Shown piece by piece: positions 1 through 47,462 of a stretch of 47,462 nucleotides of DNA (positions are counted from its first letter, which is position 1; every line of letters starts with the position of its first letter). The position numbers and the translations under genes are program-made. The notes beneath the pieces were generated by a model that did not search any database, was not told the origin of the DNA, and saw only the letters and a list, made by a program, of their open reading frames with translations. The stretch covers positions 1 through 47,462 of the forward strand of contig CAJQIC010000007.1 in assembly GCA_905478335.1 (NCBI GenBank), read 5' to 3'. This DNA comes from an uncultured Bacteroidia bacterium. GTDB lineage: Bacteria > Bacteroidota > Bacteroidia > NS11-12g > UBA9320.

Positions 1-103
1 CACTGATTAGTGAACTTGTACTTTTCTTGTTTACCATTAAGGTTGATTTAAAAGGTTATAAATATATTAAATAACCCTCTCTTAAATCATAACCCCTATA
101 AGT

Positions 104-574
104 TCACTTTTTGCTGACGTCGAACATGTAGTCTATGTAAAGTTTATCTCCTGCTTTATGTTCTATCTTGAAGGAAGGTTTTTCGGTACCCCGCCAACGG
201 ACAAAGTGGTGGTTAAACTGGCTTGGTTGATATCCTTGGGGAAATTGCTCTATATATTCTTGCCACAAAAGTTTGCGGGTCACGCCAGGTTTTTTAAGCT
301 CCTTTTCCATGTAGCGAAAGAATCGATACAAGTCACCCAATCTGTCCGAAGACCCTTGAGTTACTTGCTCTTGAAGAAGTTTGTAAAGATCCTGTTCCTG
401 TAGATTCAACAGCTCTTCACCGCTCAAAGACAGCAATGCTATCTTTTGAAGGTAGCTCTTGACTGTATTACGAGACATGCCCGTACAACGAGCCATTTTC
501 GATTTTGAGGCTGATTCAACATGCAGCCTGATAAGTGTTTTTAGTTTACTCATTACTATTGGTTTGTTTGCCAT
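104..574 (-). pseudogene. istA: Truncated IS21-family transposase (IstA N-terminus)
   Basis: The 156-residue product is the N-terminal third of an IS21-type IstA transposase, which is normally about 400-520 residues. It has a helix-turn-helix region (residues about 18-45, with the RNTVKSYLQK motif), then the usual linker, and reaches the first catalytic aspartate of the DDE domain in LYIDYMF near residue 149. It then ends at an abrupt TGA, so the rest of the DDE domain and the istB helper ATPase gene are missing. The gene reads away from the terminal-repeat array at 638-746, which is the correct orientation for the left end of the element. It cannot be active on its own. The family call is confident; what caused the truncation is not visible. 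Confidence 0.88.
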
Positions 575-637
575 TTGCTCTCCGTATTAGAAAGCAATAT
601 GCTGTTTAACCAACAGCCAAAAAATGAAGCCTTAAAG

Positions 638-746
638 GGTGGTCAGTTTACTCCGGTTTACCCTGGTCAGTTTCGTCCGGTTTAGGGTGGTCACTTTGAC
701 CGGTTTACCCTGGTCAATATAAAACGGTTTACACTGGTCAGTTTCA
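638..746. repeat. IS21 terminal repeat array (five transposase-site repeats)
   Basis: Five near-identical units share the core GGTCA followed by an AT-rich stretch and CCGGTTTA. The GGTCA cores begin at 641, 665, 689, 712 and 736, a period of 23-24 bp. IS21-family ends typically carry several copies of a transposase-binding repeat, so this is the end of the element that starts with istA. Read on the minus strand, the outer tip is TGAAACTGACCAG beginning at 746, and the 5'-TG matches IS21 ends. The matching right end is outside the window or lost. Confidence 0.82.
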
Positions 747-966
747 TCGTTCTATCCAATTAAATAAGGAATCGAACAAATTAAATGTTATTCAACAGGA
801 GCTATATGATTGGGTTAAAACAAAAGGGACATTTAAACGAGCTGAGATTCAACCTTTGGCAACTTCGTTGGGTATTAAACAGCGTACATTAACAGATTTG
901 TTAAATAAACTCATTGATAAAAAATTGATTAAAAGGATAAAACATGGTGAATACAGTCAGACTTAG
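742..966 (+). pseudogene. C-terminal fragment of an interrupted gene, winged-helix-like
   Basis: An open frame runs out of the IS21 tip and ends at TAG 964-966, with no start codon of its own. It encodes about 70 residues rich in Lys and Leu, including KGTFKRAEIQPLATSLGIKQ and TLTDLLNKLIDKKLIKRIK. That looks like a C-terminal winged-helix or HTH segment, of the kind that closes some mobile-element replication or primase-like proteins. I infer that the IS inserted into this gene and only the tail survives here. The parent family is not recognised, and the frame could also have arisen by chance in AT-rich DNA. Confidence 0.5.
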
Positions 967-1244
967 GGTTACCTCACAGGTAGTTCTACCTTCCTGACAA
1001 ACTATGGCCATGGAATACACCAAATTCATTGACTAACAGCTATTTGGATATCACTCTCACAGAATCATTGGGTTATAGGCTGTTTTGCAATGCCCACCCC
1101 AAATAGGAAAGTGATTTTTATATCGGTTAGGGGGTCGTTAAAGCTGAAAATTAATCTGACTTTTTTTGAGTTTTTACTGACAGTTTTACTGACAGTTTTG
1201 TTAGATTTGGGTAGAAATATAGAAGTCAGCCATATTTCAGGGCA
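967..1244. other. Intergenic stretch with no recognisable gene
   Basis: There is no convincing coding sequence on either strand. The one visible structure is a perfect tandem 12-bp repeat, TTTTACTGACAG, at 1172-1183 and 1184-1195. The open frame crossing the right part ends in the antisense of the tRNA (GLEPMTFGL) and is an artefact. Given the IS scar on one side and a tRNA gene on the other, this may be decayed mobile-element DNA, but no integrase motif could be read. Confidence 0.5.
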
Positions 1245-1272
1245 TAAAAAAACCCCCAGTTACCTGAGGGTT
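1245..1272 (-). terminator. Rho-independent terminator of the tRNA-fMet gene
   Basis: On the minus strand a 9-bp stem with a four-base loop (arms 1251-1259 and 1264-1272) is followed by a run of T from 1250 downward. The single imperfect pair is a G-U wobble only in the minus-strand RNA, which supports that orientation. It lies 4 nt after the 3' end of the tRNA. Confidence 0.8.
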
Positions 1273-1276
1273 GTTG

Positions 1277-1348
<72 letters not shown>

Positions 1349-1660
1349 ATTTAATCTTTCTCGCTCGAACCTTATCCGCCAGTTGGCGGATATGAGTCCC
1401 GATGTTTCACTTCTAAAACATCCCGCGATTTAATCTTTATCGCTCGAACCTGTGTCCGCCAGCTGGCGGATATGAGCCCGATGTGCTTTACTGACACATC
1501 CCGCGATTTACTCTTTTGGAGTTTCAACTTTGTCGTTCCTCCTTTATGTCTTTTAGTCTTCCGACTTAATTTCTTTTTCTCGAACCTATGTCCGCCAACT
1601 GGCGGATATGAGCCATTGAAACCGGATTTGGACTGCTCCATCCCGCGATTTCGGACGGCA
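1349..1660 (-). repeat. Three degenerate tRNA-fMet-derived units with hairpin substitutions
   Basis: Three further copies of parts of the adjacent tRNA-fMet lie at about 1364-1428, 1443-1506 and 1579-1648. Each keeps, in order on the plus strand, the T-loop piece CTCGAACC, the anticodon piece TATGAG and the acceptor piece CCCGCG. The 3' acceptor strand is lost in all three. The anticodon/variable/T-stem interval is replaced by a 16-bp palindrome of the form TCCGCCA-N2-TGGCGGA (1375-1390, 1455-1470, 1591-1606). In the first two copies the D-arm position carries a new stem, GATGTTT/AAACATC and GATGTG/CACATC respectively. None can be a working tRNA. Open frames through here are artefacts. Confidence 0.85.
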
Positions 1661-1754
1661 AAGATAAGTCGTGATTTTAATAAATCCAGACCTTTTTTCT
1701 TTTTGTTTTGGGATTGTGATTTCCAGAACAAAAATTAAACGACCTTTGCACTTT

Positions 1755-2642
1755 ATGTCAGACATCAAGAAAGCCGGATTCATTAGTATAATAGGCAAAC
1801 CTAACGCAGGTAAGTCAACCTTATTGAATGCCATTTTGGGTCAAAAATTAGCCATCACTAATCCGAAGGCCCAAACAACAAGGCACCGTATTATTGGCAT
1901 ACACAATCAGGATGATTGCCAAATGGTTTTTTCTGATACGCCCGGAATTATTAATCCGGCGTATAAACTTCAAGAAGCCATGATGGTGGCTGTCAAGGAA
2001 AGCATTAATGATGCAGATATTTTAGTCGTTCTTATTGATATGACTAGCCCGAAGTTGCACGACGATGTTATTGAACAAATAAACAAAGCGGATTGCCCTA
2101 AAATTTTAGCACTCAATAAAATTGATGAGTCTGATCAAGACATGGTAAAAGAGGTGATGGAAGAGTTTCAGTCGAAGATAAAGTCGGACGAAACCATCAT
2201 TTTATCTGCGCTTCGTGGCTTTAACGTACAAGGGTTGTTGGGCATGTTGTATGACTACTGCCCTGAACATCCGCCGTACTATCCCGAAGATCAACTGACC
2301 GATAGAAATGAGCGTTTCTTTTGTGCTGAAATGATTAGAGAAAAACTGTTGACACACTATCAGCAAGAAATACCTTACAGCATAGAAGTTGTGGTAGACG
2401 AATTCAAGCAAAAGAAAACGTTAATCAAGATTTCTGCGATAATTTATTGCGAAAGAGATTCTCAGAAAGTGATCATTATTGGAAAACGTGGCCTAGGGTT
2501 AAAAAGGATTGGTTCGGAAGCACGACGAGATATGGAGAAATTTTTAGATCGAAAAGTGTTTTTAGAACTCTTCGTTAAAGTACGTGAAAAGTGGCGCGAC
2601 AACGATACCCAACTAAGAAGATTCGGGTATAAGAAAAATTAA
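1755..2642 (+). CDS. era: GTPase Era, 16S rRNA processing and 30S assembly
   Basis: Era is an essential GTPase that binds the 3' end of 16S rRNA during 30S subunit maturation. The 295-residue product is the usual family length. It has G1 GKPNAGKST at residues 14-22, G3 DTPG at 61-64 and G4 NKID at 121-124. A C-terminal KH RNA-binding domain (about residues 200-290) includes the GKRGLGLKRIG loop. An upstream in-frame ATG at 1671 would add 28 residues, but it lies in the repeat region and the family begins close to MSDIKKAGF, so 1755 is preferred. The second GTPase gene, der, follows after 57 bp and the pair probably forms a translation/ribosome-assembly unit. Confidence 0.97.
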   Translation: MSDIKKAGFISIIGKPNAGKSTLLNAILGQKLAITNPKAQTTRHRIIGIHNQDDCQMVFSDTPGIINPAYKLQEAMMVAVKESINDADILVVLIDMTSPKLHDDVIEQINKADCPKILALNKIDESDQDMVKEVMEEFQSKIKSDETIILSALRGFNVQGLLGMLYDYCPEHPPYYPEDQLTDRNERFFCAEMIREKLLTHYQQEIPYSIEVVVDEFKQKKTLIKISAIIYCERDSQKVIIIGKRGLGLKRIGSEARRDMEKFLDRKVFLELFVKVREKWRDNDTQLRRFGYKKN

Positions 2643-2699
2643 TTTAATACAACACTGGTTTGCATTCAACTGTAAATCAGATAAAGAACAAATACAAAT

Positions 2700-4004
2700 A
2701 TGTCTGGAATTGTAGCTATCGTTGGGAGACCCAACGTTGGGAAATCGACCATTTTTAATCGATTACAAGGCGAACGTAAGGCCATTGTGGATGACTCATC
2801 AGGAGTAACACGTGACCGACACTATGGGACTACCGATTGGGGTAACCGAGAATTCACCATTATTGATACCGGTGGGTATGTAGTAAACTCGAACGATGTT
2901 TTTGAAAAGTCGATCCGAGACCAAGTAGAAATTGCTATATCCGAAGCTGATGTGCTCATTTTCATGGTGGATGTTACAACCGACGTCACTGATTTAGATG
3001 AGAGTTTTGCTCGATTTTTACGGAAAACAAAAAAACCCGTATTGCTCGCTGTCAATAAAGTAGACAATAACGAGCGATTGATCATGTCTAACGTGTTTTA
3101 TAGCCTTGGATATGAGAACATCTATCCAATTTCTTCCATATCTGGAAGTGGCACTGGTGAACTTATGGATGCTATCTTGGAGTTATTGCCACCCGAGATA
3201 GAACAAGACGAAAATGAGTTACCGCGTTTGTCCCTCATTGGAAGACCAAACGTTGGTAAAAGTTCACTGTGTAATGTTTTACTGGGTGAAGAAAGAAATA
3301 TTGTGACTGATATTGCCGGCACCACACGTGATACAATTGACACAAGATATTCCGCATATGGAATGGATTTTACCCTTGTTGATACCGCTGGAGTGCGTAA
3401 GAAGGGTAAAACAATGGATAATGTTGAGTTCTATAGCGTTATGCGTAGTATAAAAGCGATTGAATCCAGTGACGTCGTTTTGCTCATTATTGATGCGACA
3501 ATTGGCTTGGAATCACAAGACGTGAACCTGTTTAGCCTTGCAGCGAAGAACGGAAAAGGGATTGTCATTTTGGTTAATAAATGGGATTTAGTTGAGAAGG
3601 ATCACAAGTCAACAAAATACTATATCGAGGAAATTCATGAGAAGATTGCACCGTTCACAGATGTGCCAATCGTCTTTGTTTCTGCACTAACTAAACAACG
3701 CGTGTTTAAGGCTGTAGAGACTGCTATCACTGTGTATAAGAACACTCAGAAACACGTTTCTACCTCTAAATTGAACGACGTAATGTTGGAGATTATTAAA
3801 GAAACACCACCTCCTGCTAAAAAAGGTAAGTACATCAAAATAAAATACGTAACACAAATTAAGACGCGCAAAATGAGCTTTGCGTTTTTCTGTAATTTAC
3901 CTCAATATGTGGGTGATGCATACAAGAGATTTATCGAGAATCAATTACGTGAACACTTCGATTTTACTGGTGTTCCGATAAGTATCTTTTTTAGAAAAAA
4001 ATAA
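2700..4004 (+). CDS. der: GTPase Der (EngA), 50S assembly
   Basis: Der is the tandem-domain GTPase needed for late 50S ribosomal subunit assembly. The 434-residue product shows both G domains: the first with GRPNVGKST (9-17), DTGG (56-59) and NKVD (119-122); the second with GRPNVGKSS (181-189), DTAG (228-231) and NKWD (293-296). A C-terminal KH-like domain follows (about 350-434). Length and motifs are complete. It directly follows era on the same strand. Confidence 0.97.
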   Translation: MSGIVAIVGRPNVGKSTIFNRLQGERKAIVDDSSGVTRDRHYGTTDWGNREFTIIDTGGYVVNSNDVFEKSIRDQVEIAISEADVLIFMVDVTTDVTDLDESFARFLRKTKKPVLLAVNKVDNNERLIMSNVFYSLGYENIYPISSISGSGTGELMDAILELLPPEIEQDENELPRLSLIGRPNVGKSSLCNVLLGEERNIVTDIAGTTRDTIDTRYSAYGMDFTLVDTAGVRKKGKTMDNVEFYSVMRSIKAIESSDVVLLIIDATIGLESQDVNLFSLAAKNGKGIVILVNKWDLVEKDHKSTKYYIEEIHEKIAPFTDVPIVFVSALTKQRVFKAVETAITVYKNTQKHVSTSKLNDVMLEIIKETPPPAKKGKYIKIKYVTQIKTRKMSFAFFCNLPQYVGDAYKRFIENQLREHFDFTGVPISIFFRKK

Positions 4005-4035
4005 TTATGCAACTGTTTTAATTCGTTCAATTTTT

Positions 4036-4043
4036 TATATTTG
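4036..4043 (+). promoter_or_regulatory. Candidate -7 box TATATTTG for the acidic lipoprotein gene
   Basis: TATATTTG is an exact match to the Bacteroidota -7 consensus TAnnTTTG. It lies 34 bp before the start at 4078. No clear -33 TTTG is present at the usual distance. Confidence 0.5.
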
Positions 4044-4077
4044 TCGACTATTTTAAAAGTACCTAAAAATTCGAAAA

Positions 4078-4371
4078 ATGAAAAAAGTATTATCTTTATT
4101 AGCAATCGTTACTCTTTTCACGTTTGTAGCTTGCAACAACGCAGCAACAACTGAAGAAGACAAATCAGCAGAAACTGAAGCAACTGATGACCAAAATGCA
4201 GCCGACAAAATGGAAGAAGCAACTACGGACATGAAAGATGCAGCTACTGACATGAAAGATGCAGCAGAAGAAACTGCTGGCGAAGTTAAAGCTGAAGGAG
4301 AAGAAATGATCGAAGACGTTAAAGATGGCGTTGAAGACATGAAAGAAGCTGCTGAAGGAGCAGGTCACTAA
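4078..4371 (+). CDS. Small acidic repeat lipoprotein
   Basis: A 97-residue protein with a lipoprotein signal peptide and lipobox FVAC, so the mature protein starts at Cys19. The mature part is very rich in Ala, Glu, Asp and Lys. It includes a near-perfect repeat, TDMKDAA, twice in a row, encoded by an 18-bp tandem DNA repeat (ACNGACATGAAAGATGCAGC pattern). The rest has an 11-residue-like heptad character resembling amphipathic helical or LEA-like proteins. There is a plausible promoter upstream and a strong terminator downstream, so it is probably a monocistronic, well-expressed small envelope protein. Its function is unknown. The repeat could vary in number between strains. Confidence 0.85.
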   Translation: MKKVLSLLAIVTLFTFVACNNAATTEEDKSAETEATDDQNAADKMEEATTDMKDAATDMKDAAEETAGEVKAEGEEMIEDVKDGVEDMKEAAEGAGH

Positions 4372-4391
4372 TCCTAAAAGAATTAATTATC

Positions 4392-4421
4392 AAAAGGTGT
4401 AGTTTACTACACCTTTTTTTT
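4392..4421 (+). terminator. Rho-independent terminator after the acidic lipoprotein gene
   Basis: A perfect 11-bp stem (4392-4402 with 4407-4417) and a TTTA loop are followed by a T run. It sits 20 bp after the stop codon and just before the next small lipoprotein gene. Confidence 0.88.
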
Positions 4422-4436
4422 GTGCATTTTCGAGAG

Positions 4437-4637
4437 ATGAAAGTAAAGCACTTATTCTCGTTGATTGCGTTTACGGCGCTGTTTGTTGCTTGTTCATCAA
4501 CACCTAAACAAACACAAGAGGAGCCTAATTCAGCGGTTTCTGAAGACAAAGAGATAAAAATGGAAGACGTGGATGACCAATTAAAATCGGATCAAGAACG
4601 CATGGATTCCGTAAAAAAAGCGTTAGGGATTGAGTAA
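4437..4637 (+). CDS. Small lipoprotein, unknown function
   Basis: A 66-residue protein with a signal peptide and lipobox LFVAC (Cys19), followed by a Ser/Thr/Pro/Gln linker and an acidic helical tail. The start at MKVKHLF is chosen because an upstream ATG at 4422 lies inside the terminator of the previous gene and would put five extra residues before a good signal peptide. The last 15 bases overlap the 3' end of the convergent S41 protease gene. It is distinct from, but similar in style to, the lipoprotein just upstream. No function is recognised. Confidence 0.7.
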   Translation: MKVKHLFSLIAFTALFVACSSTPKQTQEEPNSAVSEDKEIKMEDVDDQLKSDQERMDSVKKALGIE

Positions 4638-6098
4638 TACCGTCGGTTCGCGTAACTCGGTAACTGCACGTAGTATGGTTTTGTCGGTATGTACATTTTG
4701 CGCGTAGGCTACTTCTATTCCAAATAATTGGTAAACCAGTCTGTTCTTCACAGCTTGGTAGTAATCTGTTGAATCTTGAAGCGTTTTTGATATTTGGGCA
4801 CTTACCTTGTTACTCTTGGTCCAATTATTAGGCGTCATTGCTAACCAATTATCGACATGAATATCGATAAGTTGAGCTGCATAGGTGCTGGTTTTTACAT
4901 AATTTTCATAGGTCTCAATGGGCATTGAAATATCAGGTGTAATCCCACCTTCGCTTTTGACCAGCCTTCCATTTTTCGTTTCGTATTGAATCCCAACTTT
5001 TTTAAGTTCTTGGGAGTCAAGTTCTTGGTAACCTTCATCGTTATAAGGTTTTTGAATGGATCTTCCAGAAGGGATGTAATACCTGGACACAGTGAGCCTT
5101 ATTTGTGAGCCATCGGTAAGCTGAAAGGTTTCTTGAACAAGCCCTTTTCCGTATGTCCGACTACCTAATACCACGCCGCGATCCAAATCTTGTATAGCGC
5201 CAGAAACAATTTCACTGGCTGATGCCGAACGATTGTTTACCAAACAGGCCAATTCCAAGTCGGCGCAAAGACCGCCTTTTGTGGCCTTGTATTCGCGTCT
5301 TTTGCCAGATTTTGATTGCGTGTAAGCCAACACATCATTGCCGTCAACAAATTCGTTTAAAAGGCTAATCGCAGTTTGCAAATAACCACCTGGGTTATTT
5401 CTTAAGTCAAGCACCATGTATTTGATGTTTTTCCCCTTGAGTAGCGTCTTAACCTGCGACACAAATTCGGTATGGGTTTTTTCTGCGAAGTGTTCGATTT
5501 TAACATAAGCGGTTTGCTCGTCTATCAAACTCGCATAGACGCTCGGCGTTTTAACCGTCCCACGTTCAATGGTTTGTTCAATGGTTTTACCTGTGAATGG
5601 CCTGTATATCGTACCGACAAACGAGGTGTTTTTACGCCCCTTTATTGCGTTAATAATTTCGGCATTTGACATGCCAATTAACGACAAGGTGTCAACAAAA
5701 AGAATGCGATCCCCAGGTTGAATTCCAGCTTTTTTAGCTGGTCCGTCTTTAAGCACGCGTACCACATTTGCCGTGTCGTTGTGCATGAAAAACTCAATTC
5801 CAATCCCATCAAACCCGCCTTTTAGGTCTTGACTGGCGGTTTCAACGTATTTGTATGGTATATAAACAGAGTGTGGGTCAAAAGAAGACAATAACTCTCG
5901 AATTGCCTTCTCTTCAATCTCGGGTTGCGAAACGGAGTCGACATACTCACTTTCTACCAGGCCAATGACTTGCTCTATTTTGGTATCTGCATTCAGCGCA
6001 TCTTTATGCACCAACTTGTTCCAGAAAAGTCCAAAGACGACGCCTGCACAAATCAGAACTGCATAAACCAGAGGTTCGTATGATGAATTTCTTTTCAA
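4623..6098 (-). CDS. S41 family C-terminal processing peptidase (CtpA/Prc-type)
   Basis: A 491-residue serine protease of MEROPS family S41, acting in the periplasm on tails of exported or membrane proteins. Residues about 10-28 form an N-terminal membrane anchor. A PDZ domain follows at about 90-165 (GIGIEF, PAKKAGIQPGD). The catalytic core contains SASASE, with the nucleophile likely Ser293, and TYGKGLVQ with the general base Lys318; the 25-residue spacing equals that of E. coli Prc. It is the last gene of a minus-strand group, 9 bp after the dehydrogenase gene. Confidence 0.93.
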   Translation of the reverse strand: MKRNSSYEPLVYAVLICAGVVFGLFWNKLVHKDALNADTKIEQVIGLVESEYVDSVSQPEIEEKAIRELLSSFDPHSVYIPYKYVETASQDLKGGFDGIGIEFFMHNDTANVVRVLKDGPAKKAGIQPGDRILFVDTLSLIGMSNAEIINAIKGRKNTSFVGTIYRPFTGKTIEQTIERGTVKTPSVYASLIDEQTAYVKIEHFAEKTHTEFVSQVKTLLKGKNIKYMVLDLRNNPGGYLQTAISLLNEFVDGNDVLAYTQSKSGKRREYKATKGGLCADLELACLVNNRSASASEIVSGAIQDLDRGVVLGSRTYGKGLVQETFQLTDGSQIRLTVSRYYIPSGRSIQKPYNDEGYQELDSQELKKVGIQYETKNGRLVKSEGGITPDISMPIETYENYVKTSTYAAQLIDIHVDNWLAMTPNNWTKSNKVSAQISKTLQDSTDYYQAVKNRLVYQLFGIEVAYAQNVHTDKTILRAVTELREPTVLLNP

Positions 6099-6107
6099 TA
6101 TGTCGGT

Positions 6108-7355
6108 TTAGGCGGTAGCCTCACCTTTCATCACAGTCATGATGCTCAGTTCAAGTGCCTTGGCACTTATACCTGTAGGCTTGTTATTGAATTGATGCAC
6201 CTTAATCATCGCTCTTTCTATAATTTCAGAAGCATCTAACAGTATGTTTACGTCCTTAACTATGCAGTCTCTTGTTTGGAGGTATGCAAAAACGCGCGCC
6301 ATCCCGCAATTTGCAATGAAATCAGGGATTACAGCAATATTGTCATCGGCAAGTTTCGAAATTGGACCCATAAAGATTTCTTTGTCGGCAAACGGAACAT
6401 TCGCACCACAAGAAATTACCTCCATACCACCGTCAATCATGTCTTTCACATTTTGCTCGGTCACTAAGCGTGATCCAGCACCAGGAATGAAAATTTCCGA
6501 TTTAAGCTTCCAAATACGATCGTTTACTTCTTCAAACGACAACATGTTATCCGCTTTTAGTTTGTTTCCGTCACGGTGTATAAACAGGTCAGTGATTTCT
6601 TCTAACGTAAATCCTTTTTCGTTTATTAACCCGCCGTTTTTGTCGATGATACCAACTACGGCAACACCATTTTTAGCAAGGTAAAAAGCTGCGGCAGCTG
6701 CTACGTTACCCCAACCTTGAATGATGGCACGTTTGTGGTTCATCATTCCACCCCAGATGCCGTAATAATGTCTTACAGCTTCCGCAACGCCCCAACCTGT
6801 AGCTAGGTCGCCGATAGTATATTTTTGTTCTAAAGAAGGCGTAAAACGCTCGTCTTCCATTTCTAACAAGATACCTGTGCGCAAACGTTCTACAGCTTGT
6901 AATTTTTCTTCAGATGTATAGTCTTTGAAATGACCGTTAACAGTTCCTTGCTGTGGGTGAAGGATGCCGTGTTTCGCCAAGATTGGAATTACTTCATGGT
7001 TTTGATCTACATTCATATCACCACCTGTACCGTAATAGGTTTTTAACAATGGTGCAATAGCCGCATACCAACGTTCTAACACGCCTTGCTTGCGTGGATC
7101 AGTTGGGTCAAAATTAATTCCTGACTTAGCTCCTCCGATAGAAGGACCGCTTACAGAAAACTTAATTTCCATTGTTTTGGCTAATGATTCTACTTCTCGC
7201 TTATCTAGGCCAACACGCATTCGTGTTCCACCGCCTGCTGATCCATTCTTTAAAGAATTAATAACCAACCAACCTCTTGCGTCTGTAATATCGTCGTTCC
7301 ATTCGAATATTATTTCCGGCTTTTTGTTCTCAAACTTCTTTAATAAATCTTCCAT
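6108..7355 (-). CDS. Glu/Leu/Phe/Val dehydrogenase
   Basis: An NAD(P)-dependent oxidative deaminase of the glutamate/leucine dehydrogenase superfamily. Visible features are the catalytic lysine in GGAKSGI (Lys77), the catalytic aspartate in TGGDMNVD (Asp113) and a Rossmann cofactor domain beginning with QGWGNVAAAAA near residue 209. At 415 residues it is the usual size for Bacteroidota members. Exact amino-acid specificity cannot be read, though glutamate is most likely by length. Its ATG overlaps the stop of the upstream gene by one base (TAATG), implying translational coupling. Confidence 0.9.
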   Translation of the reverse strand: MEDLLKKFENKKPEIIFEWNDDITDARGWLVINSLKNGSAGGGTRMRVGLDKREVESLAKTMEIKFSVSGPSIGGAKSGINFDPTDPRKQGVLERWYAAIAPLLKTYYGTGGDMNVDQNHEVIPILAKHGILHPQQGTVNGHFKDYTSEEKLQAVERLRTGILLEMEDERFTPSLEQKYTIGDLATGWGVAEAVRHYYGIWGGMMNHKRAIIQGWGNVAAAAAFYLAKNGVAVVGIIDKNGGLINEKGFTLEEITDLFIHRDGNKLKADNMLSFEEVNDRIWKLKSEIFIPGAGSRLVTEQNVKDMIDGGMEVISCGANVPFADKEIFMGPISKLADDNIAVIPDFIANCGMARVFAYLQTRDCIVKDVNILLDASEIIERAMIKVHQFNNKPTGISAKALELSIMTVMKGEATA

Positions 7356-9040
7356 TATTGTAATTCAATTTTTTGATATAGATTTTCTTTGTTGCGTACA
7401 TTTAGTATGTACAATCCTGGTGGATATGAAGGCAGTTTTATTGCTCCGTTCTCTATAAACAATAAGTCAACCATGTTAAATTTTATGTCATAAACCAGCA
7501 CTGTTTCACCATCTGGTAGCTTTGTTGTTGTTAATGTATTTGCTTTGGAAAAGTCGGGGAAGAACATAAGTGTTTCAAGCAAATTGGAGTGACTAAAAGG
7601 TTTTCCTTCATTCACCTTGAAACTAACAGTAGCTATACTGCTCCCTTTGTTTTTCTCTGAAACTTGAACGCGAATCTTGAAGCTACCGCTTTTGTTTTTC
7701 CGTAAGTTTCTTGCATTATCTATGCGGATGACGCCTGAGGACGCATTGATTTGGAATACATCACCATCATTTCCGGAGATTATTCGATAACGTAAGCGAC
7801 CTCTTTTGTTTTGACTTTTTGCATTGACCATGCCTACCTCTCTGCCTTTTTGCCAAAAATTAAAAATAGAGAAGTTACTCGATTCAACTTTTGGAGGTAG
7901 TAAGGGGCTGGAAGCAAATAAGTATGGCTGATTGTTTTCTTTGGCAACGTAAGCCAATGTCCCATTGAGCTGAGTTACGTAATTTGGGTGATCAATGTAC
8001 CGGATTTCTTGTTTGACCAAGCTAAGACCATTGATTTGATACAAATTCGACTCGAAACCATTGGCCATAGACAGCACCATTTGCTTTTTCAAAAGCGTTG
8101 AACCTGTAATGTCCATGCCTTCTTCCATTTCTTCAATGACTCTGGGTTTTTTGCCAACTTTTACTTCCATCAAGGAAGTAACGTCTTGATTATGTAGCAC
8201 AAAATATGCACCTAAAGCAGAACCGTCATTCGATGGTTCACAATGAAGTTGATTTCCAAACCGATTGCCTGGGAAGTCATACTGCGAAACTTTACCGTTT
8301 CCGTCTAATGTCGCCACATGTGGTGTCCCATTCTCATACCCAAAAAACGCCAATCCATTTTTTACAGCACGAAGACTCTGTATGTGATTTAGGTTGTAGT
8401 TATCAGTAGAAACGGCATAAAAGTCAACACTTTGTTCTGATACCACAATTTCGCCTAAAACGCCATCTATGACACCATAATTTTTACCGTTTGAAACGGC
8501 TAAATCCGAGCAAATATTTATTTGATCTAGCTTATATCTTCGAACCTTTAGATAATTGTCTATAATGATATGATGAAGTTGAAAACTGTCTCCAGAAGCA
8601 ACTCTAACCTGTGTAGATAATGTTTTGTCTTTTAAGTAACCGTTAGACATCGATGTACAACCGTACACGAGTCTTGGTTTACCAAAACTATAGGAATACA
8701 AGCCAGACTTCATTCCTTTCCCTGCAGCGAAAAAGTACAATTGGTTGTTAAACCAAGCGTAATGTGAGGTTTGTGCACCTTGAATAATTTCTGGGTCCTC
8801 TTTTTTCTCCAGTTTTTGCTTAAACGAACTAACTTGAATTAACCGATCACCTTTTAACTGGAATAATTGGTATCCTTTGTTTGGATGAAAGGCGTTAAAG
8901 AAAACCGAGTTATCAGCTTCGAACGGATAAAAACCATGCGGAAAGGTCAACCCTGATGTTTGCCAAAGTCGGGTAGCTGATTGACCCAAAGCCATCAGAC
9001 CGATTAAAAGAAAGGTGCTTAATAATAAACTCTTTCTCAT
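7355..9040 (-). CDS. Secreted protein, cadherin-like repeat and probable T9SS type A tail
   Basis: A 561-residue protein with a signal peptide ending near LMALGQS. Residues about 30-390 contain repeated short beta segments (YAWFNNQLYFFAAGKG-type) that look like a beta-propeller of the kind used for reading device or state summaries. A cadherin-like segment follows (RYRIISGNDGDVFQI, about 410-470). The C-terminus, with PPGLYILNV and a final KIELQ, resembles the type A sorting domain of the type IX secretion system, although the first motif of that domain is weak. It is sandwiched between anmK and the dehydrogenase by one-base overlaps on both sides. No substrate or partner is recognised. Confidence 0.72.
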   Translation of the reverse strand: MRKSLLLSTFLLIGLMALGQSATRLWQTSGLTFPHGFYPFEADNSVFFNAFHPNKGYQLFQLKGDRLIQVSSFKQKLEKKEDPEIIQGAQTSHYAWFNNQLYFFAAGKGMKSGLYSYSFGKPRLVYGCTSMSNGYLKDKTLSTQVRVASGDSFQLHHIIIDNYLKVRRYKLDQINICSDLAVSNGKNYGVIDGVLGEIVVSEQSVDFYAVSTDNYNLNHIQSLRAVKNGLAFFGYENGTPHVATLDGNGKVSQYDFPGNRFGNQLHCEPSNDGSALGAYFVLHNQDVTSLMEVKVGKKPRVIEEMEEGMDITGSTLLKKQMVLSMANGFESNLYQINGLSLVKQEIRYIDHPNYVTQLNGTLAYVAKENNQPYLFASSPLLPPKVESSNFSIFNFWQKGREVGMVNAKSQNKRGRLRYRIISGNDGDVFQINASSGVIRIDNARNLRKNKSGSFKIRVQVSEKNKGSSIATVSFKVNEGKPFSHSNLLETLMFFPDFSKANTLTTTKLPDGETVLVYDIKFNMVDLLFIENGAIKLPSYPPGLYILNVRNKENLYQKIELQ

Positions 9041-10128
9041 TACAATAGGTGTGAAAAATTACCCGCTAGCTCCCCTGAAATAGAGTCGTACTCAGCGCCA
9101 GTATAACTCTTTAATATGTTTGTTTTGTTTTGAACGCGAAGCACCGCTAATAAGCCAAAAATTAATGCCTCTTTGTATTCAATTACTTGTGTCTCTGGCA
9201 CAATTATTTCGGCGTCTGTATGTGTGCGCAGGTGGTCAATCAAAGTTGGATTAAATGCACCACCACCAGTTACGTATACTCGTGTCGTGCTTGAATCATC
9301 AGCAAGTTTTTCGATGTTTTCACCAATTTGTTGGCCAATATGATCAACCAAGGTTTTCATTCGATCTTCTTTACCTGCCTCACTCTGTCGAACACGGTAC
9401 CAAAAATTTTCGTTTATCCACTCTCTTCCAAGCGATTTTGGGTAAGACTGACTGTAATATTCAATGCTGTTTAAATCTGAAAGCAGGTCATAGTCTATAC
9501 TCCCTTGGTTGGCAATTTCGCCGCCTTCATCGTATTCTTTACCAAATTCTCTTGCGATTCTGTTTAACAAGATATTACAGGGGCAAATGTCATAGGCTAC
9601 TGGTGTTCCGTCAACAGTTGCCGAAAGGTTGGCAAAGCCACCTAAGTTTAGGCACATATCGAATTCAGAAAAAAGCAACTGATCACCAATGCCCGATATA
9701 GGAGCTCCCTCGCCATATTTGACAACGTCCATGGCTCTAAAATTTCCAACCGTCGGAATATCAGTTACTGCGGCTATAGCACTAGGAGAACCAATTTGAT
9801 AGGTAATGTTGTTCTCAGGTTGATGAAAAATGGTATGACCGTGAGACCCTATTAGGTCAACTTCGAGGTTATTTTCACTTATGAATCCATTGATTAATTC
9901 ACCAACATATTCACCGTAATAACGATCTGTTTTATAAACATTTAAGGCGTTTTGATTCCGTAGTTTGGAAAGACGTAAGCGCCACATGTCGTTGTATTCA
10001 TAGGTTTTTGCAACGTTGATTTTATAATTCCATTTTCCGTTTTCGCCTTCCGTTAAATCACAATGGGCTATGTCAATACCGTCCATAGACGTCCCTGACA
10101 TAACGCCAATCACTTTATATGTTCTCAT
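9040..10128 (-). CDS. anmK: Anhydro-N-acetylmuramic acid kinase
   Basis: AnmK phosphorylates and opens 1,6-anhydro-MurNAc, recycling peptidoglycan turnover products. The 362-residue protein has the ASKHA-type phosphate loop GTSMDGID (residues 11-18), GSHGHTIFH (about 94-102), the GEGAP segment and a C-terminal VTGGGAFNP nucleotide motif. It is the first gene of the minus-strand group anmK, secreted protein, dehydrogenase, S41 protease, with a -7-like box about 70 bp upstream. Its stop overlaps the next ATG (TAATG). Confidence 0.94.
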   Translation of the reverse strand: MRTYKVIGVMSGTSMDGIDIAHCDLTEGENGKWNYKINVAKTYEYNDMWRLRLSKLRNQNALNVYKTDRYYGEYVGELINGFISENNLEVDLIGSHGHTIFHQPENNITYQIGSPSAIAAVTDIPTVGNFRAMDVVKYGEGAPISGIGDQLLFSEFDMCLNLGGFANLSATVDGTPVAYDICPCNILLNRIAREFGKEYDEGGEIANQGSIDYDLLSDLNSIEYYSQSYPKSLGREWINENFWYRVRQSEAGKEDRMKTLVDHIGQQIGENIEKLADDSSTTRVYVTGGGAFNPTLIDHLRTHTDAEIIVPETQVIEYKEALIFGLLAVLRVQNKTNILKSYTGAEYDSISGELAGNFSHLL

Positions 10129-10198
10129 TTAATCTCTTTTGTATTTTACCTAATCCTGTAACCACCACTTTAAATCTCTCCTCAAAAAATTAGATAGG

Positions 10199-10206
10199 CA
10201 AATTTA
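10199..10206 (-). promoter_or_regulatory. Candidate -7 box TAAATTTG for the anmK operon
   Basis: On the minus strand TAAATTTG matches the Bacteroidota TAnnTTTG consensus, 70 bp before the anmK ATG. The -33 region is weak. Confidence 0.45.
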
Positions 10207-10323
10207 TTAAGTAATGTCATTTAAACCTCATTTGCTTATCGGAAAATGAGCAGTTTCAGTCTATATGACAATTGAGAAAGATTCTTGTGTGGAGCGGTTC
10301 GAACAAAAAAATAGTTCAACTTT

Positions 10324-11445
10324 GTGCCTAATAAAACAACGATTTTGACTAAGCCTATCAACGTATTGCATATTAGTTCCCCTTTAACATGGAGAGGCGG
10401 TGAACAGCAGCTCATGTATTTACACAAAGGTTTGCAGGCATCAGGACATAACTCTTTAGTTTTTTGTCCAAACGAAAGTGTACTGGCAACGCGACTTGAT
10501 ATGGAAGAACGCGTTGTATACAACAAACGATCGGGATTTGATTTATTTGCAGCAAAACAGCTTGCGACTTATTGCAAGGCAAACGGTATAAACCTTATTC
10601 ATGCACACGATGCACACGCGCATACAACGGCCGTGTTGGCTGCTACTATATTTAGGAACCAATGTCTAATTGTGCTGAGTAGACGGGTCGATTTTCCTAT
10701 TGGTGGTTCTTGGTTTTCGCGATACAAATACAACCATAAATGCATTAAAGCCATACTCTGCGTTTCGGACGTGATACTGGATATGGTAAAGCCAAAAATC
10801 ATGGCGCAACACCTATCGGTTGCAACGGTGCATTCCGGTGTTGACCTAGATAAATTTAGCGGAATTACACCTGTAAATCTTCGGGAGGAACTGAAAATTG
10901 AACCAGAACACAAGTTGGTGGCGAATTTTAGTGCACTAGCAGATCATAAAGATTATTTCACGTTTATCGACACGGCAAAAATCGTCTGTGATGAGCGAGA
11001 TGATGTCCAATTTTTAATTTTTGGAAAAGGGGAGTTAGAGCAAGAATTGCGGTCGTATGCCAAAGATTCTGGTTGTGACAGTAACATTCGCTTCGTCGGT
11101 TTTAGAAGTGACTTGCCACAGGTGTATCCAAACATAGATGTATTACTTTTTACGTCTAAAACAGAGGGGCTCGGAACTACCGTATTGGATGCGTTTGCCT
11201 CTAAAGTTCCTGTTGCAGCAACAGAAGCGGGTGGTGTCCCAGAGATGGTTGTTAACGAAAAGACGGGTTTGCTGGCTAAGATTGGTGATGATAGTGCACT
11301 GGCTATACATGTTCAGCGATTATTAGATGAACCAGTATTACGTCAAAGTCTTACGGAATCAGCACTCGAAAAGTGCCAGATGTTTAGCAAAGATGAGATG
11401 GTTCGACAAACTGAAGAATGGTACAATAAAGTTCTGAATAATTAG
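10324..11445 (+). CDS. GT4-type glycosyltransferase
   Basis: A 373-residue glycosyltransferase of the GT-B fold, GT4-like. The N-terminal domain begins with a Rossmann strand and a GG loop (WRGGEQQL). The C-terminal domain contains FGKGELEQEL, a VGF strand and the nucleotide-sugar motif EGLGTTVLD (281-289), where the classical second Glu of EX7E is Asp, followed by EAGGVPEMV. The acceptor and donor are unknown; lipopolysaccharide or surface-glycan synthesis is the usual role. The GTG at 10324 is the listed start, but a CAACTTTG promoter-like box ends on that base, so the TTG at 10345, just before KPINVLHIS, is an alternative. Confidence 0.88.
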   Translation: MPNKTTILTKPINVLHISSPLTWRGGEQQLMYLHKGLQASGHNSLVFCPNESVLATRLDMEERVVYNKRSGFDLFAAKQLATYCKANGINLIHAHDAHAHTTAVLAATIFRNQCLIVLSRRVDFPIGGSWFSRYKYNHKCIKAILCVSDVILDMVKPKIMAQHLSVATVHSGVDLDKFSGITPVNLREELKIEPEHKLVANFSALADHKDYFTFIDTAKIVCDERDDVQFLIFGKGELEQELRSYAKDSGCDSNIRFVGFRSDLPQVYPNIDVLLFTSKTEGLGTTVLDAFASKVPVAATEAGGVPEMVVNEKTGLLAKIGDDSALAIHVQRLLDEPVLRQSLTESALEKCQMFSKDEMVRQTEEWYNKVLNN

Positions 11446-11475
11446 TTTCTTTGAACACCGAATGAGGCAATAGCT

Positions 11476-12435
11476 ATGGCAGAAAAAATAATCATTTTAG
11501 GTTCTGAAGGTCAGGTAGGTACAGATTTGGCGGCATCGCTAAGAGCTGTTTATGGAAAAAACAACGTCGTTTGTTCTGATATTAAACCTGCAACGGAAGA
11601 AAAGCAGGATCTTGGACCTTATGAGGAATTGAATGTTTTAGATCGAAATGCGATAACGGAAACATTTAGAAAACATAAACCAACTATGGTTTATCATTTG
11701 GCGGCCATGCTTAGTGCCACAGCAGAAAAGTTTCCGCGAAAAGGTTGGGATCTCAACATGGAAGGCATGTTTTCCATCTTCGATGCGTGTATGGAATTTG
11801 ACGTTAAACGCGTTTTTTGGCCAAGTTCAATAGCTGTGTTTGGACCAAACACACCACGTATTGATACACCTCAATTCTGTGTAATGGACCCGAATACCAT
11901 TTATGGAATCTCTAAGCTCGCTGGGGAACGATTTTGTGAATATTATCACCAAAAATATGGACTCGACGTGCGCAGCATTCGCTATCCTGGTTTAATTGGC
12001 TGGAAGGCAAAACCTGGGGGAGGAACCACAGATTATGCAGTCGATATTTTCCACCAAGCGTTGATTCAAAACCAATATACATGCTTTTTGAAAGCGGATA
12101 CGGCATTGCCAATGATGTATATGGATGATGCAATTAAAGCGACGATAAACGTGACAGAAGCGGACTCAAACTTAATTAAGATTAGAAGTTCGTATAATCT
12201 ATCAGGCATGAGTTTTGATCCTAAAACACTGTCTGACGAAATTGCACGACAACGCCCTGGTTTCCATATTGATTATGATATAGATGGACGTCAGCAAATT
12301 GCAGAAAGTTGGCCTCAAAGTATCGATGATTCTGCAGCCCGAAATGATTGGGGTTGGAAGCCAGATTTCAGCTTGGAAACGATGGTGTCTGAAATGTTGA
12401 AGCAATTATCAAAAATGGGCGTAGGGGCTAATTAA
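11476..12435 (+). CDS. NAD-dependent epimerase/dehydratase, probable L-threonine 3-dehydrogenase
   Basis: A 319-residue extended short-chain dehydrogenase. It has the glycine-rich cofactor loop GSEGQVG (9-15), catalytic Ser118 in WPSSIAVFG and the YxxxK pair Tyr143/Lys147 in YGISK. The segment GGGTTDYAVDIFHQAL is characteristic of SDR-type L-threonine 3-dehydrogenases, which oxidise threonine to 2-amino-3-ketobutyrate. It starts 30 bp after the glycosyltransferase and may be co-transcribed. A nucleotide-sugar epimerase role is less likely given that motif. Confidence 0.82.
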   Translation: MAEKIIILGSEGQVGTDLAASLRAVYGKNNVVCSDIKPATEEKQDLGPYEELNVLDRNAITETFRKHKPTMVYHLAAMLSATAEKFPRKGWDLNMEGMFSIFDACMEFDVKRVFWPSSIAVFGPNTPRIDTPQFCVMDPNTIYGISKLAGERFCEYYHQKYGLDVRSIRYPGLIGWKAKPGGGTTDYAVDIFHQALIQNQYTCFLKADTALPMMYMDDAIKATINVTEADSNLIKIRSSYNLSGMSFDPKTLSDEIARQRPGFHIDYDIDGRQQIAESWPQSIDDSAARNDWGWKPDFSLETMVSEMLKQLSKMGVGAN

Positions 12436-12502
12436 TGAGCCAGATTGGAATTCCCGACACCGAAGATTAGTTTAGGCGGTTGTTCGAACCCTTCCACTTT
12501 AA

Positions 12503-13339
12503 TTATGTTTGTTCGGCGGTAAGTGCTAAAAAGGCCAGCTTCCCAATGGTTAATGCAGCTCGAACTCTAAAATCCTTATAGTTATGCATCTTCCCGCGCT
12601 GAATTTTCAGAAGAGCCTCCTTCTCAATGTACCTAAATTTTAGAGGAAGGTAGTAGGTTCCACCAATTTCAATATAGGTGTTGCGTTTCAGTTTATGATG
12701 GTTTTCATATCCAAAAGGAGAGAACCTACCAGTCATATGGTAACTAAATGACCAGTAATTGTAACTGTTGCTTTGTGTTGCTGTGGAATTTGTAAACCGC
12801 AACGTTTCATAATTTAATCCATAGCCATAGGTTCCACCGAACCTATCAGATATCATTTCTCCCACATTTAACCCAGAATTAAAAGAAAGAGCGTCGAATG
12901 TTTTACTTGAGTTTTGGAAATCCATTATGTTGGTTCCCAATCGAAAATAGCCATTGGCAATATAATCGCTGATAAACGCTTGACCTCGCGTCCGTTTGGT
13001 TTCGCGATCAATAGTAACATCATATATGTTAATCCTCCCGTCGTTCACCCAATAATAGGATTCAAGTACGACTACGGAATCTAAAATAATAGCTACTTGT
13101 ATATCTCCTTCTGGAACCGGGCTGATGGTATCACTCCAATGGAAGTCTTTTGGGCAATGAAACGTATGTTCAAAGTACCATAGAGAGTCTGTTTTATTGG
13201 CGTACCTCATGGTAAAACTATCGGAATAAGATACGTCGTTAAAACCCTCTAAATCAAAATTTACAACGAGTGACGTTGTCTGTGCTAAAGATATGGATGC
13301 ATAAAAGCTAGCTAGAAGGCAAAAAAGACGTGATTTCAT
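12503..13339 (-). CDS. Secreted protein of unknown function
   Basis: A 278-residue protein with a clear signal peptide (MKSRLFCLLASFYASISLAQ). The N-terminal half is beta-rich with a Tyr-rich segment; the C-terminal half (about 135-278) has alternating hydrophobic and aromatic strands (YGYGLNYETLRF, YNYWSFSYHMTGRF) suggestive of a small outer-membrane or surface protein. I do not recognise a family. It is convergent with the threonine dehydrogenase gene, 67 bp apart, with no clear terminator between them. Confidence 0.75.
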   Translation of the reverse strand: MKSRLFCLLASFYASISLAQTTSLVVNFDLEGFNDVSYSDSFTMRYANKTDSLWYFEHTFHCPKDFHWSDTISPVPEGDIQVAIILDSVVVLESYYWVNDGRINIYDVTIDRETKRTRGQAFISDYIANGYFRLGTNIMDFQNSSKTFDALSFNSGLNVGEMISDRFGGTYGYGLNYETLRFTNSTATQSNSYNYWSFSYHMTGRFSPFGYENHHKLKRNTYIEIGGTYYLPLKFRYIEKEALLKIQRGKMHNYKDFRVRAALTIGKLAFLALTAEQT

Positions 13340-13512
13340 GGTGTACCAAAGTTATGTATTAAATGAGTTTCTCAAAACTGCTTAAGGTCCAGTTTTATTG
13401 GAGAAAGAAACCATTCTTAGAGGGTTTCTGCCTTTGACTTAAGAATTGTTGACTTATGACTAAGGACTAAAGAAATAAAGGTAAGTTACTGAATAATGAT
13501 TCACATGAAACC

Positions 13513-14565
13513 TTAATTCTTATTCGCCAACTGACCACAGGCCGCGTCAATATCCTTACCACGGCTACGTCTTACGTTAACGATTAACCTGCGTTTTTCA
13601 AGTTGTTTAGCAAATGCATCAATGCGGTTTCCAGACGAACCTAGATAATCGGCTTTTTCAATCGGGTTGTATTCGATTAAATTAATTTTACACGTAATCT
13701 GACGTGCAAAATCAGCCAATTCTTGTGCATCTTCAGGGTGGTCATTCACCTCATTAATGACACAGTATTCTAACGTAATTCTAGAACCAGTTTCGTCGTA
13801 GAAATAGTTAAGCGCTTCCACCAAGTCTTCTAAACTATTGCTATCGTTAATCGGCATGATCTTCGATCGCTTTTCGTTTGTAGCTGCATGCAGGGACAGC
13901 GCCAAATTAAAGCGAACCCCATCATCAGCCATTTTCTTAATCATTTTGGTGATACCAGCAGTGCTCAATGTGATCCTACTTGGCGACATGCCCATTTGGT
14001 CTGGATGTGTTATGTGGTTGATGCCATCTAAAACTTCTTTGTAGTTAAGTAGTGGCTCTCCCATTCCCATAAAAACAATATTAGACAAGGGTATGTCAAA
14101 TTGTTTTCTGGCGATGTCGTCAATGATAGCCACCTGATCAAAAACCTCGTAATGTTTTAAATTTCTTTGGCGTTTTAAATACCCAGTGGCACAAAAGGTA
14201 CAACTTAGACTACAACCTACTTGGCTCGAAACACAGGCTGTCATGCGTTTTGCTGTCGGAATCAATACGCCTTCCACCAAATTTCCGTCATGTAGTCTAA
14301 AGCCAATTTTGACGGTTCCATCGTTACTCTTTTGAACTACGTCGGGCTTTATCGTATGAAAGGTAAATTCTTCTGAGAGTTTTTGTCTTAGCGCTTGCGA
14401 CAAGTTGGTCATTTCATCAAAAGACCGCGCACGTTTTTTCCAAAGCCACTCAAAAACCTGTTTAGCGCGAAAAGCTTTTTCGCCCCAAGAAACCATAGCT
14501 TCGGTGATTTGCTCTAAAGTCAAATCCCGGATATCTTTCTTTTTTATGGCGGTATTTTCTGTCAC
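13513..14565 (-). CDS. rlmN: Dual-specificity 23S rRNA/tRNA (adenine-C2) methyltransferase RlmN
   Basis: RlmN is a radical SAM enzyme that methylates C2 of A2503 in 23S rRNA and A37 in some tRNAs. The 350-residue product has the [4Fe-4S] motif at Cys118, Cys122 and Cys125 (CSLSCTFC). The two reactive cysteines are Cys111 in ACVSSQVG and Cys343 near the C-terminus (DAACGQL). The start is GTG at 14565, separated from the purM stop by a single base, so translation is probably coupled to purM. Confidence 0.96.
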   Translation of the reverse strand: MTENTAIKKKDIRDLTLEQITEAMVSWGEKAFRAKQVFEWLWKKRARSFDEMTNLSQALRQKLSEEFTFHTIKPDVVQKSNDGTVKIGFRLHDGNLVEGVLIPTAKRMTACVSSQVGCSLSCTFCATGYLKRQRNLKHYEVFDQVAIIDDIARKQFDIPLSNIVFMGMGEPLLNYKEVLDGINHITHPDQMGMSPSRITLSTAGITKMIKKMADDGVRFNLALSLHAATNEKRSKIMPINDSNSLEDLVEALNYFYDETGSRITLEYCVINEVNDHPEDAQELADFARQITCKINLIEYNPIEKADYLGSSGNRIDAFAKQLEKRRLIVNVRRSRGKDIDAACGQLANKN

Positions 14566-14566
14566 G

Positions 14567-15736
14567 TTATTCGGAGAAGTCCCAATTTACGGTTTCGCCG
14601 TTGTGTGTAATTTCTAACTGTTGCCCTTTCGTTGGTTGGCATCGACCAACGATTTGAGCGTCAATTCCAAAACTTTTGGCAATTGAAATGACTTGGTCGG
14701 CATTCGATTCATTGGTGTAGATTTCCATGCGGTGTCCCATGTTAAACACTTCCATCATTTCACGCATATCGCTATCCGATTCTTGCTGGATGTACTTGAA
14801 CAATGGAGGAATTTGCATCAGGTTATCTTTCACCACTTTCGTGTCTTTTATAAACCTTAACACCTTGGTTTGTGCACCACCAGAGCAGTGGATAATGCCG
14901 TTAATTTCAGACCGCATTTCCTCCAAAACTTTGTGAATCACAGGAGCATACGTTCTGGTAGGTGAAAGTACCGCCTTGCCCATATCAACGGGCATATCAT
15001 TAACGGTATCTGTTAGCCCATAACTACCTGCATACACTAGGTCTAAGTCAATTTCTGGGTCGAAGCTTTCTGGATATTTTGTAATGTACTCTTTCTTAAA
15101 TATGTCGTGGCGTGCAGATGTCAAACCGTTGCTGCCCATACCAGCGTTGTAGCTATCTTCATACGTCGCTTGACCATGAGAGGCCAACCCGATTACAACG
15201 TCGTTAGATTTAATATGGTTAGGAATAATATCGCTGCGTTTTGCTCGTGCAGTCATCGTGCTATCCACGATAAGCGTTCTTACTAAGTCTCCAACGTCTG
15301 CAGTTTCACCGCCTGTTTGAACGATGTCAACGCCATGTGCGCGCATTTCTTCAATAAACTCATTGGTGCCATTGATTATGGCAGAGATCACTTCGCCAGG
15401 AACTTTGTTTTTATTGCGTCCGATGGTAGAACTTAGCAGGAAATTATCTGTTACACCCACGCACAATAAATCGTCCAGATTCATCACAATTGCGTCGATA
15501 GCAATTCCCTTCCAAACACTTAAGTCACCTGTTTCTTTCCAGTATAAATACGCCAAAGATGATTTAGTGCCGGCACCGTCCGCATGCATGATATTGCAAT
15601 AAGACGGATCATTACCCATAAAGTCTGGGATAATTTTGCAGAATGCATTGGGATATAATCCCTTATCTAAATTGGCAATTGCGTTGTGAACGTCTTCTTT
15701 TTTAGAGCTTACACCTCTTTTAGAATATCGACTCAT
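14567..15736 (-). CDS. purM: Phosphoribosylformylglycinamidine cyclo-ligase (AIR synthetase), PurM family
   Basis: PurM closes the imidazole ring of AIR in purine synthesis, using ATP. The 389-residue product is of the longer Bacteroidota type. It shows the N-terminal RYSKRGVSS glycine/basic segment, MHADGAGTKSSLAY, DDLLCVG, STGG-like QTGGETADVGD and the GSNGLTSARHD block. The start at 15736 (MSRYSKRG) is chosen over an upstream ATG at 15778 because a TATCTTTG promoter box lies between the two and the family begins here. rlmN follows one base after the stop. Confidence 0.93.
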   Translation of the reverse strand: MSRYSKRGVSSKKEDVHNAIANLDKGLYPNAFCKIIPDFMGNDPSYCNIMHADGAGTKSSLAYLYWKETGDLSVWKGIAIDAIVMNLDDLLCVGVTDNFLLSSTIGRNKNKVPGEVISAIINGTNEFIEEMRAHGVDIVQTGGETADVGDLVRTLIVDSTMTARAKRSDIIPNHIKSNDVVIGLASHGQATYEDSYNAGMGSNGLTSARHDIFKKEYITKYPESFDPEIDLDLVYAGSYGLTDTVNDMPVDMGKAVLSPTRTYAPVIHKVLEEMRSEINGIIHCSGGAQTKVLRFIKDTKVVKDNLMQIPPLFKYIQQESDSDMREMMEVFNMGHRMEIYTNESNADQVISIAKSFGIDAQIVGRCQPTKGQQLEITHNGETVNWDFSE

Positions 15737-15752
15737 ATTGATTATTGAAGCG

Positions 15753-15760
15753 CAAAGATA
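15753..15760 (-). promoter_or_regulatory. Candidate -7 box TATCTTTG for purM-rlmN
   Basis: On the minus strand TATCTTTG is an exact TAnnTTTG match, ending 16 nt before the purM ATG. It rules against the longer ORF start at 15778. Confidence 0.6.
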
Positions 15761-15782
15761 GGGTGGATTGTTAGACATAAAA

Positions 15783-15813
15783 AAAGCCTATTTAACAAAG
15801 TCAAATAGGCTTT
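15783..15813 (-). terminator. Rho-independent terminator of the PorE-like gene
   Basis: A perfect 11-bp stem (15783-15793 with 15803-15813) and a 9-nt loop are followed on the minus strand by seven T. It lies 18 bp after the stop of the PorE-like gene and insulates purM. Confidence 0.85.
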
Positions 15814-15830
15814 AATTCTTTTGGAAAAGA

Positions 15831-18401
15831 CTAGCGGTCTGACTGTTCTTTTGTCAGATATAATTTGCTGTCTTTAATTTCTACGTCAATGTAATTTTTG
15901 TTGAATACACCACCACCTAACTTCGGTTTTTTGGTGTCGTCAACCATCTTACATCTAACACGTGTTAACATTACACCATCAAGAACTAATTCCGGAATTT
16001 TGAATGATGTACTGGTAATTTTTGTTCCGTCGGTAAGTTTTAACTTTTTGTTTCCGTCTGAGAAGTCAGACACAGATACCTTACCCGCTTTGATTAACGC
16101 TTCTACTGTTCGTTGAGGAATTTCTGCTCGAGAACCTTCAGCATCGTATTCGAATTTGATTCGTTTTCTGCCAATCGTACCGGTCACGTAGTATTTGTCT
16201 CTTACTTTAACAACTGGAATGATGTCGTATTTCTCTGCCAAACGTTTCTTCTCAGCTTCTTCGGCCTTACGTTTCTCTTCAGCTTGGATTTTCTTTAATT
16301 CTTTTTCGTACTCGCTACCGTGATTTTTGATGTAGTCTTTACGTGCTTGAATAATGACCTTACTATAAATGGTTTCACCGTCCATGGCCACCTGGTTGGT
16401 GTCTTGAACCTCTGGGTTACTCCATTTAAACTCGTACTTACAGTTAACAACTTTAACCGTGGTACGTCTATTTTCTTGGTGTTTTTCTTCAGTACACGGA
16501 ACCACTTCAGCGCCTTCACATTCACACTCGTTTGTTAACTGTGATTCTCCGTAACCTCTTGCCTCTAAGCGGAAAGGATTAATCCCGCTCTTTAAGATGT
16601 AGTTTACAGCAGAGTCTGCACGTCGTTGTGATAAGTCTCTGTTATACTCGTACGATGCACGACAATCCGTATGTGAACCTAATTCCACACTCATTTTAGG
16701 ATATTTCTTCAAGGTGGCAATCAAACCATCCAATACTTTTTTAGACTCGTTTCTTAAGAATGCACTGTCCAAACCATAGTAAATTGGAAGAACGAATACG
16801 TCGTTACACTGATTTTTAAGACAGAAGTCTTTAATAAACTCAGCACTTTGTTCAAGGCCTACAGTTGTTACAAACTTGGGTTCAGCGTCATAGAAGTAAT
16901 CTTCTCTTTTAGATGTCTTAATTTCATAATTCACACCAAGTTTAAGCGGTGTTTCATAAAAACCACGTTCGTCTGTTTTTAATCTAATTTTAGAAGAATC
17001 TTGATCATTGCTAATCTCAACTAAAGCGCCTTGTAGTGGCAGTGTATTATCACAATCAGTTACCGTACCTTTTAAGATTAGAATAATTGGAGTCATGCTA
17101 AACTCGTAGATGTCGTCATCGCCTCTAGAGCGATCAGAAGTAAAGAAACCATGTTCTTTATCTGAATCTAACATGATACCGAAGTCATCTCCATTCGAGT
17201 TCACGGGGCATCCCATATTCACAGGATCAGACCAATCGGTTGGACTCTCACTCAATTGGGTAACGTGTAAAATATCTAATCCACCAAGACTCACATGTCC
17301 GTCTGAAGAGAAGTACAACGTACCATCTTCGTGTACGTAAGGAAATTTCTCATCTCCTGTTGTATTCACTACTGGGCCTAAATTTATTGGGTCACTCCAG
17401 GTCTTTCCTCTTCTAACATAATTCACGACATAAATGTCCTTCGTGCGTTCGCGAGGTTCTTTGTCTCCATCCTGCATGCTGCCTTCCATATCACTAACGA
17501 AATACAATTTCGTGCCATCTGGAGATAAGGCTGGATGCCCGCAATCGTATAAGTCACTACAAAACGGTAGAGGTTCAGGGTTCATTTCCCAAGCCGCCCC
17601 ACGTTTCTTAGCTTCATAAATTTTACAGGTTGTGTCTTTCCCATCAATACCATTACACTGCGTAAAGTACATGGTTGAATAACGTCTATCGAACGTTGCA
17701 ACACCGTCAAAGTATTCCGTGAAACCATCTACAAGAACAGGTGTTTGCCACTTTACTCTACCACGACGCCCTTTTTGCTCGGTTAACCAAAAATCACCGT
17801 AGTTTCTACCAGTCCATTTTAATTGCTTGTTGCTAATACCATCTTCACGATCGGACGTGAACATGATGGTTTTATGCTTTCGGTCTGCATAACGTGGAAC
17901 CATGTCATCAACCTTGCTTCTGTTCGCAGGTTTAAATGATTCTATAATGTATCTTGTTTTTTTGTCACCACACTTTAAAGCAAGTTCACAACCGTCAATA
18001 CGTTTGTCAATTTCTGGATCAGCAGGATTCGCCTTTTTGTATGCTTTTAGTTTTGTTAACGCTTCAGTGTAAAGACCTTGCTCCATGTACATTTCTGCTT
18101 CACGGATTGTAGCGATAGCATCTTTTCGACCGTATTTGATCGCTTTTGAATACATTTTTAACGCGCGCTTACTGTTGTGATTGTGGCGATAAGCTTCTGC
18201 CGCTTTGAAAGCGATGTCCTGTTTTTGGTCTTTGGTTAATTCGTCGTTTGTTTTCAGTACTTGTTCGTACATATCCGCAGCCACTGCGTATTGATGCAAG
18301 TCGTAATTTTTGTTAGCCTCTGTTAAGCTTGCTTTACAGCCAGTCAAAACGGCTACGATTACAAAGGCATACACGGCTAAATTTAGATTCCTACGATTCA
18401 T
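15831..18401 (-). CDS. PorE-like T9SS outer-membrane lipoprotein (TPR, propeller, CRD, OmpA-C) with retropepsin-like C-terminal domain
   Basis: The 856-residue lipoprotein (lipobox VLTGC, Cys22) has TPR repeats at about 30-150 and a PD40/WD40-like beta-propeller at about 170-450 (SPDGTKLYFVSD, EDGTLYFSSDG). A carboxypeptidase-regulatory-like domain follows (about 460-540), then an OmpA C-terminal domain with the peptidoglycan motif ELGSHTDCRASYEYNRDLS. That order is the architecture of PorE, which anchors the type IX secretion trans-envelope complex to peptidoglycan. A charged coiled segment (AEEKRKAEEAEKKR) then leads to an extra domain at about 725-856 resembling a retropepsin-type aspartic peptidase, where the usual DTG becomes DAEGS (753-757). 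The start at 18401 is chosen for the signal peptide. Confidence 0.88.
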   Translation of the reverse strand: MNRRNLNLAVYAFVIVAVLTGCKASLTEANKNYDLHQYAVAADMYEQVLKTNDELTKDQKQDIAFKAAEAYRHNHNSKRALKMYSKAIKYGRKDAIATIREAEMYMEQGLYTEALTKLKAYKKANPADPEIDKRIDGCELALKCGDKKTRYIIESFKPANRSKVDDMVPRYADRKHKTIMFTSDREDGISNKQLKWTGRNYGDFWLTEQKGRRGRVKWQTPVLVDGFTEYFDGVATFDRRYSTMYFTQCNGIDGKDTTCKIYEAKKRGAAWEMNPEPLPFCSDLYDCGHPALSPDGTKLYFVSDMEGSMQDGDKEPRERTKDIYVVNYVRRGKTWSDPINLGPVVNTTGDEKFPYVHEDGTLYFSSDGHVSLGGLDILHVTQLSESPTDWSDPVNMGCPVNSNGDDFGIMLDSDKEHGFFTSDRSRGDDDIYEFSMTPIILILKGTVTDCDNTLPLQGALVEISNDQDSSKIRLKTDERGFYETPLKLGVNYEIKTSKREDYFYDAEPKFVTTVGLEQSAEFIKDFCLKNQCNDVFVLPIYYGLDSAFLRNESKKVLDGLIATLKKYPKMSVELGSHTDCRASYEYNRDLSQRRADSAVNYILKSGINPFRLEARGYGESQLTNECECEGAEVVPCTEEKHQENRRTTVKVVNCKYEFKWSNPEVQDTNQVAMDGETIYSKVIIQARKDYIKNHGSEYEKELKKIQAEEKRKAEEAEKKRLAEKYDIIPVVKVRDKYYVTGTIGRKRIKFEYDAEGSRAEIPQRTVEALIKAGKVSVSDFSDGNKKLKLTDGTKITSTSFKIPELVLDGVMLTRVRCKMVDDTKKPKLGGGVFNKNYIDVEIKDSKLYLTKEQSDR

Positions 18402-18434
18402 TCTGAGAAGGTATTTATCGGATTGTTCAATTGC

Positions 18435-18466
18435 CAAAAATCAACAATATTCGACCCATTTCCAAA
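18435..18466 (-). promoter_or_regulatory. Candidate promoter of the PorE-like gene
   Basis: On the minus strand TTTG (18463-18466) is separated by 20 bp from GATTTTTG (18435-18442), one mismatch from TAnnTTTG. The box lies about 33 bp before the chosen start. Confidence 0.42.
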
Positions 18467-18559
18467 TAAATTTTGTCTAAGGCAAACTGCGATTTCAGCT
18501 TTAACTAACTTTTTATCAATTACTTGACGGAGGTGCAGTTCAAAGGGTTGGGTTAAACA

Positions 18560-18589
18560 AAAAAAAGCCTCCCGATTTCGGAAGGCTTT
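18560..18589 (-). terminator. Rho-independent terminator of glnN
   Basis: An 11-bp stem with a four-base loop (18564-18574 with 18579-18589) has its one imperfect pair as G-U only in minus-strand RNA. It is followed by a T run. It lies 15 bp after the glnN stop. Confidence 0.85.
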
Positions 18590-18603
18590 CATATACTTTA
18601 TTC

Positions 18604-20778
18604 CTATTTTATATGAAGTAATTCGCGATATTTTGGAATAGACCACAATGAATCATCCACCAGTCGTTCTAGTTTATCTGCGTGATATCTAATATCATCA
18701 AATTCGCTGTTGACCTTAGCACTGTATGCTTTGGCTTGCTGTTCTATGGAGTCAAGTTTGTTTGCTTTTTTGCGTTCTTCAACCATTCGGTCGACTTTCG
18801 TTTTAAGCGCGTTGATGTGTTCGCTCACTTCTTCAAGAACACTCATCGAGGCATCAATTTGTTTTTTACCAATACCAGAAGCCTTTAATGAATTTACGTT
18901 GTCGGCAACCATTTTTTGGTACTGCAACGCCGCTGGTAAAATATGGGTATAGGTCATTTCATCAATGATGCGACCTTCGATTTGCACCTTCTTCAAGTAA
19001 TCTTCAAGCTCAATATGATGACGGGCTTTTAACTCCTGCGGGTTGAAAATTCCCAATTCTTTCATCATGCTCACGGTCTGATCACTAATAAACGCGTGCA
19101 GTGCAGATGGTGTATCTCTTAAGTTAGATAGGCCTCTTTTTTCTGCTTCAACTACCCACTCATCTCCATAACCGTTGCCTTCAAAAAGAACGCGCTTAGA
19201 GTCCTTCAGATACTGGCGTAATACCGTAAGTATGGCATCGTTTTTCTTCTCTTTTTTGTCGGCAATACGCTGATCAACGTCTTTTTTAAATTGAATGAGT
19301 TGATGTGTCATTGACGCGTTTAACACCATCATTGGAGAAGCACAACTCTTTGATGATCCAACTGCACGTAATTCGAACTTGTTTCCTGTAAAAGCAAATG
19401 GAGAAGTTCGGTTTCGATCTGTGTTGTCTAACAAAATCTCAGGAATCTGAGCGATTGAAATGGTTTTGTCTTCAGGAGAACCTTTGGTTGCCTTAACATT
19501 GTTTTCAATGTCTTCCAGCATTTTGGTAAGCGTAGACCCAATAAATATTGACATGATTGCCGGCGGAGCTTCGTTAGCACCTAATCTGTGATCGTTTGAT
19601 GCAGAAGCGATACTTGCACGCAGTAAATCGGCATTGTCATGAAATGCTTTGATTGTGTTTATAAAGAACGTGACAAAACTTAAATTAGACAATGGGTTGT
19701 TTCCTGGGCTCAATAAATTTATCCCAGTGTTGGTCAGCAGTGACCAGTTGTTGTGTTTACCACTACCGTTAATCCCAGCGAAAGGTTTTTCGTGGAACAA
19801 TACTTTAAAACCATGGTGATTGGCTACCTCATCCATTAAGTCCATTAGCAACTGATTATGGTCAACCGCTAAATTTATTTCTTCATATTGAGGAGCACAT
19901 TCATACTGACCTGGAGCAACTTCGTTGTGTCGAGTTCTAACTGGGATGCCAAGTTTAAGTGCCTCGTTTTCGAAATCTACCATGTAATTAAAGACACGGT
20001 CAGGGATAGAACCAAAATAATGGTCGTCCATTTGCTGATTTTTGGCAGCGGCGTAACCAAAAAGTGTACGTCCGCACATAATCAAGTCTGGTCTTTGGTT
20101 ATAAAGCGCTTTATCTACCAAAAAGTATTCTTGCTCAACACCTAATGATGCACCCACCTTGGTCACATCAGAATAGAAGTATTTACAAACATCTGTGGCT
20201 GCCTTATCCAACAGCGTAATTGATTTCAAAAGCGGTGCTTTGTAATCAAGAGCCTCGCCAGTATATGATACAAATACCGTTGGAATACAAAGTGTTTTAC
20301 CACTGGTATTTTCATAAATAAAAGCCGGCGATGACGGATCCCATGCGGTATAACCTCTTGCTTCAAAAGTGTTACGTAACCCGCCACTCGGTAAGCTTGA
20401 AGCATCTGGCTCTTGCTGCACAAGTGAATCACCACTAAATTTATCTACAGCACGACCGTCTTGTGGTTCGAAAAAGGAATCATGCTTTTCAGCCGTCGTT
20501 CCAGTTAATGGTTGAAACCAATGTGTATAGTGTGTAACACCTTTAGCCATTGCCCAGGACTTCATACCAGTGGCAATCTGGGTTGCCGTCGATCGACTGA
20601 TTTTTGTGCCATCATGGATGGATTTTTTTAGCGACTTATAGGTGTCTTTGTCAAGATGTGATTGCATAGCATCGTCGTTAAAAACGTTGATAGCGTACAT
20701 GTCTTGAATGGAGTCAAATTTCCTGGAAGCTTCAATAGGTTGGCGTGATAACGCGATTTCGAGGGCCTTAAATCTCAT
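18604..20778 (-). CDS. glnN: Type III glutamine synthetase
   Basis: The 724-residue protein makes glutamine from glutamate, ammonia and ATP in the cytoplasm. Length and sequence are those of the large GSIII (GlnN) class typical of Bacteroidota, rather than the roughly 450-residue type I. Diagnostic segments include GVEQEYFLVD, the metal- and glutamate-binding stretch RHNEVAPGQYE, AGINGSGKHNNWS and the ATP/glutamate loop RAVGSSKSCASP. A long C-terminal helical tail (about 570-724) is usual for the class. It is a single-gene unit with a -7 box 43 bp upstream and a strong terminator. No adenylylation site as in type I is expected. Confidence 0.96.
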   Translation of the reverse strand: MRFKALEIALSRQPIEASRKFDSIQDMYAINVFNDDAMQSHLDKDTYKSLKKSIHDGTKISRSTATQIATGMKSWAMAKGVTHYTHWFQPLTGTTAEKHDSFFEPQDGRAVDKFSGDSLVQQEPDASSLPSGGLRNTFEARGYTAWDPSSPAFIYENTSGKTLCIPTVFVSYTGEALDYKAPLLKSITLLDKAATDVCKYFYSDVTKVGASLGVEQEYFLVDKALYNQRPDLIMCGRTLFGYAAAKNQQMDDHYFGSIPDRVFNYMVDFENEALKLGIPVRTRHNEVAPGQYECAPQYEEINLAVDHNQLLMDLMDEVANHHGFKVLFHEKPFAGINGSGKHNNWSLLTNTGINLLSPGNNPLSNLSFVTFFINTIKAFHDNADLLRASIASASNDHRLGANEAPPAIMSIFIGSTLTKMLEDIENNVKATKGSPEDKTISIAQIPEILLDNTDRNRTSPFAFTGNKFELRAVGSSKSCASPMMVLNASMTHQLIQFKKDVDQRIADKKEKKNDAILTVLRQYLKDSKRVLFEGNGYGDEWVVEAEKRGLSNLRDTPSALHAFISDQTVSMMKELGIFNPQELKARHHIELEDYLKKVQIEGRIIDEMTYTHILPAALQYQKMVADNVNSLKASGIGKKQIDASMSVLEEVSEHINALKTKVDRMVEERKKANKLDSIEQQAKAYSAKVNSEFDDIRYHADKLERLVDDSLWSIPKYRELLHIK

Positions 20779-20821
20779 GATTTATAACAATTTGAAAAGA
20801 TGTAAATGCGAATATGATTAA

Positions 20822-20829
20822 CAAATATA
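20822..20829 (-). promoter_or_regulatory. Candidate -7 box TATATTTG for glnN
   Basis: On the minus strand TATATTTG matches TAnnTTTG exactly and lies 43 bp before the glnN ATG. No good -33 element is visible, so an activator may be needed; that is inference. Confidence 0.5.
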
Positions 20830-20890
20830 ATTGGATGATTAGGGGTGATGCGGGTTGAGGTTCTATTACTACGCACAAATTATGAACAGA

Positions 20891-21967
20891 TTAATCCTCA
20901 AGTCCACCAGCTTTTAACTTCTCCGTATTTTCTGCCATTTGTAATTGGTCAATAATGTCTTGGATTTGACCGCCTAATATTTCGGGTAAATTGTAGAGGG
21001 TTAAACCAATTCTGTGATCTGTTACCCTGCTTTGAGGAAAGTTATATGTTCTGATTTTAGCAGATCGATCGCCTGTAGAAACCAATGATTTCCTTTCTGC
21101 TGCAATTTTTGAATTGTGTTCGGCAAGCTCCCTTTCGTATAATCGAGTTCTAAGTACAGTAAGGGCTTTGTCGTAATTCTGATGTTGTGAACGACCATCT
21201 TGACACTCGACAACAATCCCGGTTGGAATGTGCGTTAGTCGAATAGCAGATTCTGTTTTGTTTACGTGCTGCCCTCCAGCGCCAGATGCTCGAAATGTGT
21301 CTCGTCTAACGTCTCCCATGTTGAGGTCAACATCAACTTCTTCGGCTTCTGGTAAAACGGCTACGGTTGCGGCACTCGTATGCACACGCCCTTGTGACTC
21401 CGTATCAGGAACACGTTGAACCCGGTGAACACCACTTTCAAATTTTAGCGTTCCGTAAACATCTTTACCGGTAACCTCGAAAACAATTTTATTGAAACCA
21501 CCAACGCTGCCTTCCATAAGTTCTATAACTTCCGTTTTCCATTTATGGTTTTGGCAAAATCGTTCATACATCCGATACAAGTCACCTGCAAACAAACTTG
21601 CTTCATCGCCACCGGTACCTGAACGAATTTCTACGATAGCATTTTTATTATCGTCGGGGTCTTTAGGAATAAGAAGAAATTTTATTTTTTCTTCCATTGG
21701 CTCTTGCTGATCGGCAAGCTCGTCAATTTCCATTTTAGCCATTTCCTTTAATTCGGGATCTGACTCATTTTTTAGAATGTCTCTTGCTTCTTGTAAATTG
21801 GTTACGAGTTTTTTGTACACGTGGTAAACCTCAACCAATTCTTTTAAATCTCCGTACTCGCGATTTAACGCGTTGAATCTTTTAACATCGCTGAAAATGT
21901 CAGGATCACTCAACTGAGTTTGAACTTGTAAATAGCGCTGATATATGGATTCTAATTTCTCGAGCAT
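20891..21967 (-). CDS. prfA: Peptide chain release factor 1
   Basis: RF1 reads UAA and UAG stop codons and triggers peptide release. The 358-residue product has the codon-recognition tripeptide PDT (187-189, in the PxT position that distinguishes RF1 from the SPF of RF2) and the catalytic GGQ at 231-233. The start at 21967 (MLEKLESIYQRY) fits the family. The longer reading from 22054 would run through a promoter (TTTG-N23-TAACTTTG) and into the preceding gene. The -7 box ends only 9 nt from the ATG, so the 5' leader should be almost absent. Confidence 0.97.
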   Translation of the reverse strand: MLEKLESIYQRYLQVQTQLSDPDIFSDVKRFNALNREYGDLKELVEVYHVYKKLVTNLQEARDILKNESDPELKEMAKMEIDELADQQEPMEEKIKFLLIPKDPDDNKNAIVEIRSGTGGDEASLFAGDLYRMYERFCQNHKWKTEVIELMEGSVGGFNKIVFEVTGKDVYGTLKFESGVHRVQRVPDTESQGRVHTSAATVAVLPEAEEVDVDLNMGDVRRDTFRASGAGGQHVNKTESAIRLTHIPTGIVVECQDGRSQHQNYDKALTVLRTRLYERELAEHNSKIAAERKSLVSTGDRSAKIRTYNFPQSRVTDHRIGLTLYNLPEILGGQIQDIIDQLQMAENTEKLKAGGLED

Positions 21968-21976
21968 TACAGGCGA

Positions 21977-22011
21977 CAAAGTTAGCCTTTTGCCAGAATT
22001 TAAACGGCAAA
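21977..22011 (-). promoter_or_regulatory. Promoter of prfA
   Basis: On the minus strand TTTG (22008-22011), a 23-bp spacer and TAACTTTG (21977-21984) match both elements of the Bacteroidota housekeeping promoter. This is the best two-part match I found in the window. Confidence 0.7.
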
Positions 22012-22022
22012 TAAATAATTGC

Positions 22023-23219
22023 TTATTGGGTGTTCTTCGACCACAAGTCAGCAACAGTTTTGCCTATGGCTAAACTGGACGTGGCTGCTGGGCTTGGGGC
22101 ATTAACCACGTGAATAGCACCTTCTTTTTCAATAATCTTAAAATCATCTAACAGGCCACCTGTTCTGTCACAAGCTTGTGCACGAACACCGGCTTCGGCA
22201 GCTACTAAGTCGCTTGCTTTTATTTCAGGAATCAATTTTTGAAGTGCCTTTGTGAATGCTTTTTTAGAAAACGATCTGTACATCTCCCCTAGACCTGTAC
22301 GCCAATACTTTTTCGCGACTTTTTGAAACCCTGGCCATAGCAAGCTTTCCAATAACTCACCGAAGTGAATGTCTCGCTTTTTGTAGCCCTCTCGTCTGAA
22401 TGCTAAAACGGCGTTTGGCCCGGCTTCAATATGGCCGTTCATCATTCGGGTAAAGTGTACACCTAAGAACGGGAAGTTTGGATCCGGTACGGGATATATT
22501 AAATGCTTGACTAAGTGTTTCGAGGAATCTTTTAGCATATAATATTCACCACGAAAAGGAATAATCTTGGTGTCCATACTTTCGGTTAAACTCGCCACTT
22601 TATCGGAATAAAGACCTGCACAATTAATAAACGATGTGCTTTCTACCAATTGGTTTTTCCCTCTTACAACCCATTTGTCACCGCTTTTGGCAAAGCCTTT
22701 TACCTTGTAATTGAACCGAATTTCGCCGCCACCTTCCTCAACAAGTTCAAGGTATTTCTGAGAAACAAGTTTGTAATCGATAATACCCGTTTGCGGAACT
22801 ATGATTCCTTTAATGCCGGCAACGTGAGGTTCTATTTCTTTCAATTCATCGGCATCGACCATTTTAAGTCCTTCAAGACCATTTTCGACCCCTCGTTTGT
22901 ATACCTTGTCTAATTGTGGAAGTTCGCTTTCTTGGGTTGCCACAACTACCTTACCGCATAAGTCGTAAGGGATATTGTGTTTATCGGCAAACGCAAGCAA
23001 CAAGTCATAACCCGTCTCACAATTTATGGCTTTTAATGAACCGGGTTTATAGTATAAACCTGAATGAATAACACCGCTGTTATGACCAGTTTGGTGTGCC
23101 GCAACCTTGTCTTCTTTTTCAAGAATAAGAAGCTTTGTGCCAGGCTTGTCTTGCAGAATTTGATATGCTGTTGCAAGTCCAACAATTCCTCCTCCGATTA
23201 TAACTACATCGTAAACCAT
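22023..23219 (-). CDS. lhgO: L-2-hydroxyglutarate oxidase (FAD-dependent)
   Basis: A 398-residue FAD-dependent oxidoreductase of the DAO family. It has the N-terminal dinucleotide-binding motif GGGIVGLATA (9-18), the HNSGVIHSGLYY segment conserved in LhgO/YgaF enzymes, FRGEYYML, and a C-terminal GGLLDDF/AATSSLAIG flavin region. LhgO oxidises L-2-hydroxyglutarate to 2-oxoglutarate, repairing a side product of central metabolism and passing electrons to the membrane quinone pool. It starts 14 bp after the DUF6029 gene and is probably co-transcribed with it. Confidence 0.93.
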   Translation of the reverse strand: MVYDVVIIGGGIVGLATAYQILQDKPGTKLLILEKEDKVAAHQTGHNSGVIHSGLYYKPGSLKAINCETGYDLLLAFADKHNIPYDLCGKVVVATQESELPQLDKVYKRGVENGLEGLKMVDADELKEIEPHVAGIKGIIVPQTGIIDYKLVSQKYLELVEEGGGEIRFNYKVKGFAKSGDKWVVRGKNQLVESTSFINCAGLYSDKVASLTESMDTKIIPFRGEYYMLKDSSKHLVKHLIYPVPDPNFPFLGVHFTRMMNGHIEAGPNAVLAFRREGYKKRDIHFGELLESLLWPGFQKVAKKYWRTGLGEMYRSFSKKAFTKALQKLIPEIKASDLVAAEAGVRAQACDRTGGLLDDFKIIEKEGAIHVVNAPSPAATSSLAIGKTVADLWSKNTQ

Positions 23220-23233
23220 ACGTTTTGTCGCGC

Positions 23234-24883
23234 TTAAAAGTTTGTTGTCAAAGTAAACCGAACACCGCTAAAGGCAGGCTCAATACGACAAATACCCCCA
23301 GTACAATTCACACCGGCAACCTGACGTACATAAGCTAAAGTGAATGACGTTGTGTGGATGTTATACTTTCCAAATACTGACCAGTAGTGTACCACCTCGT
23401 CACTGACTTTGGTATCCTTCTGGCGCACCGGAGAAACATTCACCATATCAGAAATGGAAAATGAATACCGTGGAGACATATTCAATTCTAAAATCGCGTT
23501 AACAAAACTACCCAAGTCTTGCTCTGTAATTAGATACTGCGTTTCCATACGCAATGAATTACGGCGACTCAACTTATACGTTAATTCGAAAAATGGGGTT
23601 ATGGTTTCTACGTCTTTGTAGTTTGTGTCTCTGCTCTCATAAATTTGTTGATTGTAAAAGATGGACTGAACACCGACTTTACCTTTAAATACTTTGCTGA
23701 ATTTATGTTCGTAATTCAAAAAATACTCTCTATACAGCTGTTCTCCGTCAAGTTTTTTGACATTCGAATAGTTTAAATACACGGTTTTCCCTTTTTGAAT
23801 CGTCCATACTAAACTGGCCTGAAATCCTTCTTCACCATAATCTTGAGCTGGAGCGTTGTAACGTGCTAGTAATCTATATGAAGCTTGTCGTGTTAAAGAG
23901 GGTTGATAGGTAAGTAAACCATCTAACAACAAATCGTTTGGGTTTGTACGAAGTTGAAAATTTTCAATTCTTCTGTATTGTGCGTTAAAACCAAATCCAC
24001 TTTTTTTCTTTTTACCTAGTTTCTTTTTAGAATAACTAAGTGTAGCATAGTTAATAGTTCCTGGCAACAACTGTAATCTGCCTTCAGGAACTCTAACGGC
24101 TTCTTTCGCTTTCCGATTGTGCTCAAAAGACAAGCTAACGTCTTTTAACGTCAAGTTAAAATAGCCATTCACGGCATACGAGTTATACTTAGGTGCAAAC
24201 CTGTGCGAAACACTGTCGTACCCATTTATTTCCGTGATTAAATCATTCATGGCGCTTTGTGTCAATGTGCGATTAAACGCACTGGCACCTACCATCAGAA
24301 TACCCTTTTCATTTTTAAGACGATAGACTCTTTCTGAGTTTATACCTTTTACAATTTCGCCAGTAGTACCGAACCGGTTCCCTTGGGCTCCCGATCCTTT
24401 TTGATTTCCAGTGAATGCTTTAACAAAGAAATCATCGGTAATCTGATACTTGGCATGTACACCTTCTACCGCATAATCAATACCAATTAACCTGTTTTCA
24501 TACGCTCTAAAAACAAGGCCTGACCCAAATTGATCATAGAATGACCCTGCGGTCACCGTTAGTTTATCGATTGATTTCTTTATTTGCCAAAACCCCAATC
24601 CATGGCCGCTGAAGGAGCCAGTCGGGTTAAGTAAGTTACTGTTGTTAAAGAGATCATATCTCGCTGAAACGTTGAAACCTTTTAATTGGTAGTTTGTAAA
24701 AAGCCACGCTTCAGAACTACTAATTTGGCTGATATACTGCGGGCTTTCATACGCCCCAATTGAGCTATCAAGTACAAAGACAGAGAAATTGCTCTGGAAG
24801 TTCCCTGAAAAAACACCTTTATCTTGTCCGTAACTACTAAACCCAATTGCGAGAAAACATAAAATCGTAAATGCTTTGTTCAT
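23234..24883 (-). CDS. DUF6029 family outer-membrane protein
   Basis: The 549-residue protein has a signal peptide (start MNKAFTILCFLAIG, cleavage near SYGQD), then FSGNFQSNFSVF and a long run of alternating aromatic/polar beta-strands to a C-terminal FTLTTNF, ending in Phe as outer-membrane barrels do. The segment SFYDQFGSGLVFRAYENR is typical of DUF6029, a Bacteroidota family of unknown role predicted to form a barrel. The start is chosen at 24883; the open frame extends 73 codons further without a signal sequence. It precedes lhgO by 14 bp, but no functional link between the two is known. Confidence 0.85.
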   Translation of the reverse strand: MNKAFTILCFLAIGFSSYGQDKGVFSGNFQSNFSVFVLDSSIGAYESPQYISQISSSEAWLFTNYQLKGFNVSARYDLFNNSNLLNPTGSFSGHGLGFWQIKKSIDKLTVTAGSFYDQFGSGLVFRAYENRLIGIDYAVEGVHAKYQITDDFFVKAFTGNQKGSGAQGNRFGTTGEIVKGINSERVYRLKNEKGILMVGASAFNRTLTQSAMNDLITEINGYDSVSHRFAPKYNSYAVNGYFNLTLKDVSLSFEHNRKAKEAVRVPEGRLQLLPGTINYATLSYSKKKLGKKKKSGFGFNAQYRRIENFQLRTNPNDLLLDGLLTYQPSLTRQASYRLLARYNAPAQDYGEEGFQASLVWTIQKGKTVYLNYSNVKKLDGEQLYREYFLNYEHKFSKVFKGKVGVQSIFYNQQIYESRDTNYKDVETITPFFELTYKLSRRNSLRMETQYLITEQDLGSFVNAILELNMSPRYSFSISDMVNVSPVRQKDTKVSDEVVHYWSVFGKYNIHTTSFTLAYVRQVAGVNCTGGICRIEPAFSGVRFTLTTNF

Positions 24884-24968
24884 ATGACCAATGAATATTA
24901 TCCTGCAAATTAAAGCCAAAATATACCCCGAATGCAAAATAGACATTGGGCTTTTTCGTTTTGAAGGT

Positions 24969-25872
24969 ATGAGAAGCGCCACCACTCTTATTTCTATTCT
25001 ATTTGTTGTTGGGTTATTAAACTGCACACAACAGTCGCAGGCTGATCGAACCGACGATGATAATTTGCAAGATTCAGATACAGTCATTAGTGCTTCTGAC
25101 ACAATAAAAAGTGTCGTATATCATTTTTCACGGGATACCATTCGACAAAAACTTGTAACAAAATCAAAACGAAATGAACTTAGGGTCATTCATGTATTTG
25201 TCCCCTTATGCGACAATGAATTTCAAGGCATTGTGCCGGTCAATTCAAGTTTAGGTGACGGCACCAACTTAAGGACGAACCTCTACTGGGGTGCTGGTTA
25301 CGGAATAAAAACCCATTTTAAAAGGAGTGCCAAGTGGCAAACCGTTGGGTCAACCTACGATATCAATAAACATGTTTTGGAAAGGATTGTGTTTAAGCGA
25401 ACAGATCAGAATGTCATCATAGTTGCAGATGCCTATCGAGGAGATGAAATGGGACAGTGTGTAACAGACTATTTTAACACGCTTGCCGGTATTAAGTCAG
25501 ACACAATTACCCTTGGCGATACCAGCCTTGTTATTGGGACGACAACGGATTTGGTAGTTTTTAACGGGCACAATGGCTTAATGGATGTAACCATTGATAC
25601 GGTTTTTAATAAGGATGGTGTGATGAAAGATGCCGTAGCCATTGCTTGCGTATCCCATAGTTATTTTGAATAAATCTGGGGGATATCCATTGGTGATGAC
25701 CGCTCATTTACTTGCACCAGAGGCCTACGTGCTCGATCACATTGTAGATGCATGGATTAAAAATAAGTCGGCAGAGGACATTCGTTTTGCCGCCGCAGAG
25801 GGATATCATGGCGTTCAGAAATGCGGAATTAGAGGAGCTTCAAATCTTTTTGTCACGGGTTGGGATCATTAA
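24969..25872 (+). pseudogene. Lipoprotein gene broken by a single-base frameshift
   Basis: Two overlapping frames make one protein of about 300 residues if one T is removed from the TTTT run at 25664-25667. The first frame starts at MRSATTLISIL, with a lipobox near GLLNC, and stops at TAA 25671-25673. The second continues as NKSGGYPLVMTAHLLAPEAY and ends with RGASNLFVTGWDH, a coherent C-terminus. The middle has a short GHNGLMD segment. The family is present in other Bacteroidota as an unnamed protein; I do not know its function. The break may be real decay or a one-base sequencing error. Confidence 0.75.
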
Positions 25873-25995
25873 CGACTCATTACATTATGTCTCTTTTGGT
25901 GTTCATAATGTGATGATTATATGAGAAAACTGACGGTAATTGTTATGTCTGCAGTTTTATAGATGTATATATTCGTCTTTGTAAAAAATCAAAAA

Positions 25996-26700
25996 ATGAA
26001 AAAAGCGCTTGGCCTAGTGGCAATGATGGTTCTTGTGATGGCAGGAATAGAAAGCTGTAAACATGAACCAGAAGAGGAGGTACAACTAACAGAGACGATT
26101 ACTGCCGTATCTACCGCCGATACTTGTAGTTTAGATACAGTATATTTTGTAAACGACATCCTTCCAATAATTTCATCTAATTGTGCCATGAGTGGTTGTC
26201 ACGACGCCGATACGAAGTCCGACGGAGTTGATCTTTCAACGTACGACAAAATTATCGCAACGGGTGATATAAAACCTGGTGATGCCGATGGAAGTGATTT
26301 ATATGAGGTTTTGGTTGAATCGGACCCAGACAAGATAATGCCACCGCCCCCAGCAACACTTACTCCAGAGCAAAAAAATGCGATTAAGATTTGGATAAAC
26401 CAAGGTGCTAAGAACAACAAATGCACGAATAAGTGTGATACATCAAATGTTACTTTTTCCGTGAACGTTTGGCCCATTATTGATGCAACATGTCGAGGCT
26501 GTCACGCTGGAGCCAATGCATCTGGTGGAGTCAGAATTACGAATTATAATCAGGTAAAGGCAATCGTTGATAACGGAGATTTAGCAAACGTGTTAGGTCG
26601 TCAAGGACCAAAAAAACCAATGCCCCCAGGCGGGCCTATTGAAAAATGTGCTAGCGATCAAATAAGAATTTGGATTGCTGAAGGGGCAAAAGACAATTAA
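25996..26700 (+). CDS. Two-domain c-type cytochrome lipoprotein
   Basis: A 234-residue lipoprotein (lipobox GIESC, Cys21) followed by the acidic stretch KHEPEEE, consistent with a Bacteroidota surface-export signal. It contains two haem-like domains of the planctomycete cytochrome c type. The first has CAMSGCH (63-69, a CX4CH spacing) and a possible axial Met115 in KIMPPPP. The second has CRGCH (166-170) and Met209 in KPMPPGG. Each domain ends in an IWIxxGA helix. The start at 25996 is preferred over 25963 because of the signal peptide. The next gene encodes a one-domain relative starting 4 bp after the stop. Confidence 0.85.
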   Translation: MKKALGLVAMMVLVMAGIESCKHEPEEEVQLTETITAVSTADTCSLDTVYFVNDILPIISSNCAMSGCHDADTKSDGVDLSTYDKIIATGDIKPGDADGSDLYEVLVESDPDKIMPPPPATLTPEQKNAIKIWINQGAKNNKCTNKCDTSNVTFSVNVWPIIDATCRGCHAGANASGGVRITNYNQVKAIVDNGDLANVLGRQGPKKPMPPGGPIEKCASDQIRIWIAEGAKDN

Positions 26701-26704
26701 GATT

Positions 26705-27091
26705 ATGAAGAGTTTTTCAATATTATTAGGCTGTGCAACCTTTGTTTTATTAAGCGTTACTTCCTGTTATTACGACGTGGAAGAAGAGTTGTACCTAGGC
26801 AGTACCTGCGACACAACCAATGTGTTGTTTAGCAATCAAGTGTCGCTGGTATTAACAAACAGATGTTTAAACTGCCACAATTCAAATAACGCTGGTGTTA
26901 TTGGTGGTGGCGTGGATTTAGAAGGATATGCCAATGTAAAAACGTACGTCGATAATGGTAAATTACTATCGTCGATAACGCATGATGGTAATGCGTCTTT
27001 TATGCCTAAAAGCGCCAACAATACCATGCTTCCTGTATGTGACATCAACCAAATTACAGCCTGGATAAATGCCGGAGCGCCTAACAACTAA
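26705..27091 (+). CDS. One-domain c-type cytochrome lipoprotein
   Basis: A 128-residue lipoprotein (Cys21 in SVTSCYYD, then DVEEE). It has one CXXCH haem motif, CLNCH (54-58), a probable axial Met100 in SFMPKS, and the same closing helix, ITAWINAGAPNN, as its neighbour. It is clearly a relative of the second domain of the upstream protein. The start at 26705 is 4 bp after the upstream stop and 10 bp before the DUF5777 gene at the other end, so all three should be one operon. Confidence 0.85.
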   Translation: MKSFSILLGCATFVLLSVTSCYYDVEEELYLGSTCDTTNVLFSNQVSLVLTNRCLNCHNSNNAGVIGGGVDLEGYANVKTYVDNGKLLSSITHDGNASFMPKSANNTMLPVCDINQITAWINAGAPNN

Positions 27092-27101
27092 AAATCGCGA
27101 A

Positions 27102-27974
27102 ATGAATAAACTAATATGTATACTTTTTGCATTACTTGTGGTTACTGTTTCTCAAGCACAAGATGATGACGAATTGGCTGGTTTGCTGGATGAGCCGGTG
27201 GTATATGCCCAAAAAACTTTTTACAGCAGTAGAATAGTCAATAGCCATACGACGGAATCAATCGAAAAGAAGGTCCTCGATTTTAGAATTAATCACAGAT
27301 TCGGAGATGTTTCTGAAGGGTATGACAATTTCTTTGGGTTAGACAACGCGGCCATGCGTTTAAGTTTTGATCATGGTATTACAGATAAAATAACCTTGGG
27401 TATAGGCCGAAGTACTTTTCAGAAAACGGTAGACGGTTTTGCCAAGTACAAGTTTTTAAGTCAAATAGAAGAAAACGGTAATATGCCAATCAGTGCGGCA
27501 TACATTGCTGGTATCACCATGAACACTGAAAAAGCGCCTCAAGGGCGTACAAATTATTTTAGTTCACGCATCGGGTACTTGCACCAACTTGTAGTGGCAC
27601 GTAAGTTTAACAATGGATTTTCCGCACAGATTATGCCTACCGTCATTCATCATAATTTGATTGATTCGAGTAAGTATAACAATGACGTATTCTCGATGGG
27701 TATTGGTTTTAAAAAGAAGATTCTTCCCTCCATTACCTTAAACATTGAGTATTTCTGGGTTGCGCCAAATCAAATATCAGATCAGTTTGTAGATCCTTTA
27801 TCAATTGGAATTGACATCAATACAGGGTGGCACACTTTTCAGCTACACTTAACAAATGCAACGGGCACGTTTGAACAAGCGGCCATAACGCAAACCACCA
27901 ATAAATGGTCAAAAGGAAATATTCATTTTGGTTTTAATCTTTCTAGGGAGTTTCAGGCCGGCGGCTTTCATTAA
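27102..27974 (+). CDS. DUF5777 family beta-barrel protein
   Basis: A 290-residue protein with a signal peptide (MNKLICILFALLVVTVSQAQ) and then many amphipathic beta-strands. The segment LDFRINHRFGDVSEGYDNFFG is the DUF5777 signature, followed by ITDKITLGIGRSTF. It is predicted to be an outer-membrane barrel. The start at 27102 is chosen over 27069, whose extra residues overlap the upstream gene and have no signal. DUF5777 genes are often found with haem-binding lipoproteins in Bacteroidota, as here. Its role, whether pore, redox partner or assembly factor, is unproven. Confidence 0.85.
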   Translation: MNKLICILFALLVVTVSQAQDDDELAGLLDEPVVYAQKTFYSSRIVNSHTTESIEKKVLDFRINHRFGDVSEGYDNFFGLDNAAMRLSFDHGITDKITLGIGRSTFQKTVDGFAKYKFLSQIEENGNMPISAAYIAGITMNTEKAPQGRTNYFSSRIGYLHQLVVARKFNNGFSAQIMPTVIHHNLIDSSKYNNDVFSMGIGFKKKILPSITLNIEYFWVAPNQISDQFVDPLSIGIDINTGWHTFQLHLTNATGTFEQAAITQTTNKWSKGNIHFGFNLSREFQAGGFH

Positions 27975-30604
<2,630 letters not shown>

Positions 30605-30618
<14 letters not shown>

Positions 30619-31477
30619 AGGAACAGGCGTCGCAATGGTTACGCCATTTTTAGAAAATTTCGAGGTTGATTTTGAAAGTTTAAAAAAGCTTACAGAGCAT
30701 TTGATTTCAAATGGTGTGCATTATCTAGTAGTGATGGGTACAACAGGCGAAAACCCAACAATTACAGACTTCGAGCAACAAAGAGTCCTTGAAACGATTC
30801 AAGAAGTAAATGAAGGACGTGTTCCTGTTGTTTTTGGAATCGGTGGAAATAACACCAAAGCAGTAATCGAGCGGGCCAAAGGCTTTAATTATGACGGTGT
30901 AGATGGCATCCTTTCAGCAAACCCTTATTACAACAAACCAAACCAAGCGGGTATAGTGAACCACTATACCAAACTGGCTGATGAGGCTAAGGCCCCAATA
31001 ATATTATACAATGTTCCGGGAAGAACGGGTTCGATGATGCACGTGGACACCATCCTAAAGCTGTCTGAACACGAAAACATCGTTGCGGTGAAAGAGGCAT
31101 CAGGTGACTTCGATCACAATATGCAGTTGTTAAAGAATAAGTCAGATGATTTTCTAGTTATTTCTGGCGACGACAACTATACGCTACCGTTCATATCGTT
31201 GGGTATGGCTGGGGTTATATCTGTTATCGGAAATGCTTATCCAAAAGAATTCAGTCAAATGGTGCGCTACGCATTAGACAGTAATTTCGAAAATGCTCGA
31301 TACCTCCATTACCGACTTTTACCGATGATAAATGCCATCTTCGAAGATGGAAATCCAGGTGGAATTAAGTGCGTATTAGAGTCATTAGGTATTTGTGGAA
31401 CGACCATGCGCGAACCTCTATATCCAATATTACCTAAAGTTAGAGAGAAATTAAAAAGCTTGGTAGCCACCATGTAG
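30605..31477 (+). CDS. dapA: 4-hydroxy-tetrahydrodipicolinate synthase
   Basis: DapA condenses pyruvate with aspartate semialdehyde in lysine and diaminopimelate synthesis. The 290-residue TIM barrel shows the Schiff-base lysine Lys163 in VAVKEASGD, the proton-relay Tyr135 in LYNVPGRTG, the GTTGE loop and NPYYNKP. The start is the ATG at 30605 (MDKFRGTGVAM); a TTG two codons upstream is less likely. It overlaps the DUF6913 gene by 14 bp. Confidence 0.96.
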
Positions 31478-31550
31478 CGGAGTTTCTAGCGCTTAGTACA
31501 TTTCCCTATCAGATAACAAACACTTATAAACAGGTTAACGTTGAATACCC

Positions 31551-31583
31551 AAATCAGAATGTTCTGATTTTAAACTAACTTTG
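31551..31583 (+). promoter_or_regulatory. Palindrome plus -7 box upstream of the T9SS cargo gene
   Basis: A perfect 9-bp inverted repeat, AAATCAGAA-TG-TTCTGATTT (31551-31570), lies 5 bp before TAACTTTG (31576-31583), an exact -7 consensus. The palindrome covers the place where a -33 element would be, and no TTTG is found there. It could be an operator site or the dapA terminator. The gene starts 41 bp after the box. Confidence 0.6.
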
Positions 31584-31624
31584 GGCAATGTTTCTTTTAC
31601 GAAACGGTAACAAAGTATCAGAAT

Positions 31625-34600
31625 ATGCTGAAATTCAACCAACAACTACGTTTATGCTTAACAGTTTGTCTACTGTTTAGCTTTCAAATTTTATTTGCCC
31701 AACAAACTTGGTATGTAAACGCCAATATTGGTGATGATTCCTACGACGGAATGAGTGCCACTGATGACGGAGGAGGAATCGGTCCTTTAGCAACTATCCA
31801 AGTGGGTTTAATGATGGCAAACGATTTAGACACACTAAGGGTGTCGGATGGTGAATATTTCGGAGCAATTCTGATTGATAAATCAATTGTTGTATTGGGG
31901 GCAAACCATGGCATAAGTGGTACGGACTCAAGAAATCCAGAAAGTATAATTATGCCAGATATAACGGAGTTAAGTGAACCAGCGAATGGAATTAATTCTA
32001 TGGTAAACATAACGATGAGTGGTGTAATATTTAGTGGGTTTACAGTTAATGGAGATAATCCAAATGTGAATTCAGGAAACGATGTAAATGGTGCAGATGT
32101 AGATTTTTCTTACGGTATTATCTGTTTAGGGGAATACAATGGCGTTGGAATACTTAACAACCGAATTCTGAATATGAACGCAAGTGGTATTGAAGCACTT
32201 GGTAACGTTAATTCACCGAATCGAAATTGTGCCTTTGCCTATAACATGTTTAATAATTTTAGCGACGAGTCTACCGCCATAACTTGTGGAAATGGGTTTT
32301 ACGCAGATGTATTAGAAAACCGCATTGACAACGTAAATAATGGGATTTATGTGTATGACTTTACAACAGCTAGTACAAGACCTTTTGTTATTCAAAAAAA
32401 TACAGTTCATGTACGAAACATAGCATTACAGTTTAACGGGATAAATAATAACGCATCAAACTTGTATGTTGAATCGAACGTATTCAATTCAGCAAACGCA
32501 GGTTCACTCGCTTTCCAAGGTATATCGGTAAGAGAATGTGTTGGCACATCGAATTTGGAGTTACGGAATAACAACATTGATAATTACGAAAATGGAATCT
32601 TCTTGTTTAATGTTGATTTACCTGTCAAGTCTTCGGCATATGATACGATGCGCAGTTGTAATGTTGGTTTGATGAGTATTTCGGCGTTTGAGCAGTCAAG
32701 AACCGATAGTATTTCCATGGAATTTGGATTAATCAGCGAAGCAAGCCAATCGGCAGTAGAGATTTTTGCAGATTCTACGGCAACCATATTTGATATAAGC
32801 AATTGCTTGATACAAGATTGTGTAAAGGGCATATTGGCAGCCGGGAATGTTGCGCTGCGTCCAAACAATACCGCATTTGAACGTCTTGTTAGTTATTATA
32901 TCCAATTGGATTGGGCCAATACGGCAGTAATAAATACAGACCCTGTCGACGCAACCAAGTGTGTTTTTGATGGGAACACAGGAGGGTCAAATACAATTAT
33001 GTCAAACTTTGATGTAGAGAATCAAATCAAACACTACATGGACGACGAGTCATTCGGATTTGTGACTTTTCATGCGGACAATGTATACGTTTCAGGTGTT
33101 GACGGTAACAGTTTTATAAGACGAGGAATTGAAACATCAGTCGATGATGATCATATCCGGGTGACCCAAATCATGGGTGCAGAAGATTTAGTTGCCGACA
33201 AGCAATTGCATATGCACATGTATGGACCTAACGAGGCATCAACGCTTACAGTAGACGCATCGAGCAAGCAAGTATTTATATATGACACGTTAACGGTGAC
33301 CAACGGTTTACAACTAAACGCTGGTCGTTTAAACACAAGAAGCGGACTTGTATCGGTGGGTGAAATTCTTATTACTCCTGCCAACAAATCGGTTTTAGCT
33401 CCAGGTGCGAGTTATGTTGACGGACCTTTGGAAATTGTGGTCCAATCTAATAATACAGATTCTATCATGTTCCCTGTCGGGACGGCTTTTGGGGCACGAC
33501 CTCTAGCCATATATCTAGCCAATAGTTCAATAGGAAACTGGGATAAAATCTTGGTTTCGCTCGAACAAGGTATTACACCGAATCTTCCAGTGTCAAACGG
33601 GATATCACATGTGTCGGACGTTCATTATTGGAGCGTAACGTCAAGCAACATGCTGCCACATGATGAAATCAAGTATCGCGGCGCATATTCTGTATTTGGC
33701 ACGGACGACGAAGCAGGTGAAGCAGCAACTTTGCGAATGGCTACTGTTCGAAACGGCGAATGGTGGAGCATTGGGGGTGTTGGTTCAGCCGATGGTAATG
33801 GTTTTATACAAAGTACAATGCCTAATACCGAATTGAGCCATGTTGCCTTGGCAAATTCTAAAAATGGTCAAAACCGTTTGGGTAAAAGTGATTTGATCGC
33901 TGCATTCGATGCTTTAACGGCTTGTGCCGGTGATCCTGTAAGTTTTAAAAACAACTCGACCGCATTAACTGGAAATATTATTACCTACGGATGGGACTTC
34001 GGGGATACATCAACAACCAGTGATACCTCGTCTGTAGCAAATCCGACTTATGCCTATCGCACCGCCGGTGATTACACCGTGATGTTCTATATATCATCAG
34101 ATTCTGGTGATCGGGATACGGTTTATAAAACACTTTCGGTTTATGGTAAGCCAAATGTGGGATTTGATGAAGTAATGAATTGTTTCCCGCAAGCTTGTCA
34201 GTTTACTGATACAAGCAGCGTACCTAGACCAAATGATATTGAGTCTTATACGTGGTCTATAGATGGCGACACATATAATACAGGAAGCGTGGTTCACAAT
34301 TTTGATACAACAGGTAGCTACGATGTAAAGTTGGTCATCGTAACCACCTATGGGTGTAATGACTCATTGACCAAAACTTTATTCCACGGTGATACGGTTC
34401 GAATGTCCATAACCCCATCAAGTGATTTTACCATTTGTGCGGGAGACACAGCTCAGATATCAGCGTCAGCTGGTTTGGATAGTTATGTTTGGAATACAGG
34501 CGCGACAACCCAAGCCATTCAAGCAAGTCAAGCGCAAACCTATGTTGTAACGGGATACAACGGTAACAATTGTTTTGCTACTGATTCTGTAGCCATGGCA

Positions 34601-35107
34601 CTTGCCCCTTCCCCTACTGCAAATGCGGGAGCAGACGTATCGATTAAGTTTGGCAAAACCACAGTTCTACAAGGTTCTGGTGGTGGAGATTATTTATGGT
34701 CTCCTGCAACATCGCTAGACGACGCAACAAGCTCAAACCCAACTGCATCGCCGCAAGAAACAACAACTTATGTGCTAACAGTTACAAACGGCACTGGATG
34801 TACCGACCAAGATACGGCAATCGTCAATGTCGATGTTCCAGAGTTTATAAAAGTGCCAAATATATTAACACCAAACGCCGACGGATTTAACGATGTATGG
34901 GACTTATCCGAAGTGCCTGATATTGGTAATACCAAAGTGAGTGTCGTCAATAGGTGGGGTAAAACGGTATTTAGCTCCAACGATTACCAGCACGATTGGG
35001 CAGGCACCTACGAAGGTGAACCGTTGCCTGATGGTGTCTACATTTACATCATAGAAGGAAGCTTGTTTTACGATACTTTAAAAGGACCAATGCAAATAAT
35101 TAGATAA
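31625..35107 (+). CDS. T9SS type B secreted protein, beta-helix and PKD domains
   Basis: A 1160-residue secreted protein with a signal peptide ending near LFAQ. Residues about 30-480 are a right-handed parallel beta-helix (repeats such as GILNNRILNMNASGIEALG and VLENRIDNVNNGIYV). PKD-type domains follow, including GWDFGDTSTT and YTWSIDGDT. The tail carries the gliding-motility-associated C-terminal domain, with PNILTPNADGFND, VVNRWGKTVF and GVYIYIIEG (about 1070-1160). That is the T9SS type B sorting signal. It is followed 4 bp later by a PorP/SprF-type gene, the usual partner for type B cargo. Adhesion or surface-matrix function is inferred. Confidence 0.92.
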   Translation: MLKFNQQLRLCLTVCLLFSFQILFAQQTWYVNANIGDDSYDGMSATDDGGGIGPLATIQVGLMMANDLDTLRVSDGEYFGAILIDKSIVVLGANHGISGTDSRNPESIIMPDITELSEPANGINSMVNITMSGVIFSGFTVNGDNPNVNSGNDVNGADVDFSYGIICLGEYNGVGILNNRILNMNASGIEALGNVNSPNRNCAFAYNMFNNFSDESTAITCGNGFYADVLENRIDNVNNGIYVYDFTTASTRPFVIQKNTVHVRNIALQFNGINNNASNLYVESNVFNSANAGSLAFQGISVRECVGTSNLELRNNNIDNYENGIFLFNVDLPVKSSAYDTMRSCNVGLMSISAFEQSRTDSISMEFGLISEASQSAVEIFADSTATIFDISNCLIQDCVKGILAAGNVALRPNNTAFERLVSYYIQLDWANTAVINTDPVDATKCVFDGNTGGSNTIMSNFDVENQIKHYMDDESFGFVTFHADNVYVSGVDGNSFIRRGIETSVDDDHIRVTQIMGAEDLVADKQLHMHMYGPNEASTLTVDASSKQVFIYDTLTVTNGLQLNAGRLNTRSGLVSVGEILITPANKSVLAPGASYVDGPLEIVVQSNNTDSIMFPVGTAFGARPLAIYLANSSIGNWDKILVSLEQGITPNLPVSNGISHVSDVHYWSVTSSNMLPHDEIKYRGAYSVFGTDDEAGEAATLRMATVRNGEWWSIGGVGSADGNGFIQSTMPNTELSHVALANSKNGQNRLGKSDLIAAFDALTACAGDPVSFKNNSTALTGNIITYGWDFGDTSTTSDTSSVANPTYAYRTAGDYTVMFYISSDSGDRDTVYKTLSVYGKPNVGFDEVMNCFPQACQFTDTSSVPRPNDIESYTWSIDGDTYNTGSVVHNFDTTGSYDVKLVIVTTYGCNDSLTKTLFHGDTVRMSITPSSDFTICAGDTAQISASAGLDSYVWNTGATTQAIQASQAQTYVVTGYNGNNCFATDSVAMALAPSPTANAGADVSIKFGKTTVLQGSGGGDYLWSPATSLDDATSSNPTASPQETTTYVLTVTNGTGCTDQDTAIVNVDVPEFIKVPNILTPNADGFNDVWDLSEVPDIGNTKVSVVNRWGKTVFSSNDYQHDWAGTYEGEPLPDGVYIYIIEGSLFYDTLKGPMQIIR

Positions 35108-35111
35108 CAAA

Positions 35112-36482
35112 ATGAAAAATCTTAACATGAAACTTTACGCTTTGTTAGCCTTAATTATTACATCGGCTAACGTTTACGCACAGCAAGTACCGCTTTACTC
35201 GCAGTACTATTTCAATAAATTTATTTATAACCCGGCCATGACGGGCCACGAGGGAAGCACGCAAGCCTCATTGTTCGGAAGAAACCAATATACGGGGTTA
35301 GATGGATTTCAAACTGCAGGGGCCACGGTTAGTGGTCAGGTTAATGACGGCAAGGTTGGGCTAGGGCTGTATTTGATAAATGATGCAACCATGCTACAAA
35401 CACAAAACAGTGTGTATGGTAATTATGCGTATAACATCGCTCTAAGCGATGAAAATAAACTGTCTCTTGGTTTTGCCTTGGGTGTATTAAGTAATCGATT
35501 TAATACGGAGAATATTATTTCAAACGATCCAAATGATCCGGCTTTACGGTTACTAAATGCAAGACCAGGTGCTGTTATTGATGCGTCTATTGGCGCAAAC
35601 TTGAAACTTGGGAATTTTCAATTTGGACTTTCAGTTCCACAATTCTTAGGAAGCAGTCAAGAGTATACAGATTTACAGCAGTCTTCATTAATGTTAGATC
35701 TTCAAAACCACATTATGGTTATGACTTCATACGACATTTGGGCAAGCGACGATTTTAAAGTGCAACCCATGTTGTTGCTTAAAAACACAAAGAATGCTCC
35801 CGGGCAATTCGATATAAACTTAGTCGCTGATTGGGTGAATAAAGGTTGGTTAGGCGCAGCATACCGAGATGGGTATGGTGTAACGGCCATGGCTGGTTTG
35901 CGTATTGCCGAAAAACTAAAGTTTGGCTATTCGTATGATTGGTCTACAGGAGATTATAGCCAAGCATTAGGCGGAAGCCATGAGGTGATGGTTGGTATTG
36001 ATTTGGGTCAGAAACGTGATGACAAGGCAACGCAAGAAGAGATGAATCGCCTGAAAAGCGAGATGGCTAACAAACATGCTTCGGACATGAAGAGTCAGGA
36101 CAAAAAGATTGAAGATTTAGAAAATCAACTGGCGCGAGTAGAAACAAAGAAACGAGAAGTAGATACGGTATATGTTGTTCAAAAAGTGGAGGTAGCAAAA
36201 AGTACCCCTACTAAAACTGCGGATGGCTCTGGAAAGTCTGCTGGAGAGCAAGCCGGTTCTGGTAACTTCATTGTAGTAGCTGGTTCGTTTTCTGAAGAGG
36301 TGAACGCCACAAGGTATTTCAATTCTCTAGTAAATAAAGGGTTTAGTCCGTATATGTATTACGACAAAAGCGGCACATACTATGTACATTTAGGGAAATA
36401 CTACTTTAAGCAAGAGGCCAGAGACTTTGCAAAAGCAAATGCGAAGAAAGGCGTTAAGCTTTGGGTAAAAACCTTGAAATAG
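35112..36482 (+). CDS. PorP/SprF-type outer-membrane protein with C-terminal SPOR domain
   Basis: A 456-residue protein with a signal peptide (ANVYAQQ). The barrel of the PorP/SprF family covers about residues 24-295, with QQVPLYSQYYFNKFIYNPAMTG, the family's opening signature. A charged coiled-coil segment follows (about 300-345, MNRLKSEMANKHAS) with a low-complexity linker. A C-terminal SPOR domain (385-456, NFIVVAGSFSEE to WVKTLK) binds denuded peptidoglycan glycans in other proteins. PorP/SprF proteins are needed for export of type B cargo by T9SS; the cargo gene is directly upstream. The SPOR addition would tie the barrel to peptidoglycan. Confidence 0.9.
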   Translation: MKNLNMKLYALLALIITSANVYAQQVPLYSQYYFNKFIYNPAMTGHEGSTQASLFGRNQYTGLDGFQTAGATVSGQVNDGKVGLGLYLINDATMLQTQNSVYGNYAYNIALSDENKLSLGFALGVLSNRFNTENIISNDPNDPALRLLNARPGAVIDASIGANLKLGNFQFGLSVPQFLGSSQEYTDLQQSSLMLDLQNHIMVMTSYDIWASDDFKVQPMLLLKNTKNAPGQFDINLVADWVNKGWLGAAYRDGYGVTAMAGLRIAEKLKFGYSYDWSTGDYSQALGGSHEVMVGIDLGQKRDDKATQEEMNRLKSEMANKHASDMKSQDKKIEDLENQLARVETKKREVDTVYVVQKVEVAKSTPTKTADGSGKSAGEQAGSGNFIVVAGSFSEEVNATRYFNSLVNKGFSPYMYYDKSGTYYVHLGKYYFKQEARDFAKANAKKGVKLWVKTLK

Positions 36483-36555
36483 GCCAACAAAACAGCATAG
36501 CTGTTGCTTGTTTAAACGATTGGTTTAATAGAATCGGGTTGTAAGCAGTTGCCGA

Positions 36556-37524
36556 TTACAATAGCTTTCCGATGATATCTTCTACAGAGATACCTTCAGC
36601 TTCAGCTTTGTAGTTTTTCACCAATCGGTGTCGAAGAACATAATTTGCAATTGACTTTACGTCTTCGATGTCTGGGGAATATTTGCCGTTCATTAAGGCA
36701 TTACATTTTGCTGCCAAAACCAGATTTTGACTTGCTCTTGGACCAGCACCATAACCTAAATATTGATTAACATATTCTGAGGCGTTAGGTAGGTGAGGTC
36801 TCGTTTTACCAACGAGTTTTACAGCATATTCTAAGACATTGTCAGCTATCGGTACGTTTCGTACCAATTCTTGAAACGCAATTATCTCTTTAGCCGAGAT
36901 CACTTTTTTAACTTCTGGCATTGCGTTGCCAGTTGTACGCTTCACAATTTCAATCTCATCTTTTTCAGACGGATAATCTAAGGTGATGTTGAACATAAAT
37001 CGATCAAGTTGTGCCTCCGGTAACGGGTAAGTTCCTTCTTGTTCGATTGGGTTTTGTGTGGCTAAAACAAAAAATGGTTTAGGAAGCTTGTGATCATGCC
37101 CGGCTACTGTAACCGTTTTTTCTTGCATGGCTTCCAGCAAAGCCGCCTGAGTTTTAGGTGGCGTACGGTTAATCTCATCGGCAAGAACAATGTTGGCAAA
37201 CAATGGCCCTTTTGAAAACTTGAAGTTTCGTTCTTCATCCAGAATCTCCGAACCAGTAATGTCAGATGGCATTAAATCTGGGGTGAACTGAATACGATTA
37301 AAGCTTAAATCTAACACGTCTGCAATGGTGTTGATCAGTAGCGTTTTGGCTAAACCAGGTACACCAATTAACAGGCTATGACCATTACAAAATATAGACG
37401 TTAAAACGCCTTCAACAACATGATCTTGTCCAACAATAACTTTAGATATTTCTGCTTTAAGCTCGTTGGTTATTTGCTTAAGCGCGTCAGCCGCTTCGAC
37501 ATCATTTTTATACATTTCACTCAT
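36556..37524 (-). CDS. MoxR family AAA ATPase
   Basis: A 322-residue MoxR-type AAA+ ATPase, thought to act as a chaperone for assembly of protein or metal complexes. It has Walker A GVPGLAKT (54-61), Walker B VLADEINR (about 111-118), sensor and arginine-finger regions (PIEQEGTYPLPEAQLDRF, a family signature) and a C-terminal helical lid. The partners usually encoded next to it (DUF58 and BatA/BatB proteins) are absent here; instead it ends an operon of SurA-type chaperones. It overlaps surA by 8 bp. Confidence 0.92.
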   Translation of the reverse strand: MSEMYKNDVEAADALKQITNELKAEISKVIVGQDHVVEGVLTSIFCNGHSLLIGVPGLAKTLLINTIADVLDLSFNRIQFTPDLMPSDITGSEILDEERNFKFSKGPLFANIVLADEINRTPPKTQAALLEAMQEKTVTVAGHDHKLPKPFFVLATQNPIEQEGTYPLPEAQLDRFMFNITLDYPSEKDEIEIVKRTTGNAMPEVKKVISAKEIIAFQELVRNVPIADNVLEYAVKLVGKTRPHLPNASEYVNQYLGYGAGPRASQNLVLAAKCNALMNGKYSPDIEDVKSIANYVLRHRLVKNYKAEAEGISVEDIIGKLL

Positions 37525-38899
37525 TCGTGTTCACTACCTTTTCTTTGCTTTTAACCCAAGTGTCCATGTCTGGGCACACCATATATTTTTCGTCTATCCA
37601 AACATAGACGTCTTTTCTAAACGATTCACTCCATTCGTTTAGCGTGTCTTGCTTCTTTTTTTCTAATGCATAAACAGAAAGCTTTTGATAATCTTTCTCT
37701 AAACTAGCCTTGTGTGGAGGGGTTTCAGATTTCAAATAGATGATTCTGAACCACGTTGAACCGTCTTGTTGCGGAACAGCATGCGGAGGAGAAACACCGC
37801 CTGGCTTTAGTCCTGAAACGCGTAATGCAACATCGGATTGTAAAGCTGTAATTTCAATTTTTGAGGTTCCAACGTTTGGGTCGACAAAGAAACCACAATT
37901 CGCCTGCGTGTTGTCGTCTGTGCTATACTTGGCAACAGCTACACACCATTCGATTGAATCGGACTCTATTAAGCGCTTTACGCGACTAAGCTTCTTGGAC
38001 GTTTTTTCTAGATCAGATTGTAATATTTTCGGTCGAATTAAAATGTGTCTCGCATTGGCTATTTCCCCTTTCCGCTCGATTAACTGAATGATGTGATATC
38101 CAAATTGGGTTTTGACCACTTTAGAAATCTCCTCTTTTTTTAGTTTAAAAACGGCAGCCTCAAATTCAGGAACCATTTGCCCACGTTTAAAGTCACCTAA
38201 GGATCCACAATCTTTCTTAGACCCTTGGTCGTCGGAGTAGATGTTAGCCGTTAAACAGAAGTCTCTAGAGCCTTCCAGGAGCTCTTTTCTTAACCTTTCA
38301 GCTGTTTCGCGAGCATACTTTTCAGCCGCTGCGCTTGGTTTTGGAGCAACTAAAAGCTGAGCCACTTCCACTTCAGAGGCAAAATCCGGCAAACTGTCTT
38401 CAGGAATGTCTTCATAAAATTTTCGAACTTCGGTAGGGCTAACTTTTAAATCAGAGATGATCGAGTTTTGGGCTTCTTGGATTTGCATCTCTTCGGTCAT
38501 CTTACGTCGCATTTGCGCTTTGTATTCAACCAAGCTCATGCCTAAGTATTTTTCAAGATTTTGCAAACCACCTGCTTGATTGGCATAGTAGTCCATTCTA
38601 CGATCTATCTCGTAATTCACACGTTCTTCGGCAACGACTAAACTGTCGAGGTCTGCTTTGTAAAGCAAAAGTTTTTGGGTAAGAATTTGGTCGAACAATT
38701 CACATTTTAAATCACCATTGTACGTGGGGTATTGCAGACTCATCTGATAATATGTGCGATCAAGGTCAGACTTAAGTACGATACTTTCACCGACCACGGC
38801 AATTACCTCATCCAACACACCAACTTTTTGTCCATGGGTGTATCCAACAGATGTTGCAAAAACGCACAGTACTATAATGAACCTCATATAATTCCTCAA
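37517..38899 (-). CDS. surA: SurA-type periplasmic peptidyl-prolyl isomerase
   Basis: A 460-residue secreted protein with a signal peptide (start MRNYMRFIIVLCVF) and a SurA N-terminal chaperone region (about 30-170). The first PpiC parvulin domain has GSLGDFKRGQMVPEFEAAVF and QFGYHIIQ; a second, degenerate parvulin domain runs from about 285 to 395 (ARHILI, NCGFFVDP). SurA folds outer-membrane barrels. It lies between a SurA-like lipoprotein (4-bp overlap) and the MoxR gene (8-bp overlap). The downstream product could instead be called PpiD-like, but the length and order fit SurA. Confidence 0.9.
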   Translation of the reverse strand: MRNYMRFIIVLCVFATSVGYTHGQKVGVLDEVIAVVGESIVLKSDLDRTYYQMSLQYPTYNGDLKCELFDQILTQKLLLYKADLDSLVVAEERVNYEIDRRMDYYANQAGGLQNLEKYLGMSLVEYKAQMRRKMTEEMQIQEAQNSIISDLKVSPTEVRKFYEDIPEDSLPDFASEVEVAQLLVAPKPSAAAEKYARETAERLRKELLEGSRDFCLTANIYSDDQGSKKDCGSLGDFKRGQMVPEFEAAVFKLKKEEISKVVKTQFGYHIIQLIERKGEIANARHILIRPKILQSDLEKTSKKLSRVKRLIESDSIEWCVAVAKYSTDDNTQANCGFFVDPNVGTSKIEITALQSDVALRVSGLKPGGVSPPHAVPQQDGSTWFRIIYLKSETPPHKASLEKDYQKLSVYALEKKKQDTLNEWSESFRKDVYVWIDEKYMVCPDMDTWVKSKEKVVNTNE

Positions 38900-39750
38900 A
38901 ACTTCTCTATTTTATTGTTTAGGTATGCTTCTTCTACGATTTCGCGCTCAATTAGTTGCAACAATTCTACCTTTCTTTTATGAATAATGATTGCTTTTAT
39001 TCTCGCTTTTTCAAATTCGAAAGGCGAAATACTATTCTTTATTTTGAAGTCCAGTATTTCAACAAAGTATGAATTGTCTTTTTCATCCAGCCTAACCATT
39101 CGGTGATTGTTCAAATAACTTTCTTGGTTGTAGGTTATGATTGGTATTTCTTTTAAAACATCATTAAACGACAACCAAACAGAATCTTGATAAAAATAAT
39201 TCGATTTGCTCACTTCACAAATCTTGCTCAAAAACCTCAAGTTGTCTTCACCACCTGCCTTAAACCGATTCCAAAGCTTTTTATGGTTTGTTACTCTTTC
39301 AGGGATAACGAAAAAACGGAGCCGAACGATATTCTCCTTTAACTCAAAATTTTTCTTATTGTTTTCGTAGTACGCTAAAATGGCGTCTTCATTTACGTTG
39401 GTATCAAGGCGACTACTTAATAGTTTTTGCTCCAGCTCGTAAATCAATAAGTCGTTATAGTATTGATTAACCAAGTCATTTTTGTCTTGCTCTTGCTTTG
39501 TTAAAGTTGCCTCGGCCTTAGATAGCAATACTTTTTCTCTAATCCATTGCTGAACGTATTCTTCAACTACCAAAGCGCTATCACCTTCTGTTAGTCTATC
39601 TCCCAAACCCGAAACTATATCTTCCATATACAGCGTGTGATTAGACACTTTTGCGACTGCATCTTCACGCTGAACGTCTTGGGTATTCGAACACGATATA
39701 CATACGCTTACGAGACCAAGAGAAAACAGTAAATTCAGACGGGCCAGCAT
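38896..39750 (-). CDS. SurA-like lipoprotein with degenerate chaperone fold
   Basis: A 284-residue lipoprotein (lipobox CISC, Cys20). The sequence begins VAKVSNHTLYMEDIV and keeps a helical chaperone-like body with QWIREKVLLSKAEATL. The parvulin catalytic motifs seen in the neighbours are absent or eroded. Position between two PpiC proteins in one operon suggests a non-catalytic partner in outer-membrane protein folding. The ATG overlaps the upstream stop by one base, and the end overlaps surA by 4 bp. Confidence 0.8.
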   Translation of the reverse strand: MLARLNLLFSLGLVSVCISCSNTQDVQREDAVAKVSNHTLYMEDIVSGLGDRLTEGDSALVVEEYVQQWIREKVLLSKAEATLTKQEQDKNDLVNQYYNDLLIYELEQKLLSSRLDTNVNEDAILAYYENNKKNFELKENIVRLRFFVIPERVTNHKKLWNRFKAGGEDNLRFLSKICEVSKSNYFYQDSVWLSFNDVLKEIPIITYNQESYLNNHRMVRLDEKDNSYFVEILDFKIKNSISPFEFEKARIKAIIIHKRKVELLQLIEREIVEEAYLNNKIEKF

Positions 39751-41711
39751 TATTTTTTGTCAGAAAATAACTGATTTAAAGCGCCATCGTATAAAGCAAC
39801 AGGATATTTCACCTTGAGGTCTTCTATCCATTTTTCTTCTAAGAATTTTTGATAGTCTGACGTCACAGGTCCTAATGTTTCTTTCAGTCTTTTACGACCG
39901 GAAGGAAGAACTTGAGTGATTCTGATGAATACCTTATTGTTTGTGCTTTTGTCTTTGATTTTGTGTAGTGATTTGTTCCAATCCAAGTCGTCAATGTTGT
40001 CTGTTTGACCAGATTCGTAGGTTTTATAGACGATGTTAACGCCAAGTGCGTCATCTTTATTTACAGCAGTCAAAATAGCTTTGTCACTGCTGTCTTTTTT
40101 AAGATATTTTTTGACCATTCGCGCTGACTTTTTAGAAGAACAAACGTAAGATTTAGTAACCGCTCGTGGCTTCCAAACGTAGTTGTCGCGTCTTCCTTCA
40201 AAAAATGTTCTTAATCCTGCTGTGTCTTCAGAAGCTTTGTTCCAAACTGTTTTATTTGAAAGTTCGAACAATAAGATGCCATCTCGATATTCTTGCATAA
40301 GGTATTTGAAGTCATCGTATTTAGACTCCAAAACACTTTCCTCGTATTGGAAGTTCATGTTATCTGCAAACGAAGAAAATGCTTCTTTACAAAATCCCAT
40401 TACGTCTTGGTTTGGTTTACGGGCTTCGGCACCACGAAGCTGTTTTGTGAAGTCTTCGTAAGTATACGTTTTGTCTCCAATCGTAAAGAGACCCGTGTTC
40501 GATGTGTGGAACGCTGTGGGCACCCAATTGTACAACAATGAGGTGTCGTTTAGAGATGTGAGGTAAGCATTCCAACCCGTTTGGTTAATGGCAAACTTGT
40601 TTTCAATTTTAATTCTTTTTAACACGGCCTCCTTGTTTAATTCACTTCTTGAATCTCGACCGATTTTAAACTTAATTGACTCTTTAACCTCTTTAAATTT
40701 TGGAGATCCTTTTTGCTCTATTCTTTTAATAATGTGCCAGCCTAGTTCCGTTTTTACTGGTTTTGAATAGGCGCCATCTTTTAATGTATAAGCGGTTTCT
40801 TTAAAATCTTTAGGAACCGATCCACCAATACTTTTTATCCAGTTCAGTTGACCGCCTGATTCTCGTGTATTGAAGTCTTCACTAAAATCTACCACTAAAG
40901 ACTTGAAGTCTTCACCATTTTCCAATCGCTCGTATATGGCATCAATCCGTGGTTTGTTTTTTTCGTATTCTGTTTCATTGTTTACCCGAATTAAAATATG
41001 GGCTACTTTTAAATCTCCACGGCTTGGACGTTTGTCTGTTACCTTCAAAATATGATAGCCGTATTGGGTGCGGAATGGAACACTCATTGCGCCAACTTTA
41101 GTGTTGTAGGCTTGATTTTCGAAAGGATAAATCATGCTAAAAGCAGTAAAGTACCCAAGGCGGCCTTCGTTTTTTCGGCCATGATCATCGGTACTACTGT
41201 CTCGCGTTATTTGTTCAAACGTTTTGTCGCCCGATGAAATAATATTGCGCCAGTTGTTAATTCTATTCCAAGCCGCTAAAGTATCGGCGGGTGATGCGGC
41301 TGGTGACAAATGAATCATCAGATTGCTTGCTTCAATCTCACTTTTCATTCTGTCGAAAGCCTCTTGGATTAGGTTTTCAGTCACTGTTTTATCGGTTAGA
41401 TACGGTTGGGCCAATTGTTTTCTATAACCCGCCAATTCTTTTATGAAGTTTTGGTTGGTGTCCATACCTAAGTTATACGCTTCTTTCACTTTGAGTTTAA
41501 AACGAATGTACAGGTCTAAGTACTCTTGTAATTCAGTCATCGTGGGTTTGACATCAGGAGTTTTGTCATTTTTACTAAACACGCGCTCAAATTCGGCGCC
41601 CCATACTGTATCTCCATCGACGCTAAAAATGGCAGGGCCACCTTTTTGTGCGTTCGCAAATGTTGCATTGAATACAAAGAGAATGAAAATCAGTTTTTTT
41701 AAGATGTGCAT
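39750..41711 (-). CDS. Peptidyl-prolyl isomerase with two PpiC domains
   Basis: A 653-residue secreted protein with a signal peptide (LIFILFVFNATFANAQKG) and two parvulin-type domains. The first is at about 120-230 (GRLGYFTAFSMIYPFE, QYGYHILKV), the second at about 230-340 (AHILIRVNN, GGQLNW, ELGWHIIKR). A long helical C-terminal part follows. It is the first gene of a four-gene operon with a SurA-like lipoprotein, surA and a MoxR ATPase. A role in outer-membrane or T9SS protein folding is inferred from context; no single substrate is known. Confidence 0.9.
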   Translation of the reverse strand: MHILKKLIFILFVFNATFANAQKGGPAIFSVDGDTVWGAEFERVFSKNDKTPDVKPTMTELQEYLDLYIRFKLKVKEAYNLGMDTNQNFIKELAGYRKQLAQPYLTDKTVTENLIQEAFDRMKSEIEASNLMIHLSPAASPADTLAAWNRINNWRNIISSGDKTFEQITRDSSTDDHGRKNEGRLGYFTAFSMIYPFENQAYNTKVGAMSVPFRTQYGYHILKVTDKRPSRGDLKVAHILIRVNNETEYEKNKPRIDAIYERLENGEDFKSLVVDFSEDFNTRESGGQLNWIKSIGGSVPKDFKETAYTLKDGAYSKPVKTELGWHIIKRIEQKGSPKFKEVKESIKFKIGRDSRSELNKEAVLKRIKIENKFAINQTGWNAYLTSLNDTSLLYNWVPTAFHTSNTGLFTIGDKTYTYEDFTKQLRGAEARKPNQDVMGFCKEAFSSFADNMNFQYEESVLESKYDDFKYLMQEYRDGILLFELSNKTVWNKASEDTAGLRTFFEGRRDNYVWKPRAVTKSYVCSSKKSARMVKKYLKKDSSDKAILTAVNKDDALGVNIVYKTYESGQTDNIDDLDWNKSLHKIKDKSTNNKVFIRITQVLPSGRKRLKETLGPVTSDYQKFLEEKWIEDLKVKYPVALYDGALNQLFSDKK

Positions 41712-41824
41712 TGTTTTAGCTCAATTTTTTCAGAACCGCGAATTTAAGGATAAACAGGGCCATTTAGGTAAACGTAGTATCAGTTTTGAATGAACCATGG
41801 CAATTGGTTAAAACTTATTTTTAG

Positions 41825-41832
41825 TAAGTTTG
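41825..41832 (+). promoter_or_regulatory. -7 box TAAGTTTG next to a GTG start
   Basis: TTG (41804-41806), an 18-bp spacer and TAAGTTTG match the Bacteroidota promoter. The box ends 4 nt before the GTG at 41837, so the RNA would begin at or within a few bases of the start codon, leaving no room for a ribosome-binding site. Confidence 0.62.
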
Positions 41833-41836
41833 ATTT

Positions 41837-43099
41837 GTGCAAGACAGAAGAGATTTTTTAAAACTAGGTGCAGCTGGGCTGGTTGGGTTATTTGCAAACA
41901 CGGCAATAGCTGAAACCACTGAGATTGATGCAAATTTTGGAGGGGTTAAAGACCTCTCAAATAAGTCATGGAAACGGATTCAAAAGGAATTCACTATTAA
42001 AAACAAATTAAATTATCTCAATACTGGGACTATGGGCCTGTCTCCTAAAGTCGTTAGGGAGAGTATAATAGAACGTATGGAGTTTGTAAACTCTACAGGG
42101 AGCTACAGTGGATTGAAGTACAAAGCTCAAGAACGTTTGGCTCAAATGATGCAATGTAATGCCGATGAAATAGCCATTACACATAATGTAACGGAAGGGA
42201 TAAACATCGCCGCTTGGGCTTTGCCTTTGAACAAGGGTGATGAGGTGGTATTAACCAATCACGAACACGTTGGGAATGCGCTTCCTTGGCTAAACAGGAA
42301 GCGAAAAGAAGGGATTGAGATACAGGTATTGGAGTTGGCGCCGACGGCAGAAGAATGTTTAAGTCGATTGAAAGCGCTTATAACACCACGAACAAAGGTT
42401 ATTGCTGTACCTCACGTAACCTGCACCACCGGACAAGTATTGCCGATAAAAGAAATCTGTCAACTAGCAAAATCAAAAGGTATCTATACGCTTATTGACG
42501 GCGCACATGGGGTGGGCATGTTAAACCTTGACGTGAAAGACCTGGGCTGTGATATGTATGCTTCTTGCTGCCATAAATGGATGCTTGGACCTAAGGGGAC
42601 TGGCGTATTGTATGCCAACAAAACGCTTATTGATGGATTGGATGCCTTATTTGTAGGTGGTTATTCGGACACGGGATGGACTATTTCAAAATCAAATTCT
42701 GAGATTAAAGGCTTGCGTGCAGATAGCCATCGATTTTTCTATGGCACACAAAACACTGCACTTTATGCCGGTATCATTTCCGCTGCTGATTTCATGCTAA
42801 ATATTGGCATGGAACGCGTGGCTAAACGCATTAAATCACTAAATCAACGTTTTGTTGATGGCATATTGAGTCATTCTAAGTTTGATTTACTTACTCCCGC
42901 AGAAACGGAATCACGAGCTGGTATAGCATCCTTTAAAATTGAAGGAAACGATAGACTTGTCTATGATGCATTAAGGAAGGAAAAATGGATACTACGATAT
43001 GTTGGAGAAAGTGATTTGCACTGTATGCGTGTTTCAACGCATATTTATAACGATGAGGGCCAGGTAGACGACTTACTGAATAAGTTATATAGCGCATGA
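41837..43099 (+). CDS. Tat-exported class V aminotransferase-fold PLP enzyme
   Basis: A 420-residue fold-type I PLP enzyme of the class V (cysteine desulfurase/isopenicillin-N epimerase-like) group. The N-terminus is a twin-arginine signal, DRRDFLKLGAAGLVG. Active-site residues are Asp221 and His224 in LIDGAHGVG and the PLP lysine Lys247 in SCCHKWMLGPKG, preceded by two Cys. Tat export fits a cofactor bound before export. The start is the GTG at 41837. Its stop overlaps the menE ATG (ATGA), so the pair is coupled. Its substrate is unknown; desulfurase, epimerase or lyase activity are all possible. Confidence 0.87.
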   Translation: MQDRRDFLKLGAAGLVGLFANTAIAETTEIDANFGGVKDLSNKSWKRIQKEFTIKNKLNYLNTGTMGLSPKVVRESIIERMEFVNSTGSYSGLKYKAQERLAQMMQCNADEIAITHNVTEGINIAAWALPLNKGDEVVLTNHEHVGNALPWLNRKRKEGIEIQVLELAPTAEECLSRLKALITPRTKVIAVPHVTCTTGQVLPIKEICQLAKSKGIYTLIDGAHGVGMLNLDVKDLGCDMYASCCHKWMLGPKGTGVLYANKTLIDGLDALFVGGYSDTGWTISKSNSEIKGLRADSHRFFYGTQNTALYAGIISAADFMLNIGMERVAKRIKSLNQRFVDGILSHSKFDLLTPAETESRAGIASFKIEGNDRLVYDALRKEKWILRYVGESDLHCMRVSTHIYNDEGQVDDLLNKLYSA

Positions 43100-44148
43100 G
43101 GCTTTTTGACGGTAAAATACTTCTAGACAATTTACCCGATGAGCTACCAAGCGCGCTTAAAGCAACGTTGACAAATTGGAGAGACCAAAAGTCTTTACAT
43201 ATAGCCACATCGGGTTCAACAAGTGAGCCTAAATCCATTAGTCTTTTTGATAAATTGATTAGATGGAGCGCCGAACGCAGCAAATTGGCCTTAGGTTTAT
43301 CGGATGATGAGCGTGTTTTACATTGCTTGCCCACAGAAAAGGTTGGTGGATTGATGCTTATTATCCGCAGTGTTTTATACAACTGGCATTTATCCCTGTA
43401 TAAACCCGAAGCAAATCCGATGCTGAAGATAAAGAATGATCATGATTTTTCATTTGTGAGTTTAGTGCCGTATCAAATGGCTAACATCATGAATCACCCA
43501 AAATCAGCACAAAAATTGAAACGTTTCAACACCGTGTTACTTGGAGGTGCGGCTATTAGTGAAGCACTAGAAAACCAGATACACACATTTATGACTGGTA
43601 ATACTGTGCAAGTGTTTCATTCCTATGGCATGACGGAAACAGCGAGCCATGTGGCTTTGAGAAATTTGCGGACAATGGAACCCAATTCGTTTGCACTTCT
43701 TGACGATGTCGAAGTGAGTTTAAATGACTCTGGCTGTATGCGGTTTATGATACCTGCTATTGGACACGATGTCCAAACTAAGGATTTAGGTATTCTTAAA
43801 GACAGGACAATTCAGTTTTTATCAAGGGAGGATGACGTTGTGAATAGTGGAGGTGTAAAGCTTCATTTATACAAAATAGAAAGCAAAATTAATGGCATAT
43901 TGAAGGAAAATAACCTGGCTATTCGATACTTTCTCTGGAAAAAAATGGATGATGCACTGGGCGAAAAACTGGTTTTTGTAGGCTTAAAAAACGACAAACA
44001 AATGCGCATTGTGGAGTTACTTCAGCAGAATCTTCCAAAATTTGAGATACCGAAAGACTTTTATTGGGTCGAGGGTTTTGAAAGAACAGAATCTGGGAAA
44101 ATCGATCGTCGTAAGACGCTTCAACGGTTAGTCGAAATCGGTAGTTAA
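43096..44148 (+). CDS. menE: o-Succinylbenzoate-CoA ligase, MenE
   Basis: An AMP-binding enzyme of 350 residues, the short form usual for Bacteroidota MenE. It contains the P-loop-like ATSGSTSEPKSISL (37-50), the adenylate motif SYGMTETASH (about 181-190), REDDVVNSGGVKL and the catalytic lysine near ESGKIDRRK. MenE activates o-succinylbenzoate in menaquinone synthesis. No other men gene is adjacent; the partner is a Tat-exported PLP enzyme overlapping by 4 bp. Another CoA ligase specificity is possible but less likely. The last 21 bases overlap the convergent NHL lipoprotein gene. Confidence 0.82.
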   Translation: MRLFDGKILLDNLPDELPSALKATLTNWRDQKSLHIATSGSTSEPKSISLFDKLIRWSAERSKLALGLSDDERVLHCLPTEKVGGLMLIIRSVLYNWHLSLYKPEANPMLKIKNDHDFSFVSLVPYQMANIMNHPKSAQKLKRFNTVLLGGAAISEALENQIHTFMTGNTVQVFHSYGMTETASHVALRNLRTMEPNSFALLDDVEVSLNDSGCMRFMIPAIGHDVQTKDLGILKDRTIQFLSREDDVVNSGGVKLHLYKIESKINGILKENNLAIRYFLWKKMDDALGEKLVFVGLKNDKQMRIVELLQQNLPKFEIPKDFYWVEGFERTESGKIDRRKTLQRLVEIGS

Positions 44149-45306
44149 TTTAAATCGTAGAATCCGACCATTTCCGGCATCAGCTATGTATACGACTTTA
44201 TTTTTATAAGCAATTCCTGTCGGCTCATTAAATTCGGAAAGGCCAGTACCAGTTCCTCCAAACGATACATTGATGTACTTCGTTGAGCTATATCCTGGAG
44301 GAGGTTTAACACCTTCAAATCCGTTTAATGAGAAAAGGTATAAAGAATCTTTTTTGGAATCTGTGATAAAGATGTGGTTGGTTCCATCGCCCGCAAGAGA
44401 AACCCCAGTTGGGTCATCAAAACGATAGGGAAATGTTAAGAATCCGTCAGCCTCATCTTCTGTGGTGGTCATCACACGAGGCTCATACGTTGCTCCGAAT
44501 TCTGTTTCGATGTACTCGATGTATTGGACCTTAATGACACCTTGTTGATCTACGCTGGAAAACAAAAAGTCGTTGTTTCCATTGGCAGAAATTTGAGGTG
44601 GTTGCACAGTGGTAACTACACCAAAAGGTTTTTTGAAATAGTCACGGTATAAGGCACCGTTTGAACTTACGGCTATTGGTGTGATGAAATTATCGTCTGA
44701 ATCAAAACGTAAAATAGCGTCATCTGGTCCATCAAAATTATTACCACCGTTTCCATTACGGGTAACGTAAAATTCGTTGTTGGCTAAAACGCCAATTCTA
44801 TTAAAAACAACAGATGGGTCAGTACTAGAGAATGTAGACTTGTAGTAAAATGGATGAACTATTTCGTTGGTTACGCTGGCATGGCGAATGCCATAGGCTC
44901 CGTTTGCAGCATGTAAATCGATTCTATAAATACAAGTTAAATCAAATGCTTGACCTGAAATGGTATCTGTTTTTGATCCAATCACCAATAAATCAAATCG
45001 CCTGTCTTGAACAATAGACCGAGCACCCTGAACCTTAAACCGTCCAAGTTCACGACCAGATTCATCAAGTGATATTACTTCTTCTGTACCTTCATCTACC
45101 ACATAGATAAGTTCGTCAAAACCGGTGGTAATGTCTATAGGACGTATAAAGTTTGTTAACGCTGGCTGAATAGGAACATATGAAATATCACGAATTTGGA
45201 ATTCAGGTGTTTCAATAAAATCCAAGTCAGTTTTGGTCCCAAAAAATCCATCACAACTGACAAACAGAACAGATAGTATAAGAAGTAATTTAACGAGGTT
45301 ACGCAT
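44128..45306 (-). CDS. NHL-repeat lipoprotein
   Basis: A 392-residue lipoprotein (lipobox LFVSC, Cys19) made of NHL-type beta-propeller repeats, with DELIYVVDEGTEEVISLDESG, the GVSLAGDGTNHIFITDS segment and the closing GIAYKNKVVYIADAGNGRILRF. NHL propellers usually bind proteins or surface ligands. The gene follows a PorV/PorQ-type gene by 1 bp, so the two probably act together at the outer membrane. Its end overlaps menE by 21 bp, tail to tail. Confidence 0.82.
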   Translation of the reverse strand: MRNLVKLLLILSVLFVSCDGFFGTKTDLDFIETPEFQIRDISYVPIQPALTNFIRPIDITTGFDELIYVVDEGTEEVISLDESGRELGRFKVQGARSIVQDRRFDLLVIGSKTDTISGQAFDLTCIYRIDLHAANGAYGIRHASVTNEIVHPFYYKSTFSSTDPSVVFNRIGVLANNEFYVTRNGNGGNNFDGPDDAILRFDSDDNFITPIAVSSNGALYRDYFKKPFGVVTTVQPPQISANGNNDFLFSSVDQQGVIKVQYIEYIETEFGATYEPRVMTTTEDEADGFLTFPYRFDDPTGVSLAGDGTNHIFITDSKKDSLYLFSLNGFEGVKPPPGYSSTKYINVSFGGTGTGLSEFNEPTGIAYKNKVVYIADAGNGRILRFKLTTDFD

Positions 45307-45307
45307 A

Positions 45308-46318
45308 TTATCTTTCCATTTTGTTAAAAGTCAATTGCAAGCCAAAATTGTGCTGTGTTCCCATAAAATTTGTTGGGTTCATGCCATAATTGATGCGTAA
45401 CGGATTCACACCAATTTTAGATTTATAGCCAAAGCCAAAGGTTGGAAAACTTTGCCCTTTTACACTTAGTTTATAACCTGTTTGAATCTGGAATAGTTTA
45501 CTGTATTGGTATTCGAATCCGATACGGATGTTTTCTGCATTGTCGTTGGGATTGTTTAGTTGTAAGGAACCAACAATTACGTGATTGTCTTTTCGTAAAG
45601 CATCAATGGCAAACCCCATTTTAAACACCGTAGGTAAAGAATACCGACCAAGTTCAAGTGGGCCATTTCTATTATAGTCTACGGCAATTGTGGAGCCATT
45701 AATTGATGAACTACCACCAAAATTCTGAACGACAACGGCAAATCGTAGGTTTTTGAAATCTGTTTGATAAAGAAATCCTAAATCAATTGCGGCAGTACTG
45801 TTGTCGTAGCTCTGCATCGTTTCATATATATAGCTTATGCCAACGCCAAGGCTGAACATTTTTGAAAGTTTGGCTGCATATGTTCCTTTAATTGCATTTT
45901 GACTCATACTGAAGTACTGACCTGTTCCATCAGGTTGAAATTCTGTACGAACCAACATATCACCACTATTCAATGAGTTAACTGACAAGCCTATGGTTGC
46001 TTCATTTTTAAGTTTATGTTGATAGGATAAAAATGATTGCTGTATACCCGCTCCAACCAACAAATGACTCAAGCCTAAGCTGTTTTCAGTTAAAGTAGCA
46101 AGGGCGGCGGGGTTGGATGCTGCACAATAGGCGTCAACCTTGTTGGCAATACTTGCACCAGACATCCCAACCGAACGCGGGTTTAAGTCATTTTTCAAGA
46201 AACTTAAAGTCGAAAGTCCCGCACGTTGACCTCCAAAGTTGGGTAATATTTGCGCGTTCGTTTGTACTGAGAAACCCATTACAATGAACAACAGTGCGAG
46301 AATATTTTTTGGCGACAT
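45308..46318 (-). CDS. PorV/PorQ family outer-membrane protein
   Basis: A 336-residue protein with a signal peptide (SVQTNAQ) and a FadL-like barrel (GAGIQQSFLSYQHKL, FGFGYKSKIGVNPLRINYG). The opening segment LKNDLNPRSVGMSGASIANKVDAYCAASNPA is the PorV/PorQ (UPF0164-like) signature. PorV shuttles type A cargo in T9SS, and PorQ has a related role. This copy is shorter than PorV proper and paired with an NHL lipoprotein, so it may be a dedicated paralogue. A -7 box ends 7 nt before the ATG. Confidence 0.85.
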   Translation of the reverse strand: MSPKNILALLFIVMGFSVQTNAQILPNFGGQRAGLSTLSFLKNDLNPRSVGMSGASIANKVDAYCAASNPAALATLTENSLGLSHLLVGAGIQQSFLSYQHKLKNEATIGLSVNSLNSGDMLVRTEFQPDGTGQYFSMSQNAIKGTYAAKLSKMFSLGVGISYIYETMQSYDNSTAAIDLGFLYQTDFKNLRFAVVVQNFGGSSSINGSTIAVDYNRNGPLELGRYSLPTVFKMGFAIDALRKDNHVIVGSLQLNNPNDNAENIRIGFEYQYSKLFQIQTGYKLSVKGQSFPTFGFGYKSKIGVNPLRINYGMNPTNFMGTQHNFGLQLTFNKMER

Positions 46319-46325
46319 GCAGCTG

Positions 46326-46333
46326 CAAATTTA
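46326..46333 (-). promoter_or_regulatory. Candidate -7 box TAAATTTG for the PorV-like/NHL pair
   Basis: On the minus strand TAAATTTG matches the consensus exactly and ends 7 nt before the ATG, implying a very short leader. No -33 match is evident. Confidence 0.5.
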
Positions 46334-46444
46334 GGATATATTGTTATGAATAGTTGACTCCTATGCAACCAGATTATTATTTCTTTTTATAATACCTTTT
46401 TGTCTTCCAAAATGGTAGTGTAATATTGTCTTTCAATTCATGTT

Positions 46445-47224
46445 ATGACTCAAGAACAGCAGATTGCCGCGGAAATATTATACAATGCCAGTGCTTATAA
46501 AACACCATGTGACCCAATTCGCACAGTGATTGGAGAAACGGATATTGCCACGGCATATGGCGTACAGGAAATCAACATTAAGAAACGGCAAGCCGCCGGT
46601 GAAAAAGTAGTGGGCAAAAAAATTGGCCTGACCTCGTTTGCAGTTCAAAAGCAACTGGGTGTGGATCAACCTGATTACGGCGTGTTGTTTGATACTATGA
46701 AAATGGGCATGAACGGTTCACTAGCTACGAGTGATTTAATGCAACCAAAAGCCGAAGCGGAGATTGCTTTTATTATTAAAGAGGATCTAGATGGCGACAT
46801 ATCAATGGAAAGTTTGGTAAACGCAATAGACTATGCGGTTGCGTCGATTGAAATCGTAGGAAGTCGTGTACAGAATTGGGATATCCGAATTACCGATACA
46901 ATTGCAGACAATGCTTCTGCTAGTCACTTTGTCTTAGGAGATAAAAAAGTGCGCCTCACGGATTTGGATTTAACAGGTTGCAAGATGGTTATGACTAAAA
47001 ATGGTGTAACAGTATCTGAAGGTACAGGTGCAGCGTGCATGGATAACCCGCTTAACGCAGCCCTGTGGCTTGCTCAAGTCATGTCTAAAAACGGACAACC
47101 TTTAAAAGCAGGGGAAGTATTGCTTTCTGGGGCGTTAGGGCCAATGGTTAGCATTGAAGCAGGGGACTCAATTTCGGCATCTATTGAAGGCTTGGGTGAG
47201 GTTGGTGTGTCGATTTCGAATTGA
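46445..47224 (+). CDS. 2-keto-4-pentenoate hydratase-type enzyme (FAH superfamily)
   Basis: A 259-residue protein of the hydratase/decarboxylase branch (MhpD-like) of the fumarylacetoacetase superfamily. The metal-binding acidic triad lies in KAEAEIAF (about 103-110), with GKKIGLTS (57-64) and the C-terminal SGALGPMVSIEAGD block. Members hydrate 2-oxopent-4-enoate or decarboxylate 4-oxalocrotonate in meta-cleavage pathways. No other pathway gene is nearby, so the actual substrate cannot be given. It is a single gene, divergent from the PorV-like gene. Confidence 0.86.
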   Translation: MTQEQQIAAEILYNASAYKTPCDPIRTVIGETDIATAYGVQEINIKKRQAAGEKVVGKKIGLTSFAVQKQLGVDQPDYGVLFDTMKMGMNGSLATSDLMQPKAEAEIAFIIKEDLDGDISMESLVNAIDYAVASIEIVGSRVQNWDIRITDTIADNASASHFVLGDKKVRLTDLDLTGCKMVMTKNGVTVSEGTGAACMDNPLNAALWLAQVMSKNGQPLKAGEVLLSGALGPMVSIEAGDSISASIEGLGEVGVSISN

Positions 47225-47462
47225 TTTTTTATCTTTCTTCGATTAGGGTTTAAGCAACCTTAGACCTTTCTTCCATTAGGCTTATCAGTCCGCCAGTGGT
47301 CGGACAAGCTCTATAACCGATTTTCATTTTTGAGACCAAAAACGAAACAAACGTGTCCGCCCACCGGCGGAAAGTCTTACCAAAAATATGCTCCCTAACA
47401 CACCGGCCAGCGCGTCCCCCGCATTTTTGGTGGGCCAACGCTCTTGTTCAGCGTCAGGTAAA
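47225..47462. repeat. Structured intergenic repeat at right edge
   Basis: No gene is recognised here. Two imperfect 16-bp palindromes of the TCCGCC...GGCGGA type lie at 47289-47304 and 47356-47371, the same motif as in the tRNA-derived units near 1375-1606. Longer arms (47379-47391 with 47421-47431, ACCAAAAAT/ATTTTTGGT) enclose a GC-rich loop. A small hairpin, ACGCT/AGCGT, lies at 47438-47454. The short open frame here is a palindrome artefact. The element continues past the window. Confidence 0.6.

Follow-up and report, generated by a model that had tools for sequence, protein, structure and literature searches.

Damaged initiator tRNA copies with palindromic arms in an uncultured Bacteroidia bacterium: a probable relic of a tRNA-specific GIY-YIG homing-type element

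Three damaged units derived from tRNA-fMet stand immediately upstream of an intact initiator tRNA gene on the minus strand of a 47,462-nucleotide stretch of DNA from an uncultured Bacteroidia bacterium (contig CAJQIC010000007.1; the whole stretch is called the window here). We assume, with a probability of roughly two in three, that these units are the relic ('upstream type') of a tRNA-specific GIY-YIG homing-type element that is devoid of its open reading frame (ORF). Elsewhere, units of this kind are tied to the tRNA gene from which they derive and to a gene for a GIY-YIG endonuclease. Such an endonuclease element acting at the DNA level was not foreseen by an earlier reading of the window made without database searches (the sequence-only reading in the following), which had suggested a tRNA-derived repeat family, perhaps SINE-like or acting at the RNA level. 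A small GIY-YIG gene was found neither in the window nor in the genome to which it belongs (G000), nor in a genus-mate that carries a similar array (G004), and the link to an endonuclease at the window locus is therefore drawn by analogy. Since damaged, palindrome-bearing extra tRNA copies are present and the GIY-YIG gene is absent, the window is classed as an ORF-less relic and not as a full member of the class.

The initiator tRNA gene (CAT) is recognised as intact by ARAGORN and by Rfam (RF00005, 68 bits). In the 5'-to-3' direction of the minus strand, every unit opens with CGCGGGATG..., corresponding to the 5' acceptor and the D side, and continues with CTCATA, the palindrome TCCGCCA-NN-TGGCGGA, a T-arm stub (..AGGTTCGAG) and an AT-rich linker (Table 1). 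The palindrome follows immediately 3' of the anticodon and A37 in each unit, where it replaces ACCCGAAGGT, that is residues 38-47 of the real tRNA; the 3' T strand and the 3' acceptor are absent from all three units. The description given by the sequence-only reading, namely three degenerate fMet copies that keep the 5' acceptor sequence, the anticodon region and a T-loop landmark (here the T-arm stub), share one palindrome and have arms replaced by hairpins (the substitute D-arm stems in units 1 and 2), thus holds for this locus. As a TAnnTTTG promoter element precedes unit 3, the units stand between the promoter and the tRNA.

Table 1. Features of the initiator tRNA locus in the window, listed from high to low coordinates.
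Feature	Position	Strand	Basis
TAnnTTTG-type promoter -7 element (TTATCTTTGC) of the fMet gene	1659-1666	-	minus-strand pattern; kept in genus-mates with and without units
Unit 3: tRNA-fMet 5' part, CTCATA, palindrome, T-arm stub, long linker	1506-1647	-	sequence
Unit 3 palindrome	1591-1606	-	sequence, simulations
Unit 2: tRNA-fMet 5' part with substitute D-arm stem, CTCATA, palindrome, T-arm stub, linker	1428-1505	-	sequence, fold
Unit 2 substitute D-arm stem (GATGTG/CACATC)	1480-1500	-	sequence and fold
Unit 2 palindrome	1455-1470	-	sequence, simulations
Unit 1: tRNA-fMet 5' part with substitute D-arm stem, CTCATA, palindrome, T-arm stub, linker	1349-1427	-	sequence, fold
Unit 1 substitute D-arm stem (GATGTTT/AAACATC)	1401-1422	-	sequence and fold
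Unit 1 palindrome, extending to 1373-1392	1375-1390	-	sequence, simulations
Intact initiator tRNA (CAT)	1276-1348	-	ARAGORN, Rfam RF00005
Terminator hairpin and U run 3' of the tRNA	1246-1272	-	sequence and fold

A chance origin of the three palindromes is excluded. Three such palindromes were obtained in none of 2000 Markov-1 simulations of positions 1349-1660 (simulated mean 0.07), and the entire window contains five matches with at most two mismatches versus 0.03 expected. The covariation that had been claimed for the substitute D-arm stems is true but slender. The stem of the homologous unit in G004 (GATGTGTC/GATGCATC) can also be paired, with two wobbles, which indicates that the covariation is real, although it rests on three distinct sequences and amounts to one two-sided change plus wobbles.

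Pairing of the substitute stems in three distinct sequences, together with the position of the units between promoter and tRNA, could point to a functional RNA, either a leader with an insulating or regulatory effect on initiator tRNA maturation or a source of tRNA-derived small RNAs, with the hairpins under selection. The window palindromes also favour correct folding of the real tRNA (native pairing of 0.61 versus 0.25 with native arms). However, the value is 0.53 in the window once both native arms are restored, the folding gain is absent in G004 and reversed in another genome with such units (G009), the units are missing from the genus-mates G001 and G002, and the tRNA is the sole real Rfam match at the locus. 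We consider a functional RNA quite improbable. The folding tests gave a mixed picture, selection at the RNA level is at best weak, and the SINE-like or dispersed family proposed by the sequence-only reading is not borne out, as dispersed copies of the unit were not found in the window genome and the unit is restricted to the fMet locus.

Relatives provide the context in which the units can be understood. In G004 (CALSTB010000003.1, an uncultured Bacteroidia MAG) a longer array occupies the same fMet/era locus, and the elongator tRNA-Met of this genome is preceded by two units with the same palindrome immediately after CATA. The fMet leaders of G001 and G002 are free of units, and such fragments are absent at most fMet loci of the order. 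The plain leaders of these two genus-mates resemble the linkers of the units, and a unit is therefore probably a duplication of the leader together with the 5' half of the tRNA. Among 394 Bacteroidota genomes that were scanned for TCATATCCGCC..GGCGGA, 17 gave a match, often with arrays, and a reversed control gave none. Unit anatomy in G160, a member of a distant family, is the same as in the window, and in both fMet and elongator Met the identical palindrome occupies one and the same residue of the tRNA, in distant families as well. A search of the genome and its relatives for the unit, which the sequence-only reading had recommended, hence yields a single locus in the window genome and units at Met tRNAs of other Bacteroidota; arm replacement recurs, and the units belong to a recurrent tRNA-derived class, in agreement with the earlier view that simple decay is not sufficient.

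Upstream-type units at a Met tRNA were found in eight genomes (G000, G004, G009, G038, G160, G380, G428 and G474), and six of them have a small GIY-YIG gene linked to a Met tRNA, the two without being G000 and G004. Units and endonuclease gene share an identical locus in four genomes (L056, L094, L080 and L055, the last with an ORF start that runs into the contig end). At L056 (G038) and L094 (G428) the upstream units, the intact Met tRNA, the ORF and the 3' half are all present in one locus. The genus-mate G002 contains a stop-broken copy of the endonuclease gene with fMet relics on both sides.

Slippage or unequal crossing over could also have produced an ordinary duplication in tandem, made up of the leader and the 5' half of the tRNA; if short palindromes of a sort frequent in the phylum then happened to settle there during decay, no endonuclease would be required at the locus. 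This explanation agrees with the window genome being free of a GIY-YIG gene, with the composition of the units as tandem leader plus tRNA 5' half, and with the presence of TCCGCC..GGCGGA palindromes elsewhere in such genomes. It is at odds with the identical palindrome at the identical residue of both fMet and elongator Met in distant families and with the Met-linked endonuclease in six of the eight array-bearing genomes; moreover, the other palindromes of the window genome mostly belong to one unrelated repeat. We regard tandem duplication without an endonuclease as unlikely.

The TCCGCC palindrome is not specific for tRNA units, since 19 copies are present in the window genome. Most of the copies looked at belong to another repeat, of the ACGAAACAAACGTG-TCCGCC type, and one is part of a terminator. 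This dispersed repeat (..ACGAAACAAACGTG-TCCGCC-NNNN-GGCGGA..) is unrelated to the tRNA units and occurs at the right end of the window (47150-47462) and at about nine other sites (L249, L251-L257, L259), several of them at contig ends. In another genome (G156; L301-L303, L305), a larger hairpin repeat (GATTGCTTC ... TCGCAATGACG) bears TCCGCC..GGCGGA in its loop, so that palindromes are nested at hairpin tips. A palindrome TCCGCCACCGGCGGA lies inside an apparent RNase P RNA gene of bacterial class A, near its 3' end (88 bits; L309, G114:C2:508800-509220), which indicates that genes for other structured RNAs are entered by these palindromes as well. Taken together, the occurrences in other hairpin repeats and in the RNase P RNA gene make a separate palindrome-swapping process in Bacteroidota likely. 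REP and RPE sequences are likewise short perfect palindromes scattered in bacterial genomes, the REP families being tagged by GTAG or CGTC at one end (PMC3733652); the window palindromes differ in that they stand for tRNA arms, and they were not filed as REPs because they are flanked by CATA and by CATA/CACA/TA and carry neither tag.

At many loci an ORF of about 85 codons ends right before a palindrome-bearing tRNA half. The encoded proteins are GIY-YIG endonucleases with UPF0213 proteins and SLX1 as nearest solved relatives; a filing as defence system was dropped, as it gave weak partial matches only. A profile of nine Met-linked proteins matched 87 of 148 Bacteroidota genomes, and 89 loci were fetched from the better-scoring matches. 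A complete tRNA gene on the same strand was present within 500 bp of the small GIY-YIG gene at 74 of these 89 loci (within 150 bp at 67), a fraction that may be lower among all such genes because the better-scoring matches were surveyed. None of 30 uvrC loci of the same phylum, used as control, had such a tRNA gene within 500 bp (Fisher p=3e-17). Several of the 15 exceptions are located at contig ends or inside tandem arrays. The neighbouring isotypes include Met, Asn, Asp, Val, Ser, Leu, Pro, Arg, Gly, Cys, Gln and Ala. In the usual layout ('downstream type') an intact tRNA is followed by a terminator, the ORF and a damaged tRNA 3' half; in the mirror layout ('upstream type') a damaged 5' half and the ORF precede the intact tRNA. 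About eight tandem GIY-YIG ORFs with a spacing of about 364 bases, each followed by a palindrome-bearing fMet 3' half, are found in G160 (L139, G160:C34:5500-11000), and in G255 (L189, G255:C21:131000-134500) a pair of near-identical GIY-YIG ORFs is interleaved with two complete genes for tRNA-Ser(GGA), which looks like a recent amplification of tRNA and ORF as one unit.

At 65 of the 74 loci, the region beyond the ORF contains a remnant of the neighbouring tRNA that scored above all 200 shuffles (51 of the 60 downstream-type loci and all 14 of the upstream type). Perfect palindromes (stem of at least 6, loop of at most 6) were present in 51 of the 74 remnant regions, compared to 7.7 in shuffles and 18 of 74 in the intact tRNAs. 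They stand at recurring places: in remnants of Val, Arg, Gly, Pro and Ala the palindrome lies between residues 26 and 44 and takes the entire anticodon arm, in Met it is placed between 37 and 48, in Asp between 49 and 58, and in several upstream cases in the D loop. The remnant at an ORF-bearing upstream-type locus of tRNA-Val (L248) consists of a 5' part, a palindrome for the anticodon arm and a T-arm stub, in the same order as in the window units.

A tree of 104 small GIY-YIG proteins follows the tRNA isotype and not the host family; with only 79 columns, its fine branching is uncertain. Isotype requires 21 changes on this tree (minimum 11, shuffled mean 59.1), a value that none of 200 shuffles reached, and all 16 Met-linked proteins fall into one clade that spans eight host families. 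Host family requires 53 changes (minimum 17, shuffled 62.7) and is far less clustered. This pattern is expected of target-specific mobile endonucleases and pertains to the class as a whole, not to the window itself.

From these data we propose that an element consists of two copies of one tRNA gene with the gene for the endonuclease of about 85 amino acids between them, and that one of the copies is kept intact and the other truncated on the ORF side, often with one arm turned into a palindrome. The endonuclease would recognise and break the tRNA gene of one isotype, and the break would be repaired from the element-bearing copy with the tRNA sequence itself as homology. As an outcome, the tRNA and the element may be inserted or tandemly amplified, or pieces of the tRNA only may be gained, and one working tRNA would be kept. 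With its native arm gone, the surplus copy would be spared further cutting or recombinational loss. In the window, the ORF would have disappeared and three surplus 5' copies with leader would have been left before the real gene. Three points do not fit this homing model well: the intact tRNA adjoining the ORF ought to be a target too, loss of a cut site (or of homology) accounts for losing an arm and not for its substitution by a hairpin, and similar palindromes are also found outside tRNA remnants. A wider proposal, which we put forward tentatively, is that Bacteroidota harbour phylum-wide minimal homing elements in which each protein lineage is devoted to one isotype and the tRNA gene is both target and homology arm; an SLX1-like nuclease might act on a stem-loop of the target, repair might swap the tRNA arm for a palindrome that marks the spent copy, and the window might then hold a non-autonomous array.

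Group I introns with homing endonucleases occupy the anticodon loops of tRNA genes, CAU tRNAs included. They resemble the present element as selfish insertions at the tRNA anticodon region and differ from it in that here no intron is present: one copy of the tRNA is intact and uninterrupted, with the ORF outside it. A GIY-YIG/tRNA-half element of bacterial chromosomes was not found described in the open-access literature searched, and the small tRNA-linked GIY-YIG genes are apparently an undescribed, phylum-wide family in which each lineage sits by one kind of tRNA. The nearest described system is SegB of phage T6 and other T-even phages, a free-standing GIY-YIG homing endonuclease that adjoins tRNA genes, cleaves inside them and causes the segment to be amplified in tandem (PMC13096335). 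Both systems place a GIY-YIG gene by tRNA genes; cutting is demonstrated for SegB, whereas we infer it here, and SegB acts in a phage genome instead of a bacterial chromosome. The passages on SegB report no isotype preference and describe no palindrome-armed half-tRNA remnants (PMC13096335). Proteins of the UPF0213/SLX1 branch of the GIY-YIG superfamily (PDB 1ywl, 1zg2, 7wme, 7cq2) are similarly small and single-domain; in contrast to the present family, the UPF0213 proteins of solved structure are hypothetical proteins for which no target is known, and the review PMC1564403 gives no tRNA linkage for them. Most of the sampled small GIY-YIG genes, which are numerous in Bacteroidota, are now linked to tRNA genes, and each endonuclease clade thereby gains a predicted target that is directly testable. 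The homing-type reading would also account for odd half-tRNAs with foreign hairpins and suggests that essential tRNA genes serve as homing sites in bacterial chromosomes, similar to SegB in phages. The recurrent exact swap of tRNA arms for palindromes is a strange signature that calls for an explanation of its own.

The fMet gene also looks like an attachment site of tyrosine integrases. A second intact fMet gene of the window genome is located on another contig (C59; L006, G000:C59 1440-1580) and precedes a 30-base duplicate of the fMet 3' end and the start of the terminator (G000:C59:1905-1934); direct repeats (TTTTACTGACAG/TACTGTCAG) are present near both fMet loci (1172-1195 in the window). 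The units could therefore be thought of as remains of tyrosine-integrase elements, the more so as fMet 3'-end duplicates adjoin tRNA copies at C59, L034 and L060 and the TTTTACTGACAG repeats look like arm sites. These duplicates, however, comprise the tRNA 3' end only and lie downstream, whereas the units comprise the 5' part, lie upstream and lack the 3' end, so that an origin as integrase att products is disfavoured and appears extremely improbable.

The left end of the window is probably a mobile element. A 156-aa ORF on the minus strand (104-574), which we take to resemble the N-terminus of IS21-type IstA, is adjoined by a tandem GGTTTACCCTGGTCAG-like repeat at positions 637-740.
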